Positions 1 through 64,000 of a DNA stretch of 64,000 nucleotides are shown piece by piece. Source of the stretch: Acetobacteraceae bacterium. Its GTDB lineage: Bacteria; Pseudomonadota; Alphaproteobacteria; Acetobacterales; Acetobacteraceae. A program made the position numbers and the translations under genes. The stretch spans positions 1-64,000 of the forward strand of contig CANJJS010000017.1 of the NCBI GenBank assembly GCA_947474705.1. Reading direction: 5' to 3'. The notes below the pieces were generated by a model. That model had not been told where the DNA came from. It worked only from the letters and a program-made list of their open reading frames with translations, and did no database searches. Each line of letters starts with the position of its first letter. Position 1 is the first letter of the stretch.

Positions 1-42
1 AGGGGCCATGCCATGACCGGAACCGGTCATGGCATGGCCCCT
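1..42. repeat. Perfect 20-bp inverted repeat (hairpin)
   Basis: Two 20-bp arms (AGGGGCCATGCCATGACCGG and its exact complement) are separated by only AA, giving a 42-bp near-perfect palindrome at the very start of the window. No T-run follows, so it is not a typical intrinsic terminator. It abuts a 78-bp GC-rich repeat unit at 67-144. At 32.8-33.1 kb another hairpin is flanked on both sides by the same 78-bp unit. I infer that this is the centre and right half of a similar element whose left half lies outside the window. Confidence 0.85.
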
Positions 43-66
43 CCCACGGCACTCCAAATCGATCGC

Positions 67-144
67 GGTCCAGGGGACGTTCCCCTGGCGGGTTCGAAGG
101 GCGGCGCCCTCGCGGGGTTTGGGGCAGCGCCCCGACGTTTCCCC
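67..144 (+). repeat. 78-bp GC-rich dispersed repeat, copy 1
   Basis: This segment contains the string GGCGGGTTCGAAGGGC and the mini-palindrome GGGGCAGCGCCCC. It recurs at 32833-32910 (reverse orientation) and 32995-33072 (same orientation). All three copies are 78 nt. Spurious ORFs translated through copies 1 and 2 share the peptide WRVRRAAPSRG, which is how the repeat first shows itself. It is noncoding and lies just upstream of mtaB. Confidence 0.75.
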
Positions 145-207
145 GAACGAGTACCTCGCCATTGGCCCCTTTCGGGCGGTGGGCGGGGCGGATAAGACGG
201 GTGGATC

Positions 208-1436
208 ATGACATTGGACATTCTCACGTTCGGTTGCCGCTTGAACGCTTATGAAAGCGAGGCGATGCGCGGCCTCGCCCAAGGTGTGACGGACACGGTG
301 ATCGTGAACACCTGCGCCGTGACGGCGGAGGCGGAGCGTCAGGCGCGTCAGGCCATTCGCCGGGTGGCGCGCGAGCGGCCGGACGCCCGCATTGTCGTCA
401 CGGGCTGCGCGGCGCAGATCGATCCGGGGGCATGGGCCGCGCTGCCCGGCGTGCATCGCGTGCTGGGCAACACGGAAAAACTGTTGCCGGAGAGTTGGGC
501 CGAGGGCGCGGGGTCAGAGGTCGGCGACATCATGCGCGCCAAGGAAACCGCGGCCCATTTGGTGACGGAGTTCGCGGGACGGGCGCGGGCGTTCTTGCAG
601 GTCCAGCAGGGTTGCGATCATCGCTGCACGTTTTGCGTGATCCCGTTCGGACGCGGTCCCAATCGCTCGGTTCCCATCGGCGCCGCCGTGGCGCAGGCGC
701 GGGCGCTGGTGGAGAGCGGGTTTCAGGAAATCGTGCTGACGGGGGTCGATATCGTCTCTTACGGCCCCGATTTGCCGGGCCGGCCGCGTCTGGGCCAGTT
801 GGCGCGGCGGTTGCTGGCGCAGGTGCCGGATCTGAAGCGGTTGCGCCTGTCCTCTCTGGACCCGGCGGCGATCGACGAGGATTTGTGGCGGCTGATCGCG
901 GAGGAGCCGCGTTTGATGCCGCATCTGCATTTGTCGTTGCAGGCCGGCAGCGACCTGATCCTGAAGCGGATGAAGCGCCGGCATCTGACGGAAGACGCGC
1001 GCGCCACCATCGCGCGTGCCCGCGCGGCGCGGCCGGGGATCGCGATCGGCGCCGATCTGATCGCGGGCTTCCCCACGGAAACCGAGGCGCTGTTCCAGGA
1101 AACCCTCGATTTCGTCGTGGAACACGCGCTGCCCTACCTGCACGTCTTCCCTTACAGCGAGCGTCCAGGCACGCCCGCGGCGCGAATGCCCGCCGTGCCG
1201 AAGCCGGAGCGCAAAGAACGCGCGGCCCGGCTGCGCGCGGCGGGGGAGGATGCGTCGCGCGTCTTCCTGGCGGCGCAACACGACAAAATCGTCTCGATCC
1301 TGACCGAGAGCGGCCAGACCGGACATACCGAGCATTTCGCGCCGGTGCGGCTGACCGTCGAAACCCGGCCGGGCCAGGTGCTCGCCGGACGGGTCATCGG
1401 CACCGAACAAGGTTCCCTGTTGGCGGAGGCGGCCTG

Positions 1437-1437
<1 letters not shown>
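208..1437 (+). CDS. mtaB: tRNA (N6-threonylcarbamoyladenosine(37)-C2)-methylthiotransferase MtaB
   Basis: MtaB is a radical-SAM enzyme that adds a methylthio group to t6A37 in tRNAs that read ANN codons. The 409-residue protein has the UPF0004 N-terminal domain with three conserved cysteines (C10 in FGCRLN, C36 in NTCAVT, C67 in VTGCAAQ) that ligate the auxiliary 4Fe-4S cluster. The radical-SAM motif CDHRCTFC (C136, C140, C143) follows. CRLN and the short C-terminal region favour MtaB over MiaB or RimO. The ATG follows GGGTGGATC. The stop codon overlaps the ftsY start as TGATG, so the two are translationally coupled. The usual alphaproteobacterial neighbour upstream, dapF, would lie outside the window. 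Confidence 0.93.
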
Positions 1438-2396
<959 letters not shown>

Positions 2397-2540
2397 CGCC
2401 GCCTCGGCCACGGCGGCTACGCGAAGCGCCGCTCCAAAGGCATTACACGCGGAGCGAGAGACGTCGGAAATGTTTACAATCCGCCGGAAACGTTCTCCGC
2501 CCGATAAGACAAGTTCATGTTTTACCTACATTTTCTAAAG

Positions 2541-2555
2541 TGGCACGAATCGTGC
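2541..2555 (+). promoter_or_regulatory. Sigma54-like promoter / palindromic site
   Basis: TGGCACGAATCGTGC has the GG and GC dinucleotides at the invariant sigma54 (-24/-12) spacing, and the first half is an exact TGGCAC. The -12 half is GTGC rather than TTGC. The same bases form a 6-bp inverted repeat, GCACGA-A-TCGTGC, so it could be a regulator site instead. It sits in an unusually AT-rich patch about 105 bp upstream of the small membrane-protein gene at 2661. Confidence 0.4.
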
Positions 2556-2660
2556 TTACTTCTGTCTTCAAGACGCGAGGCCGGTGTCGCCACCTGACCG
2601 ACTCGTCGATTGCCAGCGCGCGTGGGGACGTGGCGACTGGGCAATAAGGGGAGAGTAAGT

Positions 2661-2846
2661 GTGATCGATGAAGACGAAGACCGGGTGTTCCGGCTTTTGA
2701 CTCCCGTTGTGCTGGTCCTGATCCTGATCAGCGCCTGCGCGATACGTTATGTGCCCGGCGAGGTCGCCGCGATCGCGGTCTCCTGGATCATGCTGTCCAT
2801 CTCCGTCGGCATCGGCTTCGGCCATTGCGTGCGGAACGAACCATAG
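2661..2846 (+). CDS. Small two-helix membrane protein, unknown function
   Basis: I do not recognise this gene. The ORF track starts it at 2610, but the GTG at 2661, 4 nt after GGGGAGAG, has a proper ribosome-binding site and gives 61 residues. The product is an acidic N-terminus (IDEDEDR), a hydrophobic helix (LLTPVVLVLILISACAI), a short PGE turn and a second hydrophobic helix (AIAVSWIMLSISVGIGF), so a hairpin inner-membrane protein is likely. It is monocistronic between ftsY and the convergent dnaE, and has its own AT-rich upstream region with a sigma54-like element. Coding is supported by the Shine-Dalgarno site and the amphipathic pattern, not by homology. Confidence 0.55.
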   Translation: MIDEDEDRVFRLLTPVVLVLILISACAIRYVPGEVAAIAVSWIMLSISVGIGFGHCVRNEP

Positions 2847-2853
2847 GCCGCCC

Positions 2854-2897
2854 CGCGTAACACGCGCGTTTCGTCTACGCGTAACACGCGCGTTTCG
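2854..2897. repeat. Two direct copies of a 20-bp sequence
   Basis: CGCGTAACACGCGCGTTTCG occurs at 2854-2873 and again at 2878-2897, separated by TCTA (24-bp period). Each copy holds a small CGCG-TAACA-CGCG hairpin. The pair lies in the 69-bp gap between the convergent small membrane-protein gene and dnaE, where a bidirectional transcription stop would be expected, but there is no T-run. Confidence 0.7.
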
Positions 2898-2915
2898 CCG
2901 CGGGCACGGCGGCGT

Positions 2916-5900
2916 TCACATCTCGTCGACCCGTTCCACACCCGCCAGCCCCGCCAACGCCTGCGTCAGTCTGGGCGTTACGCTATATCCCCCGGGCAAC
3001 GCGATCTCCACGCTCCGCTCCGCCCCAAGCCGCGGCACCAAAATGACCCGGCCCTTGCCGGTCCCCTCGCGCGTCAGCAAATCGCGGATATGCGGCACCG
3101 TCTCCGTCTCCTTCAGCCACACCCGGATCGAGGCCCCCGCCGCCGCCGCCGCCTGATCCAACGGCGTCGCGTCGAACGCCGTCAGCCGGATCGAGTCACC
3201 GTCCATCTTCGCTTCGGCGGAAATCAGAACGTGCCGGCCCTGCCCGAGCGTTTCGCGCGACTTCACCAAAACCTCGCTGAAACACGTGACCTCGATCGAG
3301 CCGGTGGCGTCGGAAATCCGCACCCAGGCCATGCGGCTGCCGGTGCGCGTGATCCGTTCCTTGGTCGCGACCACCGTCCCCGCCAGTTTGACCCGCGTCA
3401 CGCCCGCCCGCGCCCGCGCCTCGACCTCGTTCGCCTTCACAACCCCCAGCCGCCGCAACGCCTGGGCGTAAGAATCGAGCGGGTGCGCGGTCAAATGGAA
3501 ACCGACCGCCTCGGCCTCGAACGCCAGCCGTTCCAGCAACGGCCAATCCGGCGTTTCCGGCATGCGTAAGGGTTCCGGCTTGCTCGCCTCGCCCCCAAAC
3601 AGCCCAATCTGCCCGCTCTCTTTTTCTTCCCGCTTCGCCTGCGCGCGCCGGACGATCGTTTCGGCCGCGGCGAACAACCGCGCCCGATTGTTGTCCAGAC
3701 TGTCGAAGGCCCCCGCGCGCACCAGGTTTTCCACCTGCGACCGGCTGAGCTGCTTCGGATCGATCCGGTCCGCGAAATCCGCGAGACTCGCGAAGCCCGT
3801 GCCGGCGCGCGAGTCCACGATCGACTGCATCGCCGCGAACCCCACCCGCTTCACCGCCGCCAGCGCGTAACGAATCGCCAGCGTCCCGTCTTCCAGCCGC
3901 TCCACCGAGAAATCCGCGTCGGAATTGTTGATGTCCGGCGGCAGGATTTTCAAACGCCCGCGTTCCGCTTCCTGCTTCAACGCGGCGAGACGGTCGGTAT
4001 TGCTCAACGCGAGACTCATACACGCCGCGATGAACACCTCGGGATGGTTCGCCTTCAACCACGCCGTCTGATACGCGACCAGCGCATACGCCGCCGCATG
4101 CGATTTGTTAAAGCCATAATCCGCGAATTTCGCCATGAGGTCGAACACCTCCTTGGCCTTCGCCGGATCGATGCCGCGGTCGATCGCGCCCTTTGTAAAA
4201 ATCTCGCGCTGCGCCTCCATTTCCGAGGCGATCTTTTTGCCCATCGCGCGGCGCAGCAGATCGGCGCCGCCGAGCGAATAGCCCGCCATCTTCTGCGCGA
4301 TCTGCATGACCTGTTCCTGATAGACCATGATGCCATAGGTCTCTGACAGGATGTCGTGAATCTCCGGGTGCGGCGCCTCCCAGGCCTCGCCGGCCTTGCG
4401 GCGGCAGTAATCCGGGATGTTCGCCATCGGGCCGGGACGGTAGAGCGCGACGGCGGCGATCAGATCCTCGAACCGGTCGGGCCGCATCTGTCGTAACGTA
4501 TCGCGCATGCCCTGGCCTTCCATCTGGAAGACCCCGCCGGCCTCGCCGCGCGCCAGCATTTCGTAGGATTTTTTGTCGTCCAGCGGCAGATGGTCGAGAT
4601 CGACGCTGATGCCGAGTTTCGTCAGGTAATTCTTCGCCCGGTCCAGGATGGTCAGCGTCGTCAACCCAAGAAAATCGAATTTGACCAGGCCCGCGAGTTC
4701 GACGTGCTTCATCGAGTATTGCGTGACCAGAAAATCCGATTTCGGGTCTTTGTAAAGCGGCACCAGTTCCACGAGGGGACGGTCGCCGATCACCACCCCG
4801 GCGGCATGGGTCGAGGCATGGCGATAAAGCCCCTCGATTTGCAAGGCGATTTCCAGTAGCCGCGCGACGCTTTCGTCGTTGTCGCGCATGTCCTGCAATT
4901 TCGGCTCGCCGTCCACCGCCTGTTTCAGCGTGACCGGTTTGGCGGGGTTGTTGGGGATCAGTTCGGCGACGCGGTTGACCTGGCCGTAGGGCAGGCCAAG
5001 CACGCGGCCGACATCGCGGACCGCCGCGCGGGCCTGCAATTTTCCGAAAGTGATGATCTGCGCGACCCGGTCCCCGCCATATTCCTTCCGCACGTATTCG
5101 ATGACCCGGTCGCGGCCTTCCTGGCAAAAGTCGATGTCGAAGTCGGGCATCGACACGCGTTCCGGATTCAAAAACCGTTCGAACAGCAAATTGAATTGCA
5201 GGGGATCGAGATCGGTGATGGTCAAAGCCCATGCCGCCACCGACCCCGCGCCGGACCCGCGGCCGGGACCGACCGGAATATTGTTCTGTTTCGACCATTG
5301 AATGAAATCGGCGACGATCAGAAAATACCCGGAAAATCCCATGCTCGCGATCACGTCGAGTTCGTAATCCAGCCGCTCCCGGTAACGGACCCGTTTCTCC
5401 GCGTCCGCGCCGGCGTCGTCCATGCGCCGTTCCAGCCCCTCGATGGCCATGGCGCGGACGGTTTCTTCTTCGTTCGATCCCTCGCGCACCTTGGGGCACA
5501 CCGGCAGCAGCGGTTTTCGGGTTTCGGCCATGATCGCGCAGCTTTTCGCGATGGCGAGCGTGTTGTCGCAGGCCTCCGGTAAATCGGCGAACAGCGCGCG
5601 CATGACGTTGGCGGGCTTGAACCAATGTTCCGGGGTGACGCGGCGGCGGTCTTTCTCGGACAGCAGCCGTCCCTCGGCGATGCAGAGCAGGGCGTCCTGC
5701 GCCTCGTGCATCGACGCCGTGGCGAACATGCAATCGTTGGTGGCCACGAGGGGGAGGCCGTAAGCGTCCGCCATGGCGATCAGGCCGGGCTCGATGGCGG
5801 CCTCGATGGGCAGATGGTGGCGGTGCAGTTCCACGATCGTCCGATCCGGAAAGGCTTCCGCCAGCGCCGCCAGGAGGCGGTCGGCTTCCTGCTTCTGGCC

Positions 5901-6338
5901 CTCCGCCAGCAACCGGGCGATTGGGCCGGTGGTGCCGCCCGTCAGCAGGAACAACCCCTCGGAGTGCGCGCACAGCACGTCCAGCGCCAGGCTGGGTTTC
6001 AGCGAGGGGTCGGTGTCCAGAAACCCGATCGACGAAAGCCGCTGTAAATTCGCCAGCCCCGCCGCGTCGCGCGCCAGCAGCACCAGCGGGTCGGGGTTCA
6101 GCCGCGGATTGTCGGTCCGCGCCAGCGCGACCTGACAGCCAATGATGGGCTGGACCCCTTTGCCCGTGCAATACTGCGAGAATTCCAGGGCGCCGAACAG
6201 ATTCCCGGTGTCGGCGATGGCGACGGCGGGCATCCCCGCCTCCCGCGCCAGTGCCGCGATCTTGTCGGCTTTGATGGCGCCCTCGCTGAGCGAATAGGCG
6301 GAATGGACGCGGAGATGGACGAAATCGGCATGGGGCAT
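2916..6338 (-). CDS. dnaE: DNA polymerase III subunit alpha
   Basis: DnaE is the replicative DNA polymerase catalytic subunit. The 1140-residue protein has the full family layout. An N-terminal PHP domain (HLRVHSAYSLSEG at 8-20) is followed by the palm with catalytic PDFDIDF (398-404) and a third aspartate in KFDFLG. Next come the fingers (GPGRGSGAGS), helix-hairpin-helix and OB-fold (VKLAGTVVATKERITR) and the C-terminal tau/beta-binding region. Length is normal for DnaE1 (about 1140-1170). It is a single-gene minus-strand unit, with the start at 6338 near a divergent small gene. Nothing looks broken. The error-prone DnaE2 is shorter and lacks this context. Confidence 0.97.
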   Translation of the reverse strand: MPHADFVHLRVHSAYSLSEGAIKADKIAALAREAGMPAVAIADTGNLFGALEFSQYCTGKGVQPIIGCQVALARTDNPRLNPDPLVLLARDAAGLANLQRLSSIGFLDTDPSLKPSLALDVLCAHSEGLFLLTGGTTGPIARLLAEGQKQEADRLLAALAEAFPDRTIVELHRHHLPIEAAIEPGLIAMADAYGLPLVATNDCMFATASMHEAQDALLCIAEGRLLSEKDRRRVTPEHWFKPANVMRALFADLPEACDNTLAIAKSCAIMAETRKPLLPVCPKVREGSNEEETVRAMAIEGLERRMDDAGADAEKRVRYRERLDYELDVIASMGFSGYFLIVADFIQWSKQNNIPVGPGRGSGAGSVAAWALTITDLDPLQFNLLFERFLNPERVSMPDFDIDFCQEGRDRVIEYVRKEYGGDRVAQIITFGKLQARAAVRDVGRVLGLPYGQVNRVAELIPNNPAKPVTLKQAVDGEPKLQDMRDNDESVARLLEIALQIEGLYRHASTHAAGVVIGDRPLVELVPLYKDPKSDFLVTQYSMKHVELAGLVKFDFLGLTTLTILDRAKNYLTKLGISVDLDHLPLDDKKSYEMLARGEAGGVFQMEGQGMRDTLRQMRPDRFEDLIAAVALYRPGPMANIPDYCRRKAGEAWEAPHPEIHDILSETYGIMVYQEQVMQIAQKMAGYSLGGADLLRRAMGKKIASEMEAQREIFTKGAIDRGIDPAKAKEVFDLMAKFADYGFNKSHAAAYALVAYQTAWLKANHPEVFIAACMSLALSNTDRLAALKQEAERGRLKILPPDINNSDADFSVERLEDGTLAIRYALAAVKRVGFAAMQSIVDSRAGTGFASLADFADRIDPKQLSRSQVENLVRAGAFDSLDNNRARLFAAAETIVRRAQAKREEKESGQIGLFGGEASKPEPLRMPETPDWPLLERLAFEAEAVGFHLTAHPLDSYAQALRRLGVVKANEVEARARAGVTRVKLAGTVVATKERITRTGSRMAWVRISDATGSIEVTCFSEVLVKSRETLGQGRHVLISAEAKMDGDSIRLTAFDATPLDQAAAAAGASIRVWLKETETVPHIRDLLTREGTGKGRVILVPRLGAERSVEIALPGGYSVTPRLTQALAGLAGVERVDEM

Positions 6339-6382
6339 GGGCGGGAGTGTAAGCCGTCGCGTCGAGTCGCGGGAAGCGGGGC

Positions 6383-6649
6383 GTGAGCGGCGGGCCGGAG
6401 ACCGTCTGCCCGTGGGAGGAAATCCCGGCTTTTTTCAACCCAGGGGAGGTGCGGCGGTTTCTTGTGTGGATGGAAGGGCGGATCGCGGAGGGTCATGCGG
6501 CGGAATGCCCCGCGCGGGCGGGCGAATTGGACATGGGGTTTCGCCGGTTCCGTCACCTTCCGTCCGGCGATGTCTGGGAACTCTCCCCGCCCGACGGGCC
6601 CGCGGCGCCGGCGTTTCGCCCGGCCGGGGGCACAGGAAAATTCGAGTGA
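6383..6649 (+). CDS. Conserved-looking small hypothetical protein
   Basis: An 88-residue ORF divergent from dnaE, with a GTG start at 6383 a few bases after GGGAAGCGGGG. The sequence PWEEIPAFFNPGEVRRFLVWMEG followed by an acidic/amphipathic helix and MGFRRFRHLPSGDVWEL has the composition of a folded protein. It resembles short alphaproteobacterial hypotheticals with a W/F-rich helix, which is a recollection I cannot check. There are no transmembrane helices or cysteine motifs, and I assign no function. The reading frame is GC-rich with third-position bias like its neighbours. A longer overlapping ORF in another frame (6337-7125) runs antisense through the DUF5615 gene and is likely a shadow. 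Confidence 0.5.
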   Translation: MSGGPETVCPWEEIPAFFNPGEVRRFLVWMEGRIAEGHAAECPARAGELDMGFRRFRHLPSGDVWELSPPDGPAAPAFRPAGGTGKFE

Positions 6650-6708
6650 AGCAGACCTGGCGCGCCACCGCCGTTCTGGCCCGCGTGGGGGAATTCCAGG
6701 CTTGGAGG

Positions 6709-7080
6709 TCAAGGAAGTTTATATTGCCGTATCCGGCCGTCGCGGTCGATCTCGAACAACTGGTCCGTCGCGATGTTCGCTTCTTCAATCGCCTGCGCCA
6801 AGGCCGTGCCCAGGACGATCTGCCGGGCTCGCCCGGTCGCGCCCAGAAAGACGCCCATCCCAGGATGTGTGCCCGCCTTCCGGGCGAGCCCGCGAAAGTC
6901 GTCCGCGTTACTGGTCATGACGATACGTTCTTCCGCGATCGCAAAAGCCAGCACGGCGGGATCCGAGGCCCCGCTCAGGCCCGCCTCGTTGACGTGGACC
7001 GCGTCGAACCCGTGCACGTGGCGCAAATGCGAGGCCAGCATCGGCGACAAATTCTCGTCGATCAGGAAGCGTGGCGCCAC
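6709..7080 (-). CDS. DUF5615 PIN-like protein, putative toxin
   Basis: DUF5615 proteins have a PIN-like nuclease fold and are usually encoded directly after a DUF433 antitoxin-like gene. The motif FLIDENLSPMLASHL near the N-terminus and IVMTSNADDFRGLA in the middle supply the acidic residues typical of the fold. The ORF track starts at 7137. I prefer the GTG at 7080 because family members begin just before FL(I/V)DEN, and this gives 123 residues with only a 19-nt overlap with the upstream gene. The ribosome-binding site is weak, suggesting translation coupled to the antitoxin. Toxic activity is inferred from the family and pairing only. Confidence 0.7.
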   Translation of the reverse strand: MAPRFLIDENLSPMLASHLRHVHGFDAVHVNEAGLSGASDPAVLAFAIAEERIVMTSNADDFRGLARKAGTHPGMGVFLGATGRARQIVLGTALAQAIEEANIATDQLFEIDRDGRIRQYKLP

Positions 7081-7625
7081 GTCTTGCCGGCGGGTCTGCC
7101 ACGCGCAGGATTGGCCGAAGCGTAAATCGCCGCGCACTCGACGGTGTCAGGGTCGAGATACGGATAATCCTCGACGATACTGTCCACCGTATCGCCCCCT
7201 TCCAGCCGTCCGAGGATCGCCTCCGCGGTAATCCGCGTGCCCCGGATCGTCGCGGCCCCCCCCATGATGGCGGGATCGTGGACGATCGCTTCCCGCGCGC
7301 GTTCGTAAAGCGCCATGCGGCGGCGAACGCCGGACAACGCCTTGCCCGCGTCGATATGCACCCACTCGCCAATTGAAACGGTCGAAGTATCGCCAGCCTC
7401 CAGCGCGGATTTTAACAGCCGCCAGGCGTCGCCATGCGAAAGCCGGACCTTCGCGGGCATCGATCTCACCAGCGCGAGCGCCAACAGCGCTGTCTCATCC
7501 AACTGACGCCGATGCGTCTTTCGGTCGCGGCGCGCGGGAAGCTGCCGGGACGCAATGGCCTTCCTCACCGCGGATAGTGTGACCCCGGACATGGCGGCCG
7601 CTTCGCGGGGGGTATAGCCGGGCAT
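7062..7625 (-). CDS. DUF433 protein with N-terminal helix-turn-helix, putative antitoxin
   Basis: A 187-residue protein. Residues about 1-60 look like a MerR/excisionase-type helix-turn-helix (YTPREAAAMSGVTLSAVRKAIASRQLPARR). The C-terminal half carries the DUF433 signature (DPAIMGGAATIRGTRITAEAILGRLEGGDTVDSIVEDYP). DUF433 proteins are commonly paired with DUF5615 nucleases, as here, and the HTH suggests self-repression. The next gene overlaps its 3' end. A palindrome, CCTTGA-TT-TCAAGG, lies 19-32 bp upstream of the start and is a plausible operator. The DUF433 call is secure; the antitoxin role is by association. Confidence 0.75.
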   Translation of the reverse strand: MPGYTPREAAAMSGVTLSAVRKAIASRQLPARRDRKTHRRQLDETALLALALVRSMPAKVRLSHGDAWRLLKSALEAGDTSTVSIGEWVHIDAGKALSGVRRRMALYERAREAIVHDPAIMGGAATIRGTRITAEAILGRLEGGDTVDSIVEDYPYLDPDTVECAAIYASANPARGRPAGKTWRHAS

Positions 7626-7643
7626 CGGCGTGGTCTATCGTCT

Positions 7644-7657
7644 CCTTGATTTCAAGG
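7644..7657. promoter_or_regulatory. Palindrome upstream of the DUF433/DUF5615 pair
   Basis: CCTTGATTTCAAGG has perfect 6-bp arms around TT and lies 19 bp upstream of the HTH-DUF433 start codon. Its place in the leader of an operon whose first gene encodes a helix-turn-helix protein makes it a candidate autoregulatory operator. There is no experimental or comparative support in hand. Confidence 0.35.
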
Positions 7658-7800
7658 TAGGTGCGCGGCGGGTCCGATGCAATCGGAATGAACCGCCCGC
7701 TCTTGACCCGCTCCACGCTTCCCGCGCAGTACACCCCCAAATCCCCAGGCCCGGCCGCGCAGGCCTGGGCCGGTATCCATAGCCGGAGAGTCTCCCCCCC

Positions 7801-8256
7801 ATGGCTGGCCTCTACTACGAAGAATTCTCGGTCGGGCAGGAATTCGTCCACGCCTGGACCCGCACGGTGACAGAGGCCGACAATGTCCTCTTCACCACCA
7901 TGACCATGAACGTCCAGCCGCTGCATCTCGATGCCGAGTTCGCCGCGGCCACCGAATTCGGCAAGCCCTTGGTGAACTCCATCTTTACCCTTGGCCTCAT
8001 GGTCGGCGTCTCCGTCAACGACACCACCATCGGCACCACCGTCGGCAATCTCGGCTTCTCCGACGTCAAATTCCCCAAACCCGTCTTCGCCGGCGACACG
8101 CTGCGGTCCCGCACCAAGGTGCTTGCGATGCGCGAGAGCAAATCCCGCCCCGACGTCGGCATCCTCGAATTCGAGCACACCTGCTGGAACCAGCGCGGCG
8201 AGATGGTCGCGATCTGCCGCCGCCAGGCGATGATGCGCAAGAAGCCCGCCGCCTGA
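7801..8256 (+). CDS. MaoC-like (hot-dog fold) hydratase
   Basis: A 151-residue single hot-dog domain of the MaoC dehydratase family, whose members usually hydrate 2-enoyl-CoA thioesters. Visible family features are [11 protein letters not shown] at the start, the catalytic-loop region [21 protein letters not shown] (Asp/His of the hydratase motif), and a C-terminal sheet ([29 protein letters not shown]). Proteins with this N-terminus often act in acyl-CoA or mesaconyl-CoA metabolism, but the substrate cannot be told from sequence. Its stop overlaps the following efflux adaptor start (TGATG), an odd pairing of a metabolic enzyme with an RND system that implies co-translation. Confidence 0.85.
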
Positions 8257-9404
8257 TGCGCTTTTTTCTCCTACTGGCCACGCTGCTCGCCGCCACGCCC
8301 GCTTTCGCCCAGGCCCCCGGGGGCCCGCCCGCGGTGGGCGTGGTGACGGCGGAGCCCGCGACCGTGACGGAAACCTCCGAATTCACCGGGCGCGTCCAGG
8401 CCACCGGCCGCGTCTCCCTGACCGCCCGCGTCACCGCCTTCCTGGAAGAACGCCTGTTCGCGGAAGGCACGGAGGTCGCCGCCGGCGAAATCCTTTATCG
8501 CCTGGAACGCGGCCCTTTCGAGGCCGATGTCGCGCGCCAGGAAGCCTCGGTCGCCGACATCAGCGCGAAACTGGCCAATGCGACGTCCCAGTTGAACCGC
8601 GCGCAAACGCTGCTGCAAAGCCAGGCCGGAAACCGGGTGAACGTGGACGACGCGATGACCGCGCAGCGCTCCGCCGCGGCGCAATTGTCGGGCGCACAGG
8701 CGGCGCTGCGGCAGGCGCGGATCAATCTGGATTACACGGAGATCAAGGCGCCGATCGCCGGCCAGATCAGCCGCACCGCCGTGACGCCGGGCAATGTCGT
8801 CTCGCCCAGCACCGGCGCGCTGGCGACGATCGTCAGCCAGGATCCGATGTATGTGACCTTTCCGGTGGCCGTGCGCGTGCTGACCGAACTGCGGACGCGC
8901 TACGCGGGGAAGGGGGGGCTGAACGCGGTCCGGGTCCGCCTGAAACTCCCCGACGGCACCGCTTACGACCAGACCGGCCGGATCGATTACGTCGATCCCT
9001 CCGTCGCGCCGGGCACCGACACGATCCTGGTCCGCACCTCCATCGCCAACCCCGTCCGCGGCACCGCCGCGCCCGGCCGGCCCGTCGATCGGATGCTCGC
9101 CGACGGCGCCTTCGTCACCGTCGCCGTCGAGGGCATCGAGCCCGTCAAGGCCCTGGGCGTTCCCCGCGCCGCGATCCTGACCGACCAGAGCGGCAATTTC
9201 GTCTATGTCGTCGCCGCCGAGAACAAGATCGAACGCCGCAACGTCCAACTGGGACAGTCCACCCCGTCCCTGGCCGTGATCGCCAGCGGCCTGAAGCAGG
9301 GCGAGACCGTCGTCCTCGAAGGTCTGCAACGCGTCCGGCCGGGCATTCAGGTGAACCCCGGTCCGGCCGGCCCCCGGCCGCCCGCCGCCGCGCCGGGACG
9401 CTGA
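8256..9404 (+). CDS. RND efflux periplasmic adaptor (membrane fusion protein)
   Basis: Periplasmic adaptor of the AcrA/MexA family, linking the inner-membrane RND pump to an outer-membrane channel. The 382-residue protein has an uncleaved-lipobox-free signal peptide ([18 protein letters not shown]). A barrel-sandwich half-domain ([19 protein letters not shown]), an alpha-hairpin ([22 protein letters not shown]), the second lipoyl half ([16 protein letters not shown]) and the beta-barrel/MP domains follow. It overlaps the MaoC gene by one base and is 4 nt from the pump gene. No TolC-type channel gene is nearby, so a channel encoded elsewhere would be needed. The substrate is not predictable. 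Confidence 0.92.
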
Positions 9405-9408
9405 TCGC

Positions 9409-12400
9409 ATGATCTCCGCCGTCTTCGTCGACCGCCCCCGTCTGGCGATCGTCCTCTCGATCCTGCTGACGCTGGCCGGCGTGCTCGCCTACCAGCGGAT
9501 CGCCCTGTCGCAATTCCCCGACATCGTGCCGCCCCAGGTCACGGTGTCCACCAGCTTCCCCGGCGCCTCCGCCGCGGTCGTGGAGGCGACGGTCGCGCAG
9601 GTGCTGGAAGCGGCGGTTGTCGGCGTGGACCGCATGATCTACATGAAGTCCAACAGCGCCAACGACGGTTCCTATTCCTTGGGCGTCACCTTCGAACTCG
9701 GCGTCAATCCGGATATCGCCACCGTCAACGTCAACAACCGGGTCCAGGCCGCGCTCGCCCGATTGCCGCCGGAGGTCCAGCGCCAGGGCGTTACCGTCCG
9801 CAAACGATCCACCGCGATTCTGGAATTTCTTCAGGTCTACAGCGAGACCGGCGAGCATACGCCGCTGTTCATCAGCAATTACGTGACGATCAACGTGCTC
9901 GATCGCCTTGCCCGCACGCCGGGGGTGGGCGACGCGACGATGTTCGGGCGCCTCGATTACGCGATGCGCATCTGGTTCGACATTAACCGGATTGTTTCTC
10001 TCGGACTCGCGCCGTCCGACATCGTCGCCGCGATTCAGCAGCAGAACGTCCAGGCGGCGACCGGCCGTATCGGATCGCGCCCGACTCCGGACTCCACGCA
10101 ATTCCAGTTGAATGTGCGAACCCAGGGGCGGCTGTCGACGCCGGAGGAGTTCGCGGCGATCGTGGTCCGCGCCAATCCGGACGGCTCGGTCCTGCGTGTT
10201 GGCGACGTCGCGCGCGTCGAACTGGGCGCCGCGAACATGGACACGGAGAGCCGGTTGAACGGTAAACCCGCTGTCTCCATCGGCCTTTATCTGGCACCCG
10301 GCGCCAACGCCGTCCGCACCTCCGCCGCCGTCAACGCCACGCTCGCGGACATGCAGACACGCTTTCCCACCGGTTTAAAAGCGCGCGTCTTCTACGACAG
10401 CAGCGGCTTCGTCGCGGCGACGATGGAGGAGGTGAAATCCACCCTCCTCATCGCCTTCGGCCTCGTCGTGCTGGTTGTGTTCGTGTTCCTTGGCAACTGG
10501 CGCGCGACGCTGATCCCGATCGTCGCCATCCCCGTCAGCCTGATCGGCACCATCGCGGTTCTGATGGCCGCCGGGTTCTCGCTGAACACGATTTCGTTGC
10601 TGGCCATGGTGTTGGGCATCGGCATCGTCGTGGACGACGCGATCGTGGTGGTGGAAAACGTGGAACGGGTGATGGCGGAGGAACCCGATCTCGACCCGAA
10701 AACCGCGACCAAGAAGGCGATGGCGCAGATCACCGGTCCCGTGATCGCGATTTCGCTGGTGCTGTTGTCGGTGTTCGTGCCGATCGGGTTCATTCCCGGC
10801 GTGTCGGGGACGCTGTTCCGCCAGTTCGCGGTGACGATCAGCGTGTCGATGCTGATTTCCGCCATCAACGCGCTGACTTTGTCGCCCGCCTTGTGCGGCC
10901 TGTTCTTGCGTCATCACGGCCATCCCCGCGGCCCCCTGGGGTGGATGCTCAGCGGCATCGACGGCATCTGCAACGGCTACGCCGCGATCGTTCGTCCCTT
11001 GCTGCGAGTCTCTCTGCTCAGCATCGCCGTCATCGCCGCCTCCGCCTACGGCATTTTTCATCTGGGACAGCAAACGCCCACCGGCTTTCTGCCCGAAGAA
11101 GACCAGGGTGCCTTCTTCATCGCCGTCCAACTCCCCGACGGCGCCGCTTTGTCGCGCACGCGAGAGGTCGTGACCCAGGTCGAAAACCTGGTCCGCCCGA
11201 TGCCGCAGGTCGAAGGCGTCCTCGCCATCGTCGGCTTCTCCCTGCTCGACGGCGGCAACCAGTCGAACTCCGCCTTCCTGGTCGTCCGCCTGAAACCCTT
11301 CGAAGACCGGACCGGCGCCGCCGATGGCGCCCGCGTGGTGATCGGAAAAGTCTTCGGCGGCGTCAGCCAGATCCGCACCGCCAGCATCTTCCCCTTCAGC
11401 CTGCCGCCGATCATCGGCCTGTCCACCAGCGGCGGCTTCGAATTCCAGTTGGAAAACCTGGAAGGACGCGAACCCGCCGAAATGGCCAGCGTCATGGGCG
11501 GCCTGCTCGGCGCCGCCAACCAGGACCCGCGCCTGAACCGGGTCTTCGCCACCTTCACCGCTTCCAACCCCGCCGTCTGGCTGGATATCGACCGCGACAA
11601 GGCACAGGCGCTGGGCATCGGCGTGTCCGACATCTTCAGCACCCTCCAGGCCGCGCTGGGTGGGTTCTACATCAACGACATGAACCTCTACGGCCGCACC
11701 TGGCAGGTCATCCTCCAGGCCGAGGCCGCCGATCGCGCCGACATGACCGCCTTCGACCGCATCTATGTGCGCGACAAAACCGGCGACATGATCCCGCTGA
11801 AATCCGTCGCCAGCCTGCGCTACGTCGTCGGACCTCAGGTCATCAGCCGCTTCAACAACTACCGCGCCGTCACCGTGAACGGCGGGCCGAAACCCGGCGT
11901 GTCCTCCGGCGACGCCCTGATCGCCATGGACCAGATCGCCGCGCGCACGCTCCCCCAGGGCTACGGCTACGAATGGTCCGGCACCGCGTTTCAGGAACGC
12001 CAGTCGGAGGGCCAGACCTTCGGCATTCTCTCCCTGGCCGTGCTGTTCGCCTATCTGTTCCTGGTCGCGCTGTACGAAAGCTGGATGATTCCTATTCCGG
12101 TGCTGCTGACCGTCACCGTCGGCGTGCTGGGCGCCTTCGCCGGGCTTCTGATTTCCGGCCTATCGCTCGACCTCTACGCCCAGATCGGCATGGTCGTTCT
12201 CATCTCCCTGGCCGCCAAGAACGGCATCCTCATCGTCGAGTTCTCGAAGGAACTCCGCGAAAAAGGCGTCTCCATCCGCGAGGCGGCGCTGTCCGGCGGG
12301 CGCATGCGCATCCGCGCCGTGCTGATGACCTCCATCGCCTTCATCGTCGGCCTCATCCCCCTGGTCTGGGCCGAGGGCGCCGCGATGCTCAGCCGCCGCG

Positions 12401-12531
12401 CCGTCGGCACCGCCGTCTTCGCCGGCATGATCGTCGCCACCTGTATCGGCGTGTTCCTGATCCCAATGCTTTACGTCGTTTTCCAGACCTGGCGGGAACG
12501 GGTGAAACGGATGTTCGCCAAGGCGCATTGA
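9409..12531 (+). CDS. RND multidrug efflux permease (HAE1/AcrB family)
   Basis: A 1040-residue inner-membrane proton-driven pump of the hydrophobe/amphiphile RND subfamily. The N-terminus [24 protein letters not shown] is the first membrane helix. The proton-relay aspartates are D409-D410 in [10 protein letters not shown] and the relay lysine is K937 in [14 protein letters not shown], matching AcrB D407/D408/K940. Two large periplasmic loops are present, with the expected pseudo-duplication. Length fits the family. It is the last gene of the MaoC-adaptor-pump operon. Being HAE1 suggests export of drugs, solvents or other amphiphiles; the exact substrate is unknown. Confidence 0.94.
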
Positions 12532-12543
12532 TCCCCGGGCGCC

Positions 12544-12557
12544 TTGATCCAGGTCAA
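12544..12557 (+). promoter_or_regulatory. FNR/FixK-type binding site
   Basis: TTGATCCAGGTCAA matches the FNR/FixK/ANR consensus TTGAT-N4-(A/G)TCAA exactly. If it acts as a class II activator site centred at -41.5, transcription would start near 12592, leaving a 25-nt leader before the ATG at 12617, which is a very natural geometry. It lies in the 85-bp gap after the RND pump, so it most likely drives the metallo-beta-lactamase-fold gene in response to low oxygen. The -10 region is not clear. Confidence 0.6.
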
Positions 12558-12616
12558 TGCCCGGCGGAGCGAGGAGGGGCCAGACTCGCCGCATTGCAAC
12601 ACCCGGCGGCCACCCC

Positions 12617-13999
12617 ATGCATTTCAGTTTCGAAACCCTGGGCAACGCGACTCTCGCCTTTCGCGAGGACGATAAACCCATCCTCGCCACCGACCCCTGG
12701 CTGACGGGCACCTGCTATTTCGGCAGTTGGGGCCTCGACCGCCCGCTGACCCCCGACGAACTCGCGCTGGTCCAGGCGAGCGAATACATCTGGATCTCCC
12801 ACGGCCACCCCGACCACTTCCACGTTCCGTCTTTGGCGCTGCTACGGCCCGATCAGAAAATCCTGCTGCCGGACCATTACAGTTCCGACATCCACGACTA
12901 CCTGGAAAAACGCGGCTTCCAGGTGGAAGTCATGCGTTACAAAACCTGGAAACAACTCTCGCCGGGCATCCGCGCCATGTGCCTGGACAACGAAAACCAG
13001 GACGCGATCCTTCTCGTCGAGGCCGGCGACAGCCTCGTCGTCGATCTCAACGACTCCCCCCTCTGCGGCGAACGCCGTTTCATCCGAAACCTCGTCAAAA
13101 ATTATCGCCGCGAGCGCACCTACGTCGCGGCCCTCTGCTCCAACGACGCCGACATGTTCAACCTCGTCGATGCTCTCGGACAACGCATCGTCGACCCGCC
13201 AGAGCAACGAAAACCCGGCATGATCTGGTCCCTGTCCCGCATCGTCGAATCCCTTGGCGCCGGGTCCTACGTCTCCTCCGCCTCCCAGCACATCTACGTT
13301 CGCCGCGATGCCATCTGGGCCAATCCCTACCGCGTCGGCTGGTCCGACGTCGTCAAACACTGGACCCGGCCGAATATCCGCATCGTGGAACCCTTTGTCG
13401 TCATGAACCTCGACACCGGGGACTACGAACGGAAGCATCCGGAACAAACCTCGGATTTCGCACAGGTCACGGACGCGACGTCGGACGACGACTGGGATGA
13501 AAAACCGACCGAAAACAACTGGACCGCGCTGACCGATTTCTTTCAGTCGATCGAACTCCTCAGGCCCCATTTCGACTGGCTGGATTTCACCATGGGCGGC
13601 GAAACCCGGCGCATAACCCTCGCCGGAACCGGCGAGAACCGCGGCATCGCCTTCAACGCGCCCGCGAAATCTCTTATGAATGCGGTGAAACTCGGATATT
13701 TCGACGCCATTCTGATCGGCAATTTCATGACGGCGGAATTGCGAAACACGACGCTTTATCCGCATTTCACGCCCATCGTCGCGAAACTCGCCGGCGCCTC
13801 CGGCGTGAAAACCGCCGAAGCCTGGAAACGCTTCCGTTCCCGCTACTTCCGGCGCAATCCCCTGGGGTACCTGGAATGGCATCTGATGGAGAAACTCGCC
13901 GGCGCCGGGGATGTCGCCCGCGAATGGGCCGGCCACCTCCACATCAAACGCCCGCTGAAAATCGTCTATCGCCGCTTTCTGGGCGACCCCGTGGGGTAA
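12617..13999 (+). CDS. Metallo-beta-lactamase-fold hydrolase
   Basis: A 460-residue protein with the dinuclear metal motif SHGHPDHF (H62, H64, D66, H67) and an upstream ILATDPWL strand, as in UlaG/NAPE-PLD-like and CMP-N-acetylneuraminate hydroxylase-related MBL proteins. The Rieske domain of the true hydroxylases is absent. The long C-terminal half (from about residue 300) is rich in aromatic residues and resembles no domain I can name. The ATG at 12617 is chosen over 12557 because the latter falls inside the FNR-type box and the sequence MHFSFETLGNATL starts the fold. It is monocistronic. Substrate unknown; the upstream box suggests a role in low-oxygen conditions. Confidence 0.75.
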   Translation: MHFSFETLGNATLAFREDDKPILATDPWLTGTCYFGSWGLDRPLTPDELALVQASEYIWISHGHPDHFHVPSLALLRPDQKILLPDHYSSDIHDYLEKRGFQVEVMRYKTWKQLSPGIRAMCLDNENQDAILLVEAGDSLVVDLNDSPLCGERRFIRNLVKNYRRERTYVAALCSNDADMFNLVDALGQRIVDPPEQRKPGMIWSLSRIVESLGAGSYVSSASQHIYVRRDAIWANPYRVGWSDVVKHWTRPNIRIVEPFVVMNLDTGDYERKHPEQTSDFAQVTDATSDDDWDEKPTENNWTALTDFFQSIELLRPHFDWLDFTMGGETRRITLAGTGENRGIAFNAPAKSLMNAVKLGYFDAILIGNFMTAELRNTTLYPHFTPIVAKLAGASGVKTAEAWKRFRSRYFRRNPLGYLEWHLMEKLAGAGDVAREWAGHLHIKRPLKIVYRRFLGDPVG

Positions 14000-14065
14000 T
14001 GCCGCATGTGCACCGGGCCGCGGACATCCGGGCACCAATTCTTTCGCGACACCGCCGCCGTCATC

Positions 14066-14094
14066 GTCATGGTTCGGCCTGACCGGGCCATCGG
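14066..14094 (+). repeat. REP-like 29-bp motif, copy A
   Basis: GTCATGGTTCGGCCTGACCG followed by GGCCATCGG. The motif has an internal hairpin and recurs with few differences at 14167-14195 (inverted), 26534-26562 and 44034-44062 (inverted). It lies in the 425-bp gap between the MBL-fold gene and the molybdenum hydroxylase gene. Confidence 0.7.
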
Positions 14095-14166
14095 TGGCGG
14101 TCTGCCGTCGCGGTTCATGGCGTATTCGCCGTGGAACGTGCCTCCCATCGCATCGCCGTGCCGTGT

Positions 14167-14195
14167 CCGGTGGTCCGGTCAAGCCGAACCATGAC
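14167..14195 (-). repeat. REP-like 29-bp motif, copy B (inverted)
   Basis: The reverse complement, starting GTCATGGTTCGGCTTGACCG, differs from copy A at 3 of 29 positions. Copies A and B face each other 72 bp apart, so transcripts could fold into a long hairpin. The rest of this 425-bp gap (14000-14424) holds no gene I can support and no clear promoter. Confidence 0.7.
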
Positions 14196-14424
14196 GGAAT
14201 ATGGGGCGGAGTTTATCGTTTCACGACCATTCACCCGCTGCATATGAGGTAAAGCCTCCGCCGCGCCCTCCGTGCCAAAATCCCGATAATCCGTGCTTCA
14301 TCCCTTGCCGTTCCTCCCTCGCTCCCAGGCCGCGACGGACATGGCGACCCGGCCCCCAACACCCCCCTTGGCCCATCCCCCCGAACCCGTGCATCCTCCC
14401 CCCAACCAACGCGGAGACAGCACC

Positions 14425-16734
14425 ATGGCGGACCAAAAATTCGGCCTCGCGCAACCCGTTCGCCGGGTCGAGGACCCGAGACTCCTCAAAGGCATGGGCC
14501 GCTATACCGACGACATCGTCCTTCCCGGCATGCTGACCGGCGTCGTCGTCCGCAGCCCCCACGCCGCCGCGAAACTCGGCGCCATCGACACCTCCGCCGC
14601 CGCGTCTCTCCCTGGTGTTCGCGCCATCTATACCGCCGCCGACCTGAAGCATCTGGGCTCGCTCCCCTGCGCCGCGCCGGTGCAAAACAAAGACGGCTCC
14701 GACATGGTCTCCCCGCCGCACCTCGTCCTGGCGGAGGGCGCGGTCCGTCATGTCGGCGATCCCGTTGCCTTCGTCGTCGCCGACACCATGGAACAGGCGC
14801 GCGATGCCGCCGAGGCGATCGCCGTCCACTACGAAATTCTTCCCTCCGCCACCGATCTCGCCACCGCGATGAGCCCAGGTGTCCCCGCTGTCTGGCCGGA
14901 GGCGGCGAACAACACGGTTTTCGACTGGGAAATCGGCGACAAAGCCGCCACTGAGGCCGCCTTCGCGCGGGCCGCGCACGTCACAAGCCTGACCGTCGTC
15001 AACAACCGCATCGTGGTCTCGTCGATGGAAGCCCGTGCCGCCGTCGCGGATTACGACGCGGGCACGGGACGCTGGACGCTCTACGCCAACACCCAGGGCG
15101 GCTGGCTGGTGAAGAATCTCATTGGTCCGGTCTTCGGGACCGACCCCGAAAATTTCCGCGTTGTGACACCGGATGTCGGTGGCGGGTTCGGCATGAAACT
15201 CTTCCTTTACGCCGAGCACGTTCTTACCTGCTTCGCGGCGCGGGAGCTGGGCCGTCCCGTGAAATGGGCGGCCAGCCGTGGCGAATCCTTCCTGTGCGAC
15301 ACGCAGGGCCGCGACAACATCACCTTGGGAGAACTCGCGACGGACGCGAACGGAAAATTCCTCGCGCTGCGCACCCGGAACATTTCCAACATGGGCGCCT
15401 ATCTTTCGACCTTCGCGCCTTATATCCCGACTTACGCGGGAACTTCCGTCCTCTCCAGCATTTACAATTTTCAGGCGATTTACGCCAACGTGATCGGCGT
15501 CTTCACCAACACCGTGCCCGTCGATGCCTACCGCGGCGCCGGTCGTCCCGAGGCCAATTATCTCGTCGAACGGCTCGTCGATGCCGCCGCGCGCGAACTG
15601 AAGATCGACCGCATCGAACTCCGCCGCCGCAACATGGTCCCGCCCTCGGCGATGCCGCACACGACACCGGTCGGAAAAACCTACGACAGCGGCGATTTCC
15701 GGATCGTCCTCGACGCCGCTTTGGCGAAAATGGATTTTTCGACATTCGAATCCCGCCGCGCCGCCGCCGCCGCGCGCGGCAAGCGCCGGGGGCTCGGCCT
15801 GGCTTATTACCTGGAAGCCACCGGCGGCGACCCGACCGAGCGCGCGGAAATCAAATTCGCCGACGACGGCTTCGTCGATGTCTTCGTCGGCACCCAGTCC
15901 ACCGGACAGGGCCACGAAACCGCTTATGTCCAGCTTACCGCCACGCGTCTCGGCATCGACGGCGACAAAATCCGGATCCGCCAGGGCGACACCGACACGA
16001 TCCCCGTCGGCGGCGGCACGGGCGGCGCCCGCAGCCTGTATTCCGAGGGTCAGGCGATCGTCAAAACCGCTGATTCCGTCATTGAAAAAGGCAAGCTCGC
16101 GGCGTCCGACGAACTGGAAGCCTCCGTCGCCGACATCGTCTTCGCCGACGGCCGTTTCGCGATCGCGGGCACTGACAGAGGGATCGATCTCCTCGACCTC
16201 GCCGCGATCCGCCGCCGCAAATCCCTGCCGCTGGACACAGCGGAAATCGCCGCCATCGATCATCACACTTTTCCAAATGGATGCCATATGGCGGAGATCG
16301 AGATCGATCCCGAAACCGGTGTCACCACGATCGTCCGTTACGCCGTCTGCGACGATGTCGGCAAGGCCATCAATCCGATGATCGTCCGCGGTCAGGTGGC
16401 CGGCGGTGTCGCGCAGGGCATGGGTCAGGCCATTCTGGAACATACCGTGTTCGACACGGACTCCGGACAACTCCTGTCCGGCAGCTTCATGGATTACGCG
16501 CTGCCCCGCGCCGACGACCTGCCGGACATAGAGGTCGAGTTTCTGGAAATCCCCTGCGCCACCAACCCGCTTGGCGTGAAAGGCGCGGGCGAGGCCGGGG
16601 CGGTCGGCAGTCCGCCGGCCTTGATCAATGCCATCCTGGACGCGCTGGCGCCCGATGGCGTGGACCATATCGACATGCCCGCGACCCCGGAACGTGTCTG
16701 GCGCGCGCTCTCCCGGCCGGCGGCGGCGATCTGA
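14425..16734 (+). CDS. Xanthine dehydrogenase-family molybdopterin-binding (large) subunit, orphan
   Basis: Large subunit of a molybdenum hydroxylase (aldehyde oxidase/xanthine dehydrogenase/CoxL superfamily). The ATG at 14425, after GGAGAC, gives 769 residues beginning MADQKFGLAQPVRRVEDPRL, the standard N-terminus. Mo-cofactor motifs include GGGFGMK, AYRGAGR (368-374, the form II type, not the AYRCSFR of true CO dehydrogenase) and the catalytic glutamate E723 in GAGEAGAVG. Such enzymes need a 2Fe-2S small subunit and an FAD medium subunit, and neither is encoded next to it: the upstream gene is an MBL protein and the downstream gene is convergent. It must either borrow partners from elsewhere or work with unusual ones. 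Substrate unknown. Confidence 0.88.
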   Translation: MADQKFGLAQPVRRVEDPRLLKGMGRYTDDIVLPGMLTGVVVRSPHAAAKLGAIDTSAAASLPGVRAIYTAADLKHLGSLPCAAPVQNKDGSDMVSPPHLVLAEGAVRHVGDPVAFVVADTMEQARDAAEAIAVHYEILPSATDLATAMSPGVPAVWPEAANNTVFDWEIGDKAATEAAFARAAHVTSLTVVNNRIVVSSMEARAAVADYDAGTGRWTLYANTQGGWLVKNLIGPVFGTDPENFRVVTPDVGGGFGMKLFLYAEHVLTCFAARELGRPVKWAASRGESFLCDTQGRDNITLGELATDANGKFLALRTRNISNMGAYLSTFAPYIPTYAGTSVLSSIYNFQAIYANVIGVFTNTVPVDAYRGAGRPEANYLVERLVDAAARELKIDRIELRRRNMVPPSAMPHTTPVGKTYDSGDFRIVLDAALAKMDFSTFESRRAAAAARGKRRGLGLAYYLEATGGDPTERAEIKFADDGFVDVFVGTQSTGQGHETAYVQLTATRLGIDGDKIRIRQGDTDTIPVGGGTGGARSLYSEGQAIVKTADSVIEKGKLAASDELEASVADIVFADGRFAIAGTDRGIDLLDLAAIRRRKSLPLDTAEIAAIDHHTFPNGCHMAEIEIDPETGVTTIVRYAVCDDVGKAINPMIVRGQVAGGVAQGMGQAILEHTVFDTDSGQLLSGSFMDYALPRADDLPDIEVEFLEIPCATNPLGVKGAGEAGAVGSPPALINAILDALAPDGVDHIDMPATPERVWRALSRPAAAI

Positions 16735-16778
16735 TCGCGAAAGGACGGAAACCGTGGCGTGCCCCCGGGGGGAAGCGC

Positions 16779-17612
16779 CTACCCCTTCGCCGCGCGCAAC
16801 GAATACGACAGCGGCAGCCAGGGTTTGTCCGGCCAGCGATAATCGCAGTGCCCGTGCCGGACCAGGCCGGAAAACATCTTCCACGCCACATGGCCGTGTT
16901 CCTCGAACCGATCGATGCGCAACCCCGCGAAAATCGCCGCCGTCAGTATATCGGACAGTGGATGGAGAAACTCGACGGTCCGGCTGTTCGTCAACCGCGC
17001 CGTGGGATCGGCGTAGTCTTCCGGACGGTCTTCCAGCATCGGCTGGCGGCTGAGATAGGGCATGTACCAGCTGGGCATGCCATCCGGCGTCGCCGTCATG
17101 TCGTCGAACACGTAGGCCGCTGGGTGGGCCTCGGCCAGCGCCAGATATCCGCCCGGTTTCAGGAACGACCCGATAACCGAAGCCCATGCGCGGAGGTCCG
17201 GCAGCCAGCAGAGCGCGCCCCAACTGACGAAGACGCGGTCGAAGGACGCGGGTTCCGGCAGCGCGGCCGCGGCGTCGTAAACATTGGCCTCCACGAAGCG
17301 CGCCCGCCCGGCCAGCCCCAGTTCGGCCGCGAGACCACGAGCCGCCTCGATCGCCGGCGCGGAAAAATCGATCCCCACGACCTCCGCGCCCCGCCGGGCC
17401 AGTACCAGCGAATCGAACCCGAAATGGCATTGCAAATGCAGCACGCGTAAACCGGCGACAGGACCCAGCACGCCCGATGCGATCGCGTCCAGATGGGCCG
17501 AGCCATCGCGTAACGACTCCAGCACGTAAGTGTCGGGCGCGTTGAGATGCAGCGGCACCCGCTCATCCCAGTTCGCCCGGTTCAATCGCAGCCAGTCCGG
17601 TTCTTCGGCCAT
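16779..17612 (-). CDS. SAM-dependent methyltransferase (class I)
   Basis: A 277-residue Rossmann-fold methyltransferase. The start is set at the ATG at 17612 (MAEEPDWLRLNRANWDERVP), because the ORF track's longer version runs back through the DUF4166 gene. Motif I is VLHLQCHFGFDSLVLARRGAEVVGIDFS. The Asn/Asp-rich motif II region is RFVEANVYDAAAALP, and FDRVFVSWGALCWLPDL follows. The LNRANWDERV... start is typical of a bacterial family of unassigned small-molecule methyltransferases. It ends the mazG-DUF4166-methyltransferase run, 25 bp after the DUF4166 gene. Substrate unknown. Confidence 0.85.
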   Translation of the reverse strand: MAEEPDWLRLNRANWDERVPLHLNAPDTYVLESLRDGSAHLDAIASGVLGPVAGLRVLHLQCHFGFDSLVLARRGAEVVGIDFSAPAIEAARGLAAELGLAGRARFVEANVYDAAAALPEPASFDRVFVSWGALCWLPDLRAWASVIGSFLKPGGYLALAEAHPAAYVFDDMTATPDGMPSWYMPYLSRQPMLEDRPEDYADPTARLTNSRTVEFLHPLSDILTAAIFAGLRIDRFEEHGHVAWKMFSGLVRHGHCDYRWPDKPWLPLSYSLRAAKG

Positions 17613-17637
17613 GGCCCCTCCAAACCGGCGATTTGTT

Positions 17638-18204
17638 TCACACCCCCCGCGCGGCCGGTTCGACGGGAACAAGCCAGCCCTCGTAAAGGACGATCGGACC
17701 AGTGAGCACATGCCAGATTTCGACATGAAAGTGAAATCGGCCGTCCGTTTCGGCTTCGAAGGCGCGGGACCGTGGCGCCAGCCACGGCGGTAGCGGCACG
17801 CCAAGGCAGCGCCATCCCTGGAACGCCAACGCCAGGCGATTCCCCTCGGGCACCAGCGCCATCGCGAAAGTCAGCGGGCCAAAGCTTTCTCGCAACAGCC
17901 CGGCATGGCGTCCGGTGCCCGCGAACTGCCGGCTCGAAAAGCTTGCGGCTCCGAACCGGCGGGTCCAGATCTCGGCCGCGCCGTCCCGTTCGAACCGGAC
18001 GCTGACCGGCGTATCCGCCGCCGGTCCAGGAAACCCAACGATCGCCCCCGCGAGCCGGGCCAATAATCCGGTCCCGCGCTCCACGCGCGCGCGCCCCTCA
18101 GCCAGAACCACGCCGTCGTGCAGGTCCCGGATCGCGATCGGCAGCCCATCCCACGCCGCGCCCAACACCCGGCGATACAGGCCATCGCCCTTGGCGCCGG
18201 TCAT
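17638..18204 (-). CDS. DUF4166 domain protein
   Basis: A 188-residue protein of the DUF4166 type: GLYRRVLGAAWDGLPIAIRDLHDG at the start, then VGFPGPAADTPVSVRFERDG and ETDGRFHFHVEIWHVLTGPIVLYEGWL at the end. DUF4166 domains are of unknown function and are often fused to or near saccharopine-dehydrogenase-like or lipid genes; that context is not seen here. The ATG at 18204 overlaps the mazG stop (ATGA), which fixes the start and indicates coupling. No signal peptide or membrane helix. Confidence 0.7.
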   Translation of the reverse strand: MTGAKGDGLYRRVLGAAWDGLPIAIRDLHDGVVLAEGRARVERGTGLLARLAGAIVGFPGPAADTPVSVRFERDGAAEIWTRRFGAASFSSRQFAGTGRHAGLLRESFGPLTFAMALVPEGNRLALAFQGWRCLGVPLPPWLAPRSRAFEAETDGRFHFHVEIWHVLTGPIVLYEGWLVPVEPAARGV

Positions 18205-18998
18205 TCCGCCCGCTTCACCGCCTGCCACGCCGCTTCCATGGCGTCGAGCGTCTCGCCCTTCAAATCCCGCCCATCCGCCGCCAGCATCGTTTCCATCGCA
18301 TTGAAGCGCCTGGAAAATTTTTCGTTGGCGTGCCGCAAACACGCCTCCGGGTCCAGGTTCAGTTTTCGCGCGAGATTCGCCAGCACGAACAGCAAATCCC
18401 CGACCTCGTCCGTCAGCCGCGCCGGATCGGCACCCGGCAATTCGGCCTTCAACTCGCCGATTTCCTCGTCCAGCTTGTCCAGCACCGCCGCCGCGTCCGG
18501 CCAGTCGAACCCGGCGCGCGCGGCACGGCTGGTCAGTTTCGCGGCCCGGGTGAGGGCGGGGAGCCCCACCGGCACGCCCGCCAGGGTGCCCGTTTCCAGA
18601 CGCGCCGCCCGCTCCGCCGCCTTGCCCGCCTCCCAGGCCGCCGTTTGCGCCGCCGCGTCGCGCATCGCGGTTTCGCCGAACACATGCGGGTGGCGCCGGA
18701 TCATCTTGTCCGAAATCGCCTTGGCCACGGTGGCGAAACCGAAATAGCCCGCCTCTTCCGCCATGCGCGCGTGATAGACGACCTGAAACAGCAGATCGCC
18801 CAACTCATCCGGCAGCGAGTCGAAATCCCGCCGCGCGATGGCATCGGCGACCTCGTAGGCCTCCTCGATCGTATACGGCGCGATCGACGCGAAATCCTGC
18901 ACCTTATCCCACGGGCACCCCGTCGCGGGATCGCGCAGCGCGGCCATGATATCGAGCAAACGGCGGAGTTCCGCCTCGGCGGAGAGTGGCTGTTCCAT
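18201..18998 (-). CDS. mazG: Nucleoside triphosphate pyrophosphohydrolase MazG
   Basis: MazG hydrolyses NTPs and dNTPs to monophosphates and pyrophosphate, limiting (p)ppGpp and aberrant nucleotides. Starting at the ATG at 18998 (MEQPLSAEAELRRLLDIMAALRDP) it has 265 residues, the normal length for tandem-MazG proteins. The first domain holds CPWDKVQDFASIAPYTIEEAYEVADA and LPDELGDLLFQVVYHARMA with the metal-binding EExxE...ExxD pattern. The second repeats this (LDEEIGELKAEL, DEVGDLLFVLANLARKL). It follows rseP by a 47-bp gap on the same strand. Confidence 0.93.
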   Translation of the reverse strand: MEQPLSAEAELRRLLDIMAALRDPATGCPWDKVQDFASIAPYTIEEAYEVADAIARRDFDSLPDELGDLLFQVVYHARMAEEAGYFGFATVAKAISDKMIRRHPHVFGETAMRDAAAQTAAWEAGKAAERAARLETGTLAGVPVGLPALTRAAKLTSRAARAGFDWPDAAAVLDKLDEEIGELKAELPGADPARLTDEVGDLLFVLANLARKLNLDPEACLRHANEKFSRRFNAMETMLAADGRDLKGETLDAMEAAWQAVKRAE

Positions 18999-19045
18999 GC
19001 CAACGCCGATAAGCGGCCAGGCCTGACCCCGCAAGGGGCCCGGTG

Positions 19046-20158
19046 TTAACCGATCAGACCGGCGACCCAGCGGAAAAGGCCGATATGGGACAGATCGTTC
19101 CAGGTCGCGAAGAGAAACAAGCCGCCCAACAGCGCGATCCCCGCCCGGAACCCATACTCCTGCGCGCGTCGCGGCAGCGGCCGCCCGGCGATGGCCTCCA
19201 CCAAGTAAAACAGCAGATGGCCGCCATCCAACACCGGGATCGGGAACAGATTGATCAGCCCAAGATTGACCGACAGCACCGCGATGAACGAGATCAGGCT
19301 GGATACACCAAGCTCGGCGACCTGGCCGGACAATTGCGCGATCCGTAAAGGTCCGCCCAACTCCTCCGTGCCACGCTGCCCCGCGATCATCTGAGTCAGC
19401 CCGGCCAGCGTGTCCACCGTCACGCTCCAGGTCTGCGTCACGCCGCCGGTCAGCGCGTCCAGCACGCCCAGCTTCTGGAACTCCTGGGTGCCGCCGCGAA
19501 TGCCCAAAAGACCGATCTTACGGCCCTTCACCTCCCGCGCCTCCGTCACCACCACGATCTCCTGGCGCGCGCCGCCACGGGTCACGGACATCGACAGGGT
19601 TTCGAGCGGATGCGCGACGACGATGCGCTGGATGTCTTCGAACGACCGGATGGCCTGGCCCTGGATGGTCTCGATCCGGTCGTTGACCTGAAGCCCGGCC
19701 CGCGCGGCGGCGCCGTTGGGCAGCACCTCGCCCACGACCGGCACCGTGACGGGACGGCCGACGGCCATGAACAATCCGGCGAACAGCACCATCGCCAGCA
19801 CGAAATTGGCCACCGGACCGGCGGCCACGATAATCGCGCGCGACAACACCGGCTTTTCGTGGAACGTCTGCCCCGTTTTCCAGCTCGCCCGAACCTCGGC
19901 GGACACTTCCTCCGGCCGCTCCTGGCCATGCAGCTTCACATAACCGCCCAACGGAAGCCAGGAGATGCGCCATTCCGTGCCCAGCCGGTCGCGCCACGTG
20001 TAAATGGTCTTGCCGAACCCAACGGAGAACGCCTCGACATACACCCCTCGCCAGCGCGCGGCGAGGTAATGGCCAAGCTCGTGAAAGAACACGAGAACAC
20101 CCAGCACCACGATGAAGGCGAGGGCGGTGCGGACGACATCGGGGAAAAGCTGCTGCAC
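19046..20158 (-). CDS. rseP: Site-2 intramembrane metalloprotease RseP
   Basis: Zinc metalloprotease that cuts anti-sigma factors and remnant signal peptides inside the inner membrane. The 370-residue protein shows the catalytic HELGH at 26-30 in the first membrane helix and a PDZ domain (PVVGEVLPNGAAARAGLQVNDRI). The second motif is NLFPIPVLDGGHLLFYLVEAI, which supplies the third zinc ligand. Only one PDZ is clear, as in many alphaproteobacterial copies. It sits directly after dxr. In many alphaproteobacteria bamA would follow; here it is followed by mazG. Confidence 0.94.
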   Translation of the reverse strand: MQQLFPDVVRTALAFIVVLGVLVFFHELGHYLAARWRGVYVEAFSVGFGKTIYTWRDRLGTEWRISWLPLGGYVKLHGQERPEEVSAEVRASWKTGQTFHEKPVLSRAIIVAAGPVANFVLAMVLFAGLFMAVGRPVTVPVVGEVLPNGAAARAGLQVNDRIETIQGQAIRSFEDIQRIVVAHPLETLSMSVTRGGARQEIVVVTEAREVKGRKIGLLGIRGGTQEFQKLGVLDALTGGVTQTWSVTVDTLAGLTQMIAGQRGTEELGGPLRIAQLSGQVAELGVSSLISFIAVLSVNLGLINLFPIPVLDGGHLLFYLVEAIAGRPLPRRAQEYGFRAGIALLGGLFLFATWNDLSHIGLFRWVAGLIG

Positions 20159-20204
20159 GGGCGCGGGGTTCTTTCAGGGCAATTCGAACGACGGATCCGA
20201 AAAT

Positions 20205-21389
20205 TCAGGCCGCCTTGGCGGCCGTGAAAGCAAGCGCGGCGCGGCGCGCGGCGGCATCCAGCGCGACCACGTCGTCCAGGGTGGGCGCGTCTGGCGTGCC
20301 CATGGCTTCCATGACCCGCTCCACCGTCGCGGCGATGTCGAGGAAACCGATCTGCCGTTGCAGGAACGCTTCGACCGCGACCTCGTTCGCCGCGCTCAGG
20401 ATCGCCGGCGCGCCGCCGCCGGCCTTCAGCGCGTCGCGGCACAGGCGCAGCGCCGGGAAGCGGACGGGATCGGGTTCTTCGAATTCCAGCCGCGCGATCG
20501 CCGCCAGATCGAGTCTGGGCGACGTGGTCGCCATCCGCTCCGGCCAGGCCAAGGTATGGGCGATCGGAATGCGCATGTCGGGCGAACCAAGCTGCGCCAT
20601 CACCGAGCCGTCATGGTAACAGACCATTCCGTGAATGACGGATTGCGGATGCACCAGGACGTCGATCTGCTGTTCATGCAGACTGAAAAGGCGTGCCGCC
20701 TCGATCAGTTCAAGCCCCTTGTTCATCATGGTCGCGGAATCGATGCTGATTTTGGCGCCCATCGACCACACGGGATGGCGCAGCGCGGTTTCCACCGTGG
20801 CCCGCGCCATGTCTTCCAGCGACGCGGTACGGAACGGCCCGCCGGACGCCGTGAGGATAATGCGTTCGATGGCGCCGTGGTTGCCGTCCGCCATCGACTG
20901 AAAGATCGCGTTGTGCTCCGAGTCGACCGGCAGCAGCGTCGCCCCGGCCTCGGCGACGGCACGCAGCATGACCTCGCCCGCGCACACCAGAGCTTCCTTG
21001 TTGGCCAGCGCCACCGCCTTTCCCCGCCGGATGGCGGCCAAGGTCGAGGCGAGGCCCGCCGCGCCGGTGATCGCGGCCATGGTCCAATCGGCGTCGAGCG
21101 CCGCCGCCTCCACCACCGCCCCGGGCCCGGACGCGCAATCAATCCCCGTGCCCGCCAGCGTGTCGCGCAACTCGGCGAACGCGGTGGGATCGGCGACCAC
21201 CGCCCGTTCCGCGCGCAACGCGACGGCCTGTTCCGCCAGCAGTTTGGCGTTGCGCCCCGCGACCAGCGCGCGGACCTGAAACCGGCCCGGCGTCGCGCCC
21301 AGCAGGAGGTCGATGGTCTGCGTGCCGACGCTGCCGGTCGAACCGAGCACGGTCACGTGACGAACGGCGGCCTCCGGTCGGGGTGTCAT
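20205..21389 (-). CDS. dxr: 1-deoxy-D-xylulose 5-phosphate reductoisomerase
   Basis: Second enzyme of the MEP isoprenoid pathway, converting DXP to MEP with NADPH. The true start is the ATG at 21389 (MTPRPEAAVRHVTVLGSTGSVGTQT), overlapping the cdsA stop, giving 394 residues. NADPH-binding GSTGSVG is at the N-terminus. PVDSEHNAIFQ and LTASGGPFR are the catalytic and flexible loop motifs. SMGAKISIDSATMMNKGLELIEA binds the metal and substrate. The 240 bases before this start in the ORF track are antisense or shadow sequence within cdsA. Isoprenoid precursors feed the UppS reaction two genes upstream. Confidence 0.96.
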   Translation of the reverse strand: MTPRPEAAVRHVTVLGSTGSVGTQTIDLLLGATPGRFQVRALVAGRNAKLLAEQAVALRAERAVVADPTAFAELRDTLAGTGIDCASGPGAVVEAAALDADWTMAAITGAAGLASTLAAIRRGKAVALANKEALVCAGEVMLRAVAEAGATLLPVDSEHNAIFQSMADGNHGAIERIILTASGGPFRTASLEDMARATVETALRHPVWSMGAKISIDSATMMNKGLELIEAARLFSLHEQQIDVLVHPQSVIHGMVCYHDGSVMAQLGSPDMRIPIAHTLAWPERMATTSPRLDLAAIARLEFEEPDPVRFPALRLCRDALKAGGGAPAILSAANEVAVEAFLQRQIGFLDIAATVERVMEAMGTPDAPTLDDVVALDAAARRAALAFTAAKAA

Positions 21390-22291
21390 CGCCACAGAAC
21401 TACTCCTCGTCCGACAGAATAAGCGAGCAACGCGGCGGCCGGCGCCACCGCGATCAACGCGTCGAGCCGATCCAGCAGGCCGCCATGGCCCGGAATCAGG
21501 TGGCCCGAATCCTTGACGCCGAAATGGCGTTTCACCGCGCTCTCCAACAAATCGCCCGCCTGCGACACGATCCCGAGGCCGGCGGCGGCCACGAAGACAT
21601 GTGATGGCGAGAATTCCGCCGAAAAACAAGCCGCGACCCCGAAAGCCGCCAGCACTGCGGAAATCAGGCCCCCCGCCGCGCCAGACCAGGTCTTACCGGG
21701 CGAAATCGCCGGCGCGAGCCTCGGCCCCCCGAACAGCCGCCCGGCCATATAGGCGCCAATGTCGCTGGACCACACGACAACCAGAACAAACAACGTATTG
21801 GCCCAGCCCGTGGCCGGATCGGCGCGCAACCAGGGCAGCGCGATCGCGGCGAGGCAAATATACGGAAACCCCAGTATCAACGCGTACCGGTTCGGCCGGA
21901 CCGCCGCGCCGAGCAAAGGCGCCGTCCATACCGCCGCGATCGCCGCCCCACCCGCCGCGAACAGGAACGCGTCGCGCGGCTCGCCCATCGCCGAGAGCAC
22001 CGCGACGATCGCGGCGGCGAGCGGCAGCGCCCACCCCGGAAACACCCGGACGTCGAAGCCGCACATCGCGGTCCATTCCATGCCGAGACCCAGACAGGCG
22101 AGCGCGGTCAGCGCCACGAACCACCAGCCGCCAGCCCAGACGCAAAACAACACAGCGGGCAAAAGCACCGCCGCGGACAGGACGCGAAGTGTCAGATCGT
22201 TCCAGCGGGAGGACGGCTCAGCCAGGACGCGCCCCGAAGCGCCGCTCGCGCCGCGCGAATTCGGCCAGCGCGGCGGCGAAATGCGCGGCAT
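21386..22291 (-). CDS. cdsA: Phosphatidate cytidylyltransferase
   Basis: CdsA makes CDP-diacylglycerol, the branch point of phospholipid synthesis, in the inner membrane. The signature SQAGDLLESAVKRHFGVKDSGHLIPGHGGLLDRLD near the C-terminus is diagnostic. About seven hydrophobic helices precede it. The start is uncertain. There is no ATG, GTG or TTG between the uppS stop and the conserved WNDLTLRVLSA, so the gene must begin inside uppS (ATG at 22291 chosen, 74-nt overlap; 22312 is also possible) or at a CTG at 22225 that overlaps the uppS stop. The stop overlaps the dxr ATG. Confidence 0.88.
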   Translation of the reverse strand: MPRISPPRWPNSRGASGASGRVLAEPSSRWNDLTLRVLSAAVLLPAVLFCVWAGGWWFVALTALACLGLGMEWTAMCGFDVRVFPGWALPLAAAIVAVLSAMGEPRDAFLFAAGGAAIAAVWTAPLLGAAVRPNRYALILGFPYICLAAIALPWLRADPATGWANTLFVLVVVWSSDIGAYMAGRLFGGPRLAPAISPGKTWSGAAGGLISAVLAAFGVAACFSAEFSPSHVFVAAAGLGIVSQAGDLLESAVKRHFGVKDSGHLIPGHGGLLDRLDALIAVAPAAALLAYSVGRGVVLWR

Positions 22292-22976
22292 CGAAATCCG
22301 GCCAAAGAACATCGAGGAAGACCAGCTCCGCGTAGGCGGCCTGCCACAACAGAAAATTCGACAGGCGGCGCTCCCCGGATGTGCGGATGATCAGGTCGGG
22401 ATCGGGCATCTCCGCGGTGGCGAGAAACCCGGCGAACACCTGCTCGCTCAGTTGCGCGGGATCCAACAACCCGTCCCGGACCGCGATCGCGGCGGCTTTC
22501 GCGGCATCGACGATTTCCGCGCGGGCGCCATAAGATAAGGCGATGGTCAGGTTCAGCCGGGTGTTATGGGTCGTATCTCGCTCCGCGTCGCGCAGATCGC
22601 GCTGAATCCCGTCGTCGAACCGGCAGCGGTCGCCAATGAACCGCAGACGGACCCCGGTGGCTTTCAGCTCCGCGATCTCGGTCCGCAAATAACTGCGCAA
22701 CAGACCGGTCAAATCCAGCACCTCGTCCGCCGGACGGCGCCAGTTTTCGCTGCTGAACGCGTAAATCGTCAGCCACTCCACCCCCTGCGCGATCGCCGCC
22801 TCGATCGTCCGCCGCACCGCGCGCGCCCCCTCCCGATGCCCCGCGATCCTCGGCAAATGGCGCGCGGCGGCCCAACGGCCATTCCCGTCCATGATGACGG
22901 CGACATGGACCGGCGGCGGCTCGAGACCGCCCGGCTGGGATCGCCGCGCGGCGGCGGCTTGGGTGGAGGTCGACAT
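22218..22976 (-). CDS. uppS: Undecaprenyl diphosphate synthase (di-trans,poly-cis)
   Basis: Cis-prenyltransferase that elongates farnesyl diphosphate to the C55 carrier lipid for peptidoglycan and polysaccharide synthesis. The 252-residue protein carries VAVIMDGNGRWA with the catalytic Asp30, GHREGARAVRRTIEAA, YAFSSENWRRP and the C-terminal IIRTSGERRLSNFLLWQAAYAELVFLDVLWPDF. It has a short 20-residue basic N-terminal extension. It is 9 bp from frr upstream and overlaps the start of cdsA downstream. Confidence 0.96.
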   Translation of the reverse strand: MSTSTQAAAARRSQPGGLEPPPVHVAVIMDGNGRWAAARHLPRIAGHREGARAVRRTIEAAIAQGVEWLTIYAFSSENWRRPADEVLDLTGLLRSYLRTEIAELKATGVRLRFIGDRCRFDDGIQRDLRDAERDTTHNTRLNLTIALSYGARAEIVDAAKAAAIAVRDGLLDPAQLSEQVFAGFLATAEMPDPDLIIRTSGERRLSNFLLWQAAYAELVFLDVLWPDFDAAHFAAALAEFARRERRFGARPG

Positions 22977-22985
22977 GCTTCCCGC

Positions 22986-23552
22986 TCAGACCTGGCGGAT
23001 ATCCTTTTCCTTCTCGGAGAGGTTCTCGTCGACCTTTTTCACATACTGGTCGGTCAGTTTCTGCACATCCTCCGACCAGGTCTTTGCCACATCCTCGCCA
23101 ATCTCATGCTTCTTCTCGAAGCCCTTGATCTGCTCCATGCCGTCCCGGCGCACACCGCGCACCGCGATCTTGGCGCCCTCGGCGTATTTGTTGGCCATCT
23201 TGGCCAGCTCGTTGCGGCGCTCGGTCGTCAACTGCGGAATCGGAACCCGCACCATCATCCCATCGGCGGACGGATTCAAACCCATCCCCGATTCGCGAAT
23301 CGCCTTCTCCACGGCGGAAACCATGGATTTGTCCCAGACCTGCACCGTCAACATCCGCGGCTCCGGCGAGCCCAGCGTGCCCACCTGGTTCAGCGGCATC
23401 TCCTGGCCATAGGCCACGATCTTGATCGGCTCCAACAGACCCGTATGGGCCCGGCCCGTGCGCAAACCCGCGAATTCGCGGCGCAAGGTCTCCAGCGCGC
23501 CATCCATGCGGCGGGAGAGGTCTTCCTTTAACGTCTTCAGGTCGGCGGGCAT
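22986..23552 (-). CDS. frr: Ribosome recycling factor
   Basis: RRF splits post-termination ribosomes together with EF-G. The 188-residue length is standard. The three-helix bundle ends are seen in LSRRMDGALETLRREFAGLRTGRAHTGLLEPI and ELAKMANKYAEGAKIAVRGVRRDGMEQIK. The beta domain contains PLNQVGTLGSPEPRMLTVQVWDKSMVSAVEKAI. It lies 46 bp after pyrH and 9 bp before uppS, the usual alphaproteobacterial order. Confidence 0.97.
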   Translation of the reverse strand: MPADLKTLKEDLSRRMDGALETLRREFAGLRTGRAHTGLLEPIKIVAYGQEMPLNQVGTLGSPEPRMLTVQVWDKSMVSAVEKAIRESGMGLNPSADGMMVRVPIPQLTTERRNELAKMANKYAEGAKIAVRGVRRDGMEQIKGFEKKHEIGEDVAKTWSEDVQKLTDQYVKKVDENLSEKEKDIRQV

Positions 23553-23598
23553 CTACGTGCCTCCCAGTGCTCTCGAGTGTGGCGTTTTCTTGGGTGAC

Positions 23599-24330
23599 TC
23601 AACCGTTTCCGGCCTCGATAATCCGTGTAAACCGGCCTTCGCCCCGCATCGCCTGGGCGAACGCGCCCACGGCGTGAATGTTGAACACGACGATCGGCAG
23701 CTTGTTCTCGCGCGCGAGGCTGATCGCCGCGGCATCCATGACCTGCAAATCCGCGGCGAGCACCTTGTGATAGGTCAATTCCTCATACCGCTCGGCGTTC
23801 GGCACCTTACGCGGATCGGCCGAGTAAACCCCATCCACCTGCGTGCCCTTCAACAAGGCATCGCACCCCATCTCCGCCGCCCGCAAGGCGGCGGCCGTGT
23901 CGGTGGTGAAAAACGGATTGCCGGTGCCCGCGCCGAAAATGACAACGCGGCCCTTCTCCATGTGCCGCTCCGCGCGGCGGCGAATATAGGGCTCGCACAC
24001 GCTGGCCATCGGAATCGCCGACTGCACCCGGGTCGAGATCTTCTCGCGCTCCAACGCGTTCTGCATCGCCAACGCGTTCATGACAGTCGCCAGCATGCCC
24101 ATGTAATCGGCCTGCGCCCGGTCCATGCCCTTGGATGCCCCGGAGACCCCGCGGAAAATGTTGCCCCCGCCAATGACAATGCAAACCTGCACGCCCATGG
24201 CGACCACGCAGCCAATATCGCGCGCGATCGCGGCCACGGTTTCCGTGTCCAACCCATACTCCCGGTCACCCATCAGGGCCTCGCCCGACAGCTTGAGGAG
24301 AACGCGTTTGTAAACTGGTACCTGAGACAT
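23599..24330 (-). CDS. pyrH: Uridylate (UMP) kinase
   Basis: UMP kinase of the amino-acid-kinase fold, making UDP for nucleotide and sugar-nucleotide pools. The start is the ATG at 24330 ([21 protein letters not shown]), 243 residues. The ORF-track extension is upstream noncoding sequence. Signatures are [20 protein letters not shown], the base-binding [14 protein letters not shown] and [17 protein letters not shown]. Upstream there is an MFS gene instead of the common rpsB-tsf pair, so pyrH must have its own promoter in the 177-bp gap 24331-24507, where I see no convincing -35/-10 pair. Confidence 0.97.
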
Positions 24331-24507
24331 GTTTCCCCGGTTTCCCGCCTGTCCGGCTTCAATCCGTCCGGGCGAATCCTGGCGGCGGCGTGGCGACGGG
24401 CGGCAACCTATAGGCGGGCGGACCAGGGAACAAGATCGGGCGATGTCACACCCGCGTGAATTCGGCGCCATGCGACGCGCGCGGCCCGCGGACGCACCCG
24501 GTGCCCG

Positions 24508-25860
24508 TCACCGCAGCCGCAGAAAACTGAACACACAGGCCACGGCTGACGCGACGGCGGCGATGGCCAGCGCCAGATGCACGCCGCCCGCGATATCGCC
24601 ATGCATGAACCCAAACACCATCGCGACCACGGCGCCGCCGATTGTCTGGCCCGTGAGACGCGCGGTCGACATCATGCCGCTGGCGACTCCGCTGCGATTC
24701 GGCGGCGCGGCGGACACGATGGCGCGGACATTCGGCGACTGAAAGAACCCGAATCCGATCCCGCACAGCGCCATCCGCCAGGCCACATCCGCCAAGGACG
24801 CGTCCGGCGCGACCTGAAGCATCAGGCACAACGCCCCCGTCAGCACGGCCAGTCCCACCCCGCACAACAACCCCGCCGGATACCGGTCCGATAACCGCCC
24901 CGACACCGGCGCGATAATCATGATCACGGCCGGCCACGGCGTCATCATCAACCCCACGGCGGCCTGACTGGCGCCCCCCGCCACCTGAAAATAGAACGGC
25001 AGAGCGATCTGCGCGATCGTCTGCGCGGCATAGGTGCAAACCGAGGTCGCCACCGACAGCGCGAAAGCCGGCAACCGGAACAAATCCACCGGCAGCATCG
25101 GCGCTGTCAGCCCGTTCTGCCGCCGCACGAACACCACGCCCGCGATCGCGCCCGCCCCCAGTTCCGCCGCCACCAGCAGCGGATCGCCGCCATGGCCCAG
25201 CCCGTCGAACCCAATCAGCAGCAACCCGAACGTCAACGCGTTCAACACCGCGCTGGCCTTGTCGAACTTATGGCCCGCCGGCGGATTGCGCGGCGCCGCC
25301 TTCCACGCCACCCAAAACCCCAGCAGCCCCATCGGCACGTTGAACCAGAACAGCCAGTGCCACGACGCCACCGACAACAGGCCCGCCGCCACCGAGGGCC
25401 CCGACGCCGAACTGACCGCCACCGTCAGCGTCATCACCGACATGCCCGCGCCCAGTCGCTCCGGTGGGAAAATGAACCGCACCAGCGCCGAGTTCACACT
25501 CATCAGCCCCGCCGCGCCCACCGCCTGCGCCACCCGGCACGCCACCAGCAACGGCAGCGAATCCGCGAACCCGCAGGCGAACGACGCCACCGTGAACAGC
25601 GCCAGCCCCGACAGGTAGACAATCCGGTAGCCGAAAATGTCGCCCAGCGACGCGAGCGGCAGCAGACTGATCGTGACCGCCAATTGATAGGCGTTGACGA
25701 TCCAGATCGACGCCGAGGGCGAGGCCCCGAGATCGCGCGCCATGCTCGGCAGCGCGATCGAGGCGATGGTGTTGGCCAGCGTGGAAATCGCCGTGCCAAG
25801 CACGATCGTGGCGATGGCGAGCCCCCTGGAGGCAGGCGGCGCGGGTGTTGTGCCGGTCAT
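24508..25860 (-). CDS. MFS transporter, DHA2-like drug efflux family
   Basis: A 450-residue inner-membrane proton antiporter. The start is the ATG at 25860 (MTGTTPAPPASRG), rather than 25962, which would overlap the divergent thioesterase start. The N-terminal segment LGTAISTLANTIASIALPSMARDLG...WIVNAYQLAVTISLLPLASLGDIFG is characteristic of 14-helix drug:H+ antiporters (EmrB/QacA type). The rest is hydrophobic with short loops. No partner adaptor (EmrA) is next to it. Substrate unknown. It is divergent from the thioesterase gene, with a 100-bp shared upstream region. Confidence 0.88.
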   Translation of the reverse strand: MTGTTPAPPASRGLAIATIVLGTAISTLANTIASIALPSMARDLGASPSASIWIVNAYQLAVTISLLPLASLGDIFGYRIVYLSGLALFTVASFACGFADSLPLLVACRVAQAVGAAGLMSVNSALVRFIFPPERLGAGMSVMTLTVAVSSASGPSVAAGLLSVASWHWLFWFNVPMGLLGFWVAWKAAPRNPPAGHKFDKASAVLNALTFGLLLIGFDGLGHGGDPLLVAAELGAGAIAGVVFVRRQNGLTAPMLPVDLFRLPAFALSVATSVCTYAAQTIAQIALPFYFQVAGGASQAAVGLMMTPWPAVIMIIAPVSGRLSDRYPAGLLCGVGLAVLTGALCLMLQVAPDASLADVAWRMALCGIGFGFFQSPNVRAIVSAAPPNRSGVASGMMSTARLTGQTIGGAVVAMVFGFMHGDIAGGVHLALAIAAVASAVACVFSFLRLR

Positions 25861-25960
25861 GCGGTGGGGCGTATCCGCGTCTGGGCGGGATTCGGGGGAA
25901 GAAAGGTCATACGGCGGGAACTTGACCGGACGCGTGCGCCGCAACAAGGTGCGCCGCACC

Positions 25961-26434
25961 ATGAGCAGCTATGTCCTCGAATACGAAGATGTCGTCCGTC
26001 CCGAGTGGATCGACTCCAACGGCCATCTGAATTTGGCTTTTTACGTCGTGATCTTCGATCTCGCGACTGATAAGCTTTACGCCCATCTTGGGATCGGCGA
26101 CGATTACCGGGAACGGACGGGCAATTCCTGCTTCACCGCGGAAACCCATACGGTCTACGAGCGAGAGGTACGTCTCGGCGATCGCGTTCGCGTCCACGCC
26201 TGGCTGTTGGGCGCGGACAGCAAGCGGCTGCATTATTTCCACGAGATGTTCCACGTCGAAAGCGGCGAACGCTCAGCCGTGCAGGAACTGATGGCCCTGC
26301 ATATCGACATGAACGTCCGCCGCGTCGCCCCGTTCCCCGAGGAACAACGTGCCGCCCTGGCCGCCGCCGTCGCGGCGCACGCGCCGGCGGAATTGCCGAA
26401 AGGCGCCGGCCGCAAGATCGGAATGCCGAAGTAA
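25961..26434 (+). CDS. Acyl-CoA thioesterase (4-hydroxybenzoyl-CoA thioesterase-like hot-dog)
   Basis: A 157-residue hot-dog fold thioesterase. The start at 25961 (MSSYVLEYEDVVRPEWIDSNGHLNLAFYVVIFDLATD) is set by the family N-terminus with the catalytic-loop D-x-x-GHLN; upstream frame extension lies inside the MFS promoter region. YEREVRLGDRVRVHAWLLGADSKRLHYFHEMFH is the second conserved strand-helix block. Similar proteins occur in carnitine and other betaine-CoA pathways, but those genes are not adjacent here. It ends 50 bp before a good intrinsic terminator. Confidence 0.82.
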   Translation: MSSYVLEYEDVVRPEWIDSNGHLNLAFYVVIFDLATDKLYAHLGIGDDYRERTGNSCFTAETHTVYEREVRLGDRVRVHAWLLGADSKRLHYFHEMFHVESGERSAVQELMALHIDMNVRRVAPFPEEQRAALAAAVAAHAPAELPKGAGRKIGMPK

Positions 26435-26483
26435 GACCCGCCATCCAGAGACCGGCCCGCGCCAGGTCGTCTCGCCGCTGGGC

Positions 26484-26508
26484 GCCGGCTCGATCCGGCC
26501 CCTTTTTT
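26484..26508 (+). terminator. Rho-independent terminator after the thioesterase gene
   Basis: GCCGG-CTCGAT-CCGGC stem-loop followed by CCC and six T. It lies 50 bp past the thioesterase stop codon on the plus strand. A near repeat, GGCTCCGGCCTCTTTTTTCG, follows at about 26515 as a possible second, weaker stop. Confidence 0.7.
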
Positions 26509-26533
26509 CGTTCTGGCTCCGGCCTCTTTTTTC

Positions 26534-26562
26534 GTCATGGCCCGGCTTGACCGGGCCACCGG
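26534..26562 (+). repeat. REP-like 29-bp motif, copy C
   Basis: GTCATGGCCCGGCTTGACCG continuing GGCCACCGG. It contains an 8-bp stem TGGCCCGG/CCGGGCCA around CTTGA. It is the best-formed copy of the motif also seen at 14066, 14167 and 44034. It lies between the convergent thioesterase and GMC oxidoreductase genes. Confidence 0.75.
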
Positions 26563-26631
26563 CGGCGGCACCACGCGGCACGAAAGGCCACAAGCATCCG
26601 AACCGCCCCCTGGCCCGCGGCGCCGGAACGC

Positions 26632-28227
26632 TCAGGCCGCCATATCCTCCCGGATCATCGCCGCCCCTTTCTCCCCAATCATGATCGTCGGCGCGTTCGT
26701 GTTCCCCGTCGTCAGCGTCGGCATGATCGAGGCATCGATCACCCGTAACCCGCCGATCCCATGCACCCGGAGCCGGTCGTCCACCACCGCGGACGGCCCA
26801 CTCCCCATCCGGCACGTCCCCACGGGATGATAGATCGTATTGCCAAAATTTTTCGCATACGCCGTCAGTTCCTCGTCCGTCTGGACACCCGGACCCGGCA
26901 GTGTTTCCTCCACGCTATGGGCCGCGATGGCGGGCGAGGCGAAAATCTCCCGGGTAAACCGCATCCCCGCGTTCAACACCCGCGCGTCGTTCGGATCGGA
27001 TAGATAATTCGGCGTGATGATCGCCGCCGCCGCCGGATCGGCCGAACGCGCCATGATCGTCCCCCGGCTGTCCGGCCGCACCGGGCAGACCGCGACGGTC
27101 ATCCCGTCCTCGCGCTCCAACGCGCCGAATTTCGTCGGATCGTAACTCGCGGGCGTGAACAGAAGCTGCAAATCCGGGCTCGCTTTTTCCGGCGTCGAGC
27201 GGCAAAACACCTGCGCCGTCGTCACCCCGAACGTCAGCGCCCCGCGTCCCTCGACAAAGAACCGCGCGACCTCCCGTATCAGCCGCGGCCCGCGCGCGAG
27301 CTTGTTGATCGAAATGGACCCTTTCACCCGGTGCGACACCCGCGCCACGTAATGGTCCTGCAAATTCCCGCCGACCCCCGGCAGATCGTGCACCGTTTCC
27401 ACACCGATCGATTGCAAATGCGCCGCCGGCCCCACGCCCGAGATTTGCAACAAATGCGGCGAGTTGATCGCGCCACCCGACAAAACGACTTCCCGGGACA
27501 CTCGAATTTCTCGCGTTTCGGACCCCGCCCGATACGCCACGCCCACGCACCGCCTGCCCTCGAACAACAATCGCGAGCCCAGCGCATTCGTGATCACCTG
27601 AAGATTCGGCCGTCCTTGTGCTTCCTTAAGAAACGTTTGCGCCGTCGAGCCTCGCCATTTTCCCTTCCGGGTCATCTGCGAATACCCGACGCCTTCCTGG
27701 ATCTTGCCGTTCAAATCCTTGCTGAACGCGAATCCCGCCTGTTGCGCGCCCTCGATAAACCGGTGCGTCAAGGGAAGGATCGTCCGGTAATCCTCGACTT
27801 TCAACGGCCCGCCGCTGCCGCGCACTTCAGGGTCGCCACCCTGCTGGTAATCCTCGGATTGCTTGAAAAATGGCAGAACATCGTCGAAACTCCAGCCGCG
27901 GCAGCCCATCTGGGCCCATCCGTCGAAATCGGCGGGATTGCCGCGGACATAGAGCATCCCATTGATCGAACTCGACCCGCCCAAGGTCTTGCCCCTGGGC
28001 CAGTGAATGCGCCGTCCGCCAGAACCCTCGGTGCCCTCGGAACTATAGTTCCAGTTCACCACGGGATGGTACAGCAGCTTCAACATGCCAGCCGGGATAT
28101 GAATCCACGGCAGCGTGTCCTTCGGTCCGGCTTCCAAAAGAACGACTTTCGCCCCAGTTTCGGAAAGCCGCGCCGCCACCACGCAGCCCGCCGAGCCCGC
28201 CCCGACGACGACGAAATCCGCGTCCAT
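26632..28227 (-). CDS. GMC-family FAD-dependent oxidoreductase
   Basis: A glucose-methanol-choline family alcohol dehydrogenase/oxidase, 531 residues. The N-terminal ADP-binding motif is [20 protein letters not shown]. Signature 1 is [20 protein letters not shown]. Signature 2 is [17 protein letters not shown]. The catalytic His region [10 protein letters not shown] and final [14 protein letters not shown] complete the family. It has no signal peptide and is probably cytoplasmic, resembling choline dehydrogenase-like alcohol dehydrogenases. It is the last gene of a four-gene operon: its ATG directly follows the stop of the zinc-type dehydrogenase (TGAATG). Likely oxidises an alcohol produced by the upstream hydrolases; substrate unknown. 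Confidence 0.92.
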
Positions 28228-29157
28228 TCAGGCGATCCCCGTGTGGAACACCGCTTTGCCCATCACCTGCCGGTCGCGCAACATTTCGCCAACGGCCAGC
28301 AACTCCGACCAATCGCGTTCGATGCCAACCAGAGGTTTCAACTGCCCGTTCGCGATCATGGAAACCATCAGCGCGATATCCGGCGCGAACATCTCGTCCG
28401 CCTCGCAGGTGAAATAGAAAAAGCTCTGAATGCACGCGTTTTGCGCAGGCCGGAAATCCATGAAGCCGATCTCGGTGCGTTCGCCAGAGGAATTGCCATA
28501 GACCGCGATCGTGCCCTTGGGCTCAATCCGCTTCAGCGCCTCCGCCAAGGATTTCCCGCCCGCCGCTTCCAGGATCAAACTGAATTTCCCACTCGCGTTC
28601 TCGATCCCCTCCACGATCTCATGCGCCCCCAGCTCCGCCAGCCCCTGGGCGCGCGACGCGCTGCCAACGACGGCGGTGACACGCGCGCCCGACAAAGCCG
28701 CGATCTGGATCGCCAACATCCCGACACCGCCGGCCGCGCCCGTCACGAGAACCCGCCGGCCCGCGATCGCGCCGCCCAGACGCACGCAGCGCAGCGCCGT
28801 GATCCCCGCGACCGGCAGCGTGCAGGCCGCCGCGAAACTCACGTTATCCGGCAGCGGCACCAACCGCTGAGCCGGGACGGCGGCCTGTTCCGCCCACCCA
28901 TACTGGTCGATCAGGCAAACGACCCGCGTCCCCACGGGCGGGCCGGACCCATCCGCCGCCTGCTTCAGCACCACGCCCGCGATGTCCTGACCGGGAATCC
29001 AGCCAACCCCATTGCGGGCGAAGGAGGCAAGCTCGCCACGGTTCAATGAGAAACAATGCACCGCGACGACGGCTTCGTTCCGCGCCGGCACGGGGTCCGG
29101 CATGTCCCGGATTTCGATCGGCTTCGCGGGATTGAGAGTTGTGGCGATCGCGCGCAT
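28228..29157 (-). CDS. Quinone oxidoreductase-like zinc-type dehydrogenase (MDR)
   Basis: A 309-residue medium-chain dehydrogenase/reductase. The GroES-like N-terminal domain contains VHCFSLNRGELASFARNGVGWIPGQDIAG. The Rossmann part has VLVTGAAGGVGMLAIQIAALSGARV. The zinc-binding cysteines of true alcohol dehydrogenases are not evident, so it is probably an NADPH-dependent, zinc-free reductase. Gaps of 1 bp to the lactonase upstream and 0 bp to the GMC gene downstream indicate one transcript. Confidence 0.87.
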   Translation of the reverse strand: MRAIATTLNPAKPIEIRDMPDPVPARNEAVVAVHCFSLNRGELASFARNGVGWIPGQDIAGVVLKQAADGSGPPVGTRVVCLIDQYGWAEQAAVPAQRLVPLPDNVSFAAACTLPVAGITALRCVRLGGAIAGRRVLVTGAAGGVGMLAIQIAALSGARVTAVVGSASRAQGLAELGAHEIVEGIENASGKFSLILEAAGGKSLAEALKRIEPKGTIAVYGNSSGERTEIGFMDFRPAQNACIQSFFYFTCEADEMFAPDIALMVSMIANGQLKPLVGIERDWSELLAVGEMLRDRQVMGKAVFHTGIA

Positions 29158-29158
29158 G

Positions 29159-30154
29159 TCACACCTTCGGCAAAGATTCGCCGGCGAAGAACCGGCGCGG
29201 GTTGTCTTCCAGAATGGAAAAAATCTGCCCGTCGGACAGGCCGCGCTCCCGCAGCATCGGCAGAAAATCCATGAAGATATACGAATACGGCGGCGGCCAC
29301 GCCCCTTGCGCCCGCAGCGCCTCGATATGCGCCTGCTCCTGGGCCGAAAGCTGCCGGGCGAATTTCCCCAGCCAGCCGCAATGACGATCCTGACTCATCA
29401 GAATCTGCGCCTGGTGTCCGGATTTCACCAGTTTCACCAAATTGTCCGCGCGCAGTTCATCGGGTTGATACCGTAACAACCCGATCCGGTCGAACCCGAT
29501 ATAGGTCCCGCCATCGACGATGCGCCGGTGATAGGCTGGATCCGGATTCCCACAGCAATGCCCGATCAAACATCGATGCGGCGCCACCCCGTTTTTCGCG
29601 AAAGCCGCCTGTTGATCCGGACCGGCGAACCCGTCCTGCGTATGGGTAATGATCGGCACACCCGTCGCTTTCTGCGCGATACAGGCCGCCTCCAAAAACT
29701 TCATTTCCAGCGGCGAAATTCCGGGTTCGCCGGTCGCGACCTTGATCGCGCCCGCGCGCACGCCGGTATTTCCTATGCCATGCGCGATTTCGCGAATATA
29801 GAGTTCCGCGATTTCCTCGACGGTACGCGCCCGCCAATAAACCGGCAGACCCATCGCCTCGAAATAAAAACCGGTGGTGCAGACGACGTTCATCTCCGAT
29901 TTCTCGGCGATTTCCTTCATCATCCCGGCATCGCGCCCCAGTTCGATCGGGCAGGGATCGACGAAACTCTTCACGCCATGCTCGACCCGCAACTGTGTCA
30001 GGCGCTTCACCGCCTCCGCGATGAAGCCCGCGCGGTCGAACACGGCCAAGGGATCGAATTCCGCGCCGGAAAAGGCGATGAACAAATGCTGGTGCATCAG
30101 CGTGCGTCCGAGCTGGCCGAGTTCGATCGGCCCCGTGACTGTCTGAACTTTCAT
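29159..30154 (-). CDS. Phosphotriesterase-family metallohydrolase (probable lactonase)
   Basis: A 331-residue TIM-barrel amidohydrolase of the PTE family. The metal ligands are in place: H21 and H23 (LMHQHLF), the carboxylated lysine K138 (AGAIKVATGE), H171 (ITHTQDG), H199 (IGHCCG) and D256 (MSQDRHCG). Most bacterial PTE homologues hydrolyse lactones, with promiscuous phosphotriesterase activity. The ribosome-binding site AGAGGACAG precedes the ATG. It lies between the carboxylesterase and the two redox genes, suggesting the operon opens a lactone or ester and then oxidises the product. Active site intact; true substrate unknown. Confidence 0.88.
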   Translation of the reverse strand: MKVQTVTGPIELGQLGRTLMHQHLFIAFSGAEFDPLAVFDRAGFIAEAVKRLTQLRVEHGVKSFVDPCPIELGRDAGMMKEIAEKSEMNVVCTTGFYFEAMGLPVYWRARTVEEIAELYIREIAHGIGNTGVRAGAIKVATGEPGISPLEMKFLEAACIAQKATGVPIITHTQDGFAGPDQQAAFAKNGVAPHRCLIGHCCGNPDPAYHRRIVDGGTYIGFDRIGLLRYQPDELRADNLVKLVKSGHQAQILMSQDRHCGWLGKFARQLSAQEQAHIEALRAQGAWPPPYSYIFMDFLPMLRERGLSDGQIFSILEDNPRRFFAGESLPKV

Positions 30155-30172
30155 GTCTCTGTCCTCTTTGTC

Positions 30173-31720
30173 TCAGCGCGTGCCAACAATGTCTTGCCAC
30201 AACGCGCGCGTTTCCCCACGCGGATCGTTCTCCACCCGGCACGTCGCGTCGAACATCAGAGTCGCGCGGGTCTTTGTGTCGTAGGCGGGCCAATGCGGAA
30301 TGGACGGATGATCCGGCACCCCGCTCCGCGCGAAAGCGGCCCAAACCCCCGACATCGCCGCCGCCAGATTTTTCGCGGTCTCGCTGTTGTCCGTGGCGTT
30401 GGTCAGGTCGATCGTATCGAAACAGAACGGCACATCCATCGCGTGCGGCGCCTTCATCTTGCCGCCGAGCACCGGTGTTTCCCACTCGAACGAATACATC
30501 CACACCGGCGCCGTCGCGTTCGCCACCCGCCGTTCCGCCAGCGTCAGCGACCGGATCCGGAAATTGCAGTCCGTCGTCGCCGAAATCAGCCGGTCCGCCG
30601 CGCTCGCCCCCGGATAAAGCCGCCGGTACGTCTCCACCACCCGTCCCGTATGGTCCCCAGCCAGCGCGCGAATCCGCTCTTCCATTTGCATTTCGGAAAT
30701 CGTGCGGTTCCAGACGAGGTCGTCGGGCGCCAGAAAACTCGCCGTTTCGTCCTTCATATCGCCAATCAGCAGCGGAATGTCCCGCATGACCGGCGAGGCC
30801 ACGGGATCGAACGGATGTCCCGGCAACACGTCGCCATCGACCACCGGTCCGAACGGGTAACGATCGAAAAACCGGTGTTCCGAAGCGCCCAAAGCCCGTT
30901 CCGCCGGCTTGATCGCCGCCAGCAACGCCGCAACCGGCAGAGCCTGTAAAGCCGACGCCGCATTCCCGGCGGAAATCCCGAGTTCCTTCAACACCAGAGA
31001 CGTCAACCGCAACGCCCGTTCCCGCGTCCGGTGCCGCACCGCCGCGCCACTTTGAATGATTGCCTTATGGAACAGTCCAGCCGCGGAGGGCATCGCCAGC
31101 AGCGTACTGACCTTCCCTCCGCCTCCCGATTCCCCGAAAATCGTGACATTCCCGGGATCGCCGCCAAACGCCGAAATATTGTCGCGCACCCACTCCAGCG
31201 CCGCGACCATGTCGAGCGTCCCCGCGTTTCCAGAACGCGCGAAGTCCGCGCCCCCGGATTCCGACAAATCGAGATGCCCGAAAATATTCAGCCGGTGATT
31301 GACGGTGACAACCACCACATCCCCGCGCTTCGCCAGCCGGCTGCCGCGCAGCCGTTCCGCGTTCGCGCTGCCATAGGCAAACGCCCCGCCATGCCACCAC
31401 ACCATCACCGGCCGCTTCGCCCCGTCGGACACACCGGGCGTCCAGACATGCAGCGTCAGACAATCCTCCGAATCCGGCGACGTATCCGGCGGGCCGGAAA
31501 AATTCTCCAGCTCCGGACGCGTGCCCGACCGCAACCCCGCCTGCGGTGCCCGCCCGGCATAAGCCGTCGCATCCCGCTCCCCAGACCAGGCCACGACCGG
31601 TCTGGGCGGCAAAAACCGCAGCGCGCCCATGGGAGGCGCGGCATAGGGAACGGCCTTGAAAACGGCCACGCCTTCCACCGTCGTGCCGCGCAACGCGCCG
31701 CTCGAAATATCCACCCGCAT
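30173..31720 (-). CDS. Type-B carboxylesterase/lipase, catalytically complete
   Basis: A 515-residue alpha/beta hydrolase of the carboxylesterase type B family. The start is the ATG at 31720 (MRVDISSGALRGTTVEGV), directly after GGGAGGGAACC; the longer ORF is upstream noncoding. The nucleophile is S198 in FGESGGGG. The oxyanion HGG is at 110-112 (WWHGGAF). The family markers SEDCLTLHVWTP, GDMKDETASFL (acid region) and APHAMDVPFCF (His region) are present. No signal peptide, so cytoplasmic. It is the first gene of the esterase-lactonase-dehydrogenase-GMC operon. A paralogue at 38755-40416 has lost the serine. Confidence 0.9.
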   Translation of the reverse strand: MRVDISSGALRGTTVEGVAVFKAVPYAAPPMGALRFLPPRPVVAWSGERDATAYAGRAPQAGLRSGTRPELENFSGPPDTSPDSEDCLTLHVWTPGVSDGAKRPVMVWWHGGAFAYGSANAERLRGSRLAKRGDVVVVTVNHRLNIFGHLDLSESGGADFARSGNAGTLDMVAALEWVRDNISAFGGDPGNVTIFGESGGGGKVSTLLAMPSAAGLFHKAIIQSGAAVRHRTRERALRLTSLVLKELGISAGNAASALQALPVAALLAAIKPAERALGASEHRFFDRYPFGPVVDGDVLPGHPFDPVASPVMRDIPLLIGDMKDETASFLAPDDLVWNRTISEMQMEERIRALAGDHTGRVVETYRRLYPGASAADRLISATTDCNFRIRSLTLAERRVANATAPVWMYSFEWETPVLGGKMKAPHAMDVPFCFDTIDLTNATDNSETAKNLAAAMSGVWAAFARSGVPDHPSIPHWPAYDTKTRATLMFDATCRVENDPRGETRALWQDIVGTR

Positions 31721-31817
31721 GGTTCCCTCCCATTGTGCCGCTCGCCGGCGGGCATCATGCTGCCGCGCGGTCCGAAGCCTGTCGAGTAGCGGACCCGCGC
31801 GCGGAGGAAGGCAAAAG

Positions 31818-32819
31818 ATGATCAACCGGCGAATTCTTCTCAAATCCCGCCCCACCGGCATTCCGGGCGAGCATAATTTCGAACAAGACGAAATCCCCGC
31901 GGCACCCCCCGGCATGGGCGAACTCTTCGTCGAAACCCTCTACATCTCCATCGACCCCGCGATGCGCTCCTGGATCGCCCAGACCTCCGGCTACACCGCC
32001 GGAGTCGCGCTCGGCGCCGTCATGCGCGCCGGCGGTATCGCGCGAGTCCTCTCCAGCCGCGCCGAGGGCTTCGCGCCCGGCGACCTCGTCCAGGGACGCA
32101 CCGGCTGGCAGTCCCATCCCACGTTGCTCGGACGCCAAACCCAGAAACTCGACCTCTCCTTGGGCTCCCTCGAAGACTGGATGGGCCCCCTCGGCACCTC
32201 CGCTTTGACCGCCTATTTCGGCCTCCGCGACATCGCCGCGCTGAAGCCCGGCGAAACCCTCCTCGTCTCCGCCGCCGCCGGCGGCGTCGGACAGATCGCC
32301 GCCCAGATCGGCCTGATCGACGCCTGCCACGTCGTCGGCATCGCCGGCGGACCCGAGAAATGCGCCTTCCTGCGCGACACGCTCGGCCTCCACGCCGCCA
32401 TCGATTACAAAGCGGAAAACGACCTGACCGCCGCCATCCGCCGGGCCTGCCCGGAGGGTCTCGACGTTTATTTCGACAATGTCGGCGGCCCCACCCTCGA
32501 CGCCGCCCTCGCCAACCTCCGGGATGACGCCCGGGTCGCCATCTGCGGCCGAATCTCCCAGACCGTCGCGGCCGAACCCTACGGCATCCGCAATCTCGGC
32601 GGGATGGGCGCCCGGCGGATCGCGCTCCGCAACTTCCTCGTTTTCGACTACCACGACCGCTATAACGAAGCCCGCGCCTGGCTCGCCGCCCGTATCCGCG
32701 AAGGCAAACTCCACCAAAAACTCCACATCCTCGACGGCCTCGACACCGCGCCCATGGCACTCGGCATGCTGTTCAAAGGCGAGAACACCGGAAAGCTGAT
32801 CGTCAAAGCCGGGGGGTGA
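31818..32819 (+). CDS. NADP-dependent oxidoreductase (zinc-free MDR, alkenal reductase type)
   Basis: A 333-residue medium-chain reductase of the prostaglandin reductase/CurA-like group. The start at 31818 follows a strong GGAGGAAGG site. The N-terminus has NRRILLKSRPTGIPGEHNF, with FVETLYISIDPAMRSWI, a hallmark of this subgroup. The cofactor motif is VSAAAGGVGQIAAQIG. YFDNVGGPTLDAALANL and GRISQTVAAEPYGIRN lead to KLIVKAGG at the end. It is divergent from the carboxylesterase operon (97-bp shared upstream region) and may be co-regulated with it. Reduces double bonds of enones or enals; substrate unknown. Confidence 0.88.
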   Translation: MINRRILLKSRPTGIPGEHNFEQDEIPAAPPGMGELFVETLYISIDPAMRSWIAQTSGYTAGVALGAVMRAGGIARVLSSRAEGFAPGDLVQGRTGWQSHPTLLGRQTQKLDLSLGSLEDWMGPLGTSALTAYFGLRDIAALKPGETLLVSAAAGGVGQIAAQIGLIDACHVVGIAGGPEKCAFLRDTLGLHAAIDYKAENDLTAAIRRACPEGLDVYFDNVGGPTLDAALANLRDDARVAICGRISQTVAAEPYGIRNLGGMGARRIALRNFLVFDYHDRYNEARAWLAARIREGKLHQKLHILDGLDTAPMALGMLFKGENTGKLIVKAGG

Positions 32820-32832
32820 GGGGACGGTGTCT

Positions 32833-32910
32833 GGGGAGACGCCGGGGCGCTGCCCCGGACCCCGCGAGGGCGCTGCCCTTCGAACCCGCCAAGGCAGGGC
32901 CTTGGATGCC
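32833..32910 (-). repeat. 78-bp GC-rich dispersed repeat, copy 2 (left arm of palindrome)
   Basis: Reverse-oriented copy of the unit at 67-144; the last ~58 nt are nearly identical between the two (GGCGGGTTCGAAGGGC, GGGGCAGCGCCCC). With copy 3 and a central hairpin it forms a ~270-bp imperfect palindrome filling the 287-bp gap between the MDR gene and rodA. Confidence 0.8.
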
Positions 32911-32915
32911 ATCTT

Positions 32916-32988
32916 TGGGTGATATGAAGAAGGGGGCCTGGCGTGGCGGTTCAACCGTCTCGTATGGCCCCCTTCTTCATCTCACCCA
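32916..32988. repeat. 23-bp hairpin at centre of the palindromic element
   Basis: Arms TGGGTGATATGAAGAAGGGG... (32916-32938) and its complement (32966-32988) pair over 23 bp with one mismatch around a 27-nt loop. It lies between two inverted 78-bp repeats and between convergent genes, so it may stop transcription from both sides, although the run after the stem is TTCTTCAT-like rather than a T-tract. Confidence 0.75.
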
Positions 32989-32994
32989 CTAAAC

Positions 32995-33072
32995 GGGTCC
33001 AGGGCCCCCGCCCTGGTGGGGTCGAGGGGCAAAGCCCCCGTGGGGTCTGGGGCAAAGCCCCAGTGTCTCCCC
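32995..33072 (+). repeat. 78-bp GC-rich dispersed repeat, copy 3 (right arm of palindrome)
   Basis: Same orientation and same 78-nt length as copy 1 at 67-144, with more substitutions (CCCTGGTGGGGTCGAGGGGC in place of the CCCTGGCGGGTTCGAAGGGC type). It pairs with copy 2 to form the outer stem of the palindrome. Confidence 0.75.
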
Positions 33073-33106
33073 AAACACCGCCCTCTCACCCCATGGCTCC
33101 GGCCGG

Positions 33107-34252
33107 TCAGCGTTCGTTGTCCGTGCCTTCGAACTCCACGTCGCGGTGGACCTGGACGGACATCAGCACCCCGAAGGACACCATCATCGTGATCATGGCG
33201 GAGCCGCCGTGGGAGACCAGTGGCAGTGGGACGCCGCCGACGGGGATCACGCCCATGACCATCGCGATATTCACGAAGCAGTAAAAAAAGAAATTGCAGG
33301 CGATTCCGAACGCCACCAGGCGTCCGAACTGGTGTTTGCAGCGCAGTCCGATCGCCAGGGCGGACCAGATGATCAGGCCCAGCAGTGTCATGACGCTGAC
33401 GGCGCCGACCAGCCCGAATTCCTCGCCGATCATGGTGAAGATGAAGTCGGTTTGTTTTTCCGGCAGAAAGTCCAGATGCCCTTGGGTGCCCTGCAGGTAG
33501 CCTTTGCCCCAGAACCCGCCAGAGCCCAGCGCGATCTTGGACTGAATGATGTTGTAGCCCGCGCCCAGAGGATCGCTCTCCGGGTTCATGAAGGTGTCGA
33601 TGCGGGCGCGTTGGTAGTCGTGGAGGTGATGGTAAGCATAGCGCGCGGCGAAGGGCACGGGCAGCAGCACCAGCACGAATTTCCACCAGCGGACTCCGGC
33701 GGCGAAGAACAATGCGCCGCCCAGCATCATGGTGATCATGGCGGTGCCAAGGTTGGGTTCTTTCAGGATCAGGGCGACGGGCACCAGCACCGCGACGATC
33801 GCGGGCAGCAGGAACAGCGGGTTGCCGATTTTCTCCCAGCTCGCGCGATGGAACCAGGCGGCGAGCGCCAGGATCAGCGCCAGCTTCATCAGTTCCGACG
33901 GCTGGATCTGCTGCCCGCCGATATCGATCCAGCGTTGCGCGCCCTTGCCGACATGGCCCACCCGCAAGACCAGGATCAGCAGCACCACCCCGCCCGCATA
34001 GGCCAGCCACGACAGCCGCGCGATGAAGCGGATATCGATCAGCGCGATGCACAGCATCAGCAGCAGCCCCACCGCGAACCGCACGATGTGCCGCGTCGCG
34101 TAGGGATCGGGCGACCCGCCCGCGGCGCTGTAAAGCGCCGTGTATCCCACCGAGGCCAGCGCGCAGAGCAACAGCACGAACAGCCAGTTGATCCGGAAAA
34201 TCTTGCCCGTCAGATCGTGCGAGCTTTCCCGCCACAGCCGCCGTTCGTTCAC
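33107..34252 (-). CDS. rodA: Rod shape-determining peptidoglycan glycosyltransferase RodA
   Basis: SEDS-family inner-membrane glycosyltransferase that polymerises lipid II for cell elongation with PBP2. 381 residues, about ten membrane helices. Family motifs are RWIDIGGQQIQPSELMKLALILALA, TALLIMEPNLGT-type KEPNLGTAMITMMLGGALFF, QSKIALGSGGFWGKGYLQGTQGHLDFLPEKQTDFIFTMIGEEFG and GVPLPLVSHGGSAMITMM. The start overlaps the mrdA stop by 4 nt. It is the last gene of the mre operon, and the palindromic element follows. Confidence 0.96.
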   Translation of the reverse strand: MNERRLWRESSHDLTGKIFRINWLFVLLLCALASVGYTALYSAAGGSPDPYATRHIVRFAVGLLLMLCIALIDIRFIARLSWLAYAGGVVLLILVLRVGHVGKGAQRWIDIGGQQIQPSELMKLALILALAAWFHRASWEKIGNPLFLLPAIVAVLVPVALILKEPNLGTAMITMMLGGALFFAAGVRWWKFVLVLLPVPFAARYAYHHLHDYQRARIDTFMNPESDPLGAGYNIIQSKIALGSGGFWGKGYLQGTQGHLDFLPEKQTDFIFTMIGEEFGLVGAVSVMTLLGLIIWSALAIGLRCKHQFGRLVAFGIACNFFFYCFVNIAMVMGVIPVGGVPLPLVSHGGSAMITMMVSFGVLMSVQVHRDVEFEGTDNER

Positions 34253-36108
34253 GATTTGGCGTCCGCGATCTGGGCGGTTTCGGAGTCCGGTTTTCCCGCC
34301 GGATCGCGCTTCAACACTTCCAGCATGATGTCGCGCGCGATCGGGCCCGCTGTCGCGCCACCCGCGTTGCCGTGCTCGACGACGACCGACAGCGCGTAGC
34401 GCGGCTTGTCATAGGGCGCGTAGGCCACGAACAGCGCGTGCGGGCGGTACTCCCAGGGCAGGTTTTTACTGTCGAACGTGCCGCTCTCGCGTTGCTTCCG
34501 GCTGACGCGGCGCACCTGCGACGACCCGGTTTTGCCGGCCATTTGCACCTGCCCGCCCAACCGAGCCTTGGGCGCGGTGCCGCCTTCGTTCACCACCGCG
34601 AACATTCCGCCGCGCACCGCTTGCAGCATCTGTTCTGGCACGCCCAGATCCGGCCAGTCCTCGGGCTGCGATCCCGGCTGCACCACCCCGGCGATGCGGC
34701 GGGTGAAATGCGGTTGCACCGCGCGCCCCGAGGCGATGCGGGCGGCATAAGTCGCCAGTTGCAGCGGTGTGTTCACGATCGGCCCCTGGCCGATGCCGCT
34801 GACCACGGTGTCGCCGAGTTGCCAGGGCAGCCCCTTGCCGGCACGCCAGTCCTTGGTCGGCACCTGGCCCACTCGTTGCCCAGGAATATCGATATCCAGC
34901 TCCGTGCCCAGCCCGAGCCGGTGCGACATCGCGGAAATACGATCGATCCCGGTGCGCAGCGCCACCTGGTAAAAATACACGTCGCAACTGTATTTCAGCG
35001 CGTTTTTCAGATCGACGCCGCCATGTCCCGACCGCGAGTGGCAGTGGAACCGGCTTCCTCCCAGATCGAAATGGCCCGGACAACTGATGCGGTCGTGATA
35101 CCCGATGGTTTTGGCGTCCAGCCCGGCCAGTGCCACCGCCATCTTGAACGTCGAACCCGGCGCGTAGAGTCCCGATGTCGCCTTGTTGATCAGCGGTGTC
35201 CGCCGGTCCTTGGTCCATTCCCGCCATTGCGCCTGCGACACGCCGGTCATGAACAAGGACGGATCGTAGGAGGGGTTGGAGACCATCGCCATGATCTCCC
35301 CGTTGCGGCAGTCCAGCACCACCGCGCTCGCGGCCTCGTCGCCAAGGCGCTTTTGGATGACCTGCTGCAAGCCGAAATCGAAGGCCAGGCCGATATCGTC
35401 GCCGTTCACGCCATCGGCGCGATCCAGTTCGCGGATCACCCGCCCGACCGCGTTCACCTCCAGGTGCACCACCCCGGGCCGTCCGCGCAGCGCCAGGTCG
35501 TGAAACTTCTCGATCCCGGCACGCCCGATCTTCACGCCCGGCAGGGCCATCAGCGGGTCGCCGGTCATGTCGTTCTCGCTGGGCGGGGCGACATAGCCCA
35601 GGATGTGGGCGAGTTCGTAGGGATGGTGATAGGTGCGGCTGGTGCCGCCATCGACGACGATCCCCGGCAGATCGGGCGCGTTGACCTCGATCTTCGTCAT
35701 GGCGTCGCGGCTGAGATATTCCTTGATCAAAATGGGAATATAGGATTTGCCGTTGCGCATGTCGCGCTCGATGCGGGTGCGCTCCGTCTCGGTCAGCGGC
35801 ACGATCGAGGCGAAATTGTCCAGCGTGCGGCGGACATTCACCGCCTGTTCCATCACCAGCAGCGCCCGCCAGTTGACGAGGCTCCCCGCCAGCACCTTCC
35901 CGAACCGGTCCAGAATCCGCCCGCGTCTCGGCGCGGTCATCCGTGCCGTGATGCGATTGTCTTCGGCCATCGTGGTGTAACGGGCGCCTTCTTCCACCTG
36001 CACCTGCCGCAATCGCGCGGCGAGCCCGCCCAACAGCAATGTCTGCGCGCCGCCAATCAGCAAGGCGCGGCGTGTGAAGACACTGGAACGGTTGACTTCC
36101 TTGCGCAT
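34249..36108 (-). CDS. mrdA: Penicillin-binding protein 2 (elongation transpeptidase)
   Basis: Class B PBP that cross-links peptidoglycan during rod elongation, working with RodA and MreBCD. 619 residues: short cytoplasmic tail, one membrane anchor (ALLIGGAQTLLLGGLAARL), dimerisation domain with RGRILDRFGKVLA, and transpeptidase domain. The catalytic S319-TFK322 lies in LYAPGSTFKMAVALAGL. KYSCDVYFYQVA holds the SxN-type motif (SCD), and MAGKTGSSQVRR the KTG box. Stop overlaps the rodA start, and start overlaps the mreD stop by one base. Confidence 0.96.
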   Translation of the reverse strand: MRKEVNRSSVFTRRALLIGGAQTLLLGGLAARLRQVQVEEGARYTTMAEDNRITARMTAPRRGRILDRFGKVLAGSLVNWRALLVMEQAVNVRRTLDNFASIVPLTETERTRIERDMRNGKSYIPILIKEYLSRDAMTKIEVNAPDLPGIVVDGGTSRTYHHPYELAHILGYVAPPSENDMTGDPLMALPGVKIGRAGIEKFHDLALRGRPGVVHLEVNAVGRVIRELDRADGVNGDDIGLAFDFGLQQVIQKRLGDEAASAVVLDCRNGEIMAMVSNPSYDPSLFMTGVSQAQWREWTKDRRTPLINKATSGLYAPGSTFKMAVALAGLDAKTIGYHDRISCPGHFDLGGSRFHCHSRSGHGGVDLKNALKYSCDVYFYQVALRTGIDRISAMSHRLGLGTELDIDIPGQRVGQVPTKDWRAGKGLPWQLGDTVVSGIGQGPIVNTPLQLATYAARIASGRAVQPHFTRRIAGVVQPGSQPEDWPDLGVPEQMLQAVRGGMFAVVNEGGTAPKARLGGQVQMAGKTGSSQVRRVSRKQRESGTFDSKNLPWEYRPHALFVAYAPYDKPRYALSVVVEHGNAGGATAGPIARDIMLEVLKRDPAGKPDSETAQIADAKS

Positions 36109-36662
36109 CAGGCACGCTCCGGGTCGGCGATGGACCGGTGGGCGAGCATCAGCGGGATCGCGACCACCGGATACAGCGCGGCGGCGAGCCCGGCCTGAAA
36201 CAGCACCGGACCGGCCGGGTACAGGCGGAAATTCAGCAGCGAGACCAAAGCCCAGTTCATCGCCGCGATGGCGCAGGCGACGGCGATGAAGATCGGCCAG
36301 ACCACGGCGAACCCTTGCCGCGCCAGGGTCCCGCGCAACCGCTGCGCCACCCCATGCGTCGTCAGCAATGTCAGCGGTCCGACCCCCAGAGGCAGAAAGG
36401 CCAGCAAATCAAGCAGTAAGCCCAGTGCCAGCACGACCGGAGGCGCCATCGCCTCGGGCCGGAACAGCGACCAGAACCAGACGCAGGTCAGCGCCACCAC
36501 CGGCGGCAAGGCCGATTGCCGCCAAAGCCCGAAGGGCGCCAGCGACAGCATCATCGCGACCAGGCTGGTGACGCCGGGGAAGGCGTGGCGCCAGGCGATA
36601 TCCAACCGGCGCCCAATCGATTGACGCGGCCGGATCCCAGGGGTGCGGTCGCTGAGCGCCAT
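36108..36662 (-). CDS. mreD: Rod shape-determining protein MreD
   Basis: Small integral membrane partner of MreC. 184 residues with about five or six hydrophobic helices (SLVAMMLSLAPFGLW, LPPVVALTCVWFWSLF, PPVVLALGLLLDLLAFLPLGVGPL and others). MreD is poorly conserved in sequence; DLLAFLPLGVGPLTLL is the recognisable region, and operon position makes the call firm. Start overlaps the mreC stop (ATGA) and stop overlaps the mrdA start. Confidence 0.92.
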   Translation of the reverse strand: MALSDRTPGIRPRQSIGRRLDIAWRHAFPGVTSLVAMMLSLAPFGLWRQSALPPVVALTCVWFWSLFRPEAMAPPVVLALGLLLDLLAFLPLGVGPLTLLTTHGVAQRLRGTLARQGFAVVWPIFIAVACAIAAMNWALVSLLNFRLYPAGPVLFQAGLAAALYPVVAIPLMLAHRSIADPERA

Positions 36663-37522
36663 CAGCGCCGTCCCGGTGTCGGACGGCCCGGCGTTTCGGG
36701 TGGCGCGAACCCGCCCAGCCCGTAATCGAAAATCCGCACGATATCGATCGCGCGCAACTGCGCGTCGGGTTCGATTTCCGGGATACCGGCGGCGTTATAA
36801 CGGATGGTGCCGACAGCCAGGTTCGCCGGGAAGGCGTTGGCCTCCGCGCTGGTGACGACGCGCTCGCCTTCTTTCGGGATCGACCCTTCCGTCCAGTATA
36901 ACAACCGAGGCCAGGGACCGTTGGTGCCGGCCATGATCGCGCGGGCGCGGCTGGTTTCCAGGATCACCGGGACCCGGCTGTTCATGTCGGTGATCAGCAG
37001 CACCCGCGCCGTGCGCGACCCGACCTCGGTGATGCGTCCCACCAGGCCACGCTCATCCAACGCGATCTGTCCCTTGCGCAGCGCGTGTTTGGGCCCGACC
37101 GACAGCAGCACCGCCTTCGCGTAAACGCCGCCCGCATCCGCCACCACCCGCGCCGTGACATAGGACGCCTCGGGGTCCGGGATCCAGCGCAGCGCCGATT
37201 TCAGCCGCCGGTTCTCCGCGTCCAGCGTCAACGCGATCCCCTGCCACCGCCGCAACTGCTCGTTTTCCTCGCGCAACCGCGTGTTTTCCTCGCGCATTCC
37301 CCACAAACCGGAGATCTCCGCGATGGTCTTGTTGATCGATCCCAACGGTTCCGCCAGCGCCAGATAGACCGGCGCGCTCGCGTCGTGGATCGCGGTCCGC
37401 GCGCGTTCGACCACCACCGTGTCGACCTTGCCGACCAGCATCAGCCCGAACGCCACGACGAACATCGCCGGCAGTGTAAGCCGCGCGAGCGCATGGCGTG
37501 CCTGAAGGGAAGGGCGAAACAT
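36662..37522 (-). CDS. mreC: Rod shape-determining protein MreC
   Basis: Periplasmic scaffold that links MreB to the elongation PBPs. 286 residues: one N-terminal membrane helix (LTLPAMFVVAFGLMLVGKV), a coiled coil (MREENTRLREENEQLRRWQGIALTLDAENRRLKSAL) and paired beta-barrel domains (ALRKGQIALDERGLVGRITEVGSRTARVLLITDMNSRVPV). Ends in a Pro/Gly/Arg-rich tail. It follows mreB after 76 bp. Confidence 0.95.
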   Translation of the reverse strand: MFRPSLQARHALARLTLPAMFVVAFGLMLVGKVDTVVVERARTAIHDASAPVYLALAEPLGSINKTIAEISGLWGMREENTRLREENEQLRRWQGIALTLDAENRRLKSALRWIPDPEASYVTARVVADAGGVYAKAVLLSVGPKHALRKGQIALDERGLVGRITEVGSRTARVLLITDMNSRVPVILETSRARAIMAGTNGPWPRLLYWTEGSIPKEGERVVTSAEANAFPANLAVGTIRYNAAGIPEIEPDAQLRAIDIVRIFDYGLGGFAPPETPGRPTPGRR

Positions 37523-37598
37523 GACGCGCTATGGTGAACCAGGAAGGTCGTCGGTCATGGCATCCCCCTTGGCATCCCCGGCGCGGCGCGGGCCGCTG

Positions 37599-40416
<2,818 letters not shown>

Positions 40417-40420
40417 GCGA

Positions 40421-41167
40421 TCAGCCGCGCGCGATGAAGGGCATTTTCGTCGCCATGATGGTGACGAACTGGATATTCGACTCGAGCGGCAGGCTGGCCA
40501 TGAACGCCACCTGTTTGGCGACGTGGTTCACATCCATCCGCGGTTCCACCGCCATCTGGCCGTAGGGCTGCATCTGGCCGTTGGTGGACCGCGCGGTCAT
40601 CGGCGTCGCGGCGTTGCCGATATCGATCTGGCACGAGCAGATGTCGTATTGCCGCCCGTCGAGCGCGATCGACTTGGTCAGGCCCGTCACGCCGTGCTTG
40701 GTGGAGGTATAGGCCACCGAGCCGGGCCGCGGCACATGCGCGGAAATGGACCCGTTGTTGATGATGCGCCCGCCGATCGGCGACTGGTCCCGCATGATGC
40801 GAAACGCCTGATTGGCGCACTGGAACATGCCGTCCAGGTTCACCGCGACAACACCGCGCCACGCCTCGTACGTCATGTCGCCGAAATTGGTCGAGGGCAC
40901 GTTGCCGCCGGCGTTGTTGAACAGCATGTCGACGCGGCCGAATTTCGCCTTGACCGCGGCGAAGGCGGCCACGACCGCGTTGGGATCGGACACGTCGGTT
41001 GGGATCGCGTAGGTGGACCCGCCGACGGCGAGGCTCGCTGTTTCGTCCAGCGCGTCGGCGCGCCGGCCCAACATCGCGACGGACCAGCCCTCCGCGCACA
41101 ACGCCAATACCGAGGCGCGGCCAATGCCGCTGCCCGCGCCCGTGATGACCGCGATCCGCTCCGCCAT
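40421..41167 (-). CDS. Short-chain dehydrogenase/reductase (classical SDR)
   Basis: A 248-residue NAD(P)-dependent oxidoreductase. Cofactor motif TGAGSGIG at 10-17, NNAGGN for the fold, and the catalytic serine in INNGSISAH with YTSTK (Tyr/Lys) intact. The substrate loop (QIDIGNAATPMTARSTNGQMQPYGQM) is longer than average. It is the first gene of a two-gene operon with the serine-less esterase, divergent from the Gfo/Idh/MocA genes with 113 bp between them. Substrate unknown. Confidence 0.88.
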   Translation of the reverse strand: MAERIAVITGAGSGIGRASVLALCAEGWSVAMLGRRADALDETASLAVGGSTYAIPTDVSDPNAVVAAFAAVKAKFGRVDMLFNNAGGNVPSTNFGDMTYEAWRGVVAVNLDGMFQCANQAFRIMRDQSPIGGRIINNGSISAHVPRPGSVAYTSTKHGVTGLTKSIALDGRQYDICSCQIDIGNAATPMTARSTNGQMQPYGQMAVEPRMDVNHVAKQVAFMASLPLESNIQFVTIMATKMPFIARG

Positions 41168-41280
41168 GATGTTTCCTCCAACAGGGTGCCCTTATGGGCC
41201 GTGTGACCTGACCCATTGTGGACCTTGGTTGCGAGAGGGGGAAGATGGTGCGAGCCTGATCCCGCACGGAGGAGAACCGA

Positions 41281-42294
41281 ATGACGCGTTTCGCCGCGAT
41301 CGGCCTGGACCATCGCCACGTCTACGATATGACGGCGGGCCTGCTCGCGGCCGGCGCGGTGTGCGTGGGGCACGATTCCGGCACGACGGATTCGCGCGTG
41401 CTCGCCGGGTTCCGCAAACGCTTTCCGGATGTCCCGGCGCGGTCCCGGGAAGCTTTGCTGGACGACCCCTCGATTGATTTCATCGTGCTGTCCTCGGTCC
41501 CAAGGGACAGGTCCGCGATCGCCATCGCGGCGATGCGCCGCGGCAAGGACGTCATGTCCGACAAGCCGGGCGTGACGGCATTCGCGCATCTCGACGCGCT
41601 CCGCGCCGCTGTCGGCGAAACCGGGCGGCTGTGGTCGATTTGTGTGGGACGCGTGGCCTCGCCCGCGATACAGGCGGCGTTGAAAGTCGTGCGATCCGGC
41701 GAGTTGGGCCGGCTGGTGCATATGACCAGCCTCGCGCCGCACCGCTTGAACCGCGCTTTGCGTCCCGACTGGTTTTTCGACAAACCGGCCTATGGCGGGA
41801 TCGTCAACGATATCGGCGTTCACTCGATCGATCAGTTCCTGGCGCTCGCGGGCGCGGAAACGGCGGAGATCGAAACGAGCACCATCGGCGCCTTCGGCAC
41901 GGAACCCGCGGGTTTCGAGGATTTCGCGGAAATGACGCTCAGCACACCGTCGGTCCGAGGCTGGTGCCGCGTCGATTGGTTCACCCCCGACGGGCTGCCG
42001 GACTGGGGCGACGGACGGTTGTTTCTGATTGGAACGGAAGGCACGCTGGAATTGCGCAAAAACCTCGACATAGAGGGGCGGCCGGGTTCGGACCATATGT
42101 TCGTCGCGAACAAAACCGGGACGCGCTACCAGGATTGCGGCGGCTTGCCGGTGACGTATTTTCGCGATTTCATCGATGCCGTTGTCTCCAGGGATTTTTC
42201 CGCGTTGCCGCACGAACCCGTCTTTACCGTCTGCCGCCTGGCGCTCCAGGCGCAGGCCGGCGCGAAACGTTTCGCCGCCGAGGTCCGCGCATGA
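41281..42294 (+). CDS. Gfo/Idh/MocA-family oxidoreductase (1)
   Basis: A 337-residue NAD(P)-dependent sugar/inositol dehydrogenase-like protein. The start follows GGAGGAGAACCGA. The N-terminal Rossmann domain shows DVMSDKPGVTAFAHLDALRAA, the DKP variant of the EKP motif with the catalytic lysine. FDKPAYGGIVNDIGVHSIDQFLALAG in the C-terminal domain supplies the D/H pair. The N-terminal FAAIGLDHRHVYDM departs from GxGxxG, as in several members acting on carbohydrate derivatives. Its stop overlaps the start of the second family member (ATGA). Substrate unknown. Confidence 0.83.
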   Translation: MTRFAAIGLDHRHVYDMTAGLLAAGAVCVGHDSGTTDSRVLAGFRKRFPDVPARSREALLDDPSIDFIVLSSVPRDRSAIAIAAMRRGKDVMSDKPGVTAFAHLDALRAAVGETGRLWSICVGRVASPAIQAALKVVRSGELGRLVHMTSLAPHRLNRALRPDWFFDKPAYGGIVNDIGVHSIDQFLALAGAETAEIETSTIGAFGTEPAGFEDFAEMTLSTPSVRGWCRVDWFTPDGLPDWGDGRLFLIGTEGTLELRKNLDIEGRPGSDHMFVANKTGTRYQDCGGLPVTYFRDFIDAVVSRDFSALPHEPVFTVCRLALQAQAGAKRFAAEVRA

Positions 42295-43283
42295 TCGGAC
42301 TCGCCGTCATCGGTCTGGGCGCCGCGCTCGGCCCGCACGGGAAATCCCTCGTGGACCTGAAGGACCGCGTGCGCGTCGTTCACGCCGTCGCCCGGACCCC
42401 TGAAAACCGCCGCGCGGCGGCGGAACAGTTCGGCTTCCCAACGTCCGCCGACGCGCTGGCGGCGATCGCCGATCCCGCCGTGGACGCGGTCATGATCCTG
42501 ACCCCCACCAACGCGCATCTGGAACTCGCCGAAGCCGCCTTCGCCGCCGGCAAACACGTGCTGTGCGAAAAGCCGCTGGACGTCACGGTCGATCGCGCCG
42601 AACGCCTGGTCGCCGCGGGCCGCGCCGCCAACCGGCGCCTGGGCGTCATGCTGCAACTCCGCTTCCGCGCCGCCAGCCAGAAATTGAAATTTCTGATCGC
42701 AACCGGCGCATTGGGAAACATCCAGGCGGCGACATTGACCGTGCCTTGGTGGCGGGCCCAGAGTTACTACGACCAGCCCGGACGCGGCGTGAAGGCCCGC
42801 GACGGCGGCGGCGTCCTGATGATCCAGGCGATCCACGCCCTGGACCTTTTCCGCTGGTGCGCCGGCATAAGCGCGGTCGAAGCGGCCATGATCCGCACCA
42901 CCGCGCTGCACCGCATGGAAACCGAGGATTACGCGTCCGCTTTGGTCCGCCTTGGCAACGGCGCGCCCGGCACGATCGTCGCCACCGTCGCGGCCTGGCC
43001 CGGCGGGCCCGAACAAATTCTCGTCATCGGCGACAAGGGAATCGCCCGCATGGACGGAAGCAATCTCCGCGTGTCGTATCTGGATGGCACCGAGGATATT
43101 CTTCAGGATGCCGTGGGAACCGGCACCGGAACCGGATGGATGGCGTTCTCGCACGAACCGCATAAAGCCGTGATAAGCGACTTTCTCGACGCCATCGAAC
43201 AGAATCGCGACCCCGCCATTCCCGGCGAGGAAGCGCTGGCGACGCAACGCGTCATCGACGACATCATCGCAAAGGGAGCCTGA
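42291..43283 (+). CDS. Gfo/Idh/MocA-family oxidoreductase (2)
   Basis: A 330-residue member of the same superfamily. The true start is the ATG at 42291, overlapping the previous stop; the ORF track merges it with a shadow extension. Motifs are LAVIGLGAALGPHG for NAD(P), CEKPLDVTVDRAERLV with the catalytic lysine, and DGGGVLMIQAIHALDLFRWCAG. Two distinct members in tandem suggest two consecutive redox steps on one polyol, sugar or uronate-like compound. A CinA-like amidase gene follows 4 bp later. Confidence 0.86.
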   Translation: MIGLAVIGLGAALGPHGKSLVDLKDRVRVVHAVARTPENRRAAAEQFGFPTSADALAAIADPAVDAVMILTPTNAHLELAEAAFAAGKHVLCEKPLDVTVDRAERLVAAGRAANRRLGVMLQLRFRAASQKLKFLIATGALGNIQAATLTVPWWRAQSYYDQPGRGVKARDGGGVLMIQAIHALDLFRWCAGISAVEAAMIRTTALHRMETEDYASALVRLGNGAPGTIVATVAAWPGGPEQILVIGDKGIARMDGSNLRVSYLDGTEDILQDAVGTGTGTGWMAFSHEPHKAVISDFLDAIEQNRDPAIPGEEALATQRVIDDIIAKGA

Positions 43284-43287
43284 AAAA

Positions 43288-43773
43288 ATGCAAACGTTAC
43301 TGCCTCTGGCCGAGAAAATCGGCGCCCGCCTGAAAGAACGCGGCGAAACGATCGCGATCGCGGAATCCTCGACGGGCGGGCTCGTTTCCGCCGCGCTGCT
43401 GTCGGTCGGCGGCGCGTCCGCTTATTTCCGCGGCGGCAGCGTGATCTACACGGCGCACGCGCGGTCCGGATTTCTCGATATTCCGAACCCGCTGCCGCCG
43501 CCGATCGAGCGCGCCTCGACGGAACCCTACGCGCTGCTGCTGGCCGACACCGTGCGCGGCCGCCTGAACGCGTCCTGGGGTGTGGGCGAAACCGGCGCCA
43601 CGGGCCCGACCGGCAACCGCTATGGCGACAAATCCGGACATACGTGTATCGCCGTGACCGGTCCTGGATTTTCGAAAGCGGTGACTTTGGAGACGGGAAG
43701 CCCGGATCGGATCGCCAACATGCGTGCCTTTTCGCAACGCGTGCTGGAAGTCATCGCGGAAGCACTGGGCTGA
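43288..43773 (+). CDS. CinA C-terminal domain protein (nicotinamide-nucleotide amidase-like)
   Basis: A 161-residue stand-alone CinA C-terminal domain, as in PncC, which converts NMN to nicotinate mononucleotide. AESSTGGLVSAALLSVGGASAYFRGGSVIYT contains the conserved serine-rich active site, and GVGETGATGPTGNRYGD is the second motif. The N-terminal competence/molybdopterin-like domain of full CinA is absent. Last gene of the Gfo/Idh/MocA operon, which is an unusual neighbour for an NAD-salvage enzyme. In that context it might act on another substrate. Confidence 0.85.
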   Translation: MQTLLPLAEKIGARLKERGETIAIAESSTGGLVSAALLSVGGASAYFRGGSVIYTAHARSGFLDIPNPLPPPIERASTEPYALLLADTVRGRLNASWGVGETGATGPTGNRYGDKSGHTCIAVTGPGFSKAVTLETGSPDRIANMRAFSQRVLEVIAEALG

Positions 43774-43783
43774 TCCCGGCCTT

Positions 43784-44178
43784 ATCCCAACCGGCGTAAA
43801 CAGCGGCTGTCGCCGCGCTTGCGTCGACCCTCGTCATGGTCCGCGAAAGCGGACCATCCACGCTTTTCGCGAAGTCGCGGCCTTGAAGGCGTGGATCGTC
43901 GGCCTCCGCCTGCGATGCTACGGTGGACGTACATCCACGGAATGAAAATTCGAAGTCAGGCACAACATCTCCTCGTCATCCCCCGACTCGATCGGGGGGC
44001 CGGGAGCGGCACGATCCCGCCTTTCTGGCACCCCCGGTGGCCCGACCAGGTCGGGCCATGACGAGGAGAGCGCGTGCCAGACGGCGGATTTTCATTCCGC
44101 GGATGTACGGCCACCGTAGGCCGGCGAGGACCGGTCGGGTAGCCCCGCCGAGGGTCGACGGTAACACCGGTTGGGATT
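43784..44178. repeat. ~395-bp imperfect palindromic intergenic element
   Basis: The outer ends TATCCCAACCGG and CCGGTTGGGATT are inverted copies. The inner arms 43918-43997 and 44041-44120 (80 bp each) pair over most of their length, including ACGGTGG, CGTACATCC, CGGAATGAAAAT and CTCCTCGTCAT. The left half also carries a small hairpin with a GAAA loop, ATGGTCCGC-GAAA-GCGGACCAT (43836-43857), that is missing on the right. The REP-like 29-bp motif lies at 44034-44062 (inverted) and in altered form at 43833 and 43975. This fills most of the 504-bp gap 43774-44277, which has no supportable gene. Confidence 0.75.
44034..44062 (-). repeat. REP-like 29-bp motif, copy D (inverted)
   Basis: The reverse complement begins GTCATGGCCCGACCTGGTCG and ends GGCCACCGG, matching copy C at 26534 at all but a few loop positions. 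It sits near the centre of the 395-bp palindrome. Confidence 0.75.
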
Positions 44179-44277
44179 TATCCCCCACGGGTCCTCCCTG
44201 GGCTCGTCCCAGAGCCCGGACGCGGCACACGCCCTGTTTTTCGGGGTTGCCGGCCGCGGGGACCCGCCAGAATCGCC

Positions 44278-45093
44278 TCAACGCAACAACGCCGGCAAAT
44301 GCCGCGTCAACATCCCCCCGGCATCCCGTAATTCATGCACAATGGTAAAATGGTCGCCGCCGGGCACGGGAAGCAGCGCGCCCGGCAAATGCGCCGCCGA
44401 TCGCCGCGCATGCAAATCCCGGCTGTCCGACACCAGAGGCGGCAATTCCGCCGTCCCATAGGCGATCGCCAACGGTTTCCCGCGCATCGGCAGCCGCAAC
44501 GGCGACAAGACGGCGATTTCCTCGTCTGTCAGCCGCAATTTCTCGTTCAGATAGGTGTCCCGGATCGGCCCCAGCTCGAACACGCCGGAAATCGCCAGGC
44601 CCGCTGTCACCAGCGGATGATCCAGGCACAACGCCGTCAGATGCCCGCCGGCGGACCAGCCCGACAGCACCACCGGCCCTCGAATACCATGCGCCGGCCC
44701 TTCCGCGCCCAACCAGTCGAGCGCGGTCCGAATCTCCGCCGCGATTTCCGTCAACGACGCATCCGGAGCCAGCGTGTAACCCGGCAACGCCGCCGACCAT
44801 CCCAGCGAACACGGCCCGGCGATCAGGCCCGCGAATTGCTCCTTGCCGTTCCGCTGCCAGTATCCGCCGTGAATGAACACAAGACAGGGCGCGGCCGGAT
44901 CGGCGGCCGGGAACAAATCCCAGGCGCACCGTTCCCGCGGCCCGTAACGTAGATCGAGATGCCCGCCATGCGCCCGCCGGAACGCCGCCGAGTCCGCCTC
45001 TCGCGCCGCGCTCAACGCCGCGCTGTTCGCGACAGCGGCGGAGTTGTTATAGGCCGCGTCCCGTTCCGCCCGGGACATCGCGCCCCAGTTCAC
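44278..45093 (-). CDS. Alpha/beta hydrolase, arylformamidase-like
   Basis: A 271-residue alpha/beta hydrolase. CLVFIHGGYWQRNGKEQF carries the HGGYW oxyanion motif characteristic of kynurenine formamidase-like enzymes. The nucleophile is in LSGWSAGGHLTALCL. The C-terminal GGDHFTIVHEL contains the catalytic histidine. No signal peptide. Its start overlaps the stop of the deacetylase-like gene by 4 nt, so the two are co-translated. Substrate unproven; an N-formyl or ester bond is a reasonable guess from the motif. No tryptophan-catabolism genes are adjacent. Confidence 0.85.
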   Translation of the reverse strand: MNWGAMSRAERDAAYNNSAAVANSAALSAAREADSAAFRRAHGGHLDLRYGPRERCAWDLFPAADPAAPCLVFIHGGYWQRNGKEQFAGLIAGPCSLGWSAALPGYTLAPDASLTEIAAEIRTALDWLGAEGPAHGIRGPVVLSGWSAGGHLTALCLDHPLVTAGLAISGVFELGPIRDTYLNEKLRLTDEEIAVLSPLRLPMRGKPLAIAYGTAELPPLVSDSRDLHARRSAAHLPGALLPVPGGDHFTIVHELRDAGGMLTRHLPALLR

Positions 45094-45962
45094 GCGGAGG
45101 CTTTCAGGTACCAGTCCATGATCTGGCGTCCCTGCCAGAACACCGTGCCCGGCCGGGCCGCCATGTGCGCCAGCGCCTTCTCGAACCAGCCGATCCGATG
45201 CGGCACCCCGCTGATATACGCATGCACCGCGAGGCCCATGACCTTCGCGCCCTGGGCTTCCGCCTCGTCGTACAAACGATCGAACTGCGCGACCGTCCGG
45301 TCGAACAACTCCTCGGCGCGATGATGCTGAATCATCATCATGGGAATGTCATTCAGTTCGACGCTGTAGGGCATCGTCAGCATCGGTCCGTGCTTCGTGC
45401 GGAGCGTCGTGGGCAAATCGTCGATCACCCAGTCCGCGCAGTATTTGATGCCCGCCTCGGCCAACAGATCGGGCGTGTCCAGCGTCTCCGTCAGGCCTGG
45501 CGCCAGCCAGCCCACCGGTTCGTGCCCGCCCGCGTCGCGCAGCGTGTCGATGGCCTGGCGGATCATGGCGCGCTGGTCGTCCACCAAATGTGTCGCGGTC
45601 TGGTGGAAGCCGTGCACCATGAACTCCCAGCCCGCGTCGCTCGCCGCCTGCGTGACCCTGGGGTAGGCCGCCGGCACCGCCCCGTTGATCGCCAGCGTCG
45701 GCGCGATCCCGAAATTGTCCAGCGCCGCCTTCAGCCGCCAGAAGCCCACGCGCATGCCGTATTCATGCCAGGCCCAGTTGGGCACGTCCGGCAGGACGGA
45801 GGCCCCCTGCGGCGGCGTCAGAACCTGACGCGGCATCGGCCGATGGATATCCCACCGCTCGATGTTCACCACCAGAAAAACCGCGACGCGTTTGCCGTCC
45901 GGCAGACTCAGCCGCGGACGATCGATACTGGCCTGATAATCGAGGCGATCGGAGGGTTCCAT
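45090..45962 (-). CDS. Polysaccharide deacetylase/PuuE-like amidohydrolase
   Basis: A 290-residue NodB-like domain without signal peptide, so cytoplasmic and unlikely to act on cell-wall polymer. VFLVVNIERWDI replaces the usual TFDDG motif. MVHGFHQTATHL supplies metal-binding histidines, and VGWLAPGLTETLDTPDLLAEAGIKYCADW matches the RxP-type motif of allantoinase PuuE-like members. LAVHAYISGVPHRIGWFEKAL holds the last His motif. Paired with the arylformamidase-like hydrolase, it probably hydrolyses a small amide or ureide rather than chitin. Confidence 0.82.
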   Translation of the reverse strand: MEPSDRLDYQASIDRPRLSLPDGKRVAVFLVVNIERWDIHRPMPRQVLTPPQGASVLPDVPNWAWHEYGMRVGFWRLKAALDNFGIAPTLAINGAVPAAYPRVTQAASDAGWEFMVHGFHQTATHLVDDQRAMIRQAIDTLRDAGGHEPVGWLAPGLTETLDTPDLLAEAGIKYCADWVIDDLPTTLRTKHGPMLTMPYSVELNDIPMMMIQHHRAEELFDRTVAQFDRLYDEAEAQGAKVMGLAVHAYISGVPHRIGWFEKALAHMAARPGTVFWQGRQIMDWYLKASA

Positions 45963-45993
45963 GCGCCCAGCATGCCCACCGTTCCCCGCGGTC

Positions 45994-46455
45994 TCAAGCC
46001 CCGGCTGGAAACAACCGCGGATCGAGCCGAACCGGTTGCTCCGCGCTGGCGGAGATCCGCGCGAACGCCGGATGGGCGGGGTTCACCATCGCGTTCAGGT
46101 CCAGTCCGCCGGTGACCGCGGAGGGGACCAGCAACACCAGCGCGTGCCCGCTTTTCAACCATGCGGTGCCGAAGCGCACGGAGGCCTCGGCCGGATGCGC
46201 ATCCCAGCCGGGCACGTCTTCCGGCGCCATGCGTTCGATTGGCGCGCCGTTGGGGATGTCGATCTCGATGTATCCGATACCCCGGGGAACCCGGCCGATA
46301 TTCGCGTGCACGAGGATTTCCAGCACGCCCATCGCGAAGGAGGTGGCGGTGTAGATCGCCGGTGTCCCCTTCTGGTTCCACCGCCCGCCCTTCAACCGCG
46401 CGCCTTCGCCGCTCCACAGCTTGTAGCCCACACCGCCCAACCGCCAGAGCCGCAT
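45994..46455 (-). CDS. RES-domain toxin (NAD+-degrading family)
   Basis: A 153-residue RES protein. The family name motif region is GARLKGGRWNQKGTPAIYTATSFAMGVLEILVH, with the R-x(n)-RWN and catalytic-pocket residues, and the downstream serine-rich loop is EASVRFGTAWLKSGHALVLLVPS. RES toxins of Xre-RES modules break down NAD+ and arrest growth. The ATG directly follows the antitoxin stop (TGAATG). Length and motifs are intact, so an active toxin is expected. Confidence 0.88.
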   Translation of the reverse strand: MRLWRLGGVGYKLWSGEGARLKGGRWNQKGTPAIYTATSFAMGVLEILVHANIGRVPRGIGYIEIDIPNGAPIERMAPEDVPGWDAHPAEASVRFGTAWLKSGHALVLLVPSAVTGGLDLNAMVNPAHPAFARISASAEQPVRLDPRLFPAGA

Positions 46456-46890
46456 TCAGGCGGGCAGACCGTAAATCATGCAGTCCAGCACTTGTTCGAC
46501 CGCGCGCCCGCCCATTTCCGTCATGGCCGCGTCGATCGGGCGCCGTCCCTTCAGTTCCGGGTGCGGCCGCCGCATGAATTCGCGGGCGTCGCCTTCGTCG
46601 AGGAAGGCGAGCATCGCCATGTCGAACAACCGCCCCAGCCGCAGTGTCTGTTCGCCCTGGGCGAGCGTCAGCGTGCCCCGGCGGTTCAGACTGGATTTCG
46701 GCACAATGGCGTGTGCCACCCGCGTCGCCTCCGCGTTGTCGCCGCAGATCCGCAGAGTCACGGCCCGCAGTTCTTCCACGGGCACCGCGTCGGCGGTGAG
46801 TTCCGGCTCCCGGGAAATCGTGACGCGCGGTTCCGACACGCCGCGATAGAGGGGAGGGCGGTCGATGTCGTCGAACAGGCCTGCGATCAT
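46456..46890 (-). CDS. Xre/MbcA/ParS-type antitoxin
   Basis: A 144-residue antitoxin. The start is the ATG at 46890 after a near-perfect GGAGGTCCAA site; the 432-residue version in the ORF track is a shadow extension through the FAH gene. The C-terminal half (LTLAQGEQTLRLGRLFDMAMLAFLDEGDAREFMRRPHPELKGRRPIDAAMTEMGGRAVEQVLDCMIYGLPA) is the DUF2384/MbcA-ParS toxin-binding domain. The N-terminal part is the Xre-like DNA-binding region (VPKSSLNRRGTL). It should neutralise the RES toxin encoded immediately downstream and repress its own promoter at the operator that overlaps its start codon. Confidence 0.85.
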   Translation of the reverse strand: MIAGLFDDIDRPPLYRGVSEPRVTISREPELTADAVPVEELRAVTLRICGDNAEATRVAHAIVPKSSLNRRGTLTLAQGEQTLRLGRLFDMAMLAFLDEGDAREFMRRPHPELKGRRPIDAAMTEMGGRAVEQVLDCMIYGLPA

Positions 46891-46918
46891 TTGGACCTCC
46901 ACTCCTGTCCAAATGGAC
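46889..46918 (-). promoter_or_regulatory. Predicted autoregulatory operator of the RES/Xre module
   Basis: Inverted copies ATTTGGAC (46889-46896) and GTCCAAAT (46907-46914) lie 10 nt apart. The second also forms GTCCA-AA-TGGAC (46907-46918). The site overlaps the antitoxin start codon and ribosome-binding site, where binding by the Xre antitoxin would block its own expression. Confidence 0.5.
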
Positions 46919-46952
46919 CTTTTCCGCTCCCGCGTCAAGGAAATCTCAGGGA

Positions 46953-47708
46953 TCACGCCACGAACGTCACCTCCGCCGATCCCAGCCCTTCGAAGGTCAC
47001 GCCGCAGACATCGCCCGGTTTCAGGAACATCAGCCCGGTGAAGGATCCGCAGGTGACGAACTGGCCGGCGCGGACGCCGCCGTTCTCGCGCCAGAGATTG
47101 GCCAGCACGACGGCGACGCCCAGGGGATCGCCGGTGGGGTGGCCGCCGGTTTTTTCCAGCTCGGTTTTGCCGTTGACGGTGAGGGTGACTTTTAACTGGC
47201 CCAAGGCGAGGTCGCGCCAATGGGAGGTGGGGACGCTGTGGATCAGGGCGCCGTTGCTGATGGAGTCGGCCAGTTTCTCCAGGTTCGTCACTGGCGCGGT
47301 CTGGCCGTAGCGGCTGTGCACCACCTCGATCGCGGCGCAGGCCTCCAGCACGGCGGCGACTTCGTTGCGGCTGTATGGCACGGCGCGCGGGGGCAGGTCG
47401 CGGCGGAAGACGAAGGCGACCTCGCCCTCGACGCCGCATTGCGGGACTTTTGCCGCGGGCAGATCGCACGGGGAGGGGAGGATCGTTCCGCCGTAGATAA
47501 TCCCGCGGGTCGGTTCGCCGCCGGCGGGCGCCATCGCCTTGAAGCCCGCGATCAGTTGCCCGAGCTGGCGGCTGACCTCGTCCTGGATCGCATGGGCGTC
47601 TTCGAAGGTGACCGGTTTCAGATCGGCGGGCAGGCCGTCCAGCGGTTGCATGTCGCGGCGCGCCTGGACCAGAATTTTGGCGGCGTGTTGGATCTGGGTT
47701 TTGTTCAT
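46953..47708 (-). CDS. Fumarylacetoacetate hydrolase-family protein (2-keto-4-pentenoate hydratase-like)
   Basis: A 251-residue MhpD/HpcG-like enzyme. The start is the ATG at 47708 (MNKTQIQHAAKILVQARRD), preceded by GGGGAACC; the 20-residue extension in the ORF track lacks a ribosome site. Metal-binding GVEGEVAFVFRRDLP, with EACAAIEVVHSRY and SNGALIHSVP, identify the hydratase/decarboxylase branch. FVTCGSFTGLMFLKPGDVCGVTFEGLG is the C-terminal block. These enzymes hydrate 2-hydroxypentadienoates or decarboxylate oxalocrotonate in aromatic meta-cleavage, but no other such genes are near. Likely co-transcribed after the ribokinase gene (67-bp gap). Confidence 0.87.
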   Translation of the reverse strand: MNKTQIQHAAKILVQARRDMQPLDGLPADLKPVTFEDAHAIQDEVSRQLGQLIAGFKAMAPAGGEPTRGIIYGGTILPSPCDLPAAKVPQCGVEGEVAFVFRRDLPPRAVPYSRNEVAAVLEACAAIEVVHSRYGQTAPVTNLEKLADSISNGALIHSVPTSHWRDLALGQLKVTLTVNGKTELEKTGGHPTGDPLGVAVVLANLWRENGGVRAGQFVTCGSFTGLMFLKPGDVCGVTFEGLGSAEVTFVA

Positions 47709-47775
47709 GGACCGGTTCCCCTGGATGACGATATCCCCGTAATTGCCACGCCAACCTGGCTTTGTCACAGGTGCT

Positions 47776-48681
47776 TCATCGCCGCCCGTTGGCCGCCGCC
47801 TTCGTCAGGAACGCGTCCGTCTCCGCGGCCAAGGGCAGACTGGTCTGACTGCCCGGTTTCATGCAGCAAAGCGCCGCCGCCGCCGTGCCGCGTTCCAGCG
47901 CCTCGTTCAGCGTCGCGCCCCGGTCGAGCGCGGCCGCCAGCACCCCGACGAAGCAATCGCCCGCGGCGGTGGTATCGGCCGGCACGATCCGGTGCGCGGG
48001 CAGAACCGTGACGCCTTCGTCCGACGCGGCCTCCAGCCCATCGCCGCCGAGTGTCCGGACAATCGCCACGCCCAGACGCGCGTGCAGCGCGGCGGCGCTG
48101 TCGCCGCAGCCCAGATGGGCGGCGAGCCAGGCGCTTTCGGTCTGGTTCACGGTGAGCAGATGCGATTTTCGCAATGCCGCTTCCGGTAGCGCCGCGGCCG
48201 GGGCGAGATTCAGGACAATCCGGACGCCGCGCGCATGGGCGCGGTGGATCAGCGCCTCCGTTTCCGCCGCAGTCACTTCCATTTGCAGCAACAGGATCGT
48301 GTCAGGGGTCAGCAGCGCATCCTCGATCTGGCTTTGCTGCGCCGCGAGATTGGCGCCGGACCCCACCGCGATGGCGTTGGCGCCGGAGGGATCGACCATG
48401 ACGGAGGCGCAACCAGTGCCGGTCTCGCTTTCCGCGACGCGGGTCAGATCGACGCCGGTGGCTTTCAGCAGCGACAGCGCCGTCTCCGCGATTGTATCGC
48501 GTCCCACCGCCCCGGCCATCGCGACCTTGGCGCCGTCGCGCGCCGCCGCCACGGCCTGGTTCGCGCCCTTGCCGCCCGGCTCGCTCCGGACCGACGCGGT
48601 CAGGACGGTTTCGCCGGGCGCGGGGATGCGCGGCACCGGGAAAATCAGATCGAGATTGATGGAGCCGAAGACGATGACCAT
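47776..48681 (-). CDS. rbsK: Ribokinase
   Basis: PfkB-family kinase phosphorylating ribose at O5. The start is the ATG at 48681 (MVIVFGSINLDLIFPVPRIPAPGETV), giving 301 residues; the upstream extension is noncoding. RSEPGGKGANQAVAAARDGAKVAMAGAVG is PfkB signature 1 and VPADTTAAGDCFVGVLAAAL is signature 2, with the catalytic aspartate in TTAAGDCF. NGANLIAV-type substrate motifs appear as DPSGANAIAVGSGANL. No rbsABC transporter is nearby. Some nucleoside or other sugar substrates are possible within the family. Confidence 0.86.
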   Translation of the reverse strand: MVIVFGSINLDLIFPVPRIPAPGETVLTASVRSEPGGKGANQAVAAARDGAKVAMAGAVGRDTIAETALSLLKATGVDLTRVAESETGTGCASVMVDPSGANAIAVGSGANLAAQQSQIEDALLTPDTILLLQMEVTAAETEALIHRAHARGVRIVLNLAPAAALPEAALRKSHLLTVNQTESAWLAAHLGCGDSAAALHARLGVAIVRTLGGDGLEAASDEGVTVLPAHRIVPADTTAAGDCFVGVLAAALDRGATLNEALERGTAAAALCCMKPGSQTSLPLAAETDAFLTKAAANGRR

Positions 48682-48972
48682 GCGCGTGTTTATCCTCCGG
48701 CGCGCTTCCGTCGAACAGCGGGTACATCGGCGCGGGCGCGTGCCAGCGGCCATCGTACTGGAATATCGCCGGGAGCGGGAGAGACGAAGCTGCTCGCGCC
48801 TGTTCCCGAGGTGTCGCGTTTGGATGCGCGCGGGATTTTCGATCGTTCCGGCGGGTATACAGTGCATGGTGGAGGGACCGCGGGAGACCGTGGAGTGGCC
48901 GGCCGGTGCGGTGTGGCCGTCTCGCGAGCGCGCGGTGCGGGACAAGATCGCGGCATGGACCAGCGGGATCGT

Positions 48973-52467
<3,495 letters not shown>

Positions 52468-52490
52468 GCATCCTCCTCGACCGCCCCGCC

Positions 52491-53105
52491 CTACGCGCCC
52501 GGGACCAGTTTACGGAACGCGTCGAAATTCATTTCGCCCACGTGTTTCTTTCCGTCGATCACGAAGCTGGGGGTGGAATCGATCTTCCATTTGTCGGTGA
52601 AGGCCTGTTGCTGCCTGATGATCCAGGTTTTCAGGCCGTCGTCGGCGATCGCCTTGTCGAAGGTCGCGCGGTTCATCCCGGCGAGCCCGGCGGTCTTCCA
52701 AATTTCCTCCGTGCGGTTGACGTCGCGGGCGAAGGCCCAGCGGTCCTGCGTCGCGAGCAAGGCATCGACGAAAGCCGCATAGCGGTCCGGCGGCAGATAC
52801 CGCGCGACCTGCGCCGCCTGCAACGCGACCTGGTCCAGCGGGTAGTCCTGAAACACCCAGCGGATTTTGCCGGTGTCGATCAGCGCCGATTTCACCACCG
52901 GGTAGGTCGTGGCGGCGAAGGCGGCGCAATGCGAGCAGGTGAGCGAGAAAAACTCCTGCACCACCACTTTCGCGTCGGGGCTGCCGACCGAGCGCTCGGT
53001 CTGCGCCGATTCGTCGGCGGCACGCGCGGGCGAGACCGCGCCGATGCTCTGGAGCATGGCGCCACCGGCGACAACAGTTAGTAGGTTTCGGCGTGTGGAG
53101 AGCAT
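52491..53105 (-). CDS. DsbA-family periplasmic thiol oxidoreductase
   Basis: A 204-residue thioredoxin-fold protein with an export signal that has a twin-arginine look (STRRNLLTVVAGGAMLQSIGAVSPARAA). The active site is C57-S-H-C60 in FFSLTCSHCAAF. A helical insertion (KSALIDTGKIRWVFQDYPLDQVALQAAQVARYL) and cis-Pro loop DSTPSFVIDGKK follow, typical of DsbA/BdbD-like proteins. Probably introduces or shuffles disulfides in exported proteins. The dciA/dsbA-like/smc order is common in alphaproteobacteria. Confidence 0.9.
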   Translation of the reverse strand: MLSTRRNLLTVVAGGAMLQSIGAVSPARAADESAQTERSVGSPDAKVVVQEFFSLTCSHCAAFAATTYPVVKSALIDTGKIRWVFQDYPLDQVALQAAQVARYLPPDRYAAFVDALLATQDRWAFARDVNRTEEIWKTAGLAGMNRATFDKAIADDGLKTWIIRQQQAFTDKWKIDSTPSFVIDGKKHVGEMNFDAFRKLVPGA

Positions 53106-53112
53106 GATGACC

Positions 53113-53601
53113 TCAAGATCTTGTACGTGGTTGTTTTCCGAGTCGGGAAGCGGATTCGGTGAGCACGGCGCGCCCCAGCCCGGCGAGGGCGGCGCGAAGG
53201 GGGCCTTCGGGCAGATCGGCGACGGCGTCGTCGGCGGCTTTGACCGTGGCCGGGGTCGGACGCGGCGCGGCGCGGGCTGGCGGGCGGATGGTTCTGGTCT
53301 GGACGAAACGGAGGCGTTGGACGGTTTGGTTGCCGAGATACTGGTTGATGCGCGCGGTCAGTTCGACCGAGAGGTGTTGCAGTTCCATGGCCACCGGGCC
53401 GGAACAGGCGATGGTCAGCGACCCCTGTCCCAGCTTTTTCGGGGTCGTGGCGTCTGCCAGGGACGGGCCGACGATGCCCGGCCATGCCTCCATCAGTTGC
53501 GCCACGCCCGGTCCGGCCTGGGCAAAGGCGGGTTTGACGAGGGCAGGGACGAGCGCGGCGAGGGGCCGGGGGCCGTGGACGGGCCGCCAGTCCTTCGTCA
53601 T
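53113..53601 (-). CDS. dciA: DciA-like replicative helicase loader (DUF721)
   Basis: DUF721 protein of the DciA family, the ancestral loader of the DnaB helicase in bacteria without DnaC/DnaI. The conserved core is LVKPAFAQAGPGVAQLMEAWPGIVGPSLADATTPKKLGQGSLTIACSGPVAMELQHLSVELTARINQYLG, followed by an Arg/Pro-rich flexible tail. I choose the ATG at 53601 (MTKDWRPVHGPRP). The alternative at 53628 would overlap the mutY start codon in CATG. The gene is divergent from mutY with at most 25 bp between starts. Confidence 0.8.
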   Translation of the reverse strand: MTKDWRPVHGPRPLAALVPALVKPAFAQAGPGVAQLMEAWPGIVGPSLADATTPKKLGQGSLTIACSGPVAMELQHLSVELTARINQYLGNQTVQRLRFVQTRTIRPPARAAPRPTPATVKAADDAVADLPEGPLRAALAGLGRAVLTESASRLGKQPRTRS

Positions 53602-53626
53602 ATCCCGTCCCGTGACATCCTTACCC

Positions 53627-54661
53627 ATGTTCCCCGCTTCCGCCCTGCTGTCCTGGTACGACCGTCACCGCCGCAAGCTCCCCTGGCGCGCCGAACCCGG
53701 CGGGATCGCGGATCCCTACCGGGTCTGGCTGTCGGAGATCATGCTGCAACAGACGACCGTGACGGCGGTCATACCTTACTATGAGAACTTCGTAAGCCGG
53801 TTCCCGACGGTGGAAGCGCTGGCGGCGGCGGATCTGAACGATGTGCTCAGCCAATGGGCGGGCCTGGGGTATTACGCGCGGGCCCGGAACCTGCATGCCT
53901 GCGCGAAGGCGGTGGCGGCGATGGGCGGCTTCCCCGGGACCGTCGAGGGTCTGCGGTCGCTGCCGGGAATCGGTCCCTATACGGCGGCGGCGGTGGCGGC
54001 GATCGGGTTCGGCGTGCCGGCGGTGCCTGTGGACGGGAACGTCGAGCGGGTGACGTCCCGTCTGTTCGCGATTCTCGACGTGCTGCCTGGCGCGCGGAAA
54101 GCGATCGGGGCGGCGGCTTCGCTGTTGGGGGAGGACCCGGACGCGCGCGCCAGGCCCAGCGATTTCGCGCAGGCATTGTTCGATCTGGGGGCGTCGGTGT
54201 GCTCGTCCGGGCAGCCGGCGTGCGGGGTTTGTCCGTGGATGGAACCTTGTTTGGGCCGGCGTGCCGGGATCGCGGCGGAATTGCCGCGGAAGGCGGCGAA
54301 GAAAGCGCGGCCGCTGAGACATGGGGTGTCGTTCTGGGTGACGGATGGGGCGGGGAATGTGCTGCTGCGGCGGCGGCCGGCGTCGGGGTTGTTAGGTGGG
54401 ATGGTGGAGTTGCCGGGAACGCCGTGGCGCGACGCGGAATGGGCCTTCGAGGAGGCCGCGGAATTCGCCCCGGTGGCGGCGAACTGGCGTCCCATGGGCC
54501 AGGTGCGGCACGGGTTCACGCATTTCGAACTGACGATCGAATTGTTCGCGGCCGAAGTGGCGGAGATCGGCGGCGAGGGGTTTTCGCATGCGGTCTCCGG
54601 GCTGGGAGACCTGGCGTTGCCCTCGGTGATGCGGAAATGCGTGGCGGTGGCGGGCGGGTGA
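53627..54661 (+). CDS. mutY: A/G-specific adenine glycosylase MutY
   Basis: Base-excision repair enzyme that removes adenine opposite 8-oxoguanine. 344 residues from the ATG at 53627. Catalytic E37 in SEIMLQQTTV, helix-hairpin-helix LPGIGPYTAAAV, catalytic D136 in VPVDGNVERV, and 4Fe-4S ligands C192, C199, C202 and C208 in the C-x6-C-x2-C-x5-C pattern. The C-terminal NUDIX-like domain (VSFWVTDGAGNVLLRRRP..., HGFTHFELTIELFAAE) recognises 8-oxoG. The region before the start is the dciA gene antisense, so the longer ORF is a shadow. Confidence 0.95.
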   Translation: MFPASALLSWYDRHRRKLPWRAEPGGIADPYRVWLSEIMLQQTTVTAVIPYYENFVSRFPTVEALAAADLNDVLSQWAGLGYYARARNLHACAKAVAAMGGFPGTVEGLRSLPGIGPYTAAAVAAIGFGVPAVPVDGNVERVTSRLFAILDVLPGARKAIGAAASLLGEDPDARARPSDFAQALFDLGASVCSSGQPACGVCPWMEPCLGRRAGIAAELPRKAAKKARPLRHGVSFWVTDGAGNVLLRRRPASGLLGGMVELPGTPWRDAEWAFEEAAEFAPVAANWRPMGQVRHGFTHFELTIELFAAEVAEIGGEGFSHAVSGLGDLALPSVMRKCVAVAGG

Positions 54662-54793
54662 TCGCGGCGAAGGTCCGAGCGTATCCGGAAAGCCGGCGTG
54701 TCAAAATCACTTTCATCTGGATCGCACGTTGAAATCCCGTATTTTGCATCGGGCGCTTCGTGGCTACCCCTGGCCTACGGAAGGAGAGACGTC

Positions 54794-55009
54794 ATGCGGT
54801 ACACCGTGATCCTGGAACAGGAAAGCAACGGTGGATACGTCGTCAGCGTGCCCGCGCTGCCGGGATGCGTGAGCCAGGGAGACAGCCGGACCGAGGCGCT
54901 CTCCAACATTCGGGAGGCCGTCCAACTCTACCTGGACGATTGTATTGACTCTGGCGAGCCAATTCCAACGGAAGCGGGCAGGGAAATCGTCGAGGTGGAC
55001 GCCGCGTAA
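54794..55009 (+). CDS. hicB: HicB-family antitoxin
   Basis: A 71-residue partial-RNase H-fold HicB protein: MRYTVILEQESNGGYVVSVPALPGCVSQGD, then TEALSNIREAVQLYLDDCIDSGEPIP. The start at 54794 follows AAGGAGAG; the extra 32 residues in the ORF track are promoter sequence. It has no added DNA-binding domain at the C-terminus, so regulation by HicB alone is uncertain. It precedes hicA, the reverse of the E. coli hicA-hicB order but common elsewhere. Confidence 0.88.
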   Translation: MRYTVILEQESNGGYVVSVPALPGCVSQGDSRTEALSNIREAVQLYLDDCIDSGEPIPTEAGREIVEVDAA

Positions 55010-55023
55010 GCGAAGCACGAACC

Positions 55024-55254
55024 ATGGCGAAGCTTCCGCCGGGCCTTTCGGGTCGAGAGGTACGCGCGGCGCTGGACCGCGCGGGGTTCATGTTCCGGCG
55101 GCAGGCTGGCAGTCATTTGATACTTGGGCGAGATGACCCGCATCTGCGCGTGTTCGTGCCGGATCATCGGGACATCCGTTTGGGTACGCTTCGCCACATC
55201 GTCGCGGACGCAGGGCTCACGGTCGACGAATTCGTGAATTTGCTCAGAAAATGA
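55024..55254 (+). CDS. hicA: HicA-family mRNA interferase toxin
   Basis: A 76-residue double-stranded-RNA-binding-fold HicA toxin that cleaves mRNA. LSGREVRAALDRAGFMFRRQAGSHLILGR holds the catalytic histidine H31 in GSH, and RDIRLGTLRHIVADAGLTVDEF is the C-terminal helix. It starts 14 bp after hicB with a weak ribosome site, which would keep toxin below antitoxin. Complete and probably functional. Confidence 0.9.
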   Translation: MAKLPPGLSGREVRAALDRAGFMFRRQAGSHLILGRDDPHLRVFVPDHRDIRLGTLRHIVADAGLTVDEFVNLLRK

Positions 55255-55395
55255 GGTGCCGCGCGCGGCTCACTCGCCCGGCCCATGAGGAGGGGAGGAA
55301 GAAGCCTCCCGCGGTGCACTCACCCGAGTGAGCGCATTCTGACCACGCCGCTCGCCAAGGAGCAGCGCACACCTGGGCGTTCTTACATTGGATCG

Positions 55396-55421
55396 CCCTC
55401 CCCCCGTCGCCGGGGAGAGGG
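55396..55421. repeat. 11-bp stem-loop between convergent genes
   Basis: CCCTCCCCCCG and CGGGGAGAGGG pair with one mismatch around TCGC. It lies 14 bp after the stop of the thiamine-diphosphate enzyme gene and 142 bp after hicA, so it may help end both transcripts, but there is no T-run on either side. Confidence 0.55.
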
Positions 55422-55435
55422 GACATCATCCGCGT

Positions 55436-57073
55436 TCAGAACTTGGAAACGCGGGTTTCCTTCGACGTGATGAACTCCAGCAGCGCGGGCGTGCCGTTCT
55501 GCGTCTGCTCGATGCCGCGCTTGATCGCCGCGCGGATCTGATCCGGCTGGGTCACGCGCTCGCCATACCCGCCGAACGCCTTCGCCATGTCGGCGTAGTT
55601 GCCGGAGATATCGGTCGAACGATACTTCTCGGTCGAGATCGGCATGACCTTCAGTTCGATCGCCATCGAGAAGTTGTTCAGCAGGATCGAGAGGATCGGA
55701 ATGCGCTCGCGCACCGCGGTTTCGAAGTCCATGCCGGTGAAACCGATCGCGGCGTCGCCCCAGAGGTTCATGCAGAGCTTGTCCGGCTTCGCCAGCTTCG
55801 CGCCCATGGCGAGGCCGAGGCCCATGCCGAGCTGCGTCGTCTTACCCCAGCCGATATAGGACATCGGCGTCGTGGAATTCCAGAACGGCGAGATCTGGTC
55901 GCGCGGGCTGCCGGCATCGTGGGTGATGATGCAGTTGTCCATGCCGACGACTTCGCTGACCATGGCATGAAGGTCCCGGATGACCCGGTACGGGTTCAAC
56001 GGTGCCTCGTTGAAGTCGATCAGCGGCTGCCACTTCGCCATCCATTCCGCGCGGACGGCGGCGATTTCGGCCACCGTGTCGCGGCAGTCGCGGTTCGCCT
56101 TGATGGTCTGGCGCAACTCGCCGATCAACGCCTGAAGCGTCAGTTTGGCGTCGCCGACCAGCCCGACATCGCTGACCACGTCCTTGTTCAGGTGGTTCGG
56201 GTCGAGCGTGGCGTGAACGAATTTCTTGCCCTTCGGGAACTTGATGCCGAAGTTCGTTTCCGTGAACGAGCACCCGATGCCGATCACCAGATCCGTCTTT
56301 TGCAGGAAGTGGTTCAACTGCCCAGGGATCGCGTTGCCGCCGGATCCGAGCGACAGAGGATGCGTTTCCGGGAACGAGCTTTTGCCGCCAAGGCTGGTGG
56401 TGACTGGCGCGCCCAGAAGCTCGGCGAGTTCGCGCAGCTCGGCCCATGCCTCGGCCCACTGAACGCCGGTGCCAGAGTAAATAATCGGGCATTTGGCGGC
56501 GAGGATCGCGGCGGCGGCCTTACGGACGTCGACCGGATCGGGGCCGTATTTATGGACGCCGACGGGCTGGTAGTCGATGTCGCCGATTTCCTCGTTCCAG
56601 ATATCGGTCGGGATTTCGACGATCGCCGGCCCAGAGCGGCCGTTGCGGATGTTACTGAACGCGCGACGCATGATGTTACACAGCTCGTTCGGCACGATCA
56701 CCTGTTCGGCGATCTTGGCGACGGAGCGCATGTTGCGCGTGGAGGAGAAGTTGGGATCGATCTGGGAGATGCGGCGGGCATAGCCCTGCGGCAGCACCAG
56801 CATCGGCACGGATTCGGAATAAGCCTGCGCGACGCCGCCATAGGCGTTCTCCGCGCCGGGCCCGTGCTGCATGCAGAAGGCGCCGATTTTGCGGCCCGAG
56901 GTGACGCGCGAAATGGCGTCGGCCATGTGCAGGCCAATGCGCTCCTGCCGGACGATGATCGGGCGGATGTCCGCCGCCGCGGCGTATTCGAGCAGATGGT
57001 TGACGGGGTAGCCGCAGAGGATCTCGATTCCCTCCCGCTTCATGATTTCCGCGATTGCGTCACCGACTTTCAT
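55436..57073 (-). CDS. Thiamine-diphosphate-dependent enzyme, acetolactate synthase-like
   Basis: A 545-residue three-domain ThDP enzyme. The start is the ATG at 57073 (MKVGDAIAEIMKREGIEILCGYPVNHLLEYA). The cofactor-activating glutamate is in IIVRQERIGLHMADAISRVT. The ThDP/Mg motif is NLWGDAAIGFTGMDFETAVRERIPILSILLNN. The middle domain has CPIIYSGTGVQWAEAWAELRELAELLGAPVTTSLGGKSSFPETHPLSLGSGG. It is not the biosynthetic IlvB, which is longer and paired with ilvN; similar proteins act on 2-oxoacids or sulfonates or as oxalyl-CoA decarboxylase-like enzymes. Placed 100 bp after a Bug-type binding protein gene, suggesting use of an imported carboxylate. Confidence 0.85.
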   Translation of the reverse strand: MKVGDAIAEIMKREGIEILCGYPVNHLLEYAAAADIRPIIVRQERIGLHMADAISRVTSGRKIGAFCMQHGPGAENAYGGVAQAYSESVPMLVLPQGYARRISQIDPNFSSTRNMRSVAKIAEQVIVPNELCNIMRRAFSNIRNGRSGPAIVEIPTDIWNEEIGDIDYQPVGVHKYGPDPVDVRKAAAAILAAKCPIIYSGTGVQWAEAWAELRELAELLGAPVTTSLGGKSSFPETHPLSLGSGGNAIPGQLNHFLQKTDLVIGIGCSFTETNFGIKFPKGKKFVHATLDPNHLNKDVVSDVGLVGDAKLTLQALIGELRQTIKANRDCRDTVAEIAAVRAEWMAKWQPLIDFNEAPLNPYRVIRDLHAMVSEVVGMDNCIITHDAGSPRDQISPFWNSTTPMSYIGWGKTTQLGMGLGLAMGAKLAKPDKLCMNLWGDAAIGFTGMDFETAVRERIPILSILLNNFSMAIELKVMPISTEKYRSTDISGNYADMAKAFGGYGERVTQPDQIRAAIKRGIEQTQNGTPALLEFITSKETRVSKF

Positions 57074-57173
57074 GCGACCGTTCTCCCTTTTGCTGGATTT
57101 CAAGCTGATATCGGGGGGCAAGGTAAAGGCGGGGGGGCGCGAAGGCAACCGGACGCCGCGCGCCCGCCAGAGG

Positions 57174-58145
57174 TCAGTCCACGACGATTTTCTGCTCGCG
57201 GATGATTTTTTTGTAGTGCGCGTCGTCCGCCAGATAGAATTCCTTCAGTTCCTTCAACGGCAGGGACCGCACGGCGAAGCCGAGTTCCATCAGTTTCGCC
57301 CGCATCTCGGGACGCGCGCCGATCTCCGCCACGGCCTTGTTCAGCTTTTCCTTGATCTCCTGGGGGATGCCCAGCGGGCCGTAGAAGCCTTGCCAGACCG
57401 GAGCGTTCACCGCCTCGAACCCCAGTTCGCCGATGGTGGGGACATCGGGAAAATCCGGATGCCGCTCCGGCGCGAACATGGCCAGCATCCGCAACTTGCC
57501 GGCCTTCACGTGCGGGAAGCCATTCAGTTCGATGATGGAATCGATGACACCCGCCAGCAGATCGTTCAACGCGGCGGCGTTGCCGGTGTAGGGGATGCTC
57601 AGGAACTCCGTGCCCGTCAGGCCGCCGAGATATTTCATCCGCAGATCGGTCGGGCTGCCGACCCCGGACCCGCCATAGGAGATTTTGCCCGGATTGGCCT
57701 TGGCCAAGGCAAGAAATTCCTTCAGATCGCGCGCGGTGTTTTTCGGCCCGACCATCAGGCCGGAGACATACATCGTCGTCATCGCGATCGGATCGACATC
57801 GGCCGCCTGATAGGGAACCTTGCGCAGGTTCGCGACGGTGGTGACAACAGTCGAGGCGCACATGCACAGCGTATAACCGTTCGGCGGCGACTTTAGAACC
57901 GACTCGAGCCCGATCGCGCCCCCTGCTCCCCCCCGGTTCTCCACCACGAAAGGCTGCCCCAGCATCTGCGACAACGCCTGGGCGTAGGGCCGCGCGACCG
58001 TGTCGTTGGCGCCACCGGGCGGGAACGGCACCACCAGCTTCACCGTCGTCTTCGGCCAGTCCGTCTCCGCCTTGGCGGGCGCGAGGCCGGCGCTCCACAG
58101 GGCCAGCGCGAAGACCAGGGATCGCGCGAACATCGAAGGTTTCAT
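57174..58145 (-). CDS. Bug-family (TctC-like) periplasmic solute-binding protein
   Basis: A 323-residue tripartite-tricarboxylate-type binding protein. Signal peptide MKPSMFARSLVFALALWSAGLAPAKA. VKLVVPFPPGGANDTVARPYAQALSQMLGQPFVVENRGGAGGAIG is the diagnostic ligand-binding loop of Bug proteins. PNGYTLCM and DVPTIGELGFEAVNAPVWQGFYGPLGIPQEI follow. The start at 58145 gives a proper signal peptide. No TctA/TctB membrane subunits are adjacent, common for Bug proteins, which may serve sensing or use distant permeases. Likely ligand a carboxylate, unproven. Confidence 0.88.
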   Translation of the reverse strand: MKPSMFARSLVFALALWSAGLAPAKAETDWPKTTVKLVVPFPPGGANDTVARPYAQALSQMLGQPFVVENRGGAGGAIGLESVLKSPPNGYTLCMCASTVVTTVANLRKVPYQAADVDPIAMTTMYVSGLMVGPKNTARDLKEFLALAKANPGKISYGGSGVGSPTDLRMKYLGGLTGTEFLSIPYTGNAAALNDLLAGVIDSIIELNGFPHVKAGKLRMLAMFAPERHPDFPDVPTIGELGFEAVNAPVWQGFYGPLGIPQEIKEKLNKAVAEIGARPEMRAKLMELGFAVRSLPLKELKEFYLADDAHYKKIIREQKIVVD

Positions 58146-58310
58146 GGTGTTGTTTCTCTCCGTCGTGCCCCCGGGGCCCTTGGTTTCTCCGGCCGATGCG
58201 TCCGGCACCGTACCCAAAACCTATCAGACCCGGCCCGCGCCCGAAATGCCCGGCTGGGTCAGTCCGGCGTCCGCGCCGATGACCGCGCCGATCTCCTGCT
58301 TCCGACGTTA

Positions 58311-58345
58311 GGAGGGTATATCGCGGCGATGGAGGGTAGATCGCG
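58311..58345. repeat. Two direct copies of a 15-bp sequence
   Basis: GGAGGGTATATCGCG (58311-58325) and GGAGGGTAGATCGCG (58331-58345) start 20 bp apart, about two helical turns. They lie in the 344-bp divergent region 58146-58489 between the Bug protein and the SDR, where tandem binding of a regulator is possible. Nothing else recognisable is seen in that region. Confidence 0.5.
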
Positions 58346-58489
58346 CATCCTCGCGGAATTTCCCGATCGGCCTCAGGTCACGTTGAGCGGATTGGCCGAG
58401 GATCGCGAAGCACTCACGGCCAAAAACGAATCATTCCGGTATAGTGGCGCGGTCGAAGCCCCACCGGCGAAAACCGAAAGGACCGGCCC

Positions 58490-59254
58490 ATGTCCCAACC
58501 CGCCCCCCGGACGTTTCTTGTCACCGGCGCCGCCAGCGGCATTGGCGCCGCGATTTGTCGCGCCGTCGCCGCGCCCAATGTCGCGCTGCTGATCCACACC
58601 CGCCGCAACCGCGACGGCGCCGAGGCCGTGGCCCGGACCGCGCGGGCGGCCGGGGCGGAGACGGAGGTTGTGCTGGCGGACCTCGTTGAACCCGCGGCGG
58701 CCGGCGTTCTGGTCGAACGGGCGCTGGCGCGGTTCGGGCGGCTGGATGTGCTGGTGTCCAACGCGGGATTCGCGGACCGGACGCCGGTCGCGGCGTTGAC
58801 GGACGCGGCGATGACGGCGTCGATGGAGGCGATTCAAGGAGCATTCTTTCGACTCGCGCGCGCGGCTATTCCACATTTACGGGCCGGAATCGATCCGCGC
58901 GTGGTCGCGGTGTCCAGTTTCGTCGCCCACACCTGGCGGACGAATGTCGCGACGTTTCCCGCCTCCGCGGCGGCGAAGGCGGGGTTGGAGGCGCTGGTGC
59001 GCGCGCTGGCGGTCGAACTGGGCCCGGACCGCGTGGCGGTCAACGCGGTGGTGCCGGGGTTCATTCGCAAGGACAGCGGCGCGCACCGGGCGATCGGTCC
59101 GGCGGCGCTCGCCGATCAGACCGTCCATATCCCGATGGGGCGGATTGGGTTACCGGAGGATGTGGCGGCGGCGGTGGCGTTTTTGGCCTCGCCCGCCGCC
59201 GGTTACATCACGGGACAGACCTTGCATGTCGATGGCGGGATCGTCATGCGATAG
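58490..59254 (+). CDS. SDR-family protein with altered catalytic tyrosine
   Basis: A 254-residue short-chain dehydrogenase fold: cofactor motif TGAASGIG, SNAG, a serine in VSSFVAH, and the C-terminal GRIGLPEDVAAAVAFLASPAAGYITGQTLHVDGGIVMR of FabG-like members. At the YxxxK position the sequence is SAAAK (S159, K163): the catalytic tyrosine is replaced by serine, read clearly as TCC GCG GCG GCG AAG. Either the protein is not a classical SDR enzyme or another residue serves. Monocistronic and divergent from the Bug gene; convergent with the XrtA locus. Confidence 0.85.
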   Translation: MSQPAPRTFLVTGAASGIGAAICRAVAAPNVALLIHTRRNRDGAEAVARTARAAGAETEVVLADLVEPAAAGVLVERALARFGRLDVLVSNAGFADRTPVAALTDAAMTASMEAIQGAFFRLARAAIPHLRAGIDPRVVAVSSFVAHTWRTNVATFPASAAAKAGLEALVRALAVELGPDRVAVNAVVPGFIRKDSGAHRAIGPAALADQTVHIPMGRIGLPEDVAAAVAFLASPAAGYITGQTLHVDGGIVMR

Positions 59255-59275
59255 CGTTTCGGCGCCGCGCTCCCA

Positions 59276-60824
59276 TCACCGCGCCGCCCCGCCGATCGCC
59301 CGCGTTTGGGCATCCACCGTTTGGGCGGTCCCGGCGATCCGGGACAGCCGGTTTTCGATATCCTTGCGGCGGTTCACATCGACGCCAGCCCAGTCGACGG
59401 CCGGGGTGAGGGTGACGAGGACGGGGTTCTGGGACAGGCCGGTCAGGCTGGTGCGCGCCAGTTTCAGGCGCAGCGCCATGCCCGGCAGCGTGCGCTCGCC
59501 GTCGATCCAGAGCGCGGTGGCGGCGACGAAGGCGGGTTTGTTGGAACGCACGAGGCGCCAGCCATGGGCTGAGGCGCCTGCTTCGTCGGCCAAAGGTGTT
59601 TCGGTGATATCGTCGGCGTCCGGCGCGCGTGTCAGGCGGCGGCGGGCGGTGTTGATCGGCGCGGCGGTGGCGCGGCGGGAGAAGACGTCGACGCGGACCG
59701 TCAGGGGCAGCCCGCCGCAGACGACTCGTTGCGAGAGGGCGGTGTCCTCGGCCCCGGGGATCGGGCTGGCGGGCCCGCTCGCGACGCAGGCCGGGCCAAG
59801 GTCGATCGGGCGCAGGACCCCGGCGGCGATGCTGGGGGGCGCGTTGAACCCGGCGACGGCGAGCGGTCCCATGGCGGCGAGCGCGGCGGTGGCGAGGCCC
59901 GCGATCAGACCCCGGCGGGCGAGATTCGGCGTGGGGATCATGGGCGGGCCGGCCGCGGCCTCGGGCAAGGTGTCCTCGCGGAATGGCAGGCCAAGGAAGG
60001 TCAGCAGCAGAATGACGAAGGAGAAGAAGAGCCAGCCATAGACCAGGTGGTCGGCCGCGGCGGCTTCGGCGCTGCCCATGACGTGGCCGAGCCAGACGAT
60101 GCCAAGGGCGCGGATGCCGTTGGCGACGATGGGGACGGCGATCGAGACCGCGACGAAGGCCGCGCGCCGGACCGGGCTCCGGTACATCAGGATGGCATAG
60201 AGGGCGCCGAAGGCGATGGAGGCGATAAGGAAGCGCAGCCCGGCGCAGGCTTCCGCGACGTAGAACACGCCTTCCGGGATTTCGATGATGTAGCCGTCGA
60301 TATAGGCGGGAAAGCCAAGGAAGCCGACGCCGATCGCGATGAACCAGGCGGTGATGTCCTGCAGCCGGGGGGTCAGGAACTCGCCGAAGGGGACGAGGAA
60401 ATACAGATAGAGCAGGGGACCCAGGACGGCGCGGAACAGGCGGGGGCCGAGCATGGCGAGGCACAGGACCTCGAAGAAGCTGACGACCGCGAGTTGGCGT
60501 CCTTCCATGATGCCCAGACGCTCGGCGGCGAGCCAGGCGGCGGCGGCGGGCAGCGCGAGGAGGGCGGCGGCGGGGCAGGGGGCGGCGGCCAGGCCGCGCA
60601 GCGCGGGGCTGCGGTCCCAGATCAGATAGAGCGCGATCGGGATGACCAGGGCGCAGTGGTTATAGGCCGTGGAGTCGATCCAGGTGCGGACGGCGGCGCC
60701 GATTTCGGCCGGGAACAGGATGGCGATGGCGGCGGTGCCGATGGCGAGTCCAGCCCAGGCGCCGCGCAGCGCGGCGATGGTCTGGTGCGGGGGGGGGGGC
60801 GTGCGTGGCCGCGGATTCGCTCAT
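59276..60824 (-). CDS. xrtA: Exosortase A fused to EpsI domain, frame interrupted at a C11 tract
   Basis: Exosortase of the XrtA type, an inner-membrane transpeptidase-like enzyme processing PEP-CTERM proteins. The intact 410-residue ORF starts only at an internal ATG (60508). The ATG at 60824 overlaps the glycosyltransferase stop (ATGA) and encodes MSESAATHAPPP; then 11 C (60789-60799) shift the frame. With 10 C the frame joins HQTIAALRGAWAGLAIG... and gives 515 residues with the missing first helices. Catalytic Cys193 (AEACAGLRF), Arg238 (NGIRALGIV) and His259 (DHLVYGWLFF) are present in corrected numbering. After about residue 285 a soluble EpsI domain is fused (NLARRGLIAGLAT... VDVFSRR...TLPGMALRLKLARTSL). 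XrtA assignment rests on the neighbours. Frame error or phase-variable switch: see findings. Confidence 0.82.
60789..60799. repeat. Homopolymer tract of 11 G (C11 on the coding strand)
   Basis: TGC, then 11 G, then CGTGCG on the plus strand. It is the longest mononucleotide run I noticed in the window. It lies 25-35 nt into the exosortase gene, right after its start. Slipped-strand mispairing at such tracts is the classic mechanism of phase variation. It is also a common place for sequencing or assembly errors. Confidence 0.9.
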
Positions 60825-62041
60825 GGGTTGGCTCCGTGGGGGCGCATCAGGTCGTCGAAGCCGCTGAGGCATGCGTCCCAGTCGTAGTGTTCCAGTATCA
60901 GGCGGCGGGCGGCGGTGGAGAGGGCGGCGCGTTCGGCGGCGGAATCGGGGTGCGCCAGGCGGATGGCGGCGGCGGCGATCGCGGCGGCGTCTTCGGCCAG
61001 CACCAGGTCGCGGCCGGGCTGGGCGTCGATGCCCTCCCACGCGCCAGAGGTGACGATGACGGGTTTGGCCATGGCCATTGCTTCCAGGACCTTGTTTTGA
61101 ATGCCGCAGGCGATCCGCATCGGCGCGACGGCGGCGATGGCGTGCTGGACATAGGGGCGGACGTCGGGGACGCGTCCCGTGACGGAGACGCCGTCGAGGC
61201 TGGCCAGGCGTTTGACCTCGTCGGCGGGGTTGCCGCCGACGATCTGGAAGGCGGCGGCGGGCAGGGATTGGCGGACGATGGGCAGGATCGTTTCGGCGAA
61301 CCAGACGGCGGCGTCGATGTTGGGCCGGTAGTCCATGGTGCCGGTGAAGACGAAGGTGGGGTTCGCCGGGTCGAAGGGGGCGGGGAAGCTGTGCGCGGGG
61401 CTGAAATACCGGTGATCGACGCCGCAACTGATGCCGCGGATTTTGGCGGCGGCCTCGGGCACATGGGCGCGGAACAGGCGGGCCTCGGTTTCGGTGACGA
61501 GGATGGACTGGTCGCACTCCAGCGCCACGCGGCGTTCCAGGCGGCGGACCTGGCGCCATTCGCGGCGGTAGACCAGGTTCATGGGGAAGCGGGATGTTTC
61601 GGAGTAAGACAGGAATTTCTCGGAATCGACATCGCCCAGCTCGACGATGCGCGTCCCCGTCGGCGGCAGGTCGAGGATGTATGGCGCCATGTTGGAGGAG
61701 TTCACGAATGTCATTTCCGGTTTGACCTCGGTCATCACTCGTTCGACCCAGCGCCGCAGGCCGCGATCGCGGAAGAAGGTCACGCTGAGCGGTTCGTTGG
61801 TCAGCAGGCCGGTGGCGCAGGCGAATTTGGCGCGGTCGCGATTCAGCGGGGCGGTGTACATGTCCTTGCAGAGGGCGCGGACGGTCTCGATGTGCTGGTT
61901 ATCGGCGGGGTCGTCGATCAGGCAGCCGAAATGCACGTCGTACCATTTGGTCAAATAGTTCAGGATGTGCCAGTTGCGGATCTTCTCGCCCTTGATCAGG
62001 GGGTAGGGCAGGCGCTGCATCAGGAAAAGCAGGTTGGGCAT
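60821..62041 (-). CDS. XrtA-system glycosyltransferase (TIGR03087-type)
   Basis: A 406-residue GT-B glycosyltransferase of the PEP-CTERM/XrtA exopolysaccharide group. The start is the ATG at 62041 (MPNLLFLMQRLPYPLIKGEKIRNWHIL), which matches the family N-terminus; the ORF track's earlier start is a TTG overlapping the FemAB gene. IRGISCGVDHRYFSP and FVFTGTMDYRPNIDAAVWFAETILP, with GRVPDVRPYVQHAIAAVAPMRIACGIQNKVLEAMAMAKPVI, are the nucleotide-sugar binding region. It probably adds a sugar during assembly of the exosortase-linked exopolysaccharide. Stop overlaps the exosortase start. Confidence 0.88.
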   Translation of the reverse strand: MPNLLFLMQRLPYPLIKGEKIRNWHILNYLTKWYDVHFGCLIDDPADNQHIETVRALCKDMYTAPLNRDRAKFACATGLLTNEPLSVTFFRDRGLRRWVERVMTEVKPEMTFVNSSNMAPYILDLPPTGTRIVELGDVDSEKFLSYSETSRFPMNLVYRREWRQVRRLERRVALECDQSILVTETEARLFRAHVPEAAAKIRGISCGVDHRYFSPAHSFPAPFDPANPTFVFTGTMDYRPNIDAAVWFAETILPIVRQSLPAAAFQIVGGNPADEVKRLASLDGVSVTGRVPDVRPYVQHAIAAVAPMRIACGIQNKVLEAMAMAKPVIVTSGAWEGIDAQPGRDLVLAEDAAAIAAAAIRLAHPDSAAERAALSTAARRLILEHYDWDACLSGFDDLMRPHGANP

Positions 62042-62045
62042 GGGG

Positions 62046-63086
62046 TCAGCCAAGGCCGCGTACGATCGGCGGGCCCAGTAAATTGGCCACCGGGAGCGGT
62101 AGCTTTTTCCACGCGGCGATGAACAGCCGGTATTTCGGGTTCAACGGATTGTGGTCGGGGATCGAGGCCCCGGGCGCGAGCAAATAGCGGTAGCGCAGCG
62201 GCGCGGCGGTAAACCCCCAGTTCTTTTTGAAATCGTGCGCGCCGGTGCCGAGTTTGCTGCGGCCGAAATCGAACAGGCGATAGCCGCGTTCGGCGGCGCG
62301 GCGCATGACTTCCCAGTACATGAAATCGTTGCCCGCCCGGCCGCGGGCGGCCAGGGTGCCGCCGCCGTAATAGGGCAGGACCTCCTCGCGAAAATAGAAA
62401 TTCATGACGGAGGCGATGGCGGTTTCGCCGTCCAGGATCGTCACGGTGTCGCAATCGGGGCCGAACGCCTCCGCCAGAATGGAAAAATAGCGGCGGGAGA
62501 AGACCGGGGTGCCAAGGTTGCGGACGCTCTCGGCGTAGATGCCGTGCAGGCGGCCGGTGTCGCGATCGACGACGGAGGTCAGGTTGTTCGAAATCCCCTT
62601 GCGGACCATCGCGCGCTGCTTGCGCGGAATGGCCTTCATGTTCTTGTCGTGATCCGCCTCGATCGGTTTCCGGAACGTCACATACAGATCCGGCCGTTCC
62701 ATCCACGCGCCCTGTGCGGGGCCGTCGGTGTCGCGGACACGGAACTCCACGGCCGAGGCACCGGATTTTGCCAGCAGCGCCGCGGCGTGCGCGGTCAGGG
62801 CGGATTCGGTCTCCGGGTCCACGGCCAGCGGGCCGCCGTAGACGCAGAAGGGGACCGATATGAACGTGTCGCCGAACAGCAAGGTTTTGACGCGCGCCAA
62901 GGGCAGGACCCCCACGATCGCGCCGTCGCGCTCAGCGTAGACGTAGTGCGTGGTGTGGCCGAAGGCTTTCTCGACGATGCCGGCCCATGCGGAGAGGTGG
63001 AAAAAAGTGCCGTTCGGGTGGGCCCGGACGAAACCATCCCAGGCCGCGGCGGAGGCGGTGTCGAGAGGGCGGATCGCGAGGGGCAT
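62046..63086 (-). CDS. FemAB-like XrtA/PEP-CTERM-associated acyltransferase
   Basis: A 346-residue GNAT/FemAB-fold protein. The start is the ATG at 63086 (MPLAIRPLDTASAAAWDGFVRAHPNGTFFHLSAWAGIVEKAFG), overlapping the deacetylase stop by one base; the longer ORF is a shadow. MKAIPRKQRAMVRKGI and FDFGRSKLGTGAHDFKKNWGF are the hallmark motifs of this family. FemAB proteins transfer amino acids from aminoacyl-tRNA to peptidoglycan-like acceptors; in XrtA loci the acceptor is unknown and may be the exopolysaccharide or its lipid carrier. Confidence 0.88.
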   Translation of the reverse strand: MPLAIRPLDTASAAAWDGFVRAHPNGTFFHLSAWAGIVEKAFGHTTHYVYAERDGAIVGVLPLARVKTLLFGDTFISVPFCVYGGPLAVDPETESALTAHAAALLAKSGASAVEFRVRDTDGPAQGAWMERPDLYVTFRKPIEADHDKNMKAIPRKQRAMVRKGISNNLTSVVDRDTGRLHGIYAESVRNLGTPVFSRRYFSILAEAFGPDCDTVTILDGETAIASVMNFYFREEVLPYYGGGTLAARGRAGNDFMYWEVMRRAAERGYRLFDFGRSKLGTGAHDFKKNWGFTAAPLRYRYLLAPGASIPDHNPLNPKYRLFIAAWKKLPLPVANLLGPPIVRGLG

Positions 63087-63964
63087 CAGGCGGCGGCGGA
63101 CTGGTGGATCGGTGGGCGCGTCCGGGCGGGCAGCAGATCCGCGTAGACATTGTCCATGCGCCCCCAGGCGAAGCGGCGCAGGATATCGTCCAGATCGGCC
63201 TCCATGCGCGACAGGTTCGTGTAGTGACGCAGGCGGGATTTCCACCCGGCGCCGGGAATCCTCGGTTGGTCCTGGTCGATCTCCCAGGGATGGAAATAGA
63301 AGATGCCGGGTTGCCGGTCGGTTTCGTGCACGCGAGCCAGGCCAAGGCGATACAGGAACGAGGGCAGGAGCCGGAAATAGCCGCCGCCGGAGCACGGCCA
63401 GTTGCGTCCGAAGGCGCGGACGGTGGTCATCGGGATCTCCCAGAACCCATCGCCATCGGGTTGAAAGGGCGTTCGCGACGCGCCGGGCATGCCGTAAAGG
63501 TCGTGCGCGATCGGGTTGATGCTGGAGCTGTAGCGATGGCCGGTCTCGCGCAGTACGCCGAACGCCCAAAGGTTGCGCGCGCCGATCGAGAAAGTCGCGG
63601 CGCGGTAACCGGCGATTTCGACGCCGCCGATGTCTTCCAGCGTTGCCTTGGCGCGGCTGACGTCCTGGCGGAATTCCTCGGGGTTCTGGCTGTCGGCGCG
63701 GGTGTGATCCCAGCCGTGGCTGGCGAGTTCGTGCCCGGCGGCGACGATGCGGCGGACCATCGCGGGGTGACGCTCGGCGATCCAGCCCAGCGTGAAGAAC
63801 GTGGCCTTAACATCCGCGCGGTCGAACTGGGCCAGGATGCGATCGACGTTGGCCTCGACACGGCGGGGAAAACCGTCCCACTCCGCGCGGGAGACGCACC
63901 CGGCGAAGGCCTGGACCTGGAAATAGTCCTCCACATCGACCGTCATGGCATTGCGGATCGTCAT
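63086..63964 (-). CDS. XrtA-system polysaccharide deacetylase (DUF3473)
   Basis: A 292-residue NodB-type deacetylase with the C-terminal DUF3473 extension typical of PEP-CTERM loci. Motif 1 TVDVEDYF (the ED variant), motif 2 HELASHGWDHT with the zinc histidines, motif 3 IAGYRAATFSI, then GGYFRLLPSFLYRLGLARV and GIFYFHPWEID. It likely removes acetyl groups from the polymer or lipid-linked sugar. Start overlaps the stop of the next upstream gene (ATGA), so the whole locus is one translationally coupled operon. Confidence 0.92.
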   Translation of the reverse strand: MTIRNAMTVDVEDYFQVQAFAGCVSRAEWDGFPRRVEANVDRILAQFDRADVKATFFTLGWIAERHPAMVRRIVAAGHELASHGWDHTRADSQNPEEFRQDVSRAKATLEDIGGVEIAGYRAATFSIGARNLWAFGVLRETGHRYSSSINPIAHDLYGMPGASRTPFQPDGDGFWEIPMTTVRAFGRNWPCSGGGYFRLLPSFLYRLGLARVHETDRQPGIFYFHPWEIDQDQPRIPGAGWKSRLRHYTNLSRMEADLDDILRRFAWGRMDNVYADLLPARTRPPIHQSAAA

Positions 63965-64000
63965 GCGTCCTTCTCCACGGCGGCGGCGAGAAGTTTGACG
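63961..64000 (-). CDS. 3' end of an upstream XrtA-locus gene (truncated by window edge)
   Basis: Only the last 12 codons are visible, reading VKLLAAAVEKDA and a TGA that overlaps the deacetylase ATG. In XrtA loci the gene just upstream of the DUF3473 deacetylase is often the XrtA-associated ATPase; that identity is inferred from locus order only and cannot be confirmed from 12 residues. Confidence 0.5.
   Translation of the reverse strand, partial: VKLLAAAVEKDA

Follow-up and report, generated by a model that had tools for sequence, protein, structure and literature searches.

The question raised by this locus is whether a poly-C run in the first codons of an exosortase gene (xrtA) is a phase-variable switch, as a sequence-only reading had proposed, or an incidental tract whose length has changed by one base. 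The second answer is the probable one: one-base length noise, of biological or technical origin, in a tract that is incidental to an otherwise working xrtA, rather than a dedicated switch. The analysis covered the window (the whole stretch of 64 kb in which the gene lies), the source genome (5.48 Mb in 205 contigs) and relatives from Rhodopila and other Acetobacteraceae MAGs, all of which are other species represented by one genome per species.

The tract and the exosortase gene that it interrupts

Direct reading of the minus strand gives a run of exactly 11 C, which sits 3' of eight xrtA codons and one G and spans codons 9-12 (Table 1). The start codon, an ATG at 60824, shares bases with the stop codon of the glycosyltransferase gene before it (ATGA), and the frame that it opens in the assembly ends after 54 residues at a stop codon at 60660-60662. 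According to the frame analysis, the tract is one base above its in-frame length (modulo 3), so that the ATG frame and the exosortase frame are offset by one base at the tract and a change in its length toggles between them; with 10 C, an in-frame tract, a protein of 515 residues would be encoded. Between the glycosyltransferase stop and 59279, the exosortase frame itself holds 514 codons without interruption, the earliest ATG, GTG or TTG among them being the ATG at 60508. On the overlapping start, the break past codon 8 with its early stop near 60660, the 515-residue product of a 10-C tract and the lack of any ATG, GTG or TTG between the tract and 60508, the sequence-only reading was borne out. 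The ATG at 60508 was considered as the true start and rejected, because in every readable relative the start lies further upstream, and because the segment that would be lost is conserved.

As assembled, the exosortase frame matches the exosortase A (XrtA) model TIGR03109 with 283.3 bits (cutoff, 208 bits) over model positions 3-260 of 261, and the part from the ATG at 60508 alone scores 217.6 bits over positions 87-260. The N-terminal 88 residues add about 66 bits to the match, and because including this startless segment behind the tract both lengthens and raises it, the segment is true exosortase sequence. The 88 severed residues are 74% identical to those of the closest relative (G042), and the following part is 77% identical. 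The motifs CAGLRF, NGIRAL and DHLVYGW are found at frame residues 192, 234 and 257, and from family knowledge we take them to hold the catalytic Cys, Arg and His of the transmembrane core. No second lesion was found across the 514 codons. The earlier description of the product as an exosortase-EpsI fusion holds for the exosortase, and the EpsI label is not confirmed: the C-terminal part finds no Pfam or NCBIfam match even at E≤1, and among the relatives one alone matches DUF3485/EpsI, weakly (E=0.011).

The gene closes an operon of intact XrtA-system genes, and its neighbor at 58490-59254 lies on the opposite strand; because xrtA is the last gene, the break at the tract would affect xrtA alone. 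Of further XrtA-associated families, TIGR03015 and TIGR03016 have matches that fall just under the cutoff. A genome-wide search found no second exosortase, and the idea that another such enzyme makes xrtA dispensable was discarded, xrtA being the only one in the genome. PEP-CTERM matches number 43, which ranks second among 33 genus genomes. A near-complete relative (G044) has no exosortase match at E≤1e-40 and no PEP-CTERM match, which suggests that enzyme and substrates were lost or are absent together. Because xrtA is the sole exosortase, with 43 PEP-CTERM matches beside it, and G044 has neither, its function is likely recent or current. From its sequence, we infer that xrtA would be a working exosortase A gene but for the change in tract length; a long-dead gene would not be expected to look like this, with a single defect and a conserved segment behind it.

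Table 1. Features of the xrtA locus (positions in the window) and further genes of the genome with long C/G runs.
Feature	Position	Strand	Evidence or score
11-C homopolymer tract, xrtA codons 9-12	60789..60799	-	direct reading and frame analysis
Assembled xrtA ATG frame: 8 exosortase codons, then out-of-frame residues, 54 aa	60660..60824	-	
Exosortase frame (xrtA), 514 codons open, startless before 60508	59276..60820	-	TIGR03109, 283 bits
Conserved XrtA N-terminal part, 88 residues, severed from start by tract	60509..60772	-	
PEP-CTERM/XrtA-system glycosyltransferase, TIGR03087, intact, stop overlaps xrtA ATG	60821..62053	-	465.7 bits, cutoff 316.65
FemAB family XrtA-associated protein, TIGR03019, intact	62046..63086	-	above cutoff
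XrtA-system polysaccharide deacetylase, TIGR03006, intact	63086..63964	-	above cutoff
cheA-like gene, 11-C run in Pro-rich linker, out of frame	L097:2077-4786; contig C47, tract 18015-18025		
DUF642 PEP-CTERM protein gene, 14-C run, out of frame	L105:2383-3103; contig C88, tract 10857-10870		
Polytopic membrane protein gene, 10-C run, out of frame	L099; contig C54, tract 14123-14132	-	
EpmA/lysyl-tRNA-synthetase-like gene, ATG GCA CCG then 9 C, in frame	L086; contig C22, tract 22546-22554	-	identified by eye

Long C/G runs in relatives and across the genome

All 28 of the 28 homologues with a readable 5' part have an unbroken N-terminus, an in-frame start and no C-run longer than 6 in the leader. 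The start codon is ATG in 27 of them and likely GTG in one (L003), and it is placed about 41-56 residues upstream of a conserved STAY motif; the leader itself is conserved neither in sequence nor in length. Alignment of the tract in related genomes, which the sequence-only reading had proposed as a check, went against the switch: none of the relatives carries the tract. All of them belong to other species, and across the aligned part the best reaches 64% identity. Because it is absent from their unconserved leaders, the tract is best seen as specific to this lineage and as lying in weakly constrained sequence.

In the 64 kb window, the xrtA tract is the sole run of at least 9, and 8-C words occur here and once at 7256. 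All C/G runs of at least 9 in the genome were located and their regions examined for frame. Runs of at least 11 number 6, one of which sits at the end of a contig, where a first-order Markov model of the genome predicts about 12; the 11-C run itself is not beyond chance, and what is notable is its position and its effect on the frame. Runs of 6-9 were checked at the tract loci and in a further 464 kb or so, and in coding sequence the frame is kept at runs of 6-8 in 48 clear cases and at runs of 9 in five. Flags of a shift at lengths 6-7 looked like gene boundaries or two well-scoring frames, and the automatic classifier labeled the xrtA tract "inframe" or "edge", the upstream 180 bases being glycosyltransferase, so that this tract was judged by hand. 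General miscalling of homopolymers was rejected, because coding C/G runs of 6-9 are without a clear frame break.

At coding runs of at least 10, four of six are out of frame, each by the equivalent of one extra base in the same direction, and frames at such runs in this assembly are thus close to random. The two that remain in frame, both of 10, are in an RNase E linker and in a transposase-like gene identified by eye. Besides xrtA, the broken genes are a cheA-like gene (with Hpt, H-kinase_dim, HATPase, CheW and response regulator domains), a DUF642 PEP-CTERM protein gene, whose run lies 75 bases 3' of an ATG with a good Shine-Dalgarno sequence and before the signal peptide, and a polytopic membrane protein gene, whose run lies 37 bases past the likely ATG and whose product has no Pfam match and is present in 14 of the 33 genomes, source genome included. 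The xrtA tract is of a size that cells and sequencing pipelines alike tend to miscount, and near-random frames would be expected of unstable or miscalled tracts located by chance in tolerant places such as leaders and Pro-rich linkers. Three of the four broken tracts (xrtA, DUF642 and the membrane protein, all broken near the start) fall within the first ~26 codons, with the cheA-like gene broken mid-gene; a crude, post hoc binomial estimate puts the chance of three of six coding tracts lying that early at about 1%, a figure uncorrected for the weak constraint on leaders, which are the least constrained part of genes. Displacement of four cases in the same direction has a two-sided chance of 1 in 8 and hints at a systematic cause, for which four cases are too few.

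Among about forty sampled tracts of at least 10 in six other genus genomes, most lie outside genes, and of the coding ones three keep the frame, with no more than one broken, in an IS66-like gene. The source genome may hence differ from its relatives in broken tracts, a difference that is not significant with so few coding tracts. Two contigs, C108 and C60, begin in poly-C or poly-G (L236:1-40 and L237:1-25), the former with 24 C, and because contigs start in them, such runs are taken as places where the assembly breaks. mutS and mutL are both present with open frames, and loss of mismatch repair as the source of unstable tracts was set aside on these grounds.

Explanations for the broken frame

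The explanation that fits best, one-base length noise, would run as follows: a long, mutation-prone poly-C run happens to lie in the unconserved N-terminal leader of xrtA, and a one-base change in the length of this run may have shifted the frame of the assembled copy. In a cell with 11 C, a ribosome starting at the ATG at 60824 would end after 54 residues and no exosortase would be made, PEP-CTERM proteins would stay unprocessed and the other genes of the operon would be unaffected, and with an in-frame tract length the complete exosortase would be made. Because other long coding C-runs are broken likewise, the xrtA break needs no selected switch, and the break in the cheA-like linker, in the same direction, points to general length noise or to a length-calling artefact. 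Against length noise count the early position of three of the four broken tracts, as in contingency loci, the fact that one of these lies in a PEP-CTERM protein gene, which makes a functional theme conceivable, and the scarcity of broken coding runs (at most one) among the tracts of the six genus genomes. If noise is the cause, slipped-strand mispairing in the sequenced cells is a good possibility for its origin, and we infer that part of the population would then carry a working in-frame form, absent selection for switching.

A purely technical origin of the same noise, in library preparation, sequencing or assembly, with the real tract in frame and xrtA normal, is a possibility to be held more tentatively; of all the readings, it is the one under which the finding would be void. 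The intact functional context is consistent with it, as are the shared direction of the four displacements, the intact mutS and mutL, which give no grounds to expect unusually unstable tracts in cells, and the contigs that start in poly-G or poly-C. It is opposed by the lack of a clear break at coding runs of 6-9, which indicates that lengths are not generally miscalled, and by the two coding runs of 10 that are in frame. Should length noise of either kind be the answer, the locus would be a warning against taking coding C-runs of at least 10 in draft genomes for switches or lost genes before the reads have been consulted.

An evolved contingency locus, in which the poly-C run is kept since its slippage toggles the exosortase at high frequency, and with it how some 40 surface proteins are sorted, appears unlikely. 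The parts of this proposal that stood are the slip-prone length of the tract, its place in codons 9-12 and the one-base change that would join the ATG to a complete XrtA; the position of xrtA at the end of its operon, which spares other genes any polar effect, and the similar out-of-frame tracts near the starts of the DUF642 PEP-CTERM and membrane protein genes speak for it as well. The parts that did not stand are the tract in relatives, all of them other species, and the genome-wide excess of runs, and the cheA-like gene is broken likewise inside a linker, where switching makes little sense. An extension to a two-level surface system, in which slippage in xrtA would toggle the sorting of about 40 PEP-CTERM proteins together and the 14-C tract would toggle the DUF642 protein alone, is more doubtful still. 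A real and reversible switch would, as far as the searched literature shows, make this the first phase-variable exosortase, with a single slipping tract governing how dozens of proteins are displayed at the surface as well as the link to exopolysaccharide. The literature search found no published work joining exosortase with phase variation in the sense of a switch, and a possible precedent in Acetobacter polE was not confirmed, the Kozakia paper reporting no frameshift at a homopolymer.

Fixed loss, with xrtA a young pseudogene in the lineage, would agree with the broken frame and the lack of a usable start before 60508, and it is very improbable given the absence of a further lesion in 514 codons, the conserved N-terminal segment and the 43 retained PEP-CTERM matches, compared with zero in G044, which has no exosortase match. 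Bypass of the break, by +1 ribosomal frameshifting on CCC-C or by transcriptional slippage yielding a little exosortase from the 11-C gene, is hardly to be expected: the 11-C form does need a +1 shift on CCC CCC CCC, and in E. coli as much as 1% of +1 shift occurs at a CCC-C adjacent to the start codon (PMC4519876), but this figure applies to the second codon, the most shift-prone place, and no relative uses such a device.

Comparison with known systems

The gene resembles exosortase A of PEP-CTERM sorting (XrtA, TIGR03109) in its near full-length match and its Cys/Arg/His motifs, and the locus resembles other XrtA systems in its XrtA-type gene cluster and the PEP-CTERM proteins in the genome; it differs in that the frame of the copy assembled here is not connected to a start codon. 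With the poly-G/C contingency loci of Neisseria and Campylobacter (PMC5084427), it shares an 11-C run in the first codons, a frame broken or restored by a one-base change and a gene that acts at the cell surface. Typical of such loci is a run of about 8 or more C/G, placed in a promoter or early in the coding sequence, as is found here, and their tracts are kept or enriched beyond chance, in contrast to this tract, which is absent from relatives and lies in a genome with no excess of tracts, where other broken tracts include that of the cheA-like linker. For the homopolymer slippage variants and artefacts of draft genomes (cf. Tatajuba, PMC8808543), which are inseparable from one another here from the assembly alone, the likeness lies in single-base differences at runs of at least 10 and in a frame that is kept at shorter runs.
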